Assembly (NCBI GenBank): GCA_017881265.1
Contig: JADGRA010000063.1
Coordinates: forward strand, 1-52,562
Origin: Myxococcaceae bacterium
Lineage (GTDB): Bacteria; Myxococcota; Myxococcia; Myxococcales; Myxococcaceae
Direction: 5' to 3'
DNA: 52,562 nt
Made by a program: the position numbers and the translations under genes. Numbering within the stretch: the stretch's first letter is position 1; the number at the start of each line of letters is the position of its first letter. The notes beneath the pieces were generated by a model that saw only the letters and a list, made by a program, of their open reading frames with translations, made no database searches and was not told the origin of the DNA. This document shows, piece by piece, positions 1 to 52,562 of the stretch.

Positions 1-1192
1 AGAAGACGCTGCGCAGGAAGTCCCGGTCCCCGCCGGCGGCGAGGTAGGCGCGCGTGGCCTGAAACATCCACAGCGTCGCGTCGGCGGTGTTGTACTCGGC
101 CGGGCCGGCCTGGTCCGGAAACCGGTTAGGCACGAGGCCACCGTCGAGGTAGCGGAGAAACCCCTCCAGGACGCTTCGGGCCAGGTCCAGCTGGCCGCGG
201 GAGAGCAGCAGGCCGGGCAGCGCAATCATCGTGTCCCGTCCCCAGTCCGCGAACCAGGGGTAGCCCGCGATGAGGGTGGGTGACGTGTCCGCGCGGAAGA
301 CGAGAAACTGCTCTGCCGCTGCGTAGAGACGCGCGCGGACGGGTTCTCCCGGCTGCTGGTTGCGTTCTGCAAGCATCGCCGCCTCGGCCGCGAGGACGGT
401 GGCGGTGTCCAGCACTGCTGCCGCATCCAGCGTCGCGACCACCCAGCCTGGCTGTGCGGGCTGCACGTCGAGGAGGAAGCTGCCCGGCAGGAAGAGGTCC
501 TCGCGGTAGTCGAGGCCCCGCTCGAGTTCCAGGAGGTATTCGACGTTGTCGTGCCACAGCGGCGCGCGCTGGAAAGGCCCGCCCGGATGGTGAAGGAAGA
601 GGGGCGGCAGGGCCGCGTACGGCCGCAGCGCGACGCGGCGGACCTGGCCGCCTTCGTCCTGCTGCACGTGGCCGTTGACCGCGTCGTTGTGGTGGGCGAG
701 GCCGTGGAAGTCCCGGAAGGCCAGAAGAGGCTCCACGCGCAGGCGCACCGGACGGTTGCTGCGGTAAAGCACCACCAGCGTCTGCTGCCGCCGGACGAGG
801 AAGAGGCGACGCTCGAGGCGGACATCACCCAGCTGGAAGGTCCAGGTCGGACAGGGGTCGAGGCGAAAGGAGTCGAGCAGCCGGTAGCCGGCCGGGTGCA
901 GCGTCCCCGGGTACTGGTTGGTGGCCAGCGGCGTCTCGCCCGTCGGCCCAAGGAGCGTCTCTTCGAGGCGGGCCAGGGTGACGATGCGCTCCACCGGCGG
1001 GCGCAGCGAGGCAACCAGGAGTCCGTGGTAGCGGCGGGTGTTCGCGCCGGACACGGTGCCCATGGCGAAGGCCCCCGTCGCATTCGTCTCCAGCCATTCC
1101 AGGCGCGAGGCGCGGGCAAAGTCCCGGCAGGTGGCCCCGTCTACCCGGAGCGGCACGAGCCCCGAGGTGGGCGAGGCGGACGGTGTACTCAC
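1..1192 (-). CDS. Glycogen debranching enzyme (amylo-alpha-1,6-glucosidase type), 3' end outside window
   Basis: Reading the minus strand from a GTG at 1192 gives an open frame that runs off the window start. The N-terminal part contains [18 protein letters not shown] and [16 protein letters not shown], which match the N-terminal domain of archaeal/bacterial-type glycogen debranching enzymes (GDE_N family). Further on, [19 protein letters not shown] matches the start of the catalytic (alpha/alpha)6 GDE_C domain; its acidic WGRD region is typical of the family. The enzyme would hydrolyse alpha-1,6 branches of glycogen in the cytoplasm. About 397 residues are visible; most of the catalytic domain lies outside. 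The GTG at 1192 overlaps the TGA of a short upstream frame and has only a weak ribosome site, so the true start could lie further upstream. The family call is firm; the start is not. Confidence 0.85.
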
Positions 1193-1319
1193 CGAGAAGT
1201 CACCGCCATGCGCCGCCCGTCTGGGCGGCCGGGCCTCGGCCTTCGCCGCGTGCCGTCCGCGCTGCAGCGCTGCGGGCTGCCACGCCCTGGCAAGGCTCCC
1301 CTCATGGTCACCACCATAG

Positions 1320-3149
<1,830 letters not shown>

Positions 3150-3153
3150 GCCG

Positions 3154-4518
3154 TCACGCGGCGCCACTGCGCGCCGCGGGCACGGCGTCGAGGTTGGGGC
3201 TCGCGACGTACACCACGTTTCGCGAGCTCCGCTTCCCCCGGTACATGGCGCGGTCTGCCTGGTCGACCAGGGTACGCTTGTCGGTGGCGTGCTCGGGGTA
3301 GCTAGCCACCCCGACGCAGGTGGTGAGGCTGAGGCCGTAGCCCTCGCGCGCCAGGAAGTGGTGGGACTCGACGGCCCGGCGGATGCGTTCGGCCACCTTC
3401 AGCGCGCCGCCGGAGTCGGTTTCCCGTAGCAGCACCACGTACTCATCCCCGCCCCAGCGGGCGGCCACGTCCTGGTCGCGGGTGCAGGACTTCACCACCC
3501 GGGCGGCCTCGATGAGGAGCTTGCTTCCCACCAGGTGCCCGTGGGTGTCGTTCACGTTCTTGAAGTAGTCCAGGTCGAGGAAGAGGATGCTGAAGGGCTG
3601 GCGGCCGTCGGCCCGCGCGAACTCGCGCTCCAGCGCCTCGTCCAGGTAGCGGGCGTTGTACAGCCGGGTGAGGTCGTCCAGGTAGACGAGGTCCTCGGCC
3701 TGTTCAATGCGGTCGGCATGGTGCAGCGCCAGCGCCAGGTGCTGGGCGAGGTAGCTCGCCGTGTCGCGCAGTCCGGCCGGTTCCTGCGCCTGCAGCAGCA
3801 GCACCCCCCAGCCCCGCAGCCCGGCCGAGGAGTCGAGTGCCGGAACGGCCACGGCATGGGCGAAGTGGGGCAGGCCGGCCATCTCGAAGGCGCGCGCCGG
3901 CGGGTCCCGCAGCTGGGCCTCGCAGGCGGCCTGCAGCGGGGCGAGGAATTCGCCCGGCACGCCTTCGGCGGCCTCGTGCCGGAGCTCACCCTTGGGGCCG
4001 CGCGTCCACACCAGCGCAGCGTCCGCCTGACACAGCTGGACGAAGGCGGAGGCGGCCGCCGAGCCGAGGCGGCCGCGGTCCAGTACGGTGAGTAGCCGCT
4101 GACCGGCCTCCACAAGGGCGACGTGGCGGCGCAGGGCGGCGTTCTCCTGCAGCAGCTGGCGGGTGGTGAGTGCGCGCGACACCGCATGCCGGAGGGCCTC
4201 GGGCCGGACGGGCTTCACCAGGTATTCGGCCGCGCCGCTCTTGATGGCGCGCACCGCCGGCCCCACCTTGTCCAGGGCCGTAATTAGCACCACCTCCACG
4301 TCCGGGTAGCGCTCCTTGGTATAGCGGAGCACCTCCATGCCATCCCCCTGGGGGAGGATGAGGTCCGTCACCACAATGTCAAAGGCATGCAGCGCCAGGG
4401 CGGCGCGGGCCTCCGTGACGCCGCTGACGGCGTGGACTTCGTGCCCGGCGTCAGCGAGGTAGTCGCCGTACACTGTCCGGGCCACCTTCTCGTCATCGAC
4501 CAGGAGAACGCGCGCCAT
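3154..4518 (-). CDS. Response regulator with C-terminal GGDEF (diguanylate cyclase)
   Basis: A 454-residue REC-linker-GGDEF protein. The receiver domain (residues 1-120) has the acidic pair in LLVDDE, the phospho-acceptor Asp in VVTDLILPQGD and the conserved Lys in YLVKPVRP. The middle (about 125-280) looks like a GAF-type sensory region with no clear motif. The GGDEF domain begins near DDLTRLYNARYLDEAL, with metal-binding LFLDLDYFKNVNDTHGH and catalytic GGDEY. RDQD sits exactly five residues before GGDEY, fitting the RxxD inhibitory site. The protein should therefore make cyclic di-GMP and be product-inhibited. It starts at ATG 4518, divergent from another response regulator. No histidine kinase is adjacent. 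Confidence 0.93.
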   Translation of the reverse strand: MARVLLVDDEKVARTVYGDYLADAGHEVHAVSGVTEARAALALHAFDIVVTDLILPQGDGMEVLRYTKERYPDVEVVLITALDKVGPAVRAIKSGAAEYLVKPVRPEALRHAVSRALTTRQLLQENAALRRHVALVEAGQRLLTVLDRGRLGSAAASAFVQLCQADAALVWTRGPKGELRHEAAEGVPGEFLAPLQAACEAQLRDPPARAFEMAGLPHFAHAVAVPALDSSAGLRGWGVLLLQAQEPAGLRDTASYLAQHLALALHHADRIEQAEDLVYLDDLTRLYNARYLDEALEREFARADGRQPFSILFLDLDYFKNVNDTHGHLVGSKLLIEAARVVKSCTRDQDVAARWGGDEYVVLLRETDSGGALKVAERIRRAVESHHFLAREGYGLSLTTCVGVASYPEHATDKRTLVDQADRAMYRGKRSSRNVVYVASPNLDAVPAARSGAA

Positions 4519-4684
4519 GGGTGGAGGAACCAGCGAAAAATGCTATCCGTTAGCCCCTTCTTGGGGATAGCCGCACACCAGCGCACTCTGGGCCTTCGCA
4601 AACTTGACAGCCGTTGCATCGCGCCCTTCCAATGACCGGAATTTGCTGAAGGATTCCTGAGGCTTTCCTTCGAGGCCCTGCCCC

Positions 4685-5866
4685 ATGCCGAAGCAGCTGC
4701 TGGTTGCCGACGACTCGCTCACCATTCGCAAAGTCATCGGAATGGTCTTCGCCGTGGAGGACGTGTCCATCACCTTTGTGGACAACGGCATCGACGCCAT
4801 CACCCGGGCGCGTGAGCTGAAACCCGACTGCGTCCTGGCCGACGTGCTGATGCCCGGCAAGAGTGGGTATGAAGTGTGCGAGGCGCTTAAGGCCGACCCG
4901 GCCACGGCGTCTATCCGCGTGCTGCTGCTGGCCGGCAACTTTGAACCGTTCGACGAGGCGCGCGCCCGCGGGGTGCGGGCGGACGACTTCATCGTCAAGC
5001 CCTTCGAAAGCCAGGCCCTCATCGACAAGGTGCGCGCGCTGGTGGGCCTGCCCGCCGGCATCCCGCCCCCGTCACGCACCTACGCCCCGTCCCCCGCTGC
5101 CGAGCAGGCCCCCTTCGCGCCCCGCCCGCGGGCGCCGATGGCGGGGATGCCGGCGCGTCCGCCCCTGGCCGGCAGCGGCTTCACCCCGGCGGCCGGACTT
5201 TCACGGCCCCCGTCCAGCGTCCCCCAGCCGATGCCGGGGCCGGCCGGCGTGCCTAGGCCTGCTGGCGCGCCGACACCGCTGTCCGGCGGACCGGCCGTCC
5301 CGCGCCCCTCGACGTTTCCCGCCGCCCCCCGCCCCCTGGGCGGCACCATGCCCACCGCGCCGGGAGTGGCTCGCCCGGCGCCCCAGCCGTACGTCCCGGC
5401 GGCCCCCCGGACGGGGTTTTCCCCCCTGACGAGTCCCGGCCTGCCACGGCCCCCGGGCGCTTCGCTGCCGACGCAGAGCAACCCGGCAGTCGCGCGGCCG
5501 CCCGCGCCCCAGCCGTACGTGCCCGCGGCGGCGCCCCGGGCCCCGGCGCCGCTGCCGTCCCTTCAGCCGCGTGCGCGAGAGTCCTTCGCGCTGGGCACCA
5601 CCCCGGGGGTGCCCGGCCCCGCGGCGGCCGCCCTTACCGGGAGCGTCGAGGAGATGACGCTGGACGTGGGCCTGGTGGACGCCCCCACCCCGCTGGTAGC
5701 CCCGCCGGCGGCCGACGGGGGGGAGGCCGCGCTGCGCGCCGCCCTCAGGAATGCCTCCCAGGAAGTCATCGAGCGCATCGCCTGGGAGGTGGTGCCACAG
5801 CTGGCGGAGACCATCGTCAAGGAGTACGTGGAACGCACCATGCGGGAGCGGGAGCCCAAGGCCTGA
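4685..5866 (+). CDS. Response regulator with long Pro/Ala-rich linker and short C-terminal helix
   Basis: A 393-residue protein. Residues 1-125 form a receiver domain: acidic pair in LLVADDSLTIRKV, phospho-Asp in CVLADVLMPG and Lys in DFIVKPF. Residues 130-325 are almost entirely Pro, Ala, Gly and Arg with repeats such as APQPYVPAA, a probable flexible tether. The last 45 residues return to an amphipathic helix (SQEVIERIAWEVVPQLAETI), a C-terminal module I associate with deltaproteobacterial single-domain regulators. No DNA-binding or enzymatic output domain is visible, so the output is probably protein-protein contact. The start ATG has GAGG about nine bases upstream. valS begins 11 bases downstream, so co-transcription is possible. 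Confidence 0.85.
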   Translation: MPKQLLVADDSLTIRKVIGMVFAVEDVSITFVDNGIDAITRARELKPDCVLADVLMPGKSGYEVCEALKADPATASIRVLLLAGNFEPFDEARARGVRADDFIVKPFESQALIDKVRALVGLPAGIPPPSRTYAPSPAAEQAPFAPRPRAPMAGMPARPPLAGSGFTPAAGLSRPPSSVPQPMPGPAGVPRPAGAPTPLSGGPAVPRPSTFPAAPRPLGGTMPTAPGVARPAPQPYVPAAPRTGFSPLTSPGLPRPPGASLPTQSNPAVARPPAPQPYVPAAAPRAPAPLPSLQPRARESFALGTTPGVPGPAAAALTGSVEEMTLDVGLVDAPTPLVAPPAADGGEAALRAALRNASQEVIERIAWEVVPQLAETIVKEYVERTMREREPKA

Positions 5867-5877
5867 GCGGAGACAAC

Positions 5878-8982
<3,105 letters not shown>

Positions 8983-9014
8983 CATCCTCCCCGCGGGGGG
9001 TGGGCAGCTTCTCC

Positions 9015-9854
9015 ATGGATGCCCTCGACCGGCTGATTGACCTCGCGCTGGACGAGGACCTCGGCGCGGCGGGGGACGTTACCACCGCAGCGCTGGTGCC
9101 CGCCTCGGCGCGCGGTCGCGCCGAGTTGCTGGCCAAGGAACGGCTGGTGTTGGCCGGCGCCGAGGCCTTCGCGCGCGTCTTTCAGCGCCTCGAGGCGACG
9201 GCGGCGGTGGCCTTCCGGTACCCGGACGGCGCCCGGGTGGACGCGGGGACGGTGGTGGCATCCGTCTCGGCCTCGCTTCGCACCCTCCTCGTCGGGGAGC
9301 GCACTGCCCTCAATATTCTCCAGCGGGTGTGCGGCATCGCCACGCTGGCGGCCCAGGCGGCCGAGGCGGTGCGCGGAACGAAGTGCCAGGTGCTGGACAC
9401 GCGCAAGACGTCGCCGGGGATGCGGGCCCTGAGCAAGCTCGCTGTGCGAGCCGGCGGCGCGGCGAACCACCGATTCGGCCTCTCCGACGGGGTCCTCATC
9501 AAGGACAACCACTTGGCGGCGGTGGGCGGGGACGTCGCGGAGGCCCTTCGCCGAGCGCGTGCGCAGGCGCCGCGGCTGGTGAAGGTGGAGATTGAAGTCA
9601 CCTCGCTCGCGCAGCTGGAGGCGGCCGTGTCCGGCGGCGCCGACGTCGTCCTCTTGGACAATATGGCGGATGCGGACGTGGCCGAGGCGGTGCGGCGCAT
9701 TGCCGGCAGGGTGCAGGTGGAGGTCTCCGGCGGCGTCACCCTGGAGCGGCTGCCGACGCTGGCCGCCTTGGGCGTGGACTTCGTCTCCATGGGGGCGCTG
9801 ACGCACTCTGCCCGCGCCATGGACCTCTCGCTCGAGCTATTGCCGCAGCCCTAG
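9015..9854 (+). CDS. nadC: Nicotinate-nucleotide pyrophosphorylase (quinolinate phosphoribosyltransferase)
   Basis: A 279-residue cytoplasmic enzyme of de novo NAD synthesis: quinolinate plus PRPP gives nicotinate mononucleotide, CO2 and PPi. Family signatures are EDLGAAGDVTT near the N-terminus, ERTALNILQRVCGIAT, LDTRKTSPGMR, HRFGLSDGVLIKDNH, VEIEVTSLAQ and VLLDNM, ending with VSGGVTLERL and VDFVSMGALTHS. The Arg, His and Lys residues that bind the substrates lie in these blocks. ATG 9015 (MDALDRLIDLALDEDLG) fits the family N-terminus; a GTG at 9000 would add five residues. nadA and nadB are not in the window. Confidence 0.95.
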   Translation: MDALDRLIDLALDEDLGAAGDVTTAALVPASARGRAELLAKERLVLAGAEAFARVFQRLEATAAVAFRYPDGARVDAGTVVASVSASLRTLLVGERTALNILQRVCGIATLAAQAAEAVRGTKCQVLDTRKTSPGMRALSKLAVRAGGAANHRFGLSDGVLIKDNHLAAVGGDVAEALRRARAQAPRLVKVEIEVTSLAQLEAAVSGGADVVLLDNMADADVAEAVRRIAGRVQVEVSGGVTLERLPTLAALGVDFVSMGALTHSARAMDLSLELLPQP

Positions 9855-9870
9855 CCCTCAGGGTGGCTGA
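9847..9870. terminator. Candidate bidirectional terminator hairpin between nadC and phosphatase
   Basis: CAGCC (9847-9851) pairs with GGCTG (9866-9870), and inside it CCC-TCA-GGG forms a second short stem. It lies exactly at the 3' ends of two convergent genes. There is no clear T-tract on either strand, so factor-independent termination is uncertain. Confidence 0.35.
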
Positions 9871-9898
9871 CGCACCGCGCCAAGCTGGGACGCGCTGG

Positions 9899-11533
9899 CT
9901 AGTGCCCTAGGGAGATGGCCTCGCTGCGGCTGACGCCCTCGGCCCCGGCCAGCCCGCCCATCTCCATTAGCGTGGCCGCGGTGGGGGCGACGTCCACCGC
10001 CTGGACGCGCTGGGTGTAGGTGCCCGGGCGGACGCCGCGCCCATACAGCACCAGCGGCACCTGCGCGTCGTAGGCATACGGCAGCCCGTGGCTTGTCCCA
10101 TCCTCCTCCTCGTCCAGGACGGCAAACGGGCGCAACAGGAAGAGGACATCGCCGCTGCGCCCGGGGAAGTAGCTGCGGCGAAGCGCCCCCTGGTAGCCCT
10201 GCAAGTCATCGCAGCCGCCGAGGTCATCGCGGGCGACCGCCAGGGCCACCCCCGGCTGCCGGGCCAGCCAGGCCGCGGCGGCACGGCGCACCGCCGGGCC
10301 GTCCAGGTGGCGCGTCTCCAGGGCTTTGTCGTCCAGCACCACGTTGAAGTCCCGGAAGCCGAGCAGCAGCGGTGCGCCGAAGAGGCGCGTCAGCTCGGCC
10401 TGCAGCCCCGTCTTGAACGAGGACGGCTTGACGCGCAGCCCGGGAAGGCCGGCGGCGATGAGTTCCTCGGGGATGGCCGCGCCGCCATGGTCCGAGCTCA
10501 GTACCACCAGGAGGTTGGAGCGGCCTCCAGCAGCGCGCTCGGCGGCCGACAGAAGGTCCCCCAGGGCCTTGTCCAGTCGCACCAGCGCGTCCTGCACCTC
10601 CCAGGAGTAGGGCCCGTACAGGTGGTAGATGCGGTCCAGGCTGCTGAAGCTGATGGCCAGCAGGTCAGGAATCTCGTCCTTGCCCAGCTGCTCCGCCAGC
10701 AGCGCTGCCTTCGCCGCTTCCACCAGGAATTCGTCGAAGAAGGGCGAGCTGGCGAAGGCGGCGTAGGACTGGGGGCCCGGGGCGGGGAGCCCGGCGGACA
10801 GCGGGTGGGGGAACTTTCGCTTCATCCCGAAGGCATCGGCCTCGAAGGGGCGGTCGTCCTGGCCGCTGTACGCTTTCTCCTGAAGGCTGAGGGTCCAGGA
10901 GAGGGCGAACGCGTGGTCGGGAAGCCGCTTGTCGTTGAGGGCCTTCACCCAGGCCGGAAGCTCCTTGGCGTAGAAGGTGCCGGTGACGAGGCGGCCCACC
11001 GCCTCGCTGAACCAGTAGGGAGCGCCGAGACGCCCCGCCAAGGCGATGGCCGCCCGGCCCTTGCCGGCCAGCACGACGGCCTTGCCCGCCCGTGCGGTGA
11101 ACATGCGCAGGTGGTCCGCCAGCGTCTCGCCCAGCAGCGCCTCCGGCGAGCTGTCCTCGGGTCCCGGCGGCGCGCCGAGGACGGGGTGGCCGGGGTCCCA
11201 GAAGATGGGCTCCTCCTTCCCAGTACTGCGGTTGAGGAGGCGGTTGCTGACGATGCCGGTGCGCCACGGGTAGGCGCCGGTGGCCAGGACTGCATGGCCT
11301 GGGGCGGTGGCGACCTCCGCCTGCTCATGGCGCGTGTCCGGGAAGAAGGCCCCCCGGTCCAGCAGCGTGGCCAGGCCGGCGCGGAAGTGACTGCGGTTGC
11401 GCAGGAGGAGGTCCGTCCCGAGCGAGTCCACGCTGATGAAGAGCGTCAGCCGGGGCGGCTTGGCGAGCGCGGGGGCGGCGAGGAGAAGGACGGCGAGAAG
11501 AAGGCCACGGACGAGGGCAGGGGAGGTGCGCAT
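9899..11533 (-). CDS. Secreted alkaline phosphatase superfamily protein (PafA-like)
   Basis: A 544-residue exported phosphohydrolase. Residues 1-24 are a Sec signal peptide (LLLAVLLLAAPALAK). The mature protein begins with the metal-binding strand LFISVDSLGTD and has the nucleophile motif VATAPGHAVLATGAYPWRTG, where the Thr of TAPGH is the expected nucleophile. Metal ligands appear in LSSDHGG and in HGLPYAYDAQVPLVLYG near the C-terminus. This pattern matches the PafA/nucleotide-pyrophosphatase branch, which hydrolyses phosphomonoesters in the periplasm or outside the cell. The exact substrate (mono- or diester) cannot be assigned. It is convergent with nadC and divergent from the thioesterase gene. 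Confidence 0.88.
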   Translation of the reverse strand: MRTSPALVRGLLLAVLLLAAPALAKPPRLTLFISVDSLGTDLLLRNRSHFRAGLATLLDRGAFFPDTRHEQAEVATAPGHAVLATGAYPWRTGIVSNRLLNRSTGKEEPIFWDPGHPVLGAPPGPEDSSPEALLGETLADHLRMFTARAGKAVVLAGKGRAAIALAGRLGAPYWFSEAVGRLVTGTFYAKELPAWVKALNDKRLPDHAFALSWTLSLQEKAYSGQDDRPFEADAFGMKRKFPHPLSAGLPAPGPQSYAAFASSPFFDEFLVEAAKAALLAEQLGKDEIPDLLAISFSSLDRIYHLYGPYSWEVQDALVRLDKALGDLLSAAERAAGGRSNLLVVLSSDHGGAAIPEELIAAGLPGLRVKPSSFKTGLQAELTRLFGAPLLLGFRDFNVVLDDKALETRHLDGPAVRRAAAAWLARQPGVALAVARDDLGGCDDLQGYQGALRRSYFPGRSGDVLFLLRPFAVLDEEEDGTSHGLPYAYDAQVPLVLYGRGVRPGTYTQRVQAVDVAPTAATLMEMGGLAGAEGVSRSEAISLGH

Positions 11534-11643
11534 AGGGCTCTGGGTGCTGGTTGAAGCCCACGGTGCCTGGTGCGTGCAAGGGCGGGCAACGCGCTTTCCC
11601 CGTCACCACGGAGGCCGCGGGTGGAGTACCTTCCGTTGCCCCA

Positions 11644-12054
11644 GTGTTCGAAGCGCGACAGCGGGTCATCTACGGGGACACCGACCAGATGGGGGTGGTG
11701 TACTACGCCAACTACCTTCGCTACTTCGAGCATGCGAGGAACGAGCTTTTTCGCGCCCATGGCAGCACCTACCGGGCCTTCGAGGGACTGGGGCTCATGC
11801 TGCCGGTGGTGGAGGCCGTGGTGAATTACCGGGCCCCGGCGCGGTATGACGACATGCTCCTCATCGGCGCGGAGATTTCCGCGGCCTCTCGGGTGCGCCT
11901 CACCTTCGTCTACCAGGTCCGCCGGGAGGGGGAGGCGGCGGTGCTTTGCGCCGGGCACACCGTGCACGCCTGCGTCACCACCGCCGGCAAGCCCGCGCGC
12001 CTTCCAGAGTACGTTGTCCAGCTCGTCTCTAGCCGTGCCAAGGGGGAACCATGA
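11644..12054 (+). CDS. YbgC/4HBT-type acyl-CoA thioesterase
   Basis: A single hot-dog-fold domain with the YbgC signature YGDTDQMGVVYYANYLRYFEHARNE; the Asp in GDTDQMG is the expected catalytic residue. It would hydrolyse acyl-CoA or acyl-ACP thioesters in the cytoplasm. GTG 11644 gives 136 residues and matches the usual N-terminus, but no good ribosome site precedes it. The open frame extends upstream to TTG 11551 with an unconserved Gly/Thr-rich leader. Its stop overlaps the glpX start (ATGA at 12051), indicating translational coupling. The tol-pal genes that often accompany ybgC are absent. Confidence 0.85.
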   Translation: MFEARQRVIYGDTDQMGVVYYANYLRYFEHARNELFRAHGSTYRAFEGLGLMLPVVEAVVNYRAPARYDDMLLIGAEISAASRVRLTFVYQVRREGEAAVLCAGHTVHACVTTAGKPARLPEYVVQLVSSRAKGEP

Positions 12055-13019
12055 TGGACCGCAACCTGGCGCTGGAAGTGGTGCGCGTGACCGAGATGGC
12101 GGCCATCGCGGCGGCACGGTTGATGGGACGGGGCGAGAAGGACCTCTCCGACCAGGCCGCGGTGGACGCAATGCGCCGGGCCTTCGACGCCTTGCCCATC
12201 CGCGGCGTCGTGGTCATCGGCGAGGGCGAGCGCGACGAGGCGCCGATGCTGTACATCGGCGAGGAAGTCGGTCGCCGCGGCCCCGACGACCCGGCGGTGG
12301 ACATCGCGCTGGACCCGCTGGAGGGCACCAACCTCTGCGCCTACGGGCGCCCGGGCGCCATCGCCGTGGTGGCCTTCGCCGAGCGCGGCCAGCTGCTGAA
12401 CGCCCCGGACACCTACATGGAGAAGCTGGCGGTCGGACCGCGGGCCAAGGGCGCCATCGACCTGCGCAAGAGTCCCACCGACAACCTGCGCGCGGTGGCC
12501 GCGAAGCTGCAGCGGCGGGTGGAGGACTTGACGGTGATTGTGCTCGACCGGCCGAGACACGAGGGCCTGATTGCCGAGCTGCGCGCGGCCGGAGCGAGAA
12601 TCCGTCTCATCGAGGATGGCGACGTGGCGGCCGCCATCGCGACATGTTTCGAGGACACCGGGGTCGACGTGCTGATTGGGACCGGTGGTGCGCCGGAGGG
12701 CGTCATCGCCGCCGCCGCCTTGAAGAGCGTCGGCGGCGACTTCCAGGGCCGCCTCAAGCTCCGCAGCGCCGAGGAAGCGGAGCGAGCCAAGGCGATGGGG
12801 GTGAAGGACTTCGACCGCGTCTACACGGCCGAGGAGCTGGCGCGGGGCGAGGTGATGTTCGCCGCCACCGGCGTCACCGGCGGGGACTTCCTCAAAGGGG
12901 TGCGCTTCTTCGGCGGTGGCGCGGAGACGCACTCCGTCGTCATGCGGAGCAAAACGGGAACCGTCCGCTATGTGCAGGCCACCCACAAGTTCGACAAGAA
13001 ACCGGGCTACGCGCCGTAA
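12051..13019 (+). CDS. glpX: Class II fructose-1,6-bisphosphatase
   Basis: A 322-residue GlpX-family phosphatase of gluconeogenesis. Characteristic motifs are ALEVVRVTEMAAIAAARLMG, VVVIGEGERDEAPMLYIGE (metal-binding Glu), VDIALDPLEGTNLCAYG (metal-binding Asp/Glu), LIEDGDVAAAIATC and IGTGGAPEGVIAAAALK. The C-terminal FAATGVTGGDFLKGVRFFGGG is also typical. It starts with ATGATG at 12051, overlapping the thioesterase stop by four bases; the second ATG (12054) is an alternative. The SRPBCC gene follows after 30 bases, so the three genes may form one operon. Confidence 0.95.
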   Translation: MMDRNLALEVVRVTEMAAIAAARLMGRGEKDLSDQAAVDAMRRAFDALPIRGVVVIGEGERDEAPMLYIGEEVGRRGPDDPAVDIALDPLEGTNLCAYGRPGAIAVVAFAERGQLLNAPDTYMEKLAVGPRAKGAIDLRKSPTDNLRAVAAKLQRRVEDLTVIVLDRPRHEGLIAELRAAGARIRLIEDGDVAAAIATCFEDTGVDVLIGTGGAPEGVIAAAALKSVGGDFQGRLKLRSAEEAERAKAMGVKDFDRVYTAEELARGEVMFAATGVTGGDFLKGVRFFGGGAETHSVVMRSKTGTVRYVQATHKFDKKPGYAP

Positions 13020-13049
13020 GCGGCGCTGGGCCGCAAGGAGCATTTCCAG

Positions 13050-13484
13050 ATGGCAAGCGCCACCCGTTCCATCGTCATCAACGCACCCGTGGAGCGCGTC
13101 TTCGACGTGATTGTCGACTACGAGCGCTACCCGGAGTTTCTCACCGAGGTGAAGTCCATCCGCACCTCCGCCCGCGAGGGGAACCAGGTCAACATCCACT
13201 ACGAAGTCGACGTCATGAAGCGCATCCACTACACGCTGCACATGACGGAGGACCGCCCGCGGGGCCTGCAGTGGACCTTCGTCGAGGGCGAGGTGATGAA
13301 GGACAACCGGGGGGGATGGGTCCTCGAGGCCACGCCCGAGGGAAAAACCAACGCCATCTACACGGTCGAGGTCACCCTGGGGCTGCTCGTCCCCAAGCCC
13401 CTCGTCCACGCCATGGTGGAGTCGAGCCTTCCCAAGATGCTGGAGTCTTTCAAGAAGCGCATCGAGGGCGGCGCCGGACGTTGA
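13050..13484 (+). CDS. SRPBCC (RatA/COQ10-like) lipid-binding fold protein
   Basis: A 144-residue START/polyketide-cyclase fold protein. The N-terminal pattern RSIVINAPVERVFDVIVDYERYPEFL is characteristic of the COQ10/RatA group, and PKPLVHAMVESSLPKMLESF forms the long C-terminal helix. Members bind hydrophobic ligands such as quinones; RatA-like members have also been linked to ribosome association, so function is not assigned here. A reasonable AGGAG ribosome site precedes ATG 13050. It is convergent with the MFS gene 22 bases away, where a short CCCCC-CA-GGGGG inverted repeat sits. Confidence 0.85.
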   Translation: MASATRSIVINAPVERVFDVIVDYERYPEFLTEVKSIRTSAREGNQVNIHYEVDVMKRIHYTLHMTEDRPRGLQWTFVEGEVMKDNRGGWVLEATPEGKTNAIYTVEVTLGLLVPKPLVHAMVESSLPKMLESFKKRIEGGAGR

Positions 13485-13506
13485 GGGGCGTCCCCCCAGG
13501 GGGCCT

Positions 13507-14781
13507 TCAGTCCTTTACGATGCGCAGGACGACCAGGGCCAGCAGGGCCACTCCCGCGCTGATGGCCAGCGCCGGCGTCGCACCGAAGCTGTCCCAGACC
13601 GCACCGGCAAGGAGGCTGGCGCCGAGCGTGGTGAGGCCGGTGAGCGCGTAGAAGAGGCCCATCGCCGTGCCGCGCTTCTCCCGGGGGGCCTTGTCGGCGA
13701 TGAGGGCCTTCCCGACCCCGTCCGTGAGGGCCATGTAGAGGCCGTAGACCGCCATCAGGGGCCAGATGCCCCAGGCCAGCGTGGGCGGCAGGAACGCGAA
13801 GCCCAGGTACACCGCCACATAGATGGCCCAGCCCAGGCCGATGAGGGTCCACCGGCCGAACTTGTCACTGAGTTCACCCGCTGCGTACGAGAACGCTGCG
13901 TAGGTACTGTTGAAGACGGCGTAGACGAGTACCACGGCCCAGGGCGAGTAGCCGAGGTCGCTTGCGCGCAAGAGAAGAAACGTGTCGCTGCTGTTGGCGA
14001 GCGAGAAGAGGCCGAGGACCGCCAGAACGCTCCAGTAGGAGCGCGGGAGCCCGAGGCGCCCCGGCGCGGCCGGAGCAACTGGCAGGGCCGGCGCGGCCAT
14101 CCCTGCCGACGGCGCCTCCGCCTTCCCCCCGTCGGCCTCGGCAACGAGGAATGTCAGGAAGAGAGAGGCCAAGCCGAGCCCTGCCCCGACGCCGAAGATG
14201 GCGCGGTAGACGGACGCTGGCGTAATCGCGGCAGCGCCCTCGACGGCTGAGGCCCCCTCGCGCGGAGCACCGGTGAGCCAGAAGAGCAGCAGGGCGGAGG
14301 CGAGGGAGCCGAGCAGCGCTCCGGCAGTGTCCAGCGCCCGGTGCAGGCCGAAGGCCCGGCCTCGCTGGTCGGGCGTCACGGCGTCCGTAATCAGCGCATC
14401 GCGCGGCGCGCCACGGAGCCCCTTGCCCGTTCGGTCGAGCAGCCGCCCGCCGAGCACCTGCGTCCAGCTGCTCGCCACTGCGATGAGCGACTTGCCGAGA
14501 ACCGGCAAACCGTAGCCCCAGCGAATCCACGTCACGCGCTTGCCGTGCCGGTCGCTGCGTGCTCCAGCAACGGCCGACATCAACGCGACGATGAGAACTG
14601 CTGCGCCCTCGACGAGACCAAGGCTGGCCTTGGAGGCGCCGAGTGCGCCGACCAGGAACAGCGGCAGCAGCGGGTAGGTCATCTCGGTCGAGACATCGGC
14701 CAGAAACGACACCCCGCTCAGGAGCCACACGGCCCGTGGCAGCGGACGCAGACGAACGACGGGCGACGGGCCTTCGGTCAC
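13507..14781 (-). CDS. MFS transporter
   Basis: A 424-residue polytopic inner-membrane protein with about twelve hydrophobic segments. The cytoplasmic loop between helices 2 and 3 carries GARSDRHGKRVTWIRWGYG, the MFS signature position. A further conserved motif GRLLDRTGKGLRGAPRDAL occurs in a subgroup of MFS proteins of delta- and other proteobacteria. A long Ala/Pro-rich loop (about residues 215-240) separates the two halves. The start is GTG 14781 with AGGAG six bases upstream. The substrate is unknown and the neighbours give no hint. Confidence 0.88.
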   Translation of the reverse strand: MTEGPSPVVRLRPLPRAVWLLSGVSFLADVSTEMTYPLLPLFLVGALGASKASLGLVEGAAVLIVALMSAVAGARSDRHGKRVTWIRWGYGLPVLGKSLIAVASSWTQVLGGRLLDRTGKGLRGAPRDALITDAVTPDQRGRAFGLHRALDTAGALLGSLASALLLFWLTGAPREGASAVEGAAAITPASVYRAIFGVGAGLGLASLFLTFLVAEADGGKAEAPSAGMAAPALPVAPAAPGRLGLPRSYWSVLAVLGLFSLANSSDTFLLLRASDLGYSPWAVVLVYAVFNSTYAAFSYAAGELSDKFGRWTLIGLGWAIYVAVYLGFAFLPPTLAWGIWPLMAVYGLYMALTDGVGKALIADKAPREKRGTAMGLFYALTGLTTLGASLLAGAVWDSFGATPALAISAGVALLALVVLRIVKD

Positions 14782-14961
14782 TGCTGACTCCTGGGCTGTG
14801 CCGGGGCAAGCGTGGCGTCGAGCGGGTCTTGCCCTGTCGTTGCCCGTTTGAGAAGGAGAATTGAGTTGCCGCCGGCCGCGGCCCGGTTAGCCACGAACGG
14901 GACGCCATCGGTTGACGTCGGCGTCAGCTTCCGGCTGCTCAAGCGCTAAGGTGCGCGTCCG

Positions 14962-16248
14962 GTGGCGACCCAGGGCGGAAGGAAACGCGGGAGGAACGGG
15001 GCGGCGTTGCCCATTCTGGGCCTGCTCCTGGGCCTTTCCCCGGCCTCCGCGGTCGCCTACCCGTGGATGATTCGGCACGACTACACGGGCTGCGGGGCGT
15101 GCCACACCGACCCGTCCGGGGCCGGCCTGCTCACCGAATATGGCCGTGCCCAAAACGTCCTGCTCATGCAGATGAATACGCCGTGGACGCCGGTGCCACA
15201 AACCGGGGAGGTCCCGAAGTACGCGGGCTTTGCCTTCGGTGTCCTCCCAATGCCGGACTGGCTGCTGGCCCAGGTGACGTTTCGGGGCGCCGAATTCTGG
15301 CTGACCGCAACCAGACCCGGACAGGGAGGCCAACCGGGTACCACCGCGAGTCAGCAGTTGTTCCTCATGATGCTGCTCGATGCCCGTGCGGAAATTAAGT
15401 TCGGCATTTTCCGCGCCGGGGGTTCCCTTGGCTGGGGAAACACGCCCTACACGCTACCGGCGAGTGTCATCAGCAATCCCGACGCGACCAGCGAGCTGCT
15501 CAGCCGTGACTACTGGGTTGGACTGCAATTCGACGACAGCCTTCTGGTCCGGCTCGGGCGCATCAACCTGCCCTTCGGGCTTCGCAACGTCGAGCACACG
15601 GCCTGGGTGAGAAACAACACCCAGACCGACATCAACTACTCGCAGCAGTCCGGTCTCTCGCTGGCCTTCGAGAACGAGCACTTGCGCACCGAGGTCCTGG
15701 TCATTCTCGGAAACCTTAATGTCAGTCCCGACGCCTACCGACAGCGGGGCTTCAGCGGCCTCTTGGAAGTGCCGGTGGCGCCGCGCGCCACGGTGGGTGT
15801 CAGCGCGCTGGTGACGCGCGCCGAGCTCAGCGTGGTCCCTTCCCCTCCGCTTCCGGACGGCCAGCCCGGCCTCCGTGGCCTGCCGGGCCTGCGGCAGGTG
15901 TATGGCCTCTTCAGTCGCTGGGCGCCCATCGAGCCCATTGTCTTCCTGCTGGAAGGGGACGTCTTCCTCAACACCAACCTCGGGAGTGGAGTCGTGCAGA
16001 CCAACGCGGCTACATGGCTGCAGATGGACTGGGAACCCATTCAGGGCATTCACCTGGCCCCGGCCGTGGAGACGCTCAACACCTACGGCGTTCGGGGGAC
16101 GGGCATCGGCACCTGGCTGACGCTGGACTGGTTCTGCCTGCCCCACACCGACATCCGGCTGGATGGTGTCTACCGCTTCGAGCCGTCTGCCGTCGGGGCC
16201 GCCTCCAATGTCTTCTCCTTCCTCGTGCAGCTGCACACGTTCCTATGA
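14962..16248 (+). CDS. Secreted monohaem protein with beta-barrel-like body
   Basis: A 428-residue protein. Residues 1-32 form a signal peptide. CGACH (44-48) is a single c-type haem motif, in the context YPWMIRHDYTGCGACHTDPSGAG. The remaining 370 residues alternate polar and hydrophobic positions, with amphipathic strands such as LLVRLGRINLPFGLRN, TDIRLDGVYRFEP and a C-terminal strand ending in an aromatic-hydrophobic pattern (FSFLVQLHTFL), which suggests an outer-membrane beta-barrel. No named family was recognised. A haem at the N-terminus of a barrel would suit electron transfer across the outer membrane, but this is inference. The start is GTG 14962 with a weak ribosome site. The next gene overlaps by four bases. 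Confidence 0.7.
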   Translation: MATQGGRKRGRNGAALPILGLLLGLSPASAVAYPWMIRHDYTGCGACHTDPSGAGLLTEYGRAQNVLLMQMNTPWTPVPQTGEVPKYAGFAFGVLPMPDWLLAQVTFRGAEFWLTATRPGQGGQPGTTASQQLFLMMLLDARAEIKFGIFRAGGSLGWGNTPYTLPASVISNPDATSELLSRDYWVGLQFDDSLLVRLGRINLPFGLRNVEHTAWVRNNTQTDINYSQQSGLSLAFENEHLRTEVLVILGNLNVSPDAYRQRGFSGLLEVPVAPRATVGVSALVTRAELSVVPSPPLPDGQPGLRGLPGLRQVYGLFSRWAPIEPIVFLLEGDVFLNTNLGSGVVQTNAATWLQMDWEPIQGIHLAPAVETLNTYGVRGTGIGTWLTLDWFCLPHTDIRLDGVYRFEPSAVGAASNVFSFLVQLHTFL

Positions 16249-16712
16249 GGGCGGCGAGCACCGACCTGGCTGCCATCGTCCTTGGGGCCGCCCTGGCGCT
16301 GCTCCCAGCGCAGGTGGACGCGTCGACCGGTTACCCGGCGGAACTCCAAGCGAAGCTCAACCTCTCCTACGCGCCGGCCTGTTCCATCTGCCATGCCGGC
16401 GGTGACACCGATGCCGGGACGGTGACGACCCAATTCGGCGCCCTCATGAAATCCCGCGGCCTGGTGGGCGGCAACAACCTGGCTTCCCTCGATGCTGCGC
16501 TCGCGGCCCTGGAGGGGGAGGGGAGCGTCTACATCACCTACCTCCGGCAGAATGTCGACCCCAACAACCCCAGCACCGACTCCAATCCGGGCATCACCTA
16601 CGGCTGCTTCAACGTGACGGGCCGGGGTCGAACCTCCGGGGTGCTTGGGCTCCTCGTCGTCGCGCTGGTGCTCTTTGCCCTACTGCGCCGTCGAGGACGG
16701 GGCGGCGCGTGA
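16245..16712 (+). CDS. Monohaem c-type cytochrome-like protein with MYXO-CTERM tail
   Basis: A 155-residue secreted protein starting at ATG 16245 inside the stop of the preceding gene. Residues 1-27 are a signal peptide. CSICH (46-50) is a haem-binding motif in APACSICHAGGDTDAG. Near the C-terminus, YGC is followed by a short linker, a hydrophobic helix (VLGLLVVALVLFALL) and RRRGRGG, the arrangement of the MYXO-CTERM sorting signal, so the mature protein is probably anchored at the cell surface. The translational coupling suggests it works with the barrel-like haem protein, for example as a small electron shuttle. Confidence 0.75.
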   Translation: MRAASTDLAAIVLGAALALLPAQVDASTGYPAELQAKLNLSYAPACSICHAGGDTDAGTVTTQFGALMKSRGLVGGNNLASLDAALAALEGEGSVYITYLRQNVDPNNPSTDSNPGITYGCFNVTGRGRTSGVLGLLVVALVLFALLRRRGRGGA

Positions 16713-16887
16713 AGACCCATTCCCGAAAAAGCGAAGCCGCGGCGCGGCCGGGTTGGGTCCGGCAAGACATTTCGGGACCGCGCCACGGGGCCGGACGACT
16801 GCGGGTTGGCTCGTCCGGGAGCCCTGGGCCAGTCGGCCCTTGGACTTTTCCCTGACAACTGGCAAGTCTTCTCGCCTGGCCGAGTCG

Positions 16888-18702
16888 ATGCGCAAAGTGC
16901 TCCGTTCGCCGAAGGACCGAGTGAAAGTTCGGGGGTGGTTTGCCCTCCTCGTCTTGTTGGTGGCGACTGGCCTTGGCCTCCCCTCCGTTCTCAGGTCCCG
17001 CCTCGTTTCTCAGCAGCGCGCGGCATTCGCGTTGAAACGTGCACGGGCGCACCTGGCTTCCCATCAAATCGACCAAGCCCGGGCCGAGTTTCGCGCGGCC
17101 CTTCAGCTCGACCCCGGCCAGGCGATGGCGCGCCGCGAGCTGGCGGACATGGAGCTTGCGGTGGGAAACACGGACTCGGCCTTTCTCGCGTACGAATCGC
17201 TGACCGAGATGCACCCCGAGGATGTTGACGGGTGGCTCAAGCTCGCTGGGCTGATGGTCAAGGGCGGGCAGCTGGAGGCCCCCGAAGCGCTCCTCGACAG
17301 GGCCATCGAGTTGGACCCGCATCGAGGGGACCTTCGGCTCATGCGGGGAAACATCCGGCTTCGCCTCGGACGGTATTACGGCGCTTTTCAAGACGCTCAA
17401 ACTGCCGTCTCTGCGACCCCGGACGACGCGGACTGCTGGGTCCTGCTCGTCCGGGCGGCAGCACGCTCGCAGGGCGCCGCCTCCGGACTCGACATGGCGA
17501 CCCGGGCCATCGGAAGGTTGGGCGAGCTGCCGGCGCTTGTGTCGCTGCGGGCGGGTCTCCTGCCGGGCGCGAAGGCGCCCGACCTCGGGTCGCCACCCGC
17601 CCCGCCGCGGCGACTCCGCGCCGACGCGCAGACGGGGCGCGGCAATCTGGGAGCGTGGACCCGGGAGCACTGGCCGGGTCACCTGGCGGAGATTCGAGAG
17701 TCCTTCGAGGCGGCCATGGAACGGCGGGATTGGGCGGAGGCCCAGCGGCTGGTCGACTCCGCCGCCAGCGCGTCCCCCGGGTCGCCGTTCGCTCCCTTCC
17801 TCGGCGGGATGCTCGCACTGGCAAGCGGCGACGTGAACCAGGCCGAGCAAAGACTGCGCCAAGCGCTGGCAATCGCGCCGCGCCTGCCGGCGACCGTTGC
17901 CGCCCTGGGCAGGACTTGGTCGCTGCAGCGAGGCCCTTCCTTCGCTGCGGAACAGCTGTTGCGCATCGGGACCGTCGACCCCGAATTCGCCCTCGCCCGT
18001 TATATGGCCGCGCGAGCCTACATCGAGGCGCATGATCCACCTCGCGCAGAGGCCGCACTACGAAGTGGTCTCCAACTCCAGCCGGAATCGCCCGTTCCCT
18101 ACCAGCAGTTAACGGACTACTACTTCGGACTGGACCGCGCAGCGGAGGCGTTCGACATCTCTCGCCAAGGAGTCGAGCGTTTCCCGGGGGACACGGGGCT
18201 CCAGATGATGCTGGCGCAAATCGAGGAAGGAACGGGGCAGCCGCGCGCTGCCATTGCGACGTATGACGGACTTTTGGAAAAAAAGCCGGATGTCGACTTC
18301 GCTCAGTACAAGCTCGCCATGGTGCTCGCTTCCGAACCTGGCGACGACGCACACCAGCGTCTCCTCGCCGTTCTTGAAAAGCTGCGGGGGGACACCCCGT
18401 CCGACCCGTCTTTGCTCAATGCGCTGGGTTGGCTCAGCTTCAAAGCGGATGACACCCGTCGCGCGCGCGAGTTGCTGGAGACGGCGGTGAGGGGCGCGCC
18501 CGAGGAGCCCAGCTTTCACTACCACCTGGCTGTCCTTTACGCGCAGGACAACGACAAGGCACGTGCGCGGGAGGAATTGCAGGCGGCGCTGGCCGTTCCG
18601 CATCCCTTTCCGGAGCGCGTCGACGCCGCGCGTCTACTTCGACAGAACGACACTCCGCCCGTACCGACGGGCAAGGTAAGTGTAACTTCCAGCCGGCGTT
18701 GA
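16888..18702 (+). CDS. Membrane-anchored tetratricopeptide repeat protein (copy 1)
   Basis: A 604-residue protein. Residues 13-32 form one N-terminal transmembrane segment (WFALLVLLVATGLGLPSVL), which probably anchors the rest outside the cytoplasm. The body is TPR helices throughout: AEFRAALQLDPGQAMARREL, AFLAYESLTEMHPEDVDGWL, LLDRAIELDPHRGDLRLMRG, RLGRYYGAFQDAQTAVSATP and others to near the end. It is clearly paralogous to the TPR protein at 25731-27533 (shared RLGRY-GAF-DA pattern at the same position). ATG 16888 is chosen because the anchor follows it directly; the frame is open from 16645. The FG-GAP/UnbV gene starts 16 bases after the stop. TPR proteins usually scaffold complexes; its partner is likely encoded next door. 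Confidence 0.8.
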   Translation: MRKVLRSPKDRVKVRGWFALLVLLVATGLGLPSVLRSRLVSQQRAAFALKRARAHLASHQIDQARAEFRAALQLDPGQAMARRELADMELAVGNTDSAFLAYESLTEMHPEDVDGWLKLAGLMVKGGQLEAPEALLDRAIELDPHRGDLRLMRGNIRLRLGRYYGAFQDAQTAVSATPDDADCWVLLVRAAARSQGAASGLDMATRAIGRLGELPALVSLRAGLLPGAKAPDLGSPPAPPRRLRADAQTGRGNLGAWTREHWPGHLAEIRESFEAAMERRDWAEAQRLVDSAASASPGSPFAPFLGGMLALASGDVNQAEQRLRQALAIAPRLPATVAALGRTWSLQRGPSFAAEQLLRIGTVDPEFALARYMAARAYIEAHDPPRAEAALRSGLQLQPESPVPYQQLTDYYFGLDRAAEAFDISRQGVERFPGDTGLQMMLAQIEEGTGQPRAAIATYDGLLEKKPDVDFAQYKLAMVLASEPGDDAHQRLLAVLEKLRGDTPSDPSLLNALGWLSFKADDTRRARELLETAVRGAPEEPSFHYHLAVLYAQDNDKARAREELQAALAVPHPFPERVDAARLLRQNDTPPVPTGKVSVTSSRR

Positions 18703-18718
18703 GGATGGAGAGCCACGC

Positions 18719-20953
18719 ATGCCGAGACTGAAGCGTTTGCGTTTCGTCATCGCCGCCGGGGTGGTGTTCGCGCTCGCAGCAGCGGTCGTCTACCAGGTGC
18801 GCCGCCCGCGCTTCGACATGGTGGCGACGCTGGCGCAGTTTGCTGCGCGTGAGGGCGTCTGGGACAACCAGTGGGACAAAATCGACGAGAAGTTAGCGGA
18901 GCTTCGCGCAGGGCTTTCCACCGAAAGGGACCCGTCGCGGCGGTTTGCGTTGAAGCGCGAGATTGCAACCCACGCCCTCTACCAAGGTGACGCCGACGCT
19001 GCGATTCAGACCTTGGAGGAGATGCTGCGCGAGTACGCAAGCAGCCTGCCCCCCCGTCTCGCCGAGACTGTCAAGGCGGACCTCGCCTTTGCTCACTTGC
19101 GTCGTGGCGAGACGGAGAACTGCGCGGAACACCACACCTCCGCCTCCTGTCTCTTTCCCATACAGGGCGAAGGCGTCCACCAGCTGAAGCGGGGCTCGAC
19201 CGAGGCAGTCCGTCTCTATGGGGAACTCCTCTCCGACCCGAAGACCGACCCCGAGAACGCGCTTAGCTACCGCTGGCTTCTAAATCTCGGGTACCAGACC
19301 CTGGGCCAGTACCCGGACCACGTACCCCCGCAGTGGTTGATTCCGCCGGAGGCGTTCCAGTCCGAATACGACATTGGCCGCTTTCCAGAGGAGGCCGCCA
19401 AGCGGGGCATCGTCGAGTTCGGAGCAGCCGGTGGACTCATCCTCGAGGACTTCGACAACGACGGTCATCTCGACGTGATGATTTCCCACATGGGCCTCAC
19501 CGACCAATTGGAGTACTTCCACAACAATGGGGATGGCACGTTCACCCGGATGACCGAGCAAGCCGGGCTGAAGGGGCTCGTCGGCGGGCTCAACATGGTC
19601 CAGACCGACTACAACAACGACGGCTGCATCGACGTCTTCATTCCGCGCGGCGCCTGGCGCCACGACAGCGGGAAGCTGCCGCCCTCGCTGCTGAGGAACA
19701 ACTGTGACGGGACCTTCACCGACGTCACCGCCCAGGCGGGCTTGCTCAGCTACTACCCGACGCAGACGGCCACCTGGGCAGACATCAACAACGACGGCTA
19801 CGTCGACCTCTTCGTCGGATATGAAATCGACAAGAGAGTGGACTGGCCCCCCGGCACCAAGAACTCCCAACTCTACTTGAACAACGGAAACGGGACCTTC
19901 ACAGAAGTCGGTGCGGCCTCGGGCATCCAGCTCGAGGGCATGGTCAAGGGCGCCAGCTGGGGGGACTACGACAACGATGGCTGGCCGGACCTCTACGTTT
20001 CGATTCTCGGTGGTCGCAATCGGCTGTTTCGCAACCTGGGAACCTCGCGCGGAGGAATGCCCAAGTTCGCCGACGTCACGGCCCAGGCCGGGGTGGCCGA
20101 GCAATTGGTGAGCTTCACCACCTGGTTCTGGGACTACAACAATGACGGTTGGCCGGACATCTTCGTCTCGGGGTACTCGGCGACGCTCTCCAACCTCGTC
20201 CGCGAATACATTGGACAACAGGCGCAGGCCACGGGCGAGAAACCCCGGCTGTACCGCAACAACAAGGACGGTACCTTCACCGACGTCTCGCAGTCGGTGG
20301 GACTCGACAAGCTGCTCCTCACCATGGGGGCGAATTTCGGGGACCTGGACAACGACGGGTTCCTCGACTTCTACGTCGGCACGGGACAGCCGAACCTGTC
20401 GGTCCTCATCCCCAATCGCATGTTCCGAAATGCCGAAGGCAAGGCCTTTCAAGACGTCACCACCTCGGGTGGCTTCGGCCACTTGCAGAAGGGCCACGCT
20501 GTCGCCTTCGGCGACATCGACAACACCGGCAACCAAGACGTCGTCGAGGTGATGGGCGGCGTCTACCCGAGCGACAAGTTCTGGACGGCGCTTTACAAAA
20601 ACCCGGGCCACGGCAACCACTGGGTGAAGCTGCACCTGGTGGGCGTGAAAGCCAATCGCCTTGGCGTCGGAGCGAGGATTCGAATGGTCTTGAAGGCTCC
20701 GGACGGAACGCGCCGGGAAGTCTTCAGCACCGTCAGCAGCGGCGGGAGCTTCGGCGCTTCCAGTCTCCGTCCGCACCTCGGGCTTGGACAGTCCACCAAC
20801 ATCGAGCTGCTTGAACTGAAATGGCCGGGCAGCGGCACGGTGCAAACCTTCCAAGGGCTCGCTGCGGACCAGACCTACGAGATTCGGGAAGACCAGCCCG
20901 CGGCGAAACCCATCACGGCCGGGGCAAAGGTGTCTGCTCGTGCGACGAAGTGA
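18719..20953 (+). CDS. CRTAC1-like FG-GAP/ASPIC-UnbV protein
   Basis: A 744-residue protein with an N-terminal membrane anchor (residues 8-25) and a helical TPR-like region to about residue 215. A predicted seven-repeat beta-propeller follows. The Ca-binding loops are DFDNDGHLD, DYNNDGCID, DINNDGYVD, DYDNDGWPD, DYNNDGWPD, DLDNDGFLD and DIDNTGNQD. Residues from about 650 form an ASPIC/UnbV domain (RLGVGARIRMVLKAPDGT, then LRPHLGLGQSTNIELLELKWPG). Such proteins are extracytoplasmic; their biochemical role is not established. GGAG lies eight bases before ATG 18719. It is the second gene of an operon with the TPR protein, and its last 41 bases overlap the convergent permease-UnbV gene. Confidence 0.88.
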   Translation: MPRLKRLRFVIAAGVVFALAAAVVYQVRRPRFDMVATLAQFAAREGVWDNQWDKIDEKLAELRAGLSTERDPSRRFALKREIATHALYQGDADAAIQTLEEMLREYASSLPPRLAETVKADLAFAHLRRGETENCAEHHTSASCLFPIQGEGVHQLKRGSTEAVRLYGELLSDPKTDPENALSYRWLLNLGYQTLGQYPDHVPPQWLIPPEAFQSEYDIGRFPEEAAKRGIVEFGAAGGLILEDFDNDGHLDVMISHMGLTDQLEYFHNNGDGTFTRMTEQAGLKGLVGGLNMVQTDYNNDGCIDVFIPRGAWRHDSGKLPPSLLRNNCDGTFTDVTAQAGLLSYYPTQTATWADINNDGYVDLFVGYEIDKRVDWPPGTKNSQLYLNNGNGTFTEVGAASGIQLEGMVKGASWGDYDNDGWPDLYVSILGGRNRLFRNLGTSRGGMPKFADVTAQAGVAEQLVSFTTWFWDYNNDGWPDIFVSGYSATLSNLVREYIGQQAQATGEKPRLYRNNKDGTFTDVSQSVGLDKLLLTMGANFGDLDNDGFLDFYVGTGQPNLSVLIPNRMFRNAEGKAFQDVTTSGGFGHLQKGHAVAFGDIDNTGNQDVVEVMGGVYPSDKFWTALYKNPGHGNHWVKLHLVGVKANRLGVGARIRMVLKAPDGTRREVFSTVSSGGSFGASSLRPHLGLGQSTNIELLELKWPGSGTVQTFQGLAADQTYEIREDQPAAKPITAGAKVSARATK

Positions 20954-23900
20954 CGTCCTTCTCCGGCGCCCGGCGCGTCAAGGTGTAGCGACCAGAGGCG
21001 AGCGTGAGGCTTTGAAGTCCTGACACCGTTCCGTCTGGCCACGTCACGCTCACCGAAGCAACGGACGGCCAATCTCCCAGCCCAAAGAAGGCGACTGGCG
21101 CATCGAAGGAAGAGTAGCCGCCGCTCCCCTTGATGTCGCGCACCTGCAGCCGACCGTCCGGGGCGCGGATTTCGACGCGGGCGCCGATGGCCTGCCGATT
21201 CGGCACGGTCTGGTCGTCGAGCGCAATTTGGAGTCCGGGACCCTTCGCGGCCTCATTCCGCCAGACAACGGGCGTCAGCTGAAACGGGTGGGTGATGATG
21301 TCCAGGTCGCCATCGTTGTCGACGTCGACATAAACGGAGGTGCCGGTTGGAACGTGGTCCTCCAGGCCGAATTGCTTCGTCTCTTCCTTGAAGGTCGCTC
21401 CCTTCTGGTTGTGGTAAAAAGTGGCAGAGACGCTTCCGGGGCGCAACCGTGAGCCCTGCGTCACATACAAATCTTGGTACGTGTCGTTGTCGAGGTCGGC
21501 AAAGCGCGCGTTCCAGCTCCAGCCGCCAAAGCCCGCGTGCCAGCCCTGGGTGATGTCGCGGTAGCCGCCCCCTCCGGGAGCGTAGAGAAGGTTGGTGTGC
21601 TTCACGGACGGAATCTCGTCGGAATAGGTGACGTCCGACTCCTCGTTGTCCATCGGGCTGAGCGCGATGGTTCCGCAGACGTCGTGAAGGGTGGTGAAGT
21701 CGGTCGGAATCTTCGCGCACTCGGCCATCACCGCCGCCTTGTTGGCCCCCAGCGCGGGTAACCGCGCCAGAACACGGAACCAGTGATGCGCCGTGACCAC
21801 GCAATCGCGCTGCTGCAGCGGGTCACTCAGCGCCATGCATGGCTCGACGCTGTTCATGTTGCGAGCCTCGATGGATGCACTCTGGAAACGGGCTGAGGCG
21901 TCGCAGCGTGAGCGCTCGGCGATGTCGGGGTAAACCTCGCAGCTCCCCACGGGCGCCGCCAGCTGCTTCGCCATCTGGCTCACGGTGCCCATGGCGATTT
22001 GGGCAATGTAAATCTCGTTGCGCCCGTCGTTGTCGAGGTCCGCCGCGTCCGCGGACATGGTGGTTGTCGTCGACTGCGGAATCGGGCTCGCCGCACCCTT
22101 CACCGCTCGCAGCTTCCCATGGTCGTTCAAGTAGACGCGGTCAGGCTCGTCGAAGTCATTCCCCACGAAGAGGTCCGGCCAGCCGTCCCCGTTGAGGTCT
22201 GTGAACAGTAGCGTCAGGGTGTCTCCCTCCGGACCCGCGAGTGCCTCTGGCTCGAACTTGCCTCCGCCCCTGTTGTGCCAGAGGCGATTCACGGCCGGAG
22301 CCGGGTAGAAGAAGCGCGGCTGAGAGGTGCTGGTACCGGTCACGATGTCCAGGCGGCCATCCCGGTCCACGTCGGCAAACGCGACGGCGGTGACCGCCGT
22401 CTCCTCGGAACGCGGAAGCTCGACGTGTGCCGCGGCGGAGAAGGTGCCGGCGTGATTGAAGAGAATGTGGCAGCCGTGCATCCAGGTGCAGAAGAAGAGG
22501 TCGGACGCGCCGTCTCCGTCGAGGTCGACCAGCGCGACCACCGAGACAATCCAATCGCGCATTGCGGGAAAATCAATATGCTGCAGCGCGAAGCTCCCCC
22601 CGATATTCACATAGAGGAACACGCCGTAGTTGGTGCCGACCACGACGTCGGTCCAGCCGTCCCCGTTTACGTCACCGGCGGCCATTCCACCCAGGTGCAT
22701 CGGGCCGGGCTGCATGAGCTGGTAGGGGCGGGGCAACGGCAGACGGTCAAAGCCAATGGAAGCGCCCTCCACGCGGGTGAATCGCGAGGCGTGGCCGCCG
22801 GCCTTTGCGGGCAGGAACGGCGCACCGGTGAGCTCGAGTTCCTTGTCGGCGGCCACCTTCACGGCCGCCGGAAGTGCGGGAGCCAGGCCCGCGAGTTCGA
22901 CACTCGTGCGGCCGGTCGGCAAGAGGATGGGCCGCGGTTGGGGCACGGGCAGCGAATCGAGCAACGCGGCTGCGCGGCGGATGGTGTGGATGTCATGCCA
23001 GCGGTCAGCGAGGGCGGCGACACCTCCACCCAGAATTCCGAGCGTGAAGACGGCCACGCCGCAAAGGGCAGCGATGCGCCAGGAGAGCGTCGTCCCGATG
23101 AGGCTCCACGGATAGACACTGTAGAGCGCAAGCGTGACGAGGAGCGTCGCCACCACGTACATCGGCACGCCGGCGTTCCAGAGCACCGCGCATATGACGA
23201 CGTCAAAGGCGATGGGCACTGGCAATAGCGTGCCGAAGGCGGCGACCAAGACGAGAACCGCTGCGTTCGGTAGGAAGCCCTCAACCTGGGCAATCTGCGC
23301 CACCCGAGTCCACGGCAGCAATTCTACAAGGACGGCGCCGAGCAAGCCTGCGACAATCATCAACGGGAGGGACAGGCGGATGACCGTCCAGAGATTTCTC
23401 GCGTAGCGCAGCAGCACCCAACCAACGGCAGACAAGAATCCCTTGGGAGCGTCGCCCGCCGGCGTCAACAGCGCCTTGGAGACACCGCCGAAGAGCGAAT
23501 CGAGCCATTGAAAGACCCGGAGGCCTGGCACCGGACGCGCTTCCGAAGGCTTGGTCCACCCCGATCGGTCGGCCAGCCGCGACAGTTGCGGCACCACGAC
23601 CAGCACCATGAGGAGGCTCATGGTGACCTTGAGCAGCGCTAGGTACCAGGGGAAGAGGGTGAGTACCATCCCGAGCACGATGACGTTGAAGCTGGGGGAC
23701 GCGAACATGGTCGCCAGCGCCGTTTCGACGCTGCTTCCGCCCTTGAGCATGGCTTGCCCAATGGGAGCCGCGCAGTTCACGCACACACCCAGTGGGGCGC
23801 CTATCAGCATCCCTTGAACCGACCCGGCGAACTTTCCGCGGCGTGGGCGGGGCAACAGCGGCACCAGTGTCAGCAGCCCGGCTGCCAGGAGCACGCCGAA

Positions 23901-24176
23901 AATCATTCCCTGCTTGTTGGTGATGCCCCACTCGGCTGCAACCCACAGGACGCGCTTGAACTTCTCATCGGTGCGTGGCTCGGGAAAATGATTCTCGAAG
24001 CCGAGTGGCGTGGACAGCGCTTCGTCCGGGTCTGCGCCGGCCTTGCTCTGCAAAGACGGATAGCGCGACCCGAGCCAGAAGACGGCGCAGATGGCTGCAA
24101 TCGCGGCGACGGTGACGAGGATGCGGGCGTCGAATCGACGGGCAGCCGGCATCGGCTTAACAACCATCGTTTGCAT
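20913..24176 (-). CDS. Permease fused to FG-GAP propeller and ASPIC/UnbV domain (copy 1)
   Basis: A 1,087-residue fusion. Residues 18-390 are a membrane permease of about ten segments. It contains LGVCVNCAAPIGQAMLKGG (Cys132 and Cys135) followed by SPSFNVIVLG, which resembles the Cys-containing region of the PF03773 (ArsP/DUF318) permeases. Residues 495-965 carry seven FG-GAP Ca-loops (DVNGDGWTD, DLDGDGASD, DVDRDGRLD, DLNGDGWPD, DLDNDGRNE, DLDNDTYQD, DVDNDGDLD). A roughly 100-residue insert between repeats five and six has six cysteines (746, 758, 780, 792, 820, 834). Residues 990-1070 are ASPIC/UnbV (IGARVEIRAPDGRLQVRDI). The propeller should face the periplasm. It is paralogous to 27548-30772. 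Substrate unknown; PF03773 relatives export metal or metalloid compounds. Confidence 0.85.
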   Translation of the reverse strand: MQTMVVKPMPAARRFDARILVTVAAIAAICAVFWLGSRYPSLQSKAGADPDEALSTPLGFENHFPEPRTDEKFKRVLWVAAEWGITNKQGMIFGVLLAAGLLTLVPLLPRPRRGKFAGSVQGMLIGAPLGVCVNCAAPIGQAMLKGGSSVETALATMFASPSFNVIVLGMVLTLFPWYLALLKVTMSLLMVLVVVPQLSRLADRSGWTKPSEARPVPGLRVFQWLDSLFGGVSKALLTPAGDAPKGFLSAVGWVLLRYARNLWTVIRLSLPLMIVAGLLGAVLVELLPWTRVAQIAQVEGFLPNAAVLVLVAAFGTLLPVPIAFDVVICAVLWNAGVPMYVVATLLVTLALYSVYPWSLIGTTLSWRIAALCGVAVFTLGILGGGVAALADRWHDIHTIRRAAALLDSLPVPQPRPILLPTGRTSVELAGLAPALPAAVKVAADKELELTGAPFLPAKAGGHASRFTRVEGASIGFDRLPLPRPYQLMQPGPMHLGGMAAGDVNGDGWTDVVVGTNYGVFLYVNIGGSFALQHIDFPAMRDWIVSVVALVDLDGDGASDLFFCTWMHGCHILFNHAGTFSAAAHVELPRSEETAVTAVAFADVDRDGRLDIVTGTSTSQPRFFYPAPAVNRLWHNRGGGKFEPEALAGPEGDTLTLLFTDLNGDGWPDLFVGNDFDEPDRVYLNDHGKLRAVKGAASPIPQSTTTTMSADAADLDNDGRNEIYIAQIAMGTVSQMAKQLAAPVGSCEVYPDIAERSRCDASARFQSASIEARNMNSVEPCMALSDPLQQRDCVVTAHHWFRVLARLPALGANKAAVMAECAKIPTDFTTLHDVCGTIALSPMDNEESDVTYSDEIPSVKHTNLLYAPGGGGYRDITQGWHAGFGGWSWNARFADLDNDTYQDLYVTQGSRLRPGSVSATFYHNQKGATFKEETKQFGLEDHVPTGTSVYVDVDNDGDLDIITHPFQLTPVVWRNEAAKGPGLQIALDDQTVPNRQAIGARVEIRAPDGRLQVRDIKGSGGYSSFDAPVAFFGLGDWPSVASVSVTWPDGTVSGLQSLTLASGRYTLTRRAPEKDVTSSHEQTPLPRP

Positions 24177-24227
24177 GAACCTGGGGGCCTTTCGCGCACG
24201 AAGAAGCGCCGGAGACTAGCTCGGTGG

Positions 24228-24243
24228 TTGACGCGTCTGTCAA
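24228..24243. promoter_or_regulatory. Candidate operator palindrome TTGAC-N6-GTCAA
   Basis: A perfect 5+5 inverted repeat lies in the divergent region between permease-UnbV copy 1 (start 24176) and the dihaem lipoprotein. A second GTTGACGC occurs near 24273, and AGGTGCG/CGCACCT arms flank it. Placement suits a regulator binding site; the regulator is unknown and short repeats can arise by chance. Confidence 0.3.
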
Positions 24244-24408
24244 TGCAGGTGCGCGCGGTTCTCAGTGCGGCGTTGACGCACCTCTCCATCACGGCGACGC
24301 AGGACGTAGCGTGTGCGTGCCATTGCATTGCCCCAACTGCTCGCGCGAAAGTGACGCCAGCGGTCAAGCGAACCTTTCTTGCCTCGCTTCTGGGAGAAGC
24401 CTCCGCTG

Positions 24409-25695
24409 TTGACCCGAGCCCATCCCGCTGCATCCATCCTGCTCGGCGCAGGATTGGCGTTCACCGGAGTCTGCGGCTGCAGCCAATCAGTTGGCCCGAC
24501 GTTTCCAGATGGAGGGGATGCAGGGCCCGGAGGGGACGGGGGGGATGCGGGGGACGCGGGCGCCATCCCCAGGCTCGACTTGACGAATGGGCGGTATGGC
24601 GAGCCCATCCCCAACCTCACCGCCGACGAGCTCACGCGCTTTGCGGCCGGCAGGAACGCCTTCATCAAATTAGAGACGGTCAACACCGGGCTCGGCCCCG
24701 TCTTCAATGAGCCGTTCTGCTCCGACTGCCATGATTCGCCCCCTGCAATCGGGGGAACCAACCAACGGTTCGAAACCCGTTTCGGGCGCCGGGCGCCCGA
24801 TGGTGGGTTCGACACTTTGACGTCGGTCGGCGGCCCGCTCTTGCACGACCATGCGATTGGCACAGTCGACGGTGGGTACACGTTTGTTCCCGAGGTCGTT
24901 CCGAGCGAGGCCAACGTCGTCACGTCCCGCAGAACGCAGCCCGTCTTCGGCCTCGGCCTCGTCGACGCCACGCCGGCTGCGGTGTTCGCGGCGCTTGCCC
25001 AAGCGCAAGCACTTTCCACTCCGGAGGCGGCCGGTCGGACTGCCATGGTCACCGACTTGAGCACCGGCCAGCCGGCGGTCGGCAAGTTCGGTTGGAAGGC
25101 CGCCGACGCCACGCTCCTCGTCTTCTCGGGCGACGCCGCTCTCAACGAAATTGGGATTACCAGCCCGCAATTCCCGAACGAAGTCTGCCCTCAGGGTGAC
25201 TGTACCGCTCTGGCCTTCAACCCCGAGCCCGGCATGAACGACCCTGGCGGTCAGGATGTGGCTCGCTTCACCGACTTCATGCGATTCCTTGGCCCGCCCC
25301 CAGCACCGCAGTTGGTCGGCGCCGTCGTGCAGGGCAGCAAGGTCTTTGAAGCGGTGGGCTGTGCGGTGTGCCACGTGCCCACCCTGGTGACGGGGCCAAA
25401 CTCGGATTTGGCATTCGACCAGGTGGCGTACCACCCCTATTCGGACTTCCTCCTCCATGACATGGGCACCCTGGGAGATGGCATTGACCAGGGAGACGCG
25501 CGCGGGAGCGAGATGCGCACCCAGCCGCTCTGGGGCCTCTCCTTCCAAGGCCGGCTGCTGCACGATGGGCGCGCGACGACAGTGAGCGAGGCGATTGCTG
25601 CACACGACGGGCAAGGGGCGGCGGCACGCGACGCGTTTGCGACGCTCGACGCGGCCGACCGCGCAGCGCTGCTCGCCTTCCTCGCGGCGCTCTAG
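24409..25695 (+). CDS. Dihaem DUF1111-type lipoprotein
   Basis: A roughly 428-residue exported protein. The N-terminus LLGAGLAFTGVCGC fits a lipoprotein signal, followed by a Gly/Asp/Ala linker (GDAGPGGDGGDAGDAG). Two haem motifs are present: CSDCH in PVFNEPFCSDCHDSPPAIGG and CAVCH in VFEAVGCAVCHVPTL. Other family signatures are VFGLGLVDATP, GKFGWKA, ALNEIGITSPQFPNE, HPYSDFLLHDMG and TQPLWGLSFQGRLLHDGR, all typical of the DUF1111 di-haem oxidoreductase family related to bacterial dihaem peroxidases. TTG 24409 is chosen for its ribosome site (GGGAG, 12 bases) and compact signal; TTG 24379 is an alternative. It lies between the two permease-UnbV modules, so it could supply or accept electrons for them. 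Confidence 0.85.
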   Translation: MTRAHPAASILLGAGLAFTGVCGCSQSVGPTFPDGGDAGPGGDGGDAGDAGAIPRLDLTNGRYGEPIPNLTADELTRFAAGRNAFIKLETVNTGLGPVFNEPFCSDCHDSPPAIGGTNQRFETRFGRRAPDGGFDTLTSVGGPLLHDHAIGTVDGGYTFVPEVVPSEANVVTSRRTQPVFGLGLVDATPAAVFAALAQAQALSTPEAAGRTAMVTDLSTGQPAVGKFGWKAADATLLVFSGDAALNEIGITSPQFPNEVCPQGDCTALAFNPEPGMNDPGGQDVARFTDFMRFLGPPPAPQLVGAVVQGSKVFEAVGCAVCHVPTLVTGPNSDLAFDQVAYHPYSDFLLHDMGTLGDGIDQGDARGSEMRTQPLWGLSFQGRLLHDGRATTVSEAIAAHDGQGAAARDAFATLDAADRAALLAFLAAL

Positions 25696-25730
25696 TCTCC
25701 ACTCGATGGTTCTCGCCAAGCCCGGGTGCG

Positions 25731-27533
25731 TCATTTCTCGGCGGCGCCGAGCTGGACCAACAAGCGGCGCGCCTCGGCTTCCTCCGGGAAGCTGCGGCCC
25801 GAAGCAAGGGCGGTGCGGAGCTCTTGGACGGCAAGCATCTGACTGTCGGGCATCAGCGAGACCGCGAAGTAGAAACGCAAGGTCGAATCATTGGGAGCTC
25901 CCCGGACAGCGGCTCCCAAGTAGGCCTTGGCATGTGGCGAATCCTTCGCCACCTCGAGGTAGACGCGGCCCATGGCGCCAAGCACCTCGGGGTCAAGCGG
26001 CCCATCGAGTTCCAGGCTTCGAACGAGCTCCAGGGCCCGCTGCTTGGACTGCTCATCGTTTCTCGTCTCCACCAGGAGCTTGGCGAGTGCGCCGGCCGCT
26101 GCCTGATGGTCGCTCTGTTGCGAAAGCACGTGCTCGTACGTCCGGATGGCGCCCTCGCTGTCCCCGAGAAGAAGGCTGGCGCGCGCCTTGAGGAGCTGCA
26201 GCGCGGCATCGTCGGGGAAGCGGGCGAGCCCTTCCTCGCAGACGCCCATCGCCTCACCCGCTCGGTCGAGTTCGAGATACAAGTCCGCGACGTCGCGGTA
26301 CGGCACCGCCGAGTCCGCGAATTCGCCCAAGCCAAGACGCGCAGTGCTCTCGGCCAGGGGCGGCTGGTCCGCCTCGAGATAGGCGTGGGCCGCGATTGGC
26401 AGTGGGTACTCGAAACCGGGGTCCTTCTTGTTCAGCGCGACGAGCTGGTCCCCGGCGTAGCGCGGACCGTTTTGTTTCCACCAAACAGCCACGAGGTTGG
26501 TGACTGCACGGTGCGAACGCGGAGCGACTTCGAGTGCCTTCCAAAGGCTTCTCTCGGCCAAATCCAGGTGCCCACGGCTGAGCTCGATGAGCCCGTCGAG
26601 CCAGGGGCCCATCAGCGTCGCCGGGTAGGTGCTGCGCGCAGAGACCGCTAGCTGTTCGGCGGCCTGCCACTCCTGTCGCTGAATCCTGCTGACGAGGTCC
26701 CGCATCAGGCTGCCGAGGGCTCCCGGCCATCTCTCGGCGCGGTCCGCCGCACTCTCCTTCAAGCGCGGCCCGGTGACGGCCGCTGTGGTCGTGCCAGAGA
26801 GGAGGGAGGCGCGCTCCCGCACCAGTGCTGCGTCGCCGCCGGTCGAGGCGATGCCCTGCTTGGAAGCGTCGAGCGCTGCGGGGGTGCCCTTGAGAAAAGC
26901 CGTTGCCCGAATCAGGACGAGCCAGGCCCGGGCGTCCTTGGGGTTTGCTGTCACGGCGTGTTCCGCGTCGAAGAACGCACCTTGGTACCTTCCCAGTCGG
27001 TACCGGAGTTCCGAGCGCAGCGTGCGAGCGCCGCTGCGTTCCGGAACGAGTTCGAGCACCTGGTCCAACGCTGCCTCGGCCTCCTCCGGCTGCGCGGCTC
27101 TGTCCCGGACCTGAGCCAGCCCGAGCCACCCCTCGGCATTTCGCGGCTGCAGCTCGGTCAAAGACTGAAACTCGAGAAAGGCGTGCTCCAGCCGCCCACG
27201 CTCCAGCTCCAGTCCTGCGAGCAAGCCCCGCGCTTGGGCCAGCGCCGGGCTCCAGCGGAGCGCCTGGCGGAGAGCCGCGTCGGCCTCCTGCGGATGGCGG
27301 GCGGCTAAGAGTCGCTGGGCACGGGCGAGCTCGCGTTGGGCGAGGAGGTTGGCCGCCGGTTTCTTCGCAAGCCAGAGTACGAGCGCCAGCGCGGCCGCGC
27401 CGAGGAGAATTGCGCCGAGCCACGGCCAGCGGCCTCGATTGAACAGGTGGGCCAGGGTTGGGTGTGCCCTGGCGCGTGAGGCAGAAGCCGCGTTCCCTTG
27501 ACGCGCCGACTTTTTCTGCTGCACGGCGGCCAT
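25731..27533 (-). CDS. Membrane-anchored tetratricopeptide repeat protein (copy 2)
   Basis: A 600-residue paralogue of the TPR protein at 16888-18702. One transmembrane segment (WLGAILLGAAALALVLWLA) lies near residue 35-53, after a Lys/Arg-rich head. TPR units follow to the C-terminus, for example ALRQALRWSPALAQARGLLA, AFLEFQSLTELQPRNAEGW, RLGRYQGAFFDAEHAVTANP and AYLGAAVRGAPNDSTLRFYF. The frame is open far upstream (to 28148), but that part is a shadow of the permease gene; ATG 27533 is preceded by AGGAG from the stop region of that gene, 14 bases away. The order permease-UnbV then TPR therefore forms a two-gene operon. Confidence 0.82.
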   Translation of the reverse strand: MAAVQQKKSARQGNAASASRARAHPTLAHLFNRGRWPWLGAILLGAAALALVLWLAKKPAANLLAQRELARAQRLLAARHPQEADAALRQALRWSPALAQARGLLAGLELERGRLEHAFLEFQSLTELQPRNAEGWLGLAQVRDRAAQPEEAEAALDQVLELVPERSGARTLRSELRYRLGRYQGAFFDAEHAVTANPKDARAWLVLIRATAFLKGTPAALDASKQGIASTGGDAALVRERASLLSGTTTAAVTGPRLKESAADRAERWPGALGSLMRDLVSRIQRQEWQAAEQLAVSARSTYPATLMGPWLDGLIELSRGHLDLAERSLWKALEVAPRSHRAVTNLVAVWWKQNGPRYAGDQLVALNKKDPGFEYPLPIAAHAYLEADQPPLAESTARLGLGEFADSAVPYRDVADLYLELDRAGEAMGVCEEGLARFPDDAALQLLKARASLLLGDSEGAIRTYEHVLSQQSDHQAAAGALAKLLVETRNDEQSKQRALELVRSLELDGPLDPEVLGAMGRVYLEVAKDSPHAKAYLGAAVRGAPNDSTLRFYFAVSLMPDSQMLAVQELRTALASGRSFPEEAEARRLLVQLGAAEK

Positions 27534-27547
27534 GCGACGGATGGCTC

Positions 27548-30500
27548 CTATTGCGCCAGCCGGGCCAGTCGGTAGCGACCCGACTTGAGTTCGCCCTTCA
27601 CCTCGCTGGACGTGCCGTCGGGCCAGGTGACCTTGATGGACGCAACCTGCGGCCAGTCGCCCAGGCCGAAGCGAGCCACCAGCAAGTCGTGCGACTGCTG
27701 ACCGCCGCTGGCCTTGATGTCGCGCATTTGGAGGCGGCCGTCCGGGGCGCGGATTTCCACCCGCGCGCCGACGGCGTAGCGATTGGCCGTCCGCCGGTCG
27801 TCGAGCCTCACCTCGAATCCGGCACCACGCGGGCTCTGGTTGCGCCAGACGACAGGGGTGAGTTGGAGCGGGAAAGTGATGAGGTCCAGCGCACCGTCGA
27901 GGTTGTAGTCGAGGAAGAGGAAGGCAGCCGTCGGCAGGTGGTCCTCCAGCCCGGCAGCGCGGGTAGAGTCCTCCAGCGTGGTGCCGCCCTTGTTCCGGTA
28001 GAAGACGTTCGACGGATTGTAGAGCCGCAAACGTGTCCCTTGGACGATGAACAGGTCCTGCCAGGTGTCGTTGTCCAGGTCGGCGAACTTCGAGTTCCAG
28101 CTCCAACCGCCGTAGCCGGCGCCCCACTTCTTGGTGGCGTCCACCCACGACTGGCCGTCGGACGCGAATAGGATGTTGGCGTGCGCCACCGAGGGTAGTT
28201 CCTCGGTGAAGACCTTGTGGCTCTGGTTGTAGTCCATCGGGCTGTTCGCCATTTCGTCGCAGACATCGTGCATCTCTGTGAAGTCCGCCGGAATCTTCGC
28301 GCAGTCGGCAAGCACCGCGGCCTTGTCGGCGCCGGATGCGGGGAGTCGCAACAGGATGCGTGTCCAGTAATACGCCACCACCGCGCAGTCCCTCTGTTCC
28401 ACATGGTCAGTGAGCTCCTTGCAGAGGCCAACCGTCCAGGTGTCCCGGCCTCGGGCGACGGCGGCCTGAAAGCGGGCGATTGCGGTGCACCGGGCGATGT
28501 CGGCCATCTCCGAGTAGATGCCGCAGCTTTGCACCGGGGGTGCGAGTCGCTTGGGCAACTCGTTCATCCGTCCCATGGCAATCTGGCCAACGTAGAGCTC
28601 GGGCTTCCCGTCGTTGTCGAGGTCGCCCGTGTCGAAGGACATGGTGGTCATCCCGGAGAAGGGGAGGGGAGCGTCCTTCGCCTTGACGGGCCGCAGTTTG
28701 CCGGCGTCGTTGAGGTAGATGCGGTCGGGCTCGTCGAAGTCGTTGCCGACCAGGAGGTCCGGCCAGCCATCTCCATTGAGGTCGGTAAAGAGCAGCGTCA
28801 GCGTGTCGCCCTCCGGACCGGGAAGCACCTCCGCTTCGAATTTGCCTCCCCCTCTGTTGTGCCAGAGGCGGTTTACCGCTGGCTCTGGATAGAAATACCA
28901 GGACTCGAAGGTCGCACCACCGGTCACGATGTCGAGCAAGCCATCCCGGTCCACGTCGGCAAACGCCGTCGCGGCTGCGCAGATTTCGCCCGCCCGGGGG
29001 AGCTCGGCATGCGCGTCGCCTGAGAACTCCCCTCCCCGGTTGAAGAAGATGTGACTGCCGTGCATCCATGTCGAAACGTAGAGGTCGAGTGCACCGTCTC
29101 CGTCGAGATCCACCAGCGCCACGTCGCAGACTTGCCAGGTGCGCATCGGCTCGTAAGCAATCTCTTGAAGCTCGAATCGCCCTCCGACGTTGACGTAGAC
29201 GAATGCTCCGAAGGGCGTCCCGACTGCGACGTCCGGCCAGCCGTCGTCGTTGATGTCGCCGGCAGCAAGCGAGCTCAAATGCATCGGACCCGGCTGCATG
29301 GTCTGGTAGGGCCGCGGAGCTGGCATTCGCTTGAACCCCAAGGTCGAGCCGTCGATGCGTACGAACTGCTGGTCGCCCTTCGGGCCAGGCGCGCCTTGGA
29401 AGGGCGAGTACCAGAGTTCGAGAGCCCCTTCGGTGGGAAGCTGCGTGGCGGCTGGGAGGGGCGTGGCCATTTTCCGCAAGGCGCTGGCGGAGCGGCCCAT
29501 GGGCAAGAGCGGCGGCATGGACTGCTTCGGGACCTGCAGGCGGATGAGCTGAGCCGTCTGCTCGGTCTGGTAGAGGTCGTTCCAATGCTCGGCGAGTCCG
29601 GCGACTGCACCCGCGACGACGCCCGTGGCGAAGATTGCTGCAGCGGCGACACCGGCGACCCGCCAGGAGAGTGTGGTCCCGAGCAGGCTCCAGGCATAGA
29701 CGCTGTAGCTCCCGAGTGTCACCAGCAATGCGGCGACGATGTGCACCGGCATGCCAGCGTTGAGCAGCACCGAGCAGACGATGACGTCGAACGCCATCGG
29801 AACGGGCAGAAGGACGCCGAAGCCCGCCGCCAGTAGCAGCATGCTGCTATTGGGAACGAAACCTTGGACGCGCGAGACTTGGTTGAGGAGTGTCCACGGC
29901 AGGAATTCGACGAGGACCGCACCTGCGACGCCTGCCAACAGCATCAGCGGCAGGGCCGTCACGAGGACGCGGCCCAAGTTTCTCAGGTAGTGCAACACTA
30001 CCCAACCGAGTGACCGCAAGAGCCCGTCGGGTCGTGGGTCGCTCCGGCTGGCTGCGAGGGCCGGTGTCCCGAGGAGTGATTCGAGTTTTTGAAAGAGACC
30101 CAAGCCCGGGAGCCGGGTCTGGGCCTGGACCTCCCGTGTCCACCCCGGCCGTTCGGCGAGTCGCGCCAGCCAGGGCGCGATGACGAGCACGATGAAAAGA
30201 CCGGAGACGATTTTCAGAGCGGCGAGGTACCACGGGAAAATCGTGACGACGATTCCCAGCACGATGACGTTGAAGATGGGGGAACTAAAGAGTGTTGCCA
30301 ACGCGGTTTCGACCCGCGCGCCGCCCTTGAGCATCCCTTGGGCAATCGGCGCGGCGCAGTTGACGCAGACGCCGAGAGGCGTCCCCACCAACATCCCCCG
30401 AACAGCGCCGGCCAATTTCCCGCCCCCGGAGCGACGGAGCAGCGGCAGCAGGGTCAGCATCGCTGCGGCGAGCAGTAGGCCGTACGTCATGCCCTGGCGG

Positions 30501-30772
30501 TTCGTGAGTCCCCATTCCACCGCCGTCCAGCCGATGTGTTTCAGCCTTTGGTCCGCCGGCGGCTCCGGGAAGAACCGTTCGAAGCCGAGCGGAGTCGAGA
30601 GCGCCTCATTTGGGTCGGCACTGGCCTTCCCCTGGAGCGACGGGTAGCGGGAGCCAATCCAGAAGAATGCGCACAGCAGCGCGATGATGCAGAGCGTCAA
30701 AGGGACCCGGAAGTCGAAGCGGCGCTCCCGGACACCAACCCCTGAGGGCACAACCGTCGGCTCCACGTTCAT
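27548..30772 (-). CDS. Permease fused to FG-GAP propeller and ASPIC/UnbV domain (copy 2)
   Basis: A 1,074-residue paralogue of 20913-24176 with the same architecture. The permease part keeps LGVCVNCAAPIAQGMLKGG (Cys136 and Cys139), SPIFNVIVLG and LPVPMAFDVIVCSVL. The seven Ca-loops are DINDDGWPD, DLDGDGALD, DVDRDGLLD, DLNGDGWPD, DLDNDGKPE, DLDNDTWQD and DYNLDGALD. The six-cysteine insert between repeats five and six is conserved, and the C-terminus is ASPIC/UnbV (VGARVEIRAPDGRLQMRDI). Identity is visibly high in the propeller motifs and lower in the signal region and linker, so this is an old duplication. It begins at ATG 30772 and is followed by the TPR gene. The 5' region holds a perfect hairpin at 30819-30837. 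Confidence 0.85.
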   Translation of the reverse strand: MNVEPTVVPSGVGVRERRFDFRVPLTLCIIALLCAFFWIGSRYPSLQGKASADPNEALSTPLGFERFFPEPPADQRLKHIGWTAVEWGLTNRQGMTYGLLLAAAMLTLLPLLRRSGGGKLAGAVRGMLVGTPLGVCVNCAAPIAQGMLKGGARVETALATLFSSPIFNVIVLGIVVTIFPWYLAALKIVSGLFIVLVIAPWLARLAERPGWTREVQAQTRLPGLGLFQKLESLLGTPALAASRSDPRPDGLLRSLGWVVLHYLRNLGRVLVTALPLMLLAGVAGAVLVEFLPWTLLNQVSRVQGFVPNSSMLLLAAGFGVLLPVPMAFDVIVCSVLLNAGMPVHIVAALLVTLGSYSVYAWSLLGTTLSWRVAGVAAAAIFATGVVAGAVAGLAEHWNDLYQTEQTAQLIRLQVPKQSMPPLLPMGRSASALRKMATPLPAATQLPTEGALELWYSPFQGAPGPKGDQQFVRIDGSTLGFKRMPAPRPYQTMQPGPMHLSSLAAGDINDDGWPDVAVGTPFGAFVYVNVGGRFELQEIAYEPMRTWQVCDVALVDLDGDGALDLYVSTWMHGSHIFFNRGGEFSGDAHAELPRAGEICAAATAFADVDRDGLLDIVTGGATFESWYFYPEPAVNRLWHNRGGGKFEAEVLPGPEGDTLTLLFTDLNGDGWPDLLVGNDFDEPDRIYLNDAGKLRPVKAKDAPLPFSGMTTMSFDTGDLDNDGKPELYVGQIAMGRMNELPKRLAPPVQSCGIYSEMADIARCTAIARFQAAVARGRDTWTVGLCKELTDHVEQRDCAVVAYYWTRILLRLPASGADKAAVLADCAKIPADFTEMHDVCDEMANSPMDYNQSHKVFTEELPSVAHANILFASDGQSWVDATKKWGAGYGGWSWNSKFADLDNDTWQDLFIVQGTRLRLYNPSNVFYRNKGGTTLEDSTRAAGLEDHLPTAAFLFLDYNLDGALDLITFPLQLTPVVWRNQSPRGAGFEVRLDDRRTANRYAVGARVEIRAPDGRLQMRDIKASGGQQSHDLLVARFGLGDWPQVASIKVTWPDGTSSEVKGELKSGRYRLARLAQ

Positions 30773-31221
30773 GTCTTCCCTTCCTTCGCCCGCGTCGACT
30801 CAACCAGAGAGAGAGAGCCTGCTTAGCGTCTAAGCAGACAGGCGGCGTTCTCCCCAAGGCTCCTCCGGATCAGCCATCTACCTCGACCTGAGGTTGTCGC
30901 GCTCGCAAGGGACGCCCTTGGGACAGCATTCCCCGGCTGCGAATTGCTTGCCTCCACGTTCGGAGTGCTTTTGGCGTTCCCTGCTCCTAGCCCTGCTTCG
31001 ACGGAGTGCCGCCGGCGAGATTGGGCGGTGGTCAAGTCCCGGCTGTGACGTCTGGTTGGTAGTCCCTCGAAATCACTGGGGAAATCGGCGCTTCACTCTA
31101 GCGGCTTTGAGTCTAGCTACTTAACGCAATCGGACTTGCGACTAATGTCGAACCACGCAAAAAGTGCGCAAAAGTTCAATCTCCCGCAGCGCTGCTCAAG
31201 CGTCGCGGCGACGGAGGGGAC
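30773..31221. other. Divergent intergenic region
   Basis: A 449-base region between permease-UnbV copy 2 and the LVIVD-like gene. It holds a perfect inverted repeat at 30819-30837, a direct repeat TCTAGC at 31097-31102 and 31112-31117, and an A/T-rich segment before the + strand gene, which should contain its promoter. No open frame in it looks like a gene. Confidence 0.5.
30819..30837 (-). promoter_or_regulatory. Perfect inverted repeat upstream of permease-UnbV copy 2
   Basis: CTGCTTAG, loop CGT, CTAAGCAG: eight base pairs without a mismatch. It lies 46 bases upstream of the permease-UnbV start codon, so it could be a hairpin in the 5' untranslated RNA or a DNA operator. No equivalent was seen upstream of copy 1. 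Confidence 0.4.
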
Positions 31222-33114
31222 ATGACCAGAGCGGAACGTAGCGGGCTCACAGCGGCGCTAACGGTACTCTTTCCCGCGCTGGCACTGAGCGCGGGCATTC
31301 CCCACGCGGTTTGCCGCACATCCGGAGATCGTCCAGAAACCGGCTTGTCGGGGGAGACCACAGCAGCCGAGATCGATGCGGGCGCTCCCGCGCTGGGCTT
31401 CAAGTGCAATGCGGACTTGGTGGGCCAGTACCAAGGTGAGGGAGCGAGTTGGCAGCTCACCGCTTGGCAGAAGTGCGCCTATTTCGACCAGCGACATCCC
31501 GGGAACCCCGGGAGCACGAATGAAGCCCACCCGGGCGTCGCCGTCGTTAACGTAGCCGACCCAACTCACCCGACTCCCTCCACCTGGCTGAACTCGCCGG
31601 CGATGATCGACCCCTGGGAGTCTGTGAAGGTCAACCCGGCGCGGCAGTTGCTCGCGGGCGGGCAGCGGCCACTTAATGCGAGCTCGCCGGGCGATGGATT
31701 CTCTGTCTACGACATCTCCGCCGACTGCACCCAGCCGGTGCTCAAGTCCGCAGTCGTACTCCCAGGCAGCTTCGGCCACTCGGGCCAATGGGCGCCGGAC
31801 GGGAAGACCTTCTACATCACCCCTCTTCGGGCGAGCCCTAGCATCATCGCGGTCGACGTCACCGACCCTACGAACCCGGCGGAAATCCCAGGGGGACTTT
31901 TTACGTTTCCTCCTCCTCCAGCCGATGGCGGCGTGTGCGACGATTGCCTCGCCAATTCAACGTTACATGACCTCGAATTCTCAAAGGACGGCAACACCGC
32001 GTACATCACGATGTTCGGCGTGGGTTCGAACAACGGTTTTGCCATCCTCGACGTGAGCGACTTCCAGCAGCGGCGGGCCAATCCGAAGTACCGCGTGATT
32101 AGCCAGCTCATCTGGGATGATGGCAGTTTCGGAGCGCAAAATGCGCTGCCGATTACCATCGCCGGCAATCCCTACATTCTCTTCACAGATGAGGCCGGCG
32201 CGGGCTTTCTCGGCGCAGCGGCCTGTTTGCAGGGCATCTCTGCCAACGGATTCCCGAGGCTAATCGACATCAGCGACCCAGCACATCCCGTCGTCGTATC
32301 GAAGATTCAGCTCGACGTGGCCGATCCGGCCAATTGTGTCCATATGACGACCGCCCCGGTCGTCGCGACGCAGACAACCTTGGCCGACGGCGGAGTCGTG
32401 GAGACCACCGGGCCGTTCTTCTTTGGGCATTCGTGCCACTACTGCAATGTCGACAACGTCGACGATGCGAAGATCGCGGCCTGCAACTGCTTTGCTTCCG
32501 GGTTCCGCGTCTTCGACATCCACGACGCCACAAACCCGAAAGAGATGGCGTATTACAAGCCCCCCGCCCAAGGAGCAAAGGCCCTTCCCGGATCGTGGTA
32601 TGCGAACTTCACCACGCCGGCCACCTACGTCCGACAGTTCGACTGGTCGACATCAAAGCCGAGCTTTCCCAAGGACCGCAACGCGACCACTGGTGACATC
32701 TGGACGACGTCCCAAGACAACGGCTTCATGGTCATCTCGCTGTTTTCAGAGGTGACCGTCTCGCCAGCGTCTGCGTCTGTAAAGCTCGGCGGGACCACGA
32801 CGTTGACCGCGACGGTCACCGGGGCTGCCAGTACGGCCGGCGTGACTTGGTCGGTCCAGGAGGGAGGGAGCGGTCTCGCCATCAGTCCGAGCGGGGTCGT
32901 CACGGGGCAGATTATCGGGACCTTCCATGCGGTTGCCACCAGCATTCTGGACGGCACCAAGCAGGCGTCCTCGGCAATCACTGTCACCGAACCCGGCTTG
33001 CCCCCCGTCAACTCCACCAGCAGTGGGTGCAGTGCTTCCCCCGGCGCTGGCATCAGTTTCCTGGCGATTCCGTTGGCCCTTCTGTTGTGGCGGAAGAGAC
33101 GCCGGCGGTCGTAG
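31222..33114 (+). CDS. Secreted LVIVD-type propeller protein with Ig-like domain and MYXO-CTERM tail
   Basis: A 630-residue surface protein. Residues 1-24 are a signal peptide. The body has repeated segments of the form VAVVNVADPTHPTPSTWL, SIIAVDVTDPTNPAEIP, FAILDVSDFQQ, PRLIDISDPAHPVVVSKIQL and FRVFDIHDATNPKEMAYYKP, which resemble LVIVD propeller repeats. A bacterial Ig-like domain follows (VTVSPASASVKLGGTTTLTATVTG). The C-terminus is SSGCSASPG, a hydrophobic helix and RKRRRRS, a MYXO-CTERM-like signal. Several cysteines cluster in CHYCNVDNVDDAKIAACNCF; this is CHYC, not a CxxCH haem motif. GGAGGGGAC precedes ATG 31222. Function unknown. Confidence 0.78.
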   Translation: MTRAERSGLTAALTVLFPALALSAGIPHAVCRTSGDRPETGLSGETTAAEIDAGAPALGFKCNADLVGQYQGEGASWQLTAWQKCAYFDQRHPGNPGSTNEAHPGVAVVNVADPTHPTPSTWLNSPAMIDPWESVKVNPARQLLAGGQRPLNASSPGDGFSVYDISADCTQPVLKSAVVLPGSFGHSGQWAPDGKTFYITPLRASPSIIAVDVTDPTNPAEIPGGLFTFPPPPADGGVCDDCLANSTLHDLEFSKDGNTAYITMFGVGSNNGFAILDVSDFQQRRANPKYRVISQLIWDDGSFGAQNALPITIAGNPYILFTDEAGAGFLGAAACLQGISANGFPRLIDISDPAHPVVVSKIQLDVADPANCVHMTTAPVVATQTTLADGGVVETTGPFFFGHSCHYCNVDNVDDAKIAACNCFASGFRVFDIHDATNPKEMAYYKPPAQGAKALPGSWYANFTTPATYVRQFDWSTSKPSFPKDRNATTGDIWTTSQDNGFMVISLFSEVTVSPASASVKLGGTTTLTATVTGAASTAGVTWSVQEGGSGLAISPSGVVTGQIIGTFHAVATSILDGTKQASSAITVTEPGLPPVNSTSSGCSASPGAGISFLAIPLALLLWRKRRRRS

Positions 33115-33169
33115 CGCGCTTGCGAATTCGGCCGCTTCTGACTTTGGACGACCGAGACCGCGTCAACGC

Positions 33170-34531
33170 ATGGCGCGAAAGATGACGACGAGTTCCTCTG
33201 GGACGGCGGCGTTGGCCGCCGTCTTTGTTTCCCTCGCCCTGGTTCCGTCGGCTGGTGCGAATGGAGCCTTTCCTGACGAGTTCAGTGTTCACTTTCCCGC
33301 GCCGGCTCCGCACCGGATGTATGTGGGTGCGAATTTCGGTCTCGTTGTCTCCGAGGACGATGGCGCGACGTGGCGATACGCCTGCGAACCGTGGATCACC
33401 ACGATGTCAAACGCGGCGCTCTCAGGAACGAATGTTTCCTTCTATCAAGTGACACTCGACGGGTCCGTCCTCGCTCAAGCCGTCCAGGTGACACGCTCCG
33501 ATGACAACGCTTGCACCTGGCCCGCGTCCGGCGGGCAAATTGTCGGCCAGGTGGTGACTGACCTATTTCCGGACCCGAACGACGCAACGCGGGTGGTTGC
33601 CATCGTCGCACTGGCGTCGGGCAGTTACCTGATTGCCTCGCACGACGGAGGTCAGACGTTTGTAGCCCCCCCTCTCTACCAGACCAACGACCTTCTGACG
33701 GCTGTTGAGATTTCTCGCTCGACGCCCGGCGTCATGTACGCGACCAGCAATTCGCTCACCGGCTCAGGGTCCAATCTGCTGAAAAGTACCGATTCCGGTG
33801 CGACATGGACGAGCACCGTCATCCCGACGGATGCACAAACCCAGCCGCTCATCTTAGCGATTGACCCAGAGGACTCGAACACTGTCTACCTCCGCATCGT
33901 CAGCGCCCTGACCGATTCGATCATGGTCACCACCGACGGCGGACGGACGTTTCAGACACTCATCACCATCGATGGTCAATTTTCGTCCTTTCTCCGCGCC
34001 ACGGACGGCACGCTGTACGCCGGCACCCTTTCGGGGCAGCTCTACGTTCGACCGCCCGGGACGACTGCATTTACGAGTCACCCGGCGCCTCATTTCCGAT
34101 GCCTTGGGCAGCGCCCCGGCACCGCACGCATCTTCGCTTGCGGCGACATGAACCGGGATGGATTCAGCCTGGGGTACAGCGACGACGACGGCGGGACCTT
34201 CACGCGCATGATGAACTTCACCGAAATACAGGGGCCACTCACCTGCTCCCCTGTCGCCACGAATTGCGTTGCCCATTGGGCGCGAATTCAACAGGTTCTG
34301 GGTATCAGCGACGGCGGCGGCGTTGCCCCCGGAGGGCCAGATGCCGGCCCCGACGGCGGACCAGATGCTGGTCCCGGCAGACAGGATGCCGGTCCCGGTG
34401 GGTTCGATGCGGGTCCAGAACCAGTCGCGAAGAGTTCGAGCTGCGCGGCCGTCCCGACCGGGCCAGCAGGCTTGCTCGCCCTTCTCACACTAACTCTTCT
34501 GTCCAGTTTCCGACGACGAGTAAGGAGCTGA
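33170..34531 (+). CDS. Secreted BNR/sortilin-like propeller protein with MYXO-CTERM tail
   Basis: A 453-residue surface protein with a signal peptide ending near SAGANG. It has Asp-box-like propeller repeats: VSEDDGATWRY, ASHDGGQTF, KSTDSGATWTS, TTDGGRTFQT and YSDDDGGTFTRM, as in BNR/sialidase-like and sortilin-like repeat proteins. A low-complexity linker of PDAG/PDGG units (residues about 385-415) precedes SSSCAAV, a hydrophobic helix and RRRVRS, a MYXO-CTERM-like signal. No catalytic residues of sialidases were identified, so a binding or structural role is likelier than hydrolysis. ATG 33170 is preferred for its Arg/Lys n-region; ATG 33182 is possible. It follows the LVIVD gene by 55 bases. 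Confidence 0.75.
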   Translation: MARKMTTSSSGTAALAAVFVSLALVPSAGANGAFPDEFSVHFPAPAPHRMYVGANFGLVVSEDDGATWRYACEPWITTMSNAALSGTNVSFYQVTLDGSVLAQAVQVTRSDDNACTWPASGGQIVGQVVTDLFPDPNDATRVVAIVALASGSYLIASHDGGQTFVAPPLYQTNDLLTAVEISRSTPGVMYATSNSLTGSGSNLLKSTDSGATWTSTVIPTDAQTQPLILAIDPEDSNTVYLRIVSALTDSIMVTTDGGRTFQTLITIDGQFSSFLRATDGTLYAGTLSGQLYVRPPGTTAFTSHPAPHFRCLGQRPGTARIFACGDMNRDGFSLGYSDDDGGTFTRMMNFTEIQGPLTCSPVATNCVAHWARIQQVLGISDGGGVAPGGPDAGPDGGPDAGPGRQDAGPGGFDAGPEPVAKSSSCAAVPTGPAGLLALLTLTLLSSFRRRVRS

Positions 34532-34777
34532 AGCGTTGCCCACACATCTGTTAGCGAGGGAGATCGCGCTGCGGGGAACCGTCTCCGGGCTCGAGTTGAC
34601 GCAGCGCAGGGTGAGCTGTCCGCTTCCGACTTAACCGCATCAGGACTCAAGGGTCGCGTTCCCAAGGGAGTGTCTCGTTCGTACTTTCGACTGGGGTGCG
34701 CTGCAGCCCTATGCAGAGTAATTTTCCCTTCAAGGCGCTCTCGCTGGCGCCCGTGATAGAGCCGAGGGCCTCTAAGA

Positions 34778-35353
34778 ATGAGAACTGACATGAAAGCCCT
34801 TTCCGTCGGCGCCATCGCGGCTGCCCTGGCCGTGTTCGGATGCTCGACCTCTGACTCGGGACCGACGGGGGGACCAGTCGCCGGGGCGCAGGACACGCAC
34901 TGCGACCTTCCCGACGGCGGCCTGCAGGCGCAGGTGACGCACATCTCGACCTGCAATCTCCCGGTGCAGGACGCCGGGCCTACGGTGTATGGCGCAACCA
35001 TGTTCAACTCGGAGGCCAATGACGACGACTGCAAGTACCATGTGGGCTTCCGGGTCTCTCCAGTGCGTCAAAACACGAACGTGACGTTTACCGTCACGGC
35101 GACGACGCTTGTCGACGGCCAACCAGCCACCGGAGCCGATGTCATTGCCGAGGTCTTCCTGAACGACACGCACCCCGCGCCGAACTCCGGTCAGAAGACC
35201 GTGGAGTCGCTTGGGGGCCTCTACCAAGTTGGCCCGATTCAGTTCGACAGTCCCGGACAATGGACCGTCCGATTCCACCTCCATCAGAATTGCCAGGACC
35301 AGACGCCCGACTCGCCACATGGCCACGCGGCGTTCTTCATCGCAGTCCCCTGA
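34778..35353 (+). CDS. Lipoprotein with YtkA/FixH-like domain
   Basis: A 191-residue lipoprotein: signal ALSVGAIAAALAVFGC, with Cys as the acylated residue. After a short Gly/Pro linker, the second half (VGFRVSPVRQNTNVTFTVTA to GPIQFDSPGQWTVRFHLHQN) has the strand pattern of YtkA/FixH-like beta-sandwich domains. These occur next to cytochromes and copper proteins. Four cysteines in the mature protein may form disulfides (CDLPDGG, CNLPVQ, DDCKYH, NCQDQ). It is the first gene of a tight four-gene + strand operon that continues with a monohaem lipoprotein, another lipoprotein and a multihaem cytochrome. Start ATG 34778; ATG 34790 is an alternative. Confidence 0.7.
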   Translation: MRTDMKALSVGAIAAALAVFGCSTSDSGPTGGPVAGAQDTHCDLPDGGLQAQVTHISTCNLPVQDAGPTVYGATMFNSEANDDDCKYHVGFRVSPVRQNTNVTFTVTATTLVDGQPATGADVIAEVFLNDTHPAPNSGQKTVESLGGLYQVGPIQFDSPGQWTVRFHLHQNCQDQTPDSPHGHAAFFIAVP

Positions 35354-35367
35354 CGCGAAGGACGGCT

Positions 35368-35751
35368 TTGCGCTCAATCCCGATGGCACTGTCGCTCACG
35401 GTGGTTGCCTGCACGGTCTGTGAACCGACAGCCGCTGGCTCCGTGTGTGCCAGCACGAGCCCCGTGACAGACTGTCCAAACGACTTGCCCGCGAGTTGCA
35501 CTGTGCCGGCGCCCAGTTACCAGACGGCAGTGTCGCCAGTCTTCAATGCCTATTGTGTGACCTGCCATTCTTCAGGCGGCCAGCAAGCCAGCTTTCCCCT
35601 CGAAACCTATAGTCAAGTCTACAGCATGCGAAGCGCAGTCCTAAACCAAGTCTATTCGTGTCGAATGCCACTGTCCGGCCAACCACAGCCAACGACGGCT
35701 CAACGTCAGATTCTGCTGCAGTGGCTCGTCTGCGGAGCGCCTCAGAATTAA
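35368..35751 (+). CDS. Monohaem c-type cytochrome lipoprotein
   Basis: A 127-residue protein. TTG 35368 is preferred because AAGGA lies six to seven bases upstream and the result is a good lipoprotein signal (MRSIPMALSLTVVAC). ATG 35383 is the alternative. The mature part has TAVSPVFNAYCVTCHSSGG: one CVTCH haem motif. A Met in CRMPLSG (RMP motif) is a plausible sixth haem ligand. This pattern resembles short cytochromes found in planctomycete and myxobacterial gene clusters. Gaps of 14 and 11 bases to its neighbours support one operon. Confidence 0.75.
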   Translation: MRSIPMALSLTVVACTVCEPTAAGSVCASTSPVTDCPNDLPASCTVPAPSYQTAVSPVFNAYCVTCHSSGGQQASFPLETYSQVYSMRSAVLNQVYSCRMPLSGQPQPTTAQRQILLQWLVCGAPQN

Positions 35752-35762
35752 GGGAATAGGTT

Positions 35763-36239
35763 ATGCACCGAAAGACGCTGTTGGTGATGGTTGGCGCATT
35801 CTGCTTGGCCGCGTGCGGCTCGTCGCCAACAGGACTCACGCCCGTCGACGCAGGAAACTTCATTGATTGTACCCACGACCCGCGCGTCTCACAGTACGCC
35901 CCGAATCTCACGGTGAAATCCACGAGTGGCGCCCTGAACTTTGTTCTTCTCAGCTCGAATCCGGCTCCACCAGCTGCCGAAACGAACGTTTGGTCCATGC
36001 GAATCACGAATGGCACCGGGGTGAATCAAGCGAACGTGGTGGCGAACGTCCTGCCCTTCATGCCGGACATGGGCCATGGAACTTCCATCACACCGTCGAT
36101 GAGCGCCAACAGCGATGGCACCTATACGGTCCAGCCTCTCTATCTCTTTATGGCGGGCATTTGGAGCATCACCTTTACGACCGTCCCGGCATCCGGTCCG
36201 AGCGATTCTGCTGTCTTCTTCTTCTGCGTGGAGGGGTAG
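35763..36239 (+). CDS. YtkA-like lipoprotein
   Basis: A 158-residue lipoprotein with signal LVMVGAFCLAACGSS. The mature domain is a single beta-sandwich with VVANVLPFMPDMGHGTSITP and GTYTVQPLYLFMAGIWSITFT, a good match to the YtkA-like pattern. The MPDMGHG segment, with two Met and one His, resembles a copper site, but this is inference. The last residues VFFFCVEG include a Cys that may pair with C in FIDCTHDP. The gene lies between two cytochrome genes, so a role in metal delivery to, or electron transfer with, haem proteins is plausible. Confidence 0.75.
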   Translation: MHRKTLLVMVGAFCLAACGSSPTGLTPVDAGNFIDCTHDPRVSQYAPNLTVKSTSGALNFVLLSSNPAPPAAETNVWSMRITNGTGVNQANVVANVLPFMPDMGHGTSITPSMSANSDGTYTVQPLYLFMAGIWSITFTTVPASGPSDSAVFFFCVEG

Positions 36240-36245
36240 ACCTCA

Positions 36246-37709
36246 ATGCCAGCGGCAGTCGTCGACGCAAGACTCTTCTCGCTGGCGATGCTGACGCTCG
36301 TGGCCTGCTCAAGTTCGTCCTCTCCCACCATGATGACGCGCGCCCAGCTTCTTGACCCGCAGGCGTGCCAGGGCTGCCATCCGGACCAGTACTCTCAGTG
36401 GTCCGGCAGCATGCATGCGTACTCGTCCAAGGACCCCGTCTTTCGCGCCATGAACCAGCGTGGGCAGCGGGAGACTTCCGGGCAGTTGGGCCCCTTCTGC
36501 GTCAAGTGCCACGCGCCCATGGCAGTCCACGAAGGGGCCACCACCGACGGCTTGAATCTCGACCAGCTGCCCGAGCAGCTCCACGGGGTGACGTGCTTCT
36601 TCTGCCATTCGGTGGCGAGTGTCGATGGCGTTCACAACAATCCACTGACGCTGGCGTCCGACAATGTTCTCCGAGGCTCCTTCGCGGACCCCTTGGTGGC
36701 GGGGCGGTCGCACCTGGCCGACTACTCTGCTCTCATCGACCGGCAGACCGCGGCCTCGGCAAGCATGTGTGGCGCGTGCCATGACATTCAGGCGCCTCCA
36801 GGCGGAAACATCGAACGCACCTTTCAAGAATGGCAGGCGACTGCGTTCCCCGCTGTCTTGGGCAACACCTGCGCCCAATGCCACATGCCCCAGAGCACCG
36901 AACTGGTTGCTGTCGCCAAAGTTCCGAATGCGCCGCTGCGCAGAGCCCACGACCATTCGAGTCCGGGTGTCGACGTCGCTCTGACCGATTTCCCGAACAA
37001 GCCTGAGCAACTGAACCTCGTTCAAGCCTCCTTGAACCCCACACTGCAAACGGCGATTTGTGTGGAGCGGTTCGCTGGTGGTTCGAAGGTCAGCCTGATT
37101 GTGGATAACGCGGCCGCCGGCCACTCCTTTCCGAGTGGCTCGGCGCAGGACCGACGCGCTTGGTTTGAGCTCACCGCGTACGTTGCTTCGAATGTGGTGT
37201 ATTCATCGGGAGCCGTCCCCGCCGGCACTCCGGTCGTGTCGAGCCCGGATCCGGACCTCTGGTTGCTACGAGATTGTATGTTCGACGGGACAGGCGCCCA
37301 AGTGGACATGTTTTGGCAGGCGGCCTCTTACGAGGGCAACGCGCTTCCAGCGATTGTCACTTTTGATATCTCGAGCCCCGACTTCTATCTCGGCCACAAG
37401 CAGCGGTATTTCCCCCCGTCGGGCTCGCCGATTACCACCCCAGACCGAATTACGCTCAAGGTGCACGTTACGCCGATCGGGCTAGATGTCCTGGACGACC
37501 TGATCGCAAGTGGCGATCTCGACGCCGGCCTGCGAGGCCTGATGCCGACCTTCGACGTCGGCGACACCCTGGAGTGGACCCCTGATGCCGGAACACATAC
37601 CTATGTCGATCGTGACACGGGGGGACTCGTGTTCTGTGCGACGACCACGAGTCTCAACGTGCAGGCAGACAAGTTCCCGGCACCCGTGAAGACGCATTGC
37701 TCGCCATAG
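36246..37709 (+). CDS. Pentahaem c-type cytochrome lipoprotein (cytochrome c554-like)
   Basis: A 487-residue exported protein with lipoprotein signal LAMLTLVACSSSSS. Five CxxCH motifs lie in the first half: CQGCH, CVKCH, CFFCH, CGACH and CAQCH. The opening ACQGCHPDQYSQWSGSMHA is typical of cytochrome c554-like multihaem proteins, whose members transfer electrons or reduce small molecules such as hydroxylamine. The second half (from about residue 250) has no haem motif and appears beta-rich, with SLIVDNAAAGHSFPSG near its start. ATG 36246 is preceded by GAGGGG nine bases upstream. It is the last gene of the operon begun at 34778. Confidence 0.82.
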   Translation: MPAAVVDARLFSLAMLTLVACSSSSSPTMMTRAQLLDPQACQGCHPDQYSQWSGSMHAYSSKDPVFRAMNQRGQRETSGQLGPFCVKCHAPMAVHEGATTDGLNLDQLPEQLHGVTCFFCHSVASVDGVHNNPLTLASDNVLRGSFADPLVAGRSHLADYSALIDRQTAASASMCGACHDIQAPPGGNIERTFQEWQATAFPAVLGNTCAQCHMPQSTELVAVAKVPNAPLRRAHDHSSPGVDVALTDFPNKPEQLNLVQASLNPTLQTAICVERFAGGSKVSLIVDNAAAGHSFPSGSAQDRRAWFELTAYVASNVVYSSGAVPAGTPVVSSPDPDLWLLRDCMFDGTGAQVDMFWQAASYEGNALPAIVTFDISSPDFYLGHKQRYFPPSGSPITTPDRITLKVHVTPIGLDVLDDLIASGDLDAGLRGLMPTFDVGDTLEWTPDAGTHTYVDRDTGGLVFCATTTSLNVQADKFPAPVKTHCSP

Positions 37710-37754
37710 CCTTCTCGCCTCGACGAGCGTCACCTTGGGTGTCCGGTGAGAAGG
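37710..37754 (+). terminator. Weak hairpin downstream of pentahaem cytochrome gene
   Basis: CCTTCTC (37710-37716) pairs with GAGAAGG (37748-37754), with a nested CACC-TTG-GGTG (37731-37741). It starts right after the stop codon. There is no T-tract, so it may be a processing or termination structure, or chance. Confidence 0.3.
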
Positions 37755-37922
37755 GCGTCTTTGCGAGCCCTGCGACGTGCCGAAGCCCGACCGCAGGCCC
37801 ATGAAGATGCTTCGCTCCACGTGTGCTGGGTGCAATAGATGACAGGTTTTCAAGCCCAGACGCGCCCCGCCGAGCGCCGCCAGATGCGGTCGGCAGAACG
37901 GACTGCTGGAGCGGAGGACGAG

Positions 37923-39521
37923 GTGACTAATCCGAGGGCTTGGCTCAGACAGGTATTCGTCACGGCGCTTGCGCTCATCCCGGCCGGGGCTCTGGCCGAG
38001 GCGCCAGGCGTGGCGGTCTCCAAGGATACCGGCCAAATCCTCAAATCACCGCTCTCGGGCGTCCTCATGCACCGGTCGCCGGCGGCCGATTTCAAGCCAA
38101 CGGCTGCCTACCAATGGCTCGAGCTATTGCTGGAAGCCTCCGGTCGTGACGCAGTCCGAAACCTGCCGCGCCCGACGGTCCTCTCACGGACGGACGCGAT
38201 TGTCCTCACGGCCATGTACGACGCGTGGGCTCCCTACGACGAAAAGGCCATTGGGACCCGGCTCGGTCCGAAGCTGCGGCGACCCCAGAGCGAGCGCACG
38301 TTGGTCAACAAGGAGAAGGCCATCGCCTTTGCCGCATACCGCGCATTGCTCTTCGTCTATCCAGAGGAGGCAAGTTGGGTCCGCCAGCAGTTCCAGGCGA
38401 TGGGCTTTGACCCCAACGACAGTTCCACCGACGTGAGGACGCCAGAGGGCATCGGCAACGTCGCCGCGAGCGCGTTGATTGAGTACCGCAAGCACGACGG
38501 CTCCAATCAACTGGGAGACGAGCCGGGCGGCGACGGAACGCCATATGCTGACTACACCGGCTACAAGCCGGTGAACACTGCCCAGAAGCTTGTTGATCCG
38601 ATTCGCTGGCTGCCGATCCCTTTTTCGGACGGTAAGGGGGGCACGGTCACGCCGGGGTACCTGAGCGCCCAGTGGGGCAAAGTGACGCCCTTCGCGCTGG
38701 AGCGCCCCGACCATTTTCGCCCGCCCCCGCCTCCAGCCTGGGGCTCGCCGTCGTTGAACGCCGACATCGAGGAGGCGGTTCGCGTGAACGCCAATCTCAC
38801 CCTGCAACAGAAGGCCACCGTGGAGTTCATGCGCGAAGGGCCGCGCTCAACTGGCCAATCCGGACACTGGCTACAGTTCGCAGAGGACGTGTCGCGGCGC
38901 GACCACGATGATCTCGATCGGGACATCAAGCTCTTCTTCTCTGTCGGCAACGTGGTGATGGATGCCTTCATCGCTTGCTGGGACTCCAAGCGCGCGTACG
39001 ACGCCAGTCGCCCCTATTGGTGGGCCCAGCTCTATTACAAGGGGAAGCGAATTGAGGGGTGGGCAGGCCCCGGGCAGGGCACCAAGAAGATCGCCGCAGA
39101 GGATTGGCGCCCATACTCGCCGGCGACATTTGTGACGCCTCCGTTTCCCGGCTACGTGTCGGGCCACGCCACCGCCAGCGGGGCAGCGTCGCGGATGCTG
39201 GAGCTGTTCACGGGCAGCGACCGCTTCGGCGTCGTCACGTTCCAGCAGGCTGGGTACATCACGGCAGAGGCCGGCTTCCCGACTTCACAAATGCAAGCCC
39301 GCGACGGGAAGGTTGCAGCAGACGTCCCTGACTCCAAGGAAGTCCAACTCTCCATGCCCACCTTCACATCGACGGCCGAGATGGCTGCCATGTCACGTCT
39401 CTGGGGTGGCTACCATGTCCGCGTCGACAACGAGGAAGGCCTCATCCTCGGACGCAAGATTGCGATGTACAGCTGGCCGAAGTACCAAGCCTATTTCGAC
39501 GGCACGGCGAAAGTGCCGTGA
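37923..39521 (+). CDS. Secreted vanadium-dependent haloperoxidase/PAP2-like protein
   Basis: A 532-residue protein with a signal peptide (VFVTALALIPAGALAEA). The C-terminal half carries the vanadate/phosphate-binding signature PPFPGYVSGHATASGAASRM, where SGH supplies the Ser-Gly-His anion-binding loop, and SRLWGGYHVRVDNEEG, where Arg and His are further conserved ligand residues. An upstream Lys/Arg-containing DSKRAYDASRPYWWAQ completes the pocket. This is the arrangement of vanadium-dependent haloperoxidase relatives; some members are phosphatases, so activity cannot be read off directly. GTG 37923 is chosen because GGAGG lies five bases upstream and the signal peptide follows; ATG 37839 would give an implausible hydrophilic leader. 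Confidence 0.83.
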   Translation: MTNPRAWLRQVFVTALALIPAGALAEAPGVAVSKDTGQILKSPLSGVLMHRSPAADFKPTAAYQWLELLLEASGRDAVRNLPRPTVLSRTDAIVLTAMYDAWAPYDEKAIGTRLGPKLRRPQSERTLVNKEKAIAFAAYRALLFVYPEEASWVRQQFQAMGFDPNDSSTDVRTPEGIGNVAASALIEYRKHDGSNQLGDEPGGDGTPYADYTGYKPVNTAQKLVDPIRWLPIPFSDGKGGTVTPGYLSAQWGKVTPFALERPDHFRPPPPPAWGSPSLNADIEEAVRVNANLTLQQKATVEFMREGPRSTGQSGHWLQFAEDVSRRDHDDLDRDIKLFFSVGNVVMDAFIACWDSKRAYDASRPYWWAQLYYKGKRIEGWAGPGQGTKKIAAEDWRPYSPATFVTPPFPGYVSGHATASGAASRMLELFTGSDRFGVVTFQQAGYITAEAGFPTSQMQARDGKVAADVPDSKEVQLSMPTFTSTAEMAAMSRLWGGYHVRVDNEEGLILGRKIAMYSWPKYQAYFDGTAKVP

Positions 39522-39540
39522 GGGACTGCATCCTCACCGC

Positions 39541-40185
39541 TTATAGATGCCCATCCGCGAACCTCTCAGCGAGCCAGCGTTCGACTTCCTCCGGATGGTA
39601 GTCGAACGGCCCGGGGCCTCCCTTGTACCGAATGACGCCGTTCTCGATGATGTAAAGGCGCTCAGGCCATCCCGCATACAGACGGTTGGCCTGATTGTCG
39701 AGCGGATCGACCAGAAGCGGGATGTCGTAGTTGAAGCGCTTGACGAAGTCGCTTGCGATGGCAACCCGCTGCTCAGTGGTGCGCGGCTGCAAATAACAGA
39801 CGTCCTCCGTCTTGTTCGCAGGCATTTGCCATTCGTCAGTGGGATGTGCCTCCTTAATATAGAGCGTGAGAAAATCCGCGCGCGACGCGTACTTCGCGTG
39901 GAGGGCCTTTAGACGCTCGACCGAGCGCCGAAACGGGGGTCAAGTGAAACTGCCAAAAATCAAGACCGTCGGTTTCGGAGAGAGGCGGTCGAGGAGGCGG
40001 ACCCGTGCACCGTCTGTCGTGGTGAGTTCCACGTCTGGTGCGCGGTCGCCAACCACGAGCGCGCCCTGGCTCCGGCTGTCGTAGCGTGCCATCCCGATGA
40101 TGTTGCGGGGGCCGATCACCACCACGACGCCCACAACCAGGAGCAAGAAAAGCGCGCCCAAGGCCGTGACGAGCTTCCGTCGCAT
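39541..40185 (-). CDS. Iodothyronine-deiodinase-like selenoprotein (in-frame TGA = Sec82)
   Basis: Read through the TGA at 39942-39940 this is one 214-residue protein; read as a stop it is two pieces. Residues 8-25 are an N-terminal membrane anchor. A thioredoxin fold follows, with LIFGSFT-U-PPFRRSVERL, where animal deiodinases have FGSCTUPPF. LTLYIKEAHPTDEW and PERLYIIENGVIRYKGGPGP also closely match deiodinases, including the EAH catalytic stretch. The TGA is the exact position of the catalytic selenocysteine. A strong hairpin begins seven bases after it. The frame is unbroken before and after, arguing against a pseudogene. It would reduce an unknown substrate outside the cytoplasm. The Sec machinery (selABCD) is not in this window. 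Confidence 0.88.
39908..39933 (-). promoter_or_regulatory. Bacterial SECIS-like hairpin downstream of the Sec codon
   Basis: On the minus strand, TTT-C-GGCGCTC-GGTC-GAGCGTC-T-AAA: a seven-pair stem, counting one G-U pair, closes a GGTC tetraloop, and after a C/T mismatch three more T-A pairs extend it. The first loop G is the 18th base after TGA. Bacterial SECIS elements need a small apical loop with a G at its start roughly 16-37 bases after UGA, so this fits well. It lies inside the coding sequence, as expected in bacteria. Confidence 0.75.
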
Positions 40186-40365
40186 TCGTCAAAGCTAACA
40201 ACTTCCCCTCAGTTTGGACACGCCAGAAGCCACGCGCCGGTCAACGGTGTGGGCGGTAGACGCGAACAGTTCGACCGGACCCGAACGGCTATAGTAGGGA
40301 GCCTCGAAGTCTCGGGCGACCGAACCCCTGCGTGGGTAGTTGGCTCCGGTTAGAGGAGGACACGG

Positions 40366-41427
40366 ATGCGCAAAGCGGACGGAGACGGTGGCAGCACGAA
40401 CGTCATTGTGAATCTCCGCGAGAGCTTCGCAGCGCGGAGGCCCAGCAAGTTGTCCGTCGCCGTCCCGTGCCACAACGAGGAAGCAGTCCTTCCCGAGTTC
40501 CACCGACGGATGAGCGCCGCCTGCCGCCAGGCGGTCGGGGAGGACTACGAGATTGTCCTGGTCAACGACGGCTCCGCGGATGGCACCTGGAAGCGCATCG
40601 CCGAGCTGACGGAAACGGACCCGCACGTTCTGGGGGTCGACCTGACGCGAAACTTCGGCCACCAGGCCGCGCTGACTTGCGCACTCACCATCTGTGAGGG
40701 CGAACGCATCTTCATGCTGGATGCCGACCTGCAGGACCCGCCTGAGCTGCTCGGCTCCATGATGGCGGCGATGAACGAGGGTGCCGACGTGGTGTACGGC
40801 AAACGGGTATCACGTGCCGGCGAGACCCAGCCCAAGAAAGTCAGCGCCAAAGTCTTCTACTGGCTGCTGCGGCGGCTCATCGACTTCGAGATTCCGAGCG
40901 ACACCGGTGATTTTCGGTTGATGAGCCGCCGGGTGCTCGACGCGCTGCTCAGCATGCCCGAGTCCAACCGCTACATCCGCGGCATGGTGAGTTGGGTCGG
41001 CTTCCGCCAGGTCCCCATCGAGTACGACCGCCAGTCCCGTTACGCTGGCAAGTCGAGCTACACCTTCGGCAAGATGGTGTCCTTCGCCCTGGACGCCATC
41101 ACCGCCTTCTCAGTCAGGCCGCTGCGCCTAGGGCTGTACGCCGGGACGGGCCTTCTGGGCCTTTCCTGGCTGGGCATCCTCTACTCGCTCATCTCCCTCA
41201 TCTCGGGAAGAGCCGTCCCGGGCTGGACCAGCCTCATCGTCGCCGTGATGTTCCTCGGCGGAGCCCAAATCTTCATGCTGGGCATCCTCGGCGAGTATGT
41301 GAGTCGGACCTTCATCCAGACCAAGGGCCGGCCGCTCTACCTCGTTTCGGAACTGGCCGGGACGGCCCGGCGAGCGCTCCCGGATGCGGTTCCCATCGCC
41401 GGGAAGACAGGCTCAGTCTCCGTTTAG
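40366..41427 (+). CDS. GT2 glycosyltransferase, polyprenyl-phosphate sugar synthase type
   Basis: A 353-residue enzyme of the DPM/ArnC/GtrB group: it would transfer a sugar from a nucleotide donor to undecaprenyl phosphate at the cytoplasmic face. The catalytic domain shows VAVPCHNEEAVLPEFH, IVLVNDGSADGTW, LTRNFGHQAAL, the metal-binding FMLDADLQDPPE and SDTGDFRLMSRR. Two C-terminal transmembrane helices (GLYAGTGLLGLSWLGILYSL and SLIVAVMFLGGAQIFMLGIL) anchor it, followed by GEYVSRTFIQTKGRPLY, typical of the group. GGAGG precedes ATG 40366. Its end overlaps by 15 bases the convergent GT-C-like gene, which may use its lipid-linked sugar. Confidence 0.9.
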   Translation: MRKADGDGGSTNVIVNLRESFAARRPSKLSVAVPCHNEEAVLPEFHRRMSAACRQAVGEDYEIVLVNDGSADGTWKRIAELTETDPHVLGVDLTRNFGHQAALTCALTICEGERIFMLDADLQDPPELLGSMMAAMNEGADVVYGKRVSRAGETQPKKVSAKVFYWLLRRLIDFEIPSDTGDFRLMSRRVLDALLSMPESNRYIRGMVSWVGFRQVPIEYDRQSRYAGKSSYTFGKMVSFALDAITAFSVRPLRLGLYAGTGLLGLSWLGILYSLISLISGRAVPGWTSLIVAVMFLGGAQIFMLGILGEYVSRTFIQTKGRPLYLVSELAGTARRALPDAVPIAGKTGSVSV

Positions 41428-42882
41428 CTCGGGGGCTCGCCAGAAGCGCTGCCGGAAGGACCACAGGCAAACCACGATCGACAGCAGGGTGGAGAGGCCG
41501 ACTGCCGGTTTGAAGAGGAATGCACTTCGGGGAAGCGCCAGCGGGAATTCCTTCGAGACCGCGGCGAACACCATCCAGGGCCACCACCGCCGCCAAACCG
41601 GAGGACAGGCGCACCCGAAGAAGGGGAGCGCGCTCATCAGGTACCAGGATTCGAACTTCGGGCTCGCCAGCGTCAGCAGGATGAGGATGAACGTGCCGCT
41701 GGCCAGCGCGATGGCCTGGTCGTCGCGCAGGCGAAGCGAGCGCCGCAGCAGCGGTAGCAGCGCCGCGAGGGTGACCAGCCACATCAGCGCTTGCCCCGCG
41801 CGCCAGAGCGAGGCGCGGGCCTGCCGCTGGCGGGCAGCGCGTTCGACGACGGGCATGTTCGGGTCGAAGCGGTCGCCCTCCGGGCGCAGTGCGTTCCCCA
41901 ACTCACCGATGCCGTCCACGATGGAGCCCCCCGGCACCAAGGTCTGGAGCAACAAGGCGCGAAGCGGCTGTCGCACCGTCTCCGAGCCTCGCCAGAAGGG
42001 GAGGTAGGCTGCCGTCGCCGTCACCAGCAAGACGGTGGCCATGAGCCCAAGGCTCTTAATCCGCTGCCCCCAGCGAGGGGCGCCAGCCAGCCAGAACCAG
42101 GGAGCCGCGAGCACGTCGTTCCACTTGCAGAGAGTGGCAGCGGCCCAGCCCATCGCGCCCCACACCCGCGGTCCGGTGGACTGCGCGATGAGTCCGGCGG
42201 TGATGGCCAGGGCACCCATCAGGTCCAGGTGCAGCTGCCCGACCCCCTCCACCAGAAGCAGTGGGTTGAGCCAGACCATGGCCTGAAAGAAAGGTCGGTC
42301 GGCAAACGCGCGAAACGAGAGCTCCATCACGGCAAGCAGTGGGACGCACCACGTCAGCCGCAGGAGGAAGACTGCCAGGAAGGCATTGCCCTCCCCCGCG
42401 ATGCTCGGCCATGCGGCCGAGAGCAGGGCGAGGGGCCCGTAGGGGCACGGGTTTGCCCGCCACCGCTCGCCAATCCAGAAAAACCAGGAACTCGCTGGAA
42501 GGGCGTGCGTGGAGGTGTAGACGTCCTGCCCGCGGACGGCGAGGCCGGCGTAGGCGAAGAGGCCGTAGAGGTCGTTGCTGAGGAGCGGCAGCATGAACGC
42601 CACGACGAGGACGCCGGCGTAGGCGAGCCGCCGCGGGCGCTGTGGGGGTCGGGCGAGGAGGCCCACCCAGGCGGTCACCACCAGCCCCCATCCCGCCAGC
42701 AGTGTCAGGTAGAGCAGCGAGCCGGGAAGCTCTCGCGGGTAGTTCTCGTCAATCCTCAGCGACCCGGTCGCAACCCAGCGGCCCCAGGAACTGAGGGTGA
42801 TGAGGGCAAGTCCCGAGAGCCAGCGGACCGACGGAGAACCAGCGTAGGAGCGGAGGAGCTCTCCGTTTCGGTCGGACGGCAT
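41413..42882 (-). CDS. Polytopic GT-C-like glycosyltransferase / mannosyltransferase-like protein
   Basis: A 489-residue membrane protein with roughly twelve hydrophobic segments. The first large loop after the second or third helix has SNDLYGLFAYAGLAVRGQDVY, with an Asn-Asp pair and the pattern seen in polyprenyl-phosphomannose-dependent alpha-mannosyltransferases (GT-C fold). Further motifs are NPLLLVEGVGQLHLDLMGAL and LASPKFESWYLMSALPFF. It would transfer a sugar from a lipid carrier on the outer side of the inner membrane. The pairing with the GT2 enzyme supports this. The acceptor is unknown. Start ATG 42882. Confidence 0.72.
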   Translation of the reverse strand: MPSDRNGELLRSYAGSPSVRWLSGLALITLSSWGRWVATGSLRIDENYPRELPGSLLYLTLLAGWGLVVTAWVGLLARPPQRPRRLAYAGVLVVAFMLPLLSNDLYGLFAYAGLAVRGQDVYTSTHALPASSWFFWIGERWRANPCPYGPLALLSAAWPSIAGEGNAFLAVFLLRLTWCVPLLAVMELSFRAFADRPFFQAMVWLNPLLLVEGVGQLHLDLMGALAITAGLIAQSTGPRVWGAMGWAAATLCKWNDVLAAPWFWLAGAPRWGQRIKSLGLMATVLLVTATAAYLPFWRGSETVRQPLRALLLQTLVPGGSIVDGIGELGNALRPEGDRFDPNMPVVERAARQRQARASLWRAGQALMWLVTLAALLPLLRRSLRLRDDQAIALASGTFILILLTLASPKFESWYLMSALPFFGCACPPVWRRWWPWMVFAAVSKEFPLALPRSAFLFKPAVGLSTLLSIVVCLWSFRQRFWRAPELNGD

Positions 42883-43125
42883 CGACGCGGCACTCTTCCC
42901 CAGGGAGGACCCCGATGAAACTCATTTCGACGCCGGAGAGGCGTCACCAGGGGGGGCCCCACGGGCCCTCGGCCGAGCGGCTTGTTACTTCGGGCGCCCG
43001 TGGTCGGCCCGAGTAGAGCCAACACCAAGGCATTCACCGGAGCGGACCTGGCGAGCGTAGAGCTGGCCCGGAGGTGCTGCTCGCCCACTCCTTGGCCTCG
43101 AGGGGCTGTAGCATGCTCAGGTTCC

Positions 43126-44370
43126 GTGGACCTCCTCGACCGTCCGGAGTGGCGTTTGGCCGTCGCGGTCGGGATTGGCTTGGTTGTTGGCGCTGAACGC
43201 GAACGCCGCAAGGGTCAGGGCCGAAACCGCAGCGCCGCTGGAGTCCGCACTTTTGCCCTCGCCGCGGCGCTCGGTGGCGTGGCCTTTCACCTGGGCGCGG
43301 CGGTCACCGCCGCCTTCGCTCTCGTCGTCGGCGGGGCGTCCGTGCTCGCCTATGCGCTCGGCGACCGGAGCGACCCCGGACTCACCACCGAGATTGCGCT
43401 CGTCCTGACGTTCGGGCTCGGAGTGCTTGCCCAATCGGAGCCGCGTGCAGCGCTGGCGGTCGGCCTCCTCAGTACCGCACTGCTCGCGTACCGGCGCGAC
43501 TTGCACCGCATCGTCCGGGGCGTCCTCACGCAGCGGGAATTGCTCGACCTGCTGATTCTTGGCGTCTCGGCGCTGGTTGTCCTTCCGATGCTTCCTGACC
43601 ACGCGCTCGACCCGTTGGGTGCGGTGAATCCCCACCGAATCTGGAGACTCGCTGTGGTGATGATGGCGCTGACCGGGGGCGGCTATGTCGCGCAGCGACT
43701 GGCTGGCGCCCGCGTCGGGCTCGCCGTCTCAGGGTTGGCCTCGGGCTTCGTTTCCGCCTCAGCCACGGTAAGCAGCATGGCGGCCCTCGCGCGAAGTTCG
43801 CCGGCGCTGCTTGGCCCCGCGGCCGCCGGTGCGAGCGCTTCAATGGTCGCGACCTTCCTTCAGATGATGATCCTCGTCGGCTCGGCGAGCCCGGCGCTGC
43901 TGCGGGCCGCCGTCCTGCCGCTCGGCGCGGGCGCTGCGACGGCGCTCTTGTATGCGGCGGTGCAGACGATGCTGGCTGGGCGCAACGGGCATATGGAGGC
44001 GCCGAAAGGCCGAGCCTTCAACATACGGATGGCGCTTGGCTTTGCCCTACTGGTGACCGGGGTGGACGTGGCCGCCACGCTGGCTCAGCGGTGGCTCGGG
44101 ACTGGCGGGTTGGTCGGTACAACCGCGCTGGCCGGGTTTGCCGATGCGCACGCGCCGTCGGCGGCGGTCGCCTCGCTCGTTGCCAGCGGCGAGCTGTCGC
44201 CGCAACTCGGGCTCCTGGCGATGCTGACGGCGTTTAGTGCCAACACAGTCACGAAGGCCATTCTCGCCTGGCAGGGCGGGAGCGCTGCATTCCGGAGACG
44301 AGTGCTCCTCGGTCTCGGGTTGGTGTTGGCGGCCGTGTGGGGCGGCTTCGCGGCGCTGCAGTTCCTGTGA
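43126..44370 (+). CDS. DUF4010/MgtC-like inner-membrane protein
   Basis: A 414-residue polytopic membrane protein. The N-terminal RLAVAVGIGLVVGAERERRKG matches the first helix and loop of MgtC/SapB-type proteins, and AAGVRTFALAAALGGVAFHLG the next segment. The second half, with GLASGFVSASATVSSMAALAR and FADAHAPSAAVASLVASGEL plus FSANTVTKAILAW, matches the DUF4010 domain. Function is not established; MgtC relatives affect magnesium homeostasis. GTG 43126 is chosen because family similarity starts right after it; the frame is open upstream to 42982 with an unrelated Cys/Arg-rich leader. Confidence 0.82.
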   Translation: MDLLDRPEWRLAVAVGIGLVVGAERERRKGQGRNRSAAGVRTFALAAALGGVAFHLGAAVTAAFALVVGGASVLAYALGDRSDPGLTTEIALVLTFGLGVLAQSEPRAALAVGLLSTALLAYRRDLHRIVRGVLTQRELLDLLILGVSALVVLPMLPDHALDPLGAVNPHRIWRLAVVMMALTGGGYVAQRLAGARVGLAVSGLASGFVSASATVSSMAALARSSPALLGPAAAGASASMVATFLQMMILVGSASPALLRAAVLPLGAGAATALLYAAVQTMLAGRNGHMEAPKGRAFNIRMALGFALLVTGVDVAATLAQRWLGTGGLVGTTALAGFADAHAPSAAVASLVASGELSPQLGLLAMLTAFSANTVTKAILAWQGGSAAFRRRVLLGLGLVLAAVWGGFAALQFL

Positions 44371-44767
44371 GTGCGTCGGGGGAGCGACGCCAAGCGATTT
44401 GGGCGAGCCTGTCGTCAGTTCCCAACCAAGAAGTCGGTGCATGGGTGTGGCGGCGGTCGGCACTGCCTCCGGCGGCGCTAGGTCGAGCCCGTGGGTCTCT
44501 GCCGGATGCGACGCACCAGCCAAGAGGGCACGCCGTCCATGTGCTCGGATTTGCTAGAGGAAGGGCACCGCTCAGCGATTCCAATCCGGCGCCTGGACGG
44601 CTGGGGGCGGCAGGCGCCCGCCCTCACCCGAGGTGTTGGTGAGGACCCTCCCCACAGTCAGAGCCTTGCGGGCCCGGCCGGACCCATTACAATGTCACTC
44701 GACGCAGAGGGAAGGCGGTTGAATCCTTTGTCGAACCTGGGCGTCTAAACACTGGAGGCATAAGGAA
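44371..44767. other. Intergenic region upstream of the 59-aa gene
   Basis: A 397-base stretch. The 3' part has an A/T-richer segment (about 44690-44767) with GGAGG and AAGGA ribosome-site candidates for the small gene. A tRNA-like GGTTGAATCC at 44717 lacks the rest of a tRNA. No other gene or strong hairpin was recognised. Confidence 0.45.
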
Positions 44768-46296
<1,529 letters not shown>

Positions 46297-46299
46297 GCC

Positions 46300-47070
46300 A
46301 TCCGCATCCTGGTGTCCAACGACGACGGCGTCCTCTCCGCGGGGCTGGAGGCCCTGGCCCTGGCGCTGGCACCCCTCGGCGAGGTGTGGGTGGTCGCCCC
46401 CGAGGTGGAGCAGAGCGCTGCTTCCCACGCCATCTCGCTCCACCGTCCGCTGCGCATCCGCAAGGTGCGCGAGCGCTGGTTCAGCGTGGACGGGACGCCC
46501 ACCGACTGCGTCTACCTGGCCATCCATCACCTGATGAAGGACGAGCGGCCGGCCATCGCCGTTGCCGGCATCAACCACGGGCCCAACCTGGCCGACGACG
46601 TCATCTATTCCGGCACGGTGGCCGCGGCGATGGAGGCTTGCCTTCTGGGGGTGCCCGCCATTGCCGTGAGCCTCGTCTCCCGGTCCCGCCATGACTTCGC
46701 GCCCTCGGCCCGCTTCGCCCGCGCCCTGGTGGGCGCAGCTCTGGCCGAGGTGCTGCCGGCGCGGGTCCTCCTCAACGTCAACGTGCCGGAGGGCCAGCCC
46801 GAGGGCTACGCCGTGACGCGCTTTGGCCGTCACAGTTACGGCAATGCCGTGGTGGAGAACGTCGACCCGCGCGGCCGGCGCTACTACTGGATTGGCGGAA
46901 ACGCCTACCAGCACGAGGACGTGCCCGGCAGCGACTGCAACGCCGTCTTTGATGAGCACCTCATCTCAGTGACGCCGATGTTGCTGGACTTCACCGACGA
47001 GGCCCTCAGCCCGCGTCTGGCCGGCTGGAACGTGGAAGGTTTCCGCTGCCGCCTGGCGGAGGACGGATGA
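46300..47070 (+). CDS. surE: 5'-nucleotidase SurE with apparent ATC start codon
   Basis: A 256-residue survival protein E: metal-dependent 5'(3')-nucleotidase acting on nucleoside monophosphates in the cytoplasm. The metal site SNDDGVLSAGLEALA, the VVAPEVEQSAASHAISLH segment, FSVDGTPTDCVYLAIHHL, AGINHGPNLADDVIYSGTVAAAMEA and ALSLV-like core are all present. SurE normally begins MRILVSNDDG; here that reads ATC-CGC-ATC-CTG-GTG-TCC, so the natural start would be ATC at 46300, with AAAGGG seven bases upstream. The nearest ordinary start, GTG 46312, would remove the first beta-strand and has no ribosome site. It overlaps the next gene by four bases. Confidence 0.9.
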   Translation: MRILVSNDDGVLSAGLEALALALAPLGEVWVVAPEVEQSAASHAISLHRPLRIRKVRERWFSVDGTPTDCVYLAIHHLMKDERPAIAVAGINHGPNLADDVIYSGTVAAAMEACLLGVPAIAVSLVSRSRHDFAPSARFARALVGAALAEVLPARVLLNVNVPEGQPEGYAVTRFGRHSYGNAVVENVDPRGRRYYWIGGNAYQHEDVPGSDCNAVFDEHLISVTPMLLDFTDEALSPRLAGWNVEGFRCRLAEDG

Positions 47071-48161
47071 AAGGCCGGAGCCGCCTCGGGCACTTGGGTG
47101 CGCCCGGCTGGCTCCTGCTTGCGGCCGCCTGTGCCAGCGGCCGCGCCGGACCACCCCCCGGGGAGCCGCTTCCGGCCTGGGCCCAGCCCGAGTCCGAGAC
47201 GCACCGGGAGCCGGAGGTGGTGCGCGGCGTGCACCGCGTGGAGAAGGGGGAAACCTGGTTTCGCATCGCCAAGGCCTATGGGCTGTCGCCCGAGGAACTG
47301 GCCGCGGCGAATGGGCGCGACGTCACGTCTGCCCTGGCGGTGGGGACGGAGCTCCTCATCCCGGGTGCGGTGGAGCCCGCCACGGCCCCTGGTGCGATGG
47401 CCGCCACGGCCGGGCACCCCGCAGCCGAGGCGCCGGCCCCGTCGGCTGCCGCCAAGGCATGGGAGACGCCAGTGGAGCCGCTTGCTGGCCAGGCGCTGCC
47501 GCCGGAGCTGCTGCGCGCCTTCAGCGTGCCGGCCCCACCGCCGGGGGACATCCCGCTGCCCGACACACTGGCCCGGGCCTTCGACCACCCGACAGCGCCC
47601 ATCCCGCGCCCCGCGCTGGCCCCAGCGGCTACAGTGACGGCAGCGACCGCCCCGGGCAAGTCCGCCGCGGTGTCCGCCAGCATTGGGCCGGCCCCCGTGG
47701 CCGTCGGGCCGCCCAAGCCTCCCGCCGTCACCGGGAGAATGGCCGTGACGCCCCGGGGGACGGTGGTCTCCGTCCCGGCGGGCGGGCTGCAGTGGCCGCT
47801 GCGGGGGGTTTTGTACGCGCGCTTCGGGAGGAAGGGCCGGGAGCCGCACGACGGGATTGACCTGGCAGCGCCGGCCGGAACGTCCGTGCGGACGGCCGGG
47901 GAGGGCGTGGTGCTTTTTGCCGGTCCGCAGTCCGGCTACGGCCTGATTGTGGTGGTGGGCCACGAGAAGGGCCTGGTCACCGTCTACGCCCACAGCCGGG
48001 ACCTGCGGGTGCGGACCGGCCAGCCCGTCCGTCCAGGCCAAGTCATCGCCACCGTCGGCGAGTCTGGAAAGACGAGTGGCCCGCACCTGCACTTTGAAGT
48101 CCGCGTGGAGGGCGAGCCGGTGGACCCCTTGCGCTTTCTCGGGCCCGTGCCGGCCCCCTAG
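47067..48161 (+). CDS. LysM/M23 peptidase-family lipoprotein (NlpD/EnvC-like)
   Basis: A 364-residue envelope protein. Signal WLLLAAACASG gives a lipid-anchored Cys. A LysM peptidoglycan-binding domain (HRVEKGETWFRIAKAYGLSP to LAVGTELLIPG, residues about 54-110) is followed by a Pro/Ala-rich linker and an M23 domain (residues about 245-360). The domain has PHDGIDLAAPAGTSV and GPHLHFEVRVEGEPVDP, with the metal-ligand pattern HxxxD and HxH retained, so it may be an active endopeptidase rather than a degenerate amidase activator. The surE-nlpD gene order is conserved in many proteobacteria. ATG 47067 overlaps the surE stop. Confidence 0.88.
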   Translation: MKGRSRLGHLGAPGWLLLAAACASGRAGPPPGEPLPAWAQPESETHREPEVVRGVHRVEKGETWFRIAKAYGLSPEELAAANGRDVTSALAVGTELLIPGAVEPATAPGAMAATAGHPAAEAPAPSAAAKAWETPVEPLAGQALPPELLRAFSVPAPPPGDIPLPDTLARAFDHPTAPIPRPALAPAATVTAATAPGKSAAVSASIGPAPVAVGPPKPPAVTGRMAVTPRGTVVSVPAGGLQWPLRGVLYARFGRKGREPHDGIDLAAPAGTSVRTAGEGVVLFAGPQSGYGLIVVVGHEKGLVTVYAHSRDLRVRTGQPVRPGQVIATVGESGKTSGPHLHFEVRVEGEPVDPLRFLGPVPAP

Positions 48162-48228
48162 CTAGACAATGCGGGCGCGCCGCAGCGCGGCGAGCTCGGT
48201 CTTCACCGCCGGAGTCCACCTTCGCTGT

Positions 48229-48279
48229 ACAGCACCAACAGTTTGCTCTGCGCTGAAATGGCTCAGCGCCGGGTGCTGT
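48229..48279. other. Nested inverted repeats between nlpD-like gene and lexA
   Basis: Outer arms ACAGCACC (48229-48236) and GGTGCTGT (48272-48279) enclose a perfect inner stem GCGCTGA-AATGGC-TCAGCGC (48250-48269). The outer arm also overlaps the palindrome CTGTACAG (48225-48232 region). Two convergent genes end on either side, so a bidirectional terminator or processed RNA is likely, though no T-tract follows. Confidence 0.4.
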
Positions 48280-48301
48280 TAGTGGGCGCCGTCGGAGGGT
48301 G

Positions 48302-48325
48302 GTCCCGGCCCCGTCGGCCGGGGAC
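48302..48325 (-). terminator. Candidate terminator hairpin downstream of lexA
   Basis: GTCCCGGCC, five bases, then GGCCGGGGAC: a strong GC stem with one bulged base, starting 18 bases after the lexA stop on the minus strand. No U-tract follows, so Rho-independent function is uncertain. Confidence 0.35.
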
Positions 48326-48342
48326 AGGCAGCGGGTGCTGCT

Positions 48343-48996
48343 TCATTGGACCTTGCGGTAGACGCCGACCACCTGGCCCAGAATCATCGTCGAGCGGAAC
48401 TGGGACTTGTTGACGTAGATGGGCGTCATGGTGCGGTTGGCCGGCTGAAAGCGGATGCGGTCCCCTTCGGGGTAGTAGCGCTTGCAGGTGGCCTCGTCGT
48501 CGATGAGGGCCACGACGATGTCTCCGGCGGACGCGGTGGGCGTCTTGCGGACGAAGAGGTAGTCGCCGTCGTGGATGCCGTCCTCAATCATCGACTCGCC
48601 CTTCACCCGCAGGGCGAAGACTTCCTTGCCGGTTCCGCCGAGGAGGAAACTGTCGATTTTGACTGAGTCCTCGACGTTCTCCACCGCCAACAGGGGGACG
48701 CCGGCAGCGACGCGGCCCAGAACTGGGACTTCCACCAGGTTGGCGTCGCGGCGGCCGGCGCCGATGCCCAGCACCAGCCGTGCCCGCTTGGTGGGAACCA
48801 GGGCGCGAGACTGCTGCTCACCGCGCAGCACGTAGCCCTTGCGCTCCAGGGCCTTGAGGTGGTCGTTCACCCCGTTGGTGGAGCGGATGTCCATCTCTTC
48901 CCCGATTTCCCGGATGGTGGGGGGGTAGCCGCGCTCCTCCGTCTCCTTGACGATGAATTGGAGGATTTCGCGCTGCCGTCCGGTGAGTTCTTCCAT
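48343..48996 (-). CDS. lexA: LexA repressor
   Basis: A 217-residue SOS repressor. The winged-helix domain (residues 1-75) has [20 protein letters not shown] and [20 protein letters not shown]. The cleavage site is the Ala-Gly bond in [15 protein letters not shown]. The self-cleavage dyad is Ser in [14 protein letters not shown] and Lys in [14 protein letters not shown], so RecA-stimulated autocleavage should be intact. Start ATG 48996 is preceded by GGAGGG. A 17-bp candidate LexA box lies 66 bases upstream (49062-49078), consistent with autoregulation. Confidence 0.96.
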
Positions 48997-49061
48997 CGTC
49001 TTGCCCTCCCCAGGGGGCGCCGCGCGGGCGCCGCAGGCTGTTTTCGAGCAGAGACAGGGTG

Positions 49062-49078
49062 CCTGAACGGACGTGCAG
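49062..49078 (-). promoter_or_regulatory. LexA-box of the Myxococcus type
   Basis: On the minus strand CTGCACGTCCGTTCAGG. All 17 positions fit CTRHAMRYBYGTTCAGS, the M. xanthus lexA operator consensus as I recall it from the literature. It lies 66 bases before the lexA start, in the place expected for autoregulation, and also upstream of the divergent lipoprotein gene of the Mla/Mce operon. Confidence 0.7.
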
Positions 49079-49144
49079 AGTCAAACGAATCTCGCCAAAG
49101 CCGGGCCGCGCGCCTCGCGGGCCCAGGTTAGGCTTCCGGCCCAC

Positions 49145-49666
49145 GTGGACGTGCTCTCGCCGAGGCGCCCGGGCGCCATGGTCGTCATCGCCGTGGGCCT
49201 GCTGGCCAGCGGCTGCCGCAGCGTCAGCCTGCAGGACGGAGTGGTGTACACCCCGGACACCCGCTACCGCGTCGGCCCCATCCCCGCCGATTGGCACCAG
49301 GTCAACCTCAAGGACAGCGACTTCTCCTGGGTGACCAGCCCGCCGGCCTACGCCTTCTGGGTCAACTCGACCTGCAAGGCGTACGAGGACGTGCCGCTAG
49401 TGGCCCTCAACCGGCAGCTCCTCATCGGCTTCACCGACGTCCAGAAGCTCGAGCAGCGCACGGACATGCTCGACGGCCGCGACGCACTGCTGTCGCACTA
49501 CATCGCCAAGGTGGACGGGGTGGCGCGTGAGCTCGGGCTGGTGGTGGTGAAGAAGGACGGCTGCATCTACGACTTCGCTTACGTCGCGCCGGTGGGCCGC
49601 TACCCGGACCGGCTGGGGCAATTCCAGGCCCTCGTTGCCGGCTTTCAGACGGAGCCGCAGAAGTGA
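49145..49666 (+). CDS. Small lipoprotein, first gene of the Mla/Mce operon
   Basis: A roughly 173-residue lipoprotein of unrecognised family. Signal MVVIAVGLLASGCRSV places the acylated Cys after an Arg-Arg n-region if GTG 49145 is used; ATG 49178 is the alternative, and no good ribosome site decides between them. The mature part (RVGPIPADWHQVNLKDSDFSW, AYAFWVNSTCKAYEDVPL, KDGCIYDFAYVAPVGRYPDRL) has two Cys in a possibly disulfide-bonded domain. It overlaps the MlaE-like gene by four bases, so it probably belongs to the lipid-transport complex. Confidence 0.7.
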   Translation: MDVLSPRRPGAMVVIAVGLLASGCRSVSLQDGVVYTPDTRYRVGPIPADWHQVNLKDSDFSWVTSPPAYAFWVNSTCKAYEDVPLVALNRQLLIGFTDVQKLEQRTDMLDGRDALLSHYIAKVDGVARELGLVVVKKDGCIYDFAYVAPVGRYPDRLGQFQALVAGFQTEPQK

Positions 49667-50511
49667 GCACGGGGCCGACGGTGTCGCGGCCGGACGAGCG
49701 CGAGTCCATCGCCGGCCTGGTGGGCGAGCAGCTGGAGCAGCTGCTGCCGTTCCGGCATCGGGCCAGGAATGCCCTGGACGCCCTCGGGGGTTGCTTCCTG
49801 CTCGCCGCCCGGGCGTTGGCGCGGGGCTTCCGGCCCCCCGTGGACCTCGGGGCCCTGCTGTACCAGGTGGAGTCGCTGGGCGTGCGCTCGCTCTCCATCG
49901 CCAGCTTCACCGCCGTCTTCGCCGGCCTCGTCATCTGCCTGCAATTCGGCTTCTTCCTCGGTCGCTTCGGGGTCGGCCACACCGTCGGCAAGGTGGCGGT
50001 GCTGACCATCTTCCGCGAGCTGGGGCCGGTGCTGACCGCGCTCACCGTCGGGAGCCGCATCGGCTCGGGCATCGCCGCCGAGCTGGGCTCGATGAATGTC
50101 ACCGAGCAGCTGGACGCTATCCGTGCCCTCGGCGCCGACCCGGTGAAGAAGCTGGTCTCTCCGCGTATTTGGGCCTGCATCATCGTCCTGCCGCTGCTGA
50201 CCGTGCTGGCGGACGTGGCCGGGATGGTCGCCGGCGCGGGCGTGGTGAATTTCGAGTACCACATCCCCCTGGTGCAGTTTTACGAGTCGGCGCTGGACAC
50301 GGTGAACCTGAAGGACTTCTTCAGCGGCGTGGGCAAGGCCGTGGTCTTCGGGGCCATCGTCGGCGCGGTGGGCTGTTACCAGGGCTTCCAGGTGCGGGGC
50401 GGGACGGAGGGCGTAGGCCGGGCCACCACCGAGACGGTGGCGGTGGCCTCGGTGGCGGTGCTGGTGGCGGACTTCTTCCTCACCAAGCTGCTGCTCCTGG
50501 TGCTGACGTGA
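49663..50511 (+). CDS. mlaE: MlaE-family ABC transporter permease
   Basis: A 282-residue inner-membrane permease of the Mla/Mce phospholipid transport system. Family signatures are LYQVESLGVRSLSIASFTAV, LGRFGVGHTVGKVAVL, RELGPVLTALTVGSRIGSGI, AAELGSMNVTEQLDAIRALG and PRIWACIIVLPLLTVLADV. There are about five to six membrane helices; the Glu of FRELGPVL lies in the coupling region. It starts at GTG 49663, overlapping the previous stop, and its stop overlaps the ATPase start (GTGA at 50508). Symbol by family, not by direct comparison. Confidence 0.92.
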   Translation: MSTGPTVSRPDERESIAGLVGEQLEQLLPFRHRARNALDALGGCFLLAARALARGFRPPVDLGALLYQVESLGVRSLSIASFTAVFAGLVICLQFGFFLGRFGVGHTVGKVAVLTIFRELGPVLTALTVGSRIGSGIAAELGSMNVTEQLDAIRALGADPVKKLVSPRIWACIIVLPLLTVLADVAGMVAGAGVVNFEYHIPLVQFYESALDTVNLKDFFSGVGKAVVFGAIVGAVGCYQGFQVRGGTEGVGRATTETVAVASVAVLVADFFLTKLLLLVLT

Positions 50512-51284
50512 GTGAGGGCGGAGACATCATCCGCTTCCGGGAACTGAAGAAGGCCTTCGGGCCGAAGGTCGTCTTCGATGGCCTGAACTTGGGCGTGCGG
50601 CCCCGGGAGACGCTGACGGTCATTGGCGGCTCCGGAACCGGGAAGAGCGTGCTCCTCAAGTCCCTTATCGGGCTCTTGCACCCGGACGCGGGCGGCATCG
50701 ACTTCAAGGGCCAGGAGATTACGTACTACTCCGAACGGCAGTTTCTCGACGTCCGCCGGCAGGTGGCGTACGTCTTCCAGGGCTCCGCGCTCTTCGACTC
50801 GCTCACCGTGGGAGAGAACATTGCCTACCCGTTGCGCGAGCACTTCCCGAAGATGGACCGTCGCGAGCTGGCGGAGCGCGTGGCGCGGACGCTCAAGATG
50901 GTGAACCTGCCAGGCATCGAGGGGATGTACCCGGCGGACCTCTCCGGCGGCATGAAGAAGCGGGTGGGACTGGCGCGGGCCATCACCACCGAGCCTGAAG
51001 TCATCCTGTGGGATGAGCCGACCACTGGCCTCGACCCCATCAGCACCCGCATCATCGAGGACCTCATCCTGCGCATGAAGGCCGAGCTTGGCTGCACCTC
51101 CATCGTCGTCACCCACGACATGCCCTCGGCGTACTACGTGTCAGACCGGATGGCCCTCATCGCCAACCGGAAAATCGTCCAGGTCGGGACGGTGGACGAG
51201 ATGCAGCACAGCCGGAACAGCGACGTGCGCGCGTTTCTCGACGCACGCTTGCCGCGCGCGGAAAGCCGGGGAGTGGGGGCATGA
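50508..51284 (+). CDS. mlaF: MlaF-family ABC transporter ATP-binding protein
   Basis: A 258-residue ATPase that energises lipid transport with the MlaE permease. Walker A is IGGSGTGKSVLL, Q-loop VAYVFQGSALFDSLTVGENI, signature LSGGMKKRVGLARAI, Walker B VILWDEPTTGLDP and the H-loop VVTHDMPSAYYVSDRM. The start GTG 50508 overlaps the permease stop; the open frame to the left is a shadow. Its stop overlaps the MCE gene start (ATGA at 51281). Confidence 0.95.
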   Translation: MSEGGDIIRFRELKKAFGPKVVFDGLNLGVRPRETLTVIGGSGTGKSVLLKSLIGLLHPDAGGIDFKGQEITYYSERQFLDVRRQVAYVFQGSALFDSLTVGENIAYPLREHFPKMDRRELAERVARTLKMVNLPGIEGMYPADLSGGMKKRVGLARAITTEPEVILWDEPTTGLDPISTRIIEDLILRMKAELGCTSIVVTHDMPSAYYVSDRMALIANRKIVQVGTVDEMQHSRNSDVRAFLDARLPRAESRGVGA

Positions 51285-52450
51285 CGCAGCAGACGGCAGA
51301 GAAGAAGGAGCGCCGCACCATCGTCCGGGCCGGCGTCTTCGTGGCGCTGGCCCTCGCCTTGCTGGCGGTGGTGGTGCTGCTCATCGGCAAGGCCAACCGT
51401 GTCTTCGAACGGCAGGTCAGCTACCACATGTATTTCGAGAACGTGGAAGGGCTGAAGACCGACTCGCCGGTGTGGGTCGGAGGCCTCGAGGTCGGCCGGG
51501 TGAGCGCCATCGATTTCCTCTCCGACGTCGAGGACCGGCGCATCGACGTAAAGGTGGAGCTGGCCAGGCGCTTCGCCAGCCGCATCCGGGCGGACTCGGT
51601 GGCCCGCATCAGCGGGCGCGGCGTCCTCGGCGACAAGGCCATCGACATTTCGATGGGGTCTGCCAAGGCCGCGCCCATCCCGCCCGGCGGGGAGATTCCG
51701 AGCGGCCCCTCGGGGGACCTCACCGCGCTGCTCAAGAATGGCGGCGAGGTGCTGGAGAATGCGGTGCAGATTACGAAGGACCTGCGCCGGGCGGTCAGCG
51801 CCTACTCGGACCCGGCCCTCAAGGACGACATCGCGGCCACGCTGTCGTCCTTCCGGGGCATCTTCGGCCGGGTGGAGAAAGGCCCCGGCACGCTGCACGC
51901 GCTCATCTACGACAAGCAGACTGCCGATGACACCCGTGCCCTCGTCGGCCGCCTGTCCTCCGTCGCCGTGCGGGTGGACCACGCGGTGAACGAGGTGGAT
52001 GACCTCCTCGAGGCGGCACGCAAGGGCCCCGGCGCGCTGCACGCGCTGTTTTACGACGCGCAAGGGGGCAAGGCGGTGGGGGAACTCGGGCAGGCCGCCG
52101 CGGAGCTGAGCACCCTGCTTCACGACGCCCGCACCAGCCCTGATGGCGCCATCCACCAACTGGTGTACGGCGACGGCAAGCACCTCATGGACAACCTGGC
52201 GGGCGTCGCCGCCGACTTGAAGGCCATCACCGGCACCATCCGAAGCGGGGAGGGGACCCTCGGGGCGCTGGTGAACGACCCGAGCGTCTACGACGACTTA
52301 CGCACCATCCTCGGCAACATCAAGCGCAACTACATCCTCAAGCAACTGGTGCGGATGACGCTGACCAACGGGGGCGAGGCGCAGAAGGCCGGCCAGCCGG
52401 TGGGAGGTTCAGCCCCGCCGCCCCCCGCCCCGGCCGGACCGTCGCCATGA
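51281..52450 (+). CDS. MlaD/MCE domain lipid-binding protein
   Basis: A 389-residue periplasmic protein anchored by one N-terminal helix (AGVFVALALALLAVVVLLIG). The MCE domain (about residues 40-125) has HMYFENVEGLKTDSPVWVGG, LEVGRVSAIDFL and SGRGVLGDKAIDISMGS. A long helical region with repeated GPGTLHALIYD, GPGALHALFYD and GEGTLGALVND units follows, and a Pro/Ala-rich end. MCE proteins form hexamers that shuttle lipids to MlaE-type permeases. The gene is translationally coupled to its neighbours and overlaps the next start by four bases. Confidence 0.9.
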   Translation: MTQQTAEKKERRTIVRAGVFVALALALLAVVVLLIGKANRVFERQVSYHMYFENVEGLKTDSPVWVGGLEVGRVSAIDFLSDVEDRRIDVKVELARRFASRIRADSVARISGRGVLGDKAIDISMGSAKAAPIPPGGEIPSGPSGDLTALLKNGGEVLENAVQITKDLRRAVSAYSDPALKDDIAATLSSFRGIFGRVEKGPGTLHALIYDKQTADDTRALVGRLSSVAVRVDHAVNEVDDLLEAARKGPGALHALFYDAQGGKAVGELGQAAAELSTLLHDARTSPDGAIHQLVYGDGKHLMDNLAGVAADLKAITGTIRSGEGTLGALVNDPSVYDDLRTILGNIKRNYILKQLVRMTLTNGGEAQKAGQPVGGSAPPPPAPAGPSP

Positions 52451-52562
52451 AGCCGGTGTCGTTCGGCCGGGCCCTCGGCCTCGGCGCCTACACCGCCTTC
52501 TCCCGCGCCGCACCACCCGTGCTGCTGGCCTTGGCCGCAACCGCGGTGACGCTGTGCGTCAG
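52447..52562 (+). CDS. Partial gene at window end, membrane protein N-terminus
   Basis: ATG 52447 overlaps the MCE stop (ATGA) and opens a frame of 38 visible residues, MKPVSFGRALGLGAYTAFSR, then a hydrophobic segment VLLALAATAVTLCV cut by the window edge. It is the next gene of the Mla/Mce operon. RND/MMPL-type proteins or lipoproteins often follow such operons; too little is visible to choose. Confidence 0.55.
   Translation, partial: MKPVSFGRALGLGAYTAFSRAAPPVLLALAATAVTLCV

Follow-up and report, generated by a model that had tools for sequence, protein, structure and literature searches.

On the minus strand of the window, by which we mean the whole 52,562-nucleotide stretch analysed, lies a gene for a deiodinase-like protein whose reading frame is interrupted by TGA at codon 82 only. 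The features of the gene and its surroundings are:

39541-40185, minus strand: deiodinase-like selenoprotein gene of 214 residues, TAA stop at 39543-39541 (translation with TGA as U, PF00837, predicted fold)
39940-39942, minus strand: in-frame TGA read as selenocysteine 82 in FGSFT-U-PPF (codon conserved in relatives)
39912-39929, minus strand: bacterial SECIS-type hairpin, 7-bp stem GGCGCTC/GAGCGTC, loop GGTC (from folding; kept in selenocysteine but not cysteine members)
40114-40173, minus strand: predicted N-terminal transmembrane anchor following MRRK, residues 5-24 (hydropathy averaging 3.0 across 19 residues; model helix 2-24)
39829-39852, minus strand: deiodinase-specific motif EAHPTDEW, residues 112-119 (E112, H114 and W119 invariant)
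39796-39798, minus strand: Cys130, proposed resolving partner of Sec82 and sole other cysteine of the domain
37839-39521, plus strand: vanadium-chloroperoxidase-like protein (DUF6851, VCPO_2nd, PGYVSGHA motif)
36246-37709, plus strand: multihaem cytochrome c554-like protein (weak matches to ExtKL and UshA-like (seleno)protein models)
42982-44370, plus strand: MgtC and DUF4010 membrane protein

Under translation table 11, 40185-39541 on the minus strand yields two open reading frames of 81 and 94 amino acids, the breakage by automated annotation that the first-pass annotation had anticipated. Read with TGA 39942-39940 as selenocysteine, the two frames join, as it had proposed, into a single 214-residue protein, MRRK...FGSFTUPPFRR...EAHPTDEW...PERLYIIENGVIRYKGGPGPFDY, which contains all of the motifs claimed for it (FGSFT-U-PPF, EAHPTDEW and PERLYIIENGVIRYKGGPGPFDY). 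The suggested alignment to PF00837 (T4_deiodinase) gave a match over residues 45-206 with an E-value of 2.2e-40 and 138.9 bits, above the curated cut-off of 27, with weaker profile matches to AhpC-TSA (9e-8) and Redoxin (5e-7); the nearest solved structures by sequence are mouse Dio2 (1.3e-30) and Dio3 (7e-27). NCBIfam NF038285 (deiodinase family protein, deiodinase_rel) matches residues 45-205 (E 1e-53), but its 182.8 bits fall short of the 250-bit cut-off and the alignment takes in just the latter half of the model's 347 positions, so the protein does not belong to that equivalog. A profile search of the genome returned this gene (131.6 bits) as its only PF00837 member.

Relatives were sought in 84,980 species genomes, using as query an alignment of the protein with two mouse Dio domains; 293 were found, and the best 80 were retained. 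A few unrelated thioredoxin-like loci that also entered the raw tally are not part of the counts given here. Amongst these, the codon aligned with residue 82 is TGA in 63 and cysteine (TGC or TGT) in 17, so that a TGA conserved at the redox position is accompanied by cysteine in other homologues, and the TGA-carrying relatives span Myxococcota, Acidobacteriota, Planctomycetota, Verrucomicrobiota, Chloroflexota and Armatimonadota. The closest of them, where a cysteine codon or a disruptive indel would have spoken for a stop or a sequencing error, keep the TGA.

Downstream of the TGA, positions 39929-39923 pair with 39918-39912 to enclose the GGTC loop (39922-39919). The first-pass annotation had correctly described this stem and loop and placed the loop G at the 18th base after the TGA; the stem begins ten bases after it, not seven. 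Considered alone, the hairpin is unexceptional given the high G+C content of the sequence: an equal pair count is reached in 7.7% of synonymous shuffles, and its minimum free energy is not below theirs, so the hairpin was rightly identified, yet is not proof of itself, and an Rfam search of the window gave no match above threshold. The evidence for the element lies instead in its conservation across relatives, as judged by comparative sequence analysis. Scored over seven pairs, taking the better of two loop sizes, against synonymous codon shuffling, the 64 selenocysteine members (63 from the best 80 of 293 relatives, plus the window) average 5.78 of 7 pairs as against 4.15 when shuffled, whilst the 17 cysteine members from the same 80 average 3.35 as against 3.24 (Mann-Whitney p 7e-9 for selenocysteine versus cysteine forms, indicative only, as the rows are related). 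Sliding the 3' arm weakens pairing in selenocysteine members: a one-base slide, which coincides in part with the other loop size, gives 5.2, and the remaining slides give 3.0-3.9. The nearest relatives retain the hairpin of the window, with a compensated change of a C-G pair to T-A in one (L049); in other members the stem sequence differs, pairing is mostly retained and the loop has three bases. A G occupies the apical loop at column 21 in 58 of the 64 selenocysteine members.

The genome carrying the gene (4.4 Mb in 81 contigs, 96% complete) encodes the full selenocysteine machinery, for which the first-pass annotation had advised looking and whose lack, in selB and tRNA-Sec, would have told against it. 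A tRNA-Sec gene (selC) scores above the Rfam cut-off, with ARAGORN agreeing on anticodon TCA; selA is present, as is selB, whose product has the GTPase domain plus wing-2 and wing-3, the domains responsible for SECIS binding; and selD is itself a selenoprotein gene, with an in-frame TGA in the active site HCAG-U-AAK (L019, contig C49:106875-107807). UGA 82 would thus be decoded by SelB and tRNA-Sec with the aid of the downstream hairpin, as these conserved parts suggest. That the TGA is instead a true stop, a sequencing error or the remnant of a pseudogene is very improbable: standard annotation does call a stop there, and the hairpin of the window by itself is nothing unusual, but 63 other genome records carry TGA at the same codon, the frame is open on either side and the machinery is complete, which together argue strongly against it. 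The gene almost certainly encodes a true selenoprotein, a bacterial member of the deiodinase (PF00837) family, and the evidence supports the earlier selenoprotein reading, family assignment and SECIS alike.

The closest sequences among the best 80 of 293 relatives are from a Myxococcales MAG (70% identity) and then three Polyangium strains (63-67%; L043-L045), followed by Planctomycetota and Acidobacteriota; in 194 other genomes of the same phylum, a profile search gave partial, weak matches only (best 33.6 bits). The tree pairs the window protein with that of the Myxococcales MAG (support 99/92) inside a well-supported group of eight in which Myxococcota and Planctomycetota are mixed, a pattern that suggests horizontal transfer. 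A search of viral contigs found no relative, and one of plasmids a single 29% match, from Mycolicibacterium. Cysteine forms make up one group, adjoining three selenocysteine forms with UGP instead of UPP; these three, all from Planctomycetota (L098, L105, L106), read UGPF or UGPY beside CGPF cysteine forms, an exchange of selenocysteine and cysteine in one clade. Animal deiodinases occupy a separate long branch in a tree without an outgroup, so we make no claim as to their origin.

The AlphaFold2 model (mean pLDDT 93.9) is best matched by Dio2 (9h48, Z 23.3) and Dio3 (4tr3, Z 23.2) over 170 residues, and then, at Z 14.5-16, by ResA, DsbE, CcmG, AhpE and Bcp (the highest at 15.9). The predicted structure is thus of thioredoxin/peroxiredoxin type with the deiodinase-specific insertion that bears EAHPTDEW; a fold shared with Dio2 and Dio3 demonstrates no function. 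An anchor, signal peptide or lipobox-like start is found in most relatives inspected, and from MRRK and the helix that follows we infer that the thioredoxin/peroxiredoxin-like domain most likely faces the periplasm.

Much of the deiodinase active site is retained. E112, H114 and W119 are invariant in 81 bacterial members (the best 80 of 293 relatives plus the window) as well as in Dio2 and Dio3, and among the residues defined in the Dio2 structure paper (Ser127, Thr129, Tyr157, Glu160, His162, Trp167 and His182; PMC11592359), the first six align with S79, T81, Y109, E112, H114 and W119. The proton relay is nevertheless incomplete: serine, threonine, tyrosine, glutamate and the first histidine are kept, but the position of His182 is occupied by Pro134 here and by proline or alanine in all 81 bacterial members. 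The basic substrate clamp (K241 in Dio2, R275 in Dio3) is likewise absent, Pro191 taking its place, and selenocysteine members mostly have methionine, proline or glutamine there; in cysteine forms the residue is arginine, so loss of the clamp is not universal among bacterial members. Pro174 was also considered as a contrast with animals, Dio2 and Dio3 having phenylalanine, and was dropped because Dio1 also has proline (PMC11592359).

As most relay residues near the selenocysteine are kept, the site would also be suited to reductive dehalogenation, in which Sec82 would remove iodide or bromide from phenols or tyrosine derivatives that carry halogens, as animal deiodinases do with thyroid hormone, perhaps acting on products of the neighbouring haloperoxidase-like protein. 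Conservation of UPPF with S79, T81, Y109, E112, H114 and W119 and the Dio2/Dio3 fold match speak for such an enzyme, as does the vanadium-chloroperoxidase-like gene at 37839-39521, which is convergent with the selenoprotein gene and only 20 bp away. That linkage, however suggestive, was set aside: by tblastn, none of the best 80 of 293 relatives has a similar haloperoxidase close to its gene, and with the second histidine replaced in all 81 members and the clamp by proline, we regard a true reductive dehalogenase as unlikely.

A second cysteine occurs in every one of the 64 selenocysteine members, at position 130 in 38 and at 147 and/or 148 in 26, never both kinds, a complementary pattern such as would be expected of a resolving cysteine; C147 is also present in 16 of the 17 cysteine forms. 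The members with C130 form a single clade (support 92/60) comprising 38 of the 81, the window included, with an N-terminal anchor and Cys130 in 38 of 38. As the pattern tracks the tree, the alternative positions may have arisen by one change. None of the 64 has a cysteine at +3 of the selenocysteine, the motif being U-P/G-P-F/Y. Another candidate function is that of a selenium-dependent thiol:disulfide oxidoreductase of ResA/TlpA/CcmG type acting on proteins, for example in cytochrome or copper-protein assembly. The next-ranking fold matches include periplasmic ResA, CcmG and DsbE, and UPPF-R aligns with the CPPC-R of such proteins (3kcm alignment), but the vicinal second cysteine of CPPC is replaced by phenylalanine, the partner cysteine lies far off in sequence and the gene's neighbours in relatives show no recurring cytochrome or copper genes; this role, too, seems improbable.

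We favour, at roughly even confidence for the mechanism as a whole, an extracytoplasmic, membrane-anchored peroxidase or thiol oxidoreductase that works through Sec82 and Cys130 and is fed by DsbD; here we infer both chemistry and reductant. With its N-terminal helix anchoring it in the membrane and its domain in the periplasm, the enzyme would use Sec82, tuned by Ser79, Thr81, Tyr109, Glu112 and His114, to attack a substrate that is oxidised or electrophilic; we think an aryl iodide less likely here than a peroxide or a small sulfur species in oxidised form. Oxidised Sec82 would then form a selenenylsulfide with Cys130, to be reduced through a DsbD-fed periplasmic thiol relay; a DsbD-type transporter is encoded in the genome, and a peroxiredoxin-like intramolecular selenenylsulfide cascade has been proposed for animal deiodinases (PMC11592359). 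That the Cys130 clade comprises periplasmic, membrane-anchored selenoenzymes that dehalogenate aromatics (reductive deiodination or debromination) with an active site of the animal thyroid-hormone kind we consider doubtful.

In 2005, deiodinase-like bacterial proteins with selenocysteine and cysteine were described from the Sargasso Sea and a redox role was suggested (Zhang et al. 2005, PMC1088965); they were counted again in 2008 (PMC2398784) and are listed with the motif UxxC in reviews of 2022 and 2026 (PMC9312934, PMC13188914), the latter calling the roles of such proteins largely unknown. The gene is a new member of this family, with which it shares the PF00837 domain, the in-frame TGA with a bacterial SECIS and the occurrence of both forms; in contrast to the published UxxC, there is no cysteine at +3, the candidate partner being at 130 or 147/148. 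With mouse Dio2 (9h48) and Dio3 (4tr3) it has in common FGSxTUPPF, the EAHPxDxW insertion, GGxGP, a single N-terminal anchor and the thioredoxin/peroxiredoxin fold (Z 23), but it lacks the His182 and basic clamp residues of animal deiodinases, and its SECIS is within the coding region, shortly downstream of the UGA, rather than in the 3' UTR. As far as the papers found tell, a clade with Cys130 and a membrane anchor has not been described. These results extend selenocysteine-dependent deiodinase-like proteins from marine reads to named genomes such as the Polyangium strains. Mutants that alter either of the two candidate partner cysteines, or residues of the partly conserved active site, would be a concrete means of probing bacterial function, which bears in turn on what animal deiodinases may derive from.

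Neighbouring genes are not conserved, so gene context names no substrate. Many Acidobacteriota copies sit behind what we take, by eye, to be pyrG, kdsA, kdsD, kdsC and ppa; an operon inference was rejected, as these neighbourhoods have nothing in common with that of the window. The cytochrome c554-like gene at 36246-37709 (plus strand) contains no in-frame TGA. A second, weaker vanadium-chloroperoxidase-like copy is present on contig C29 of the same genome.
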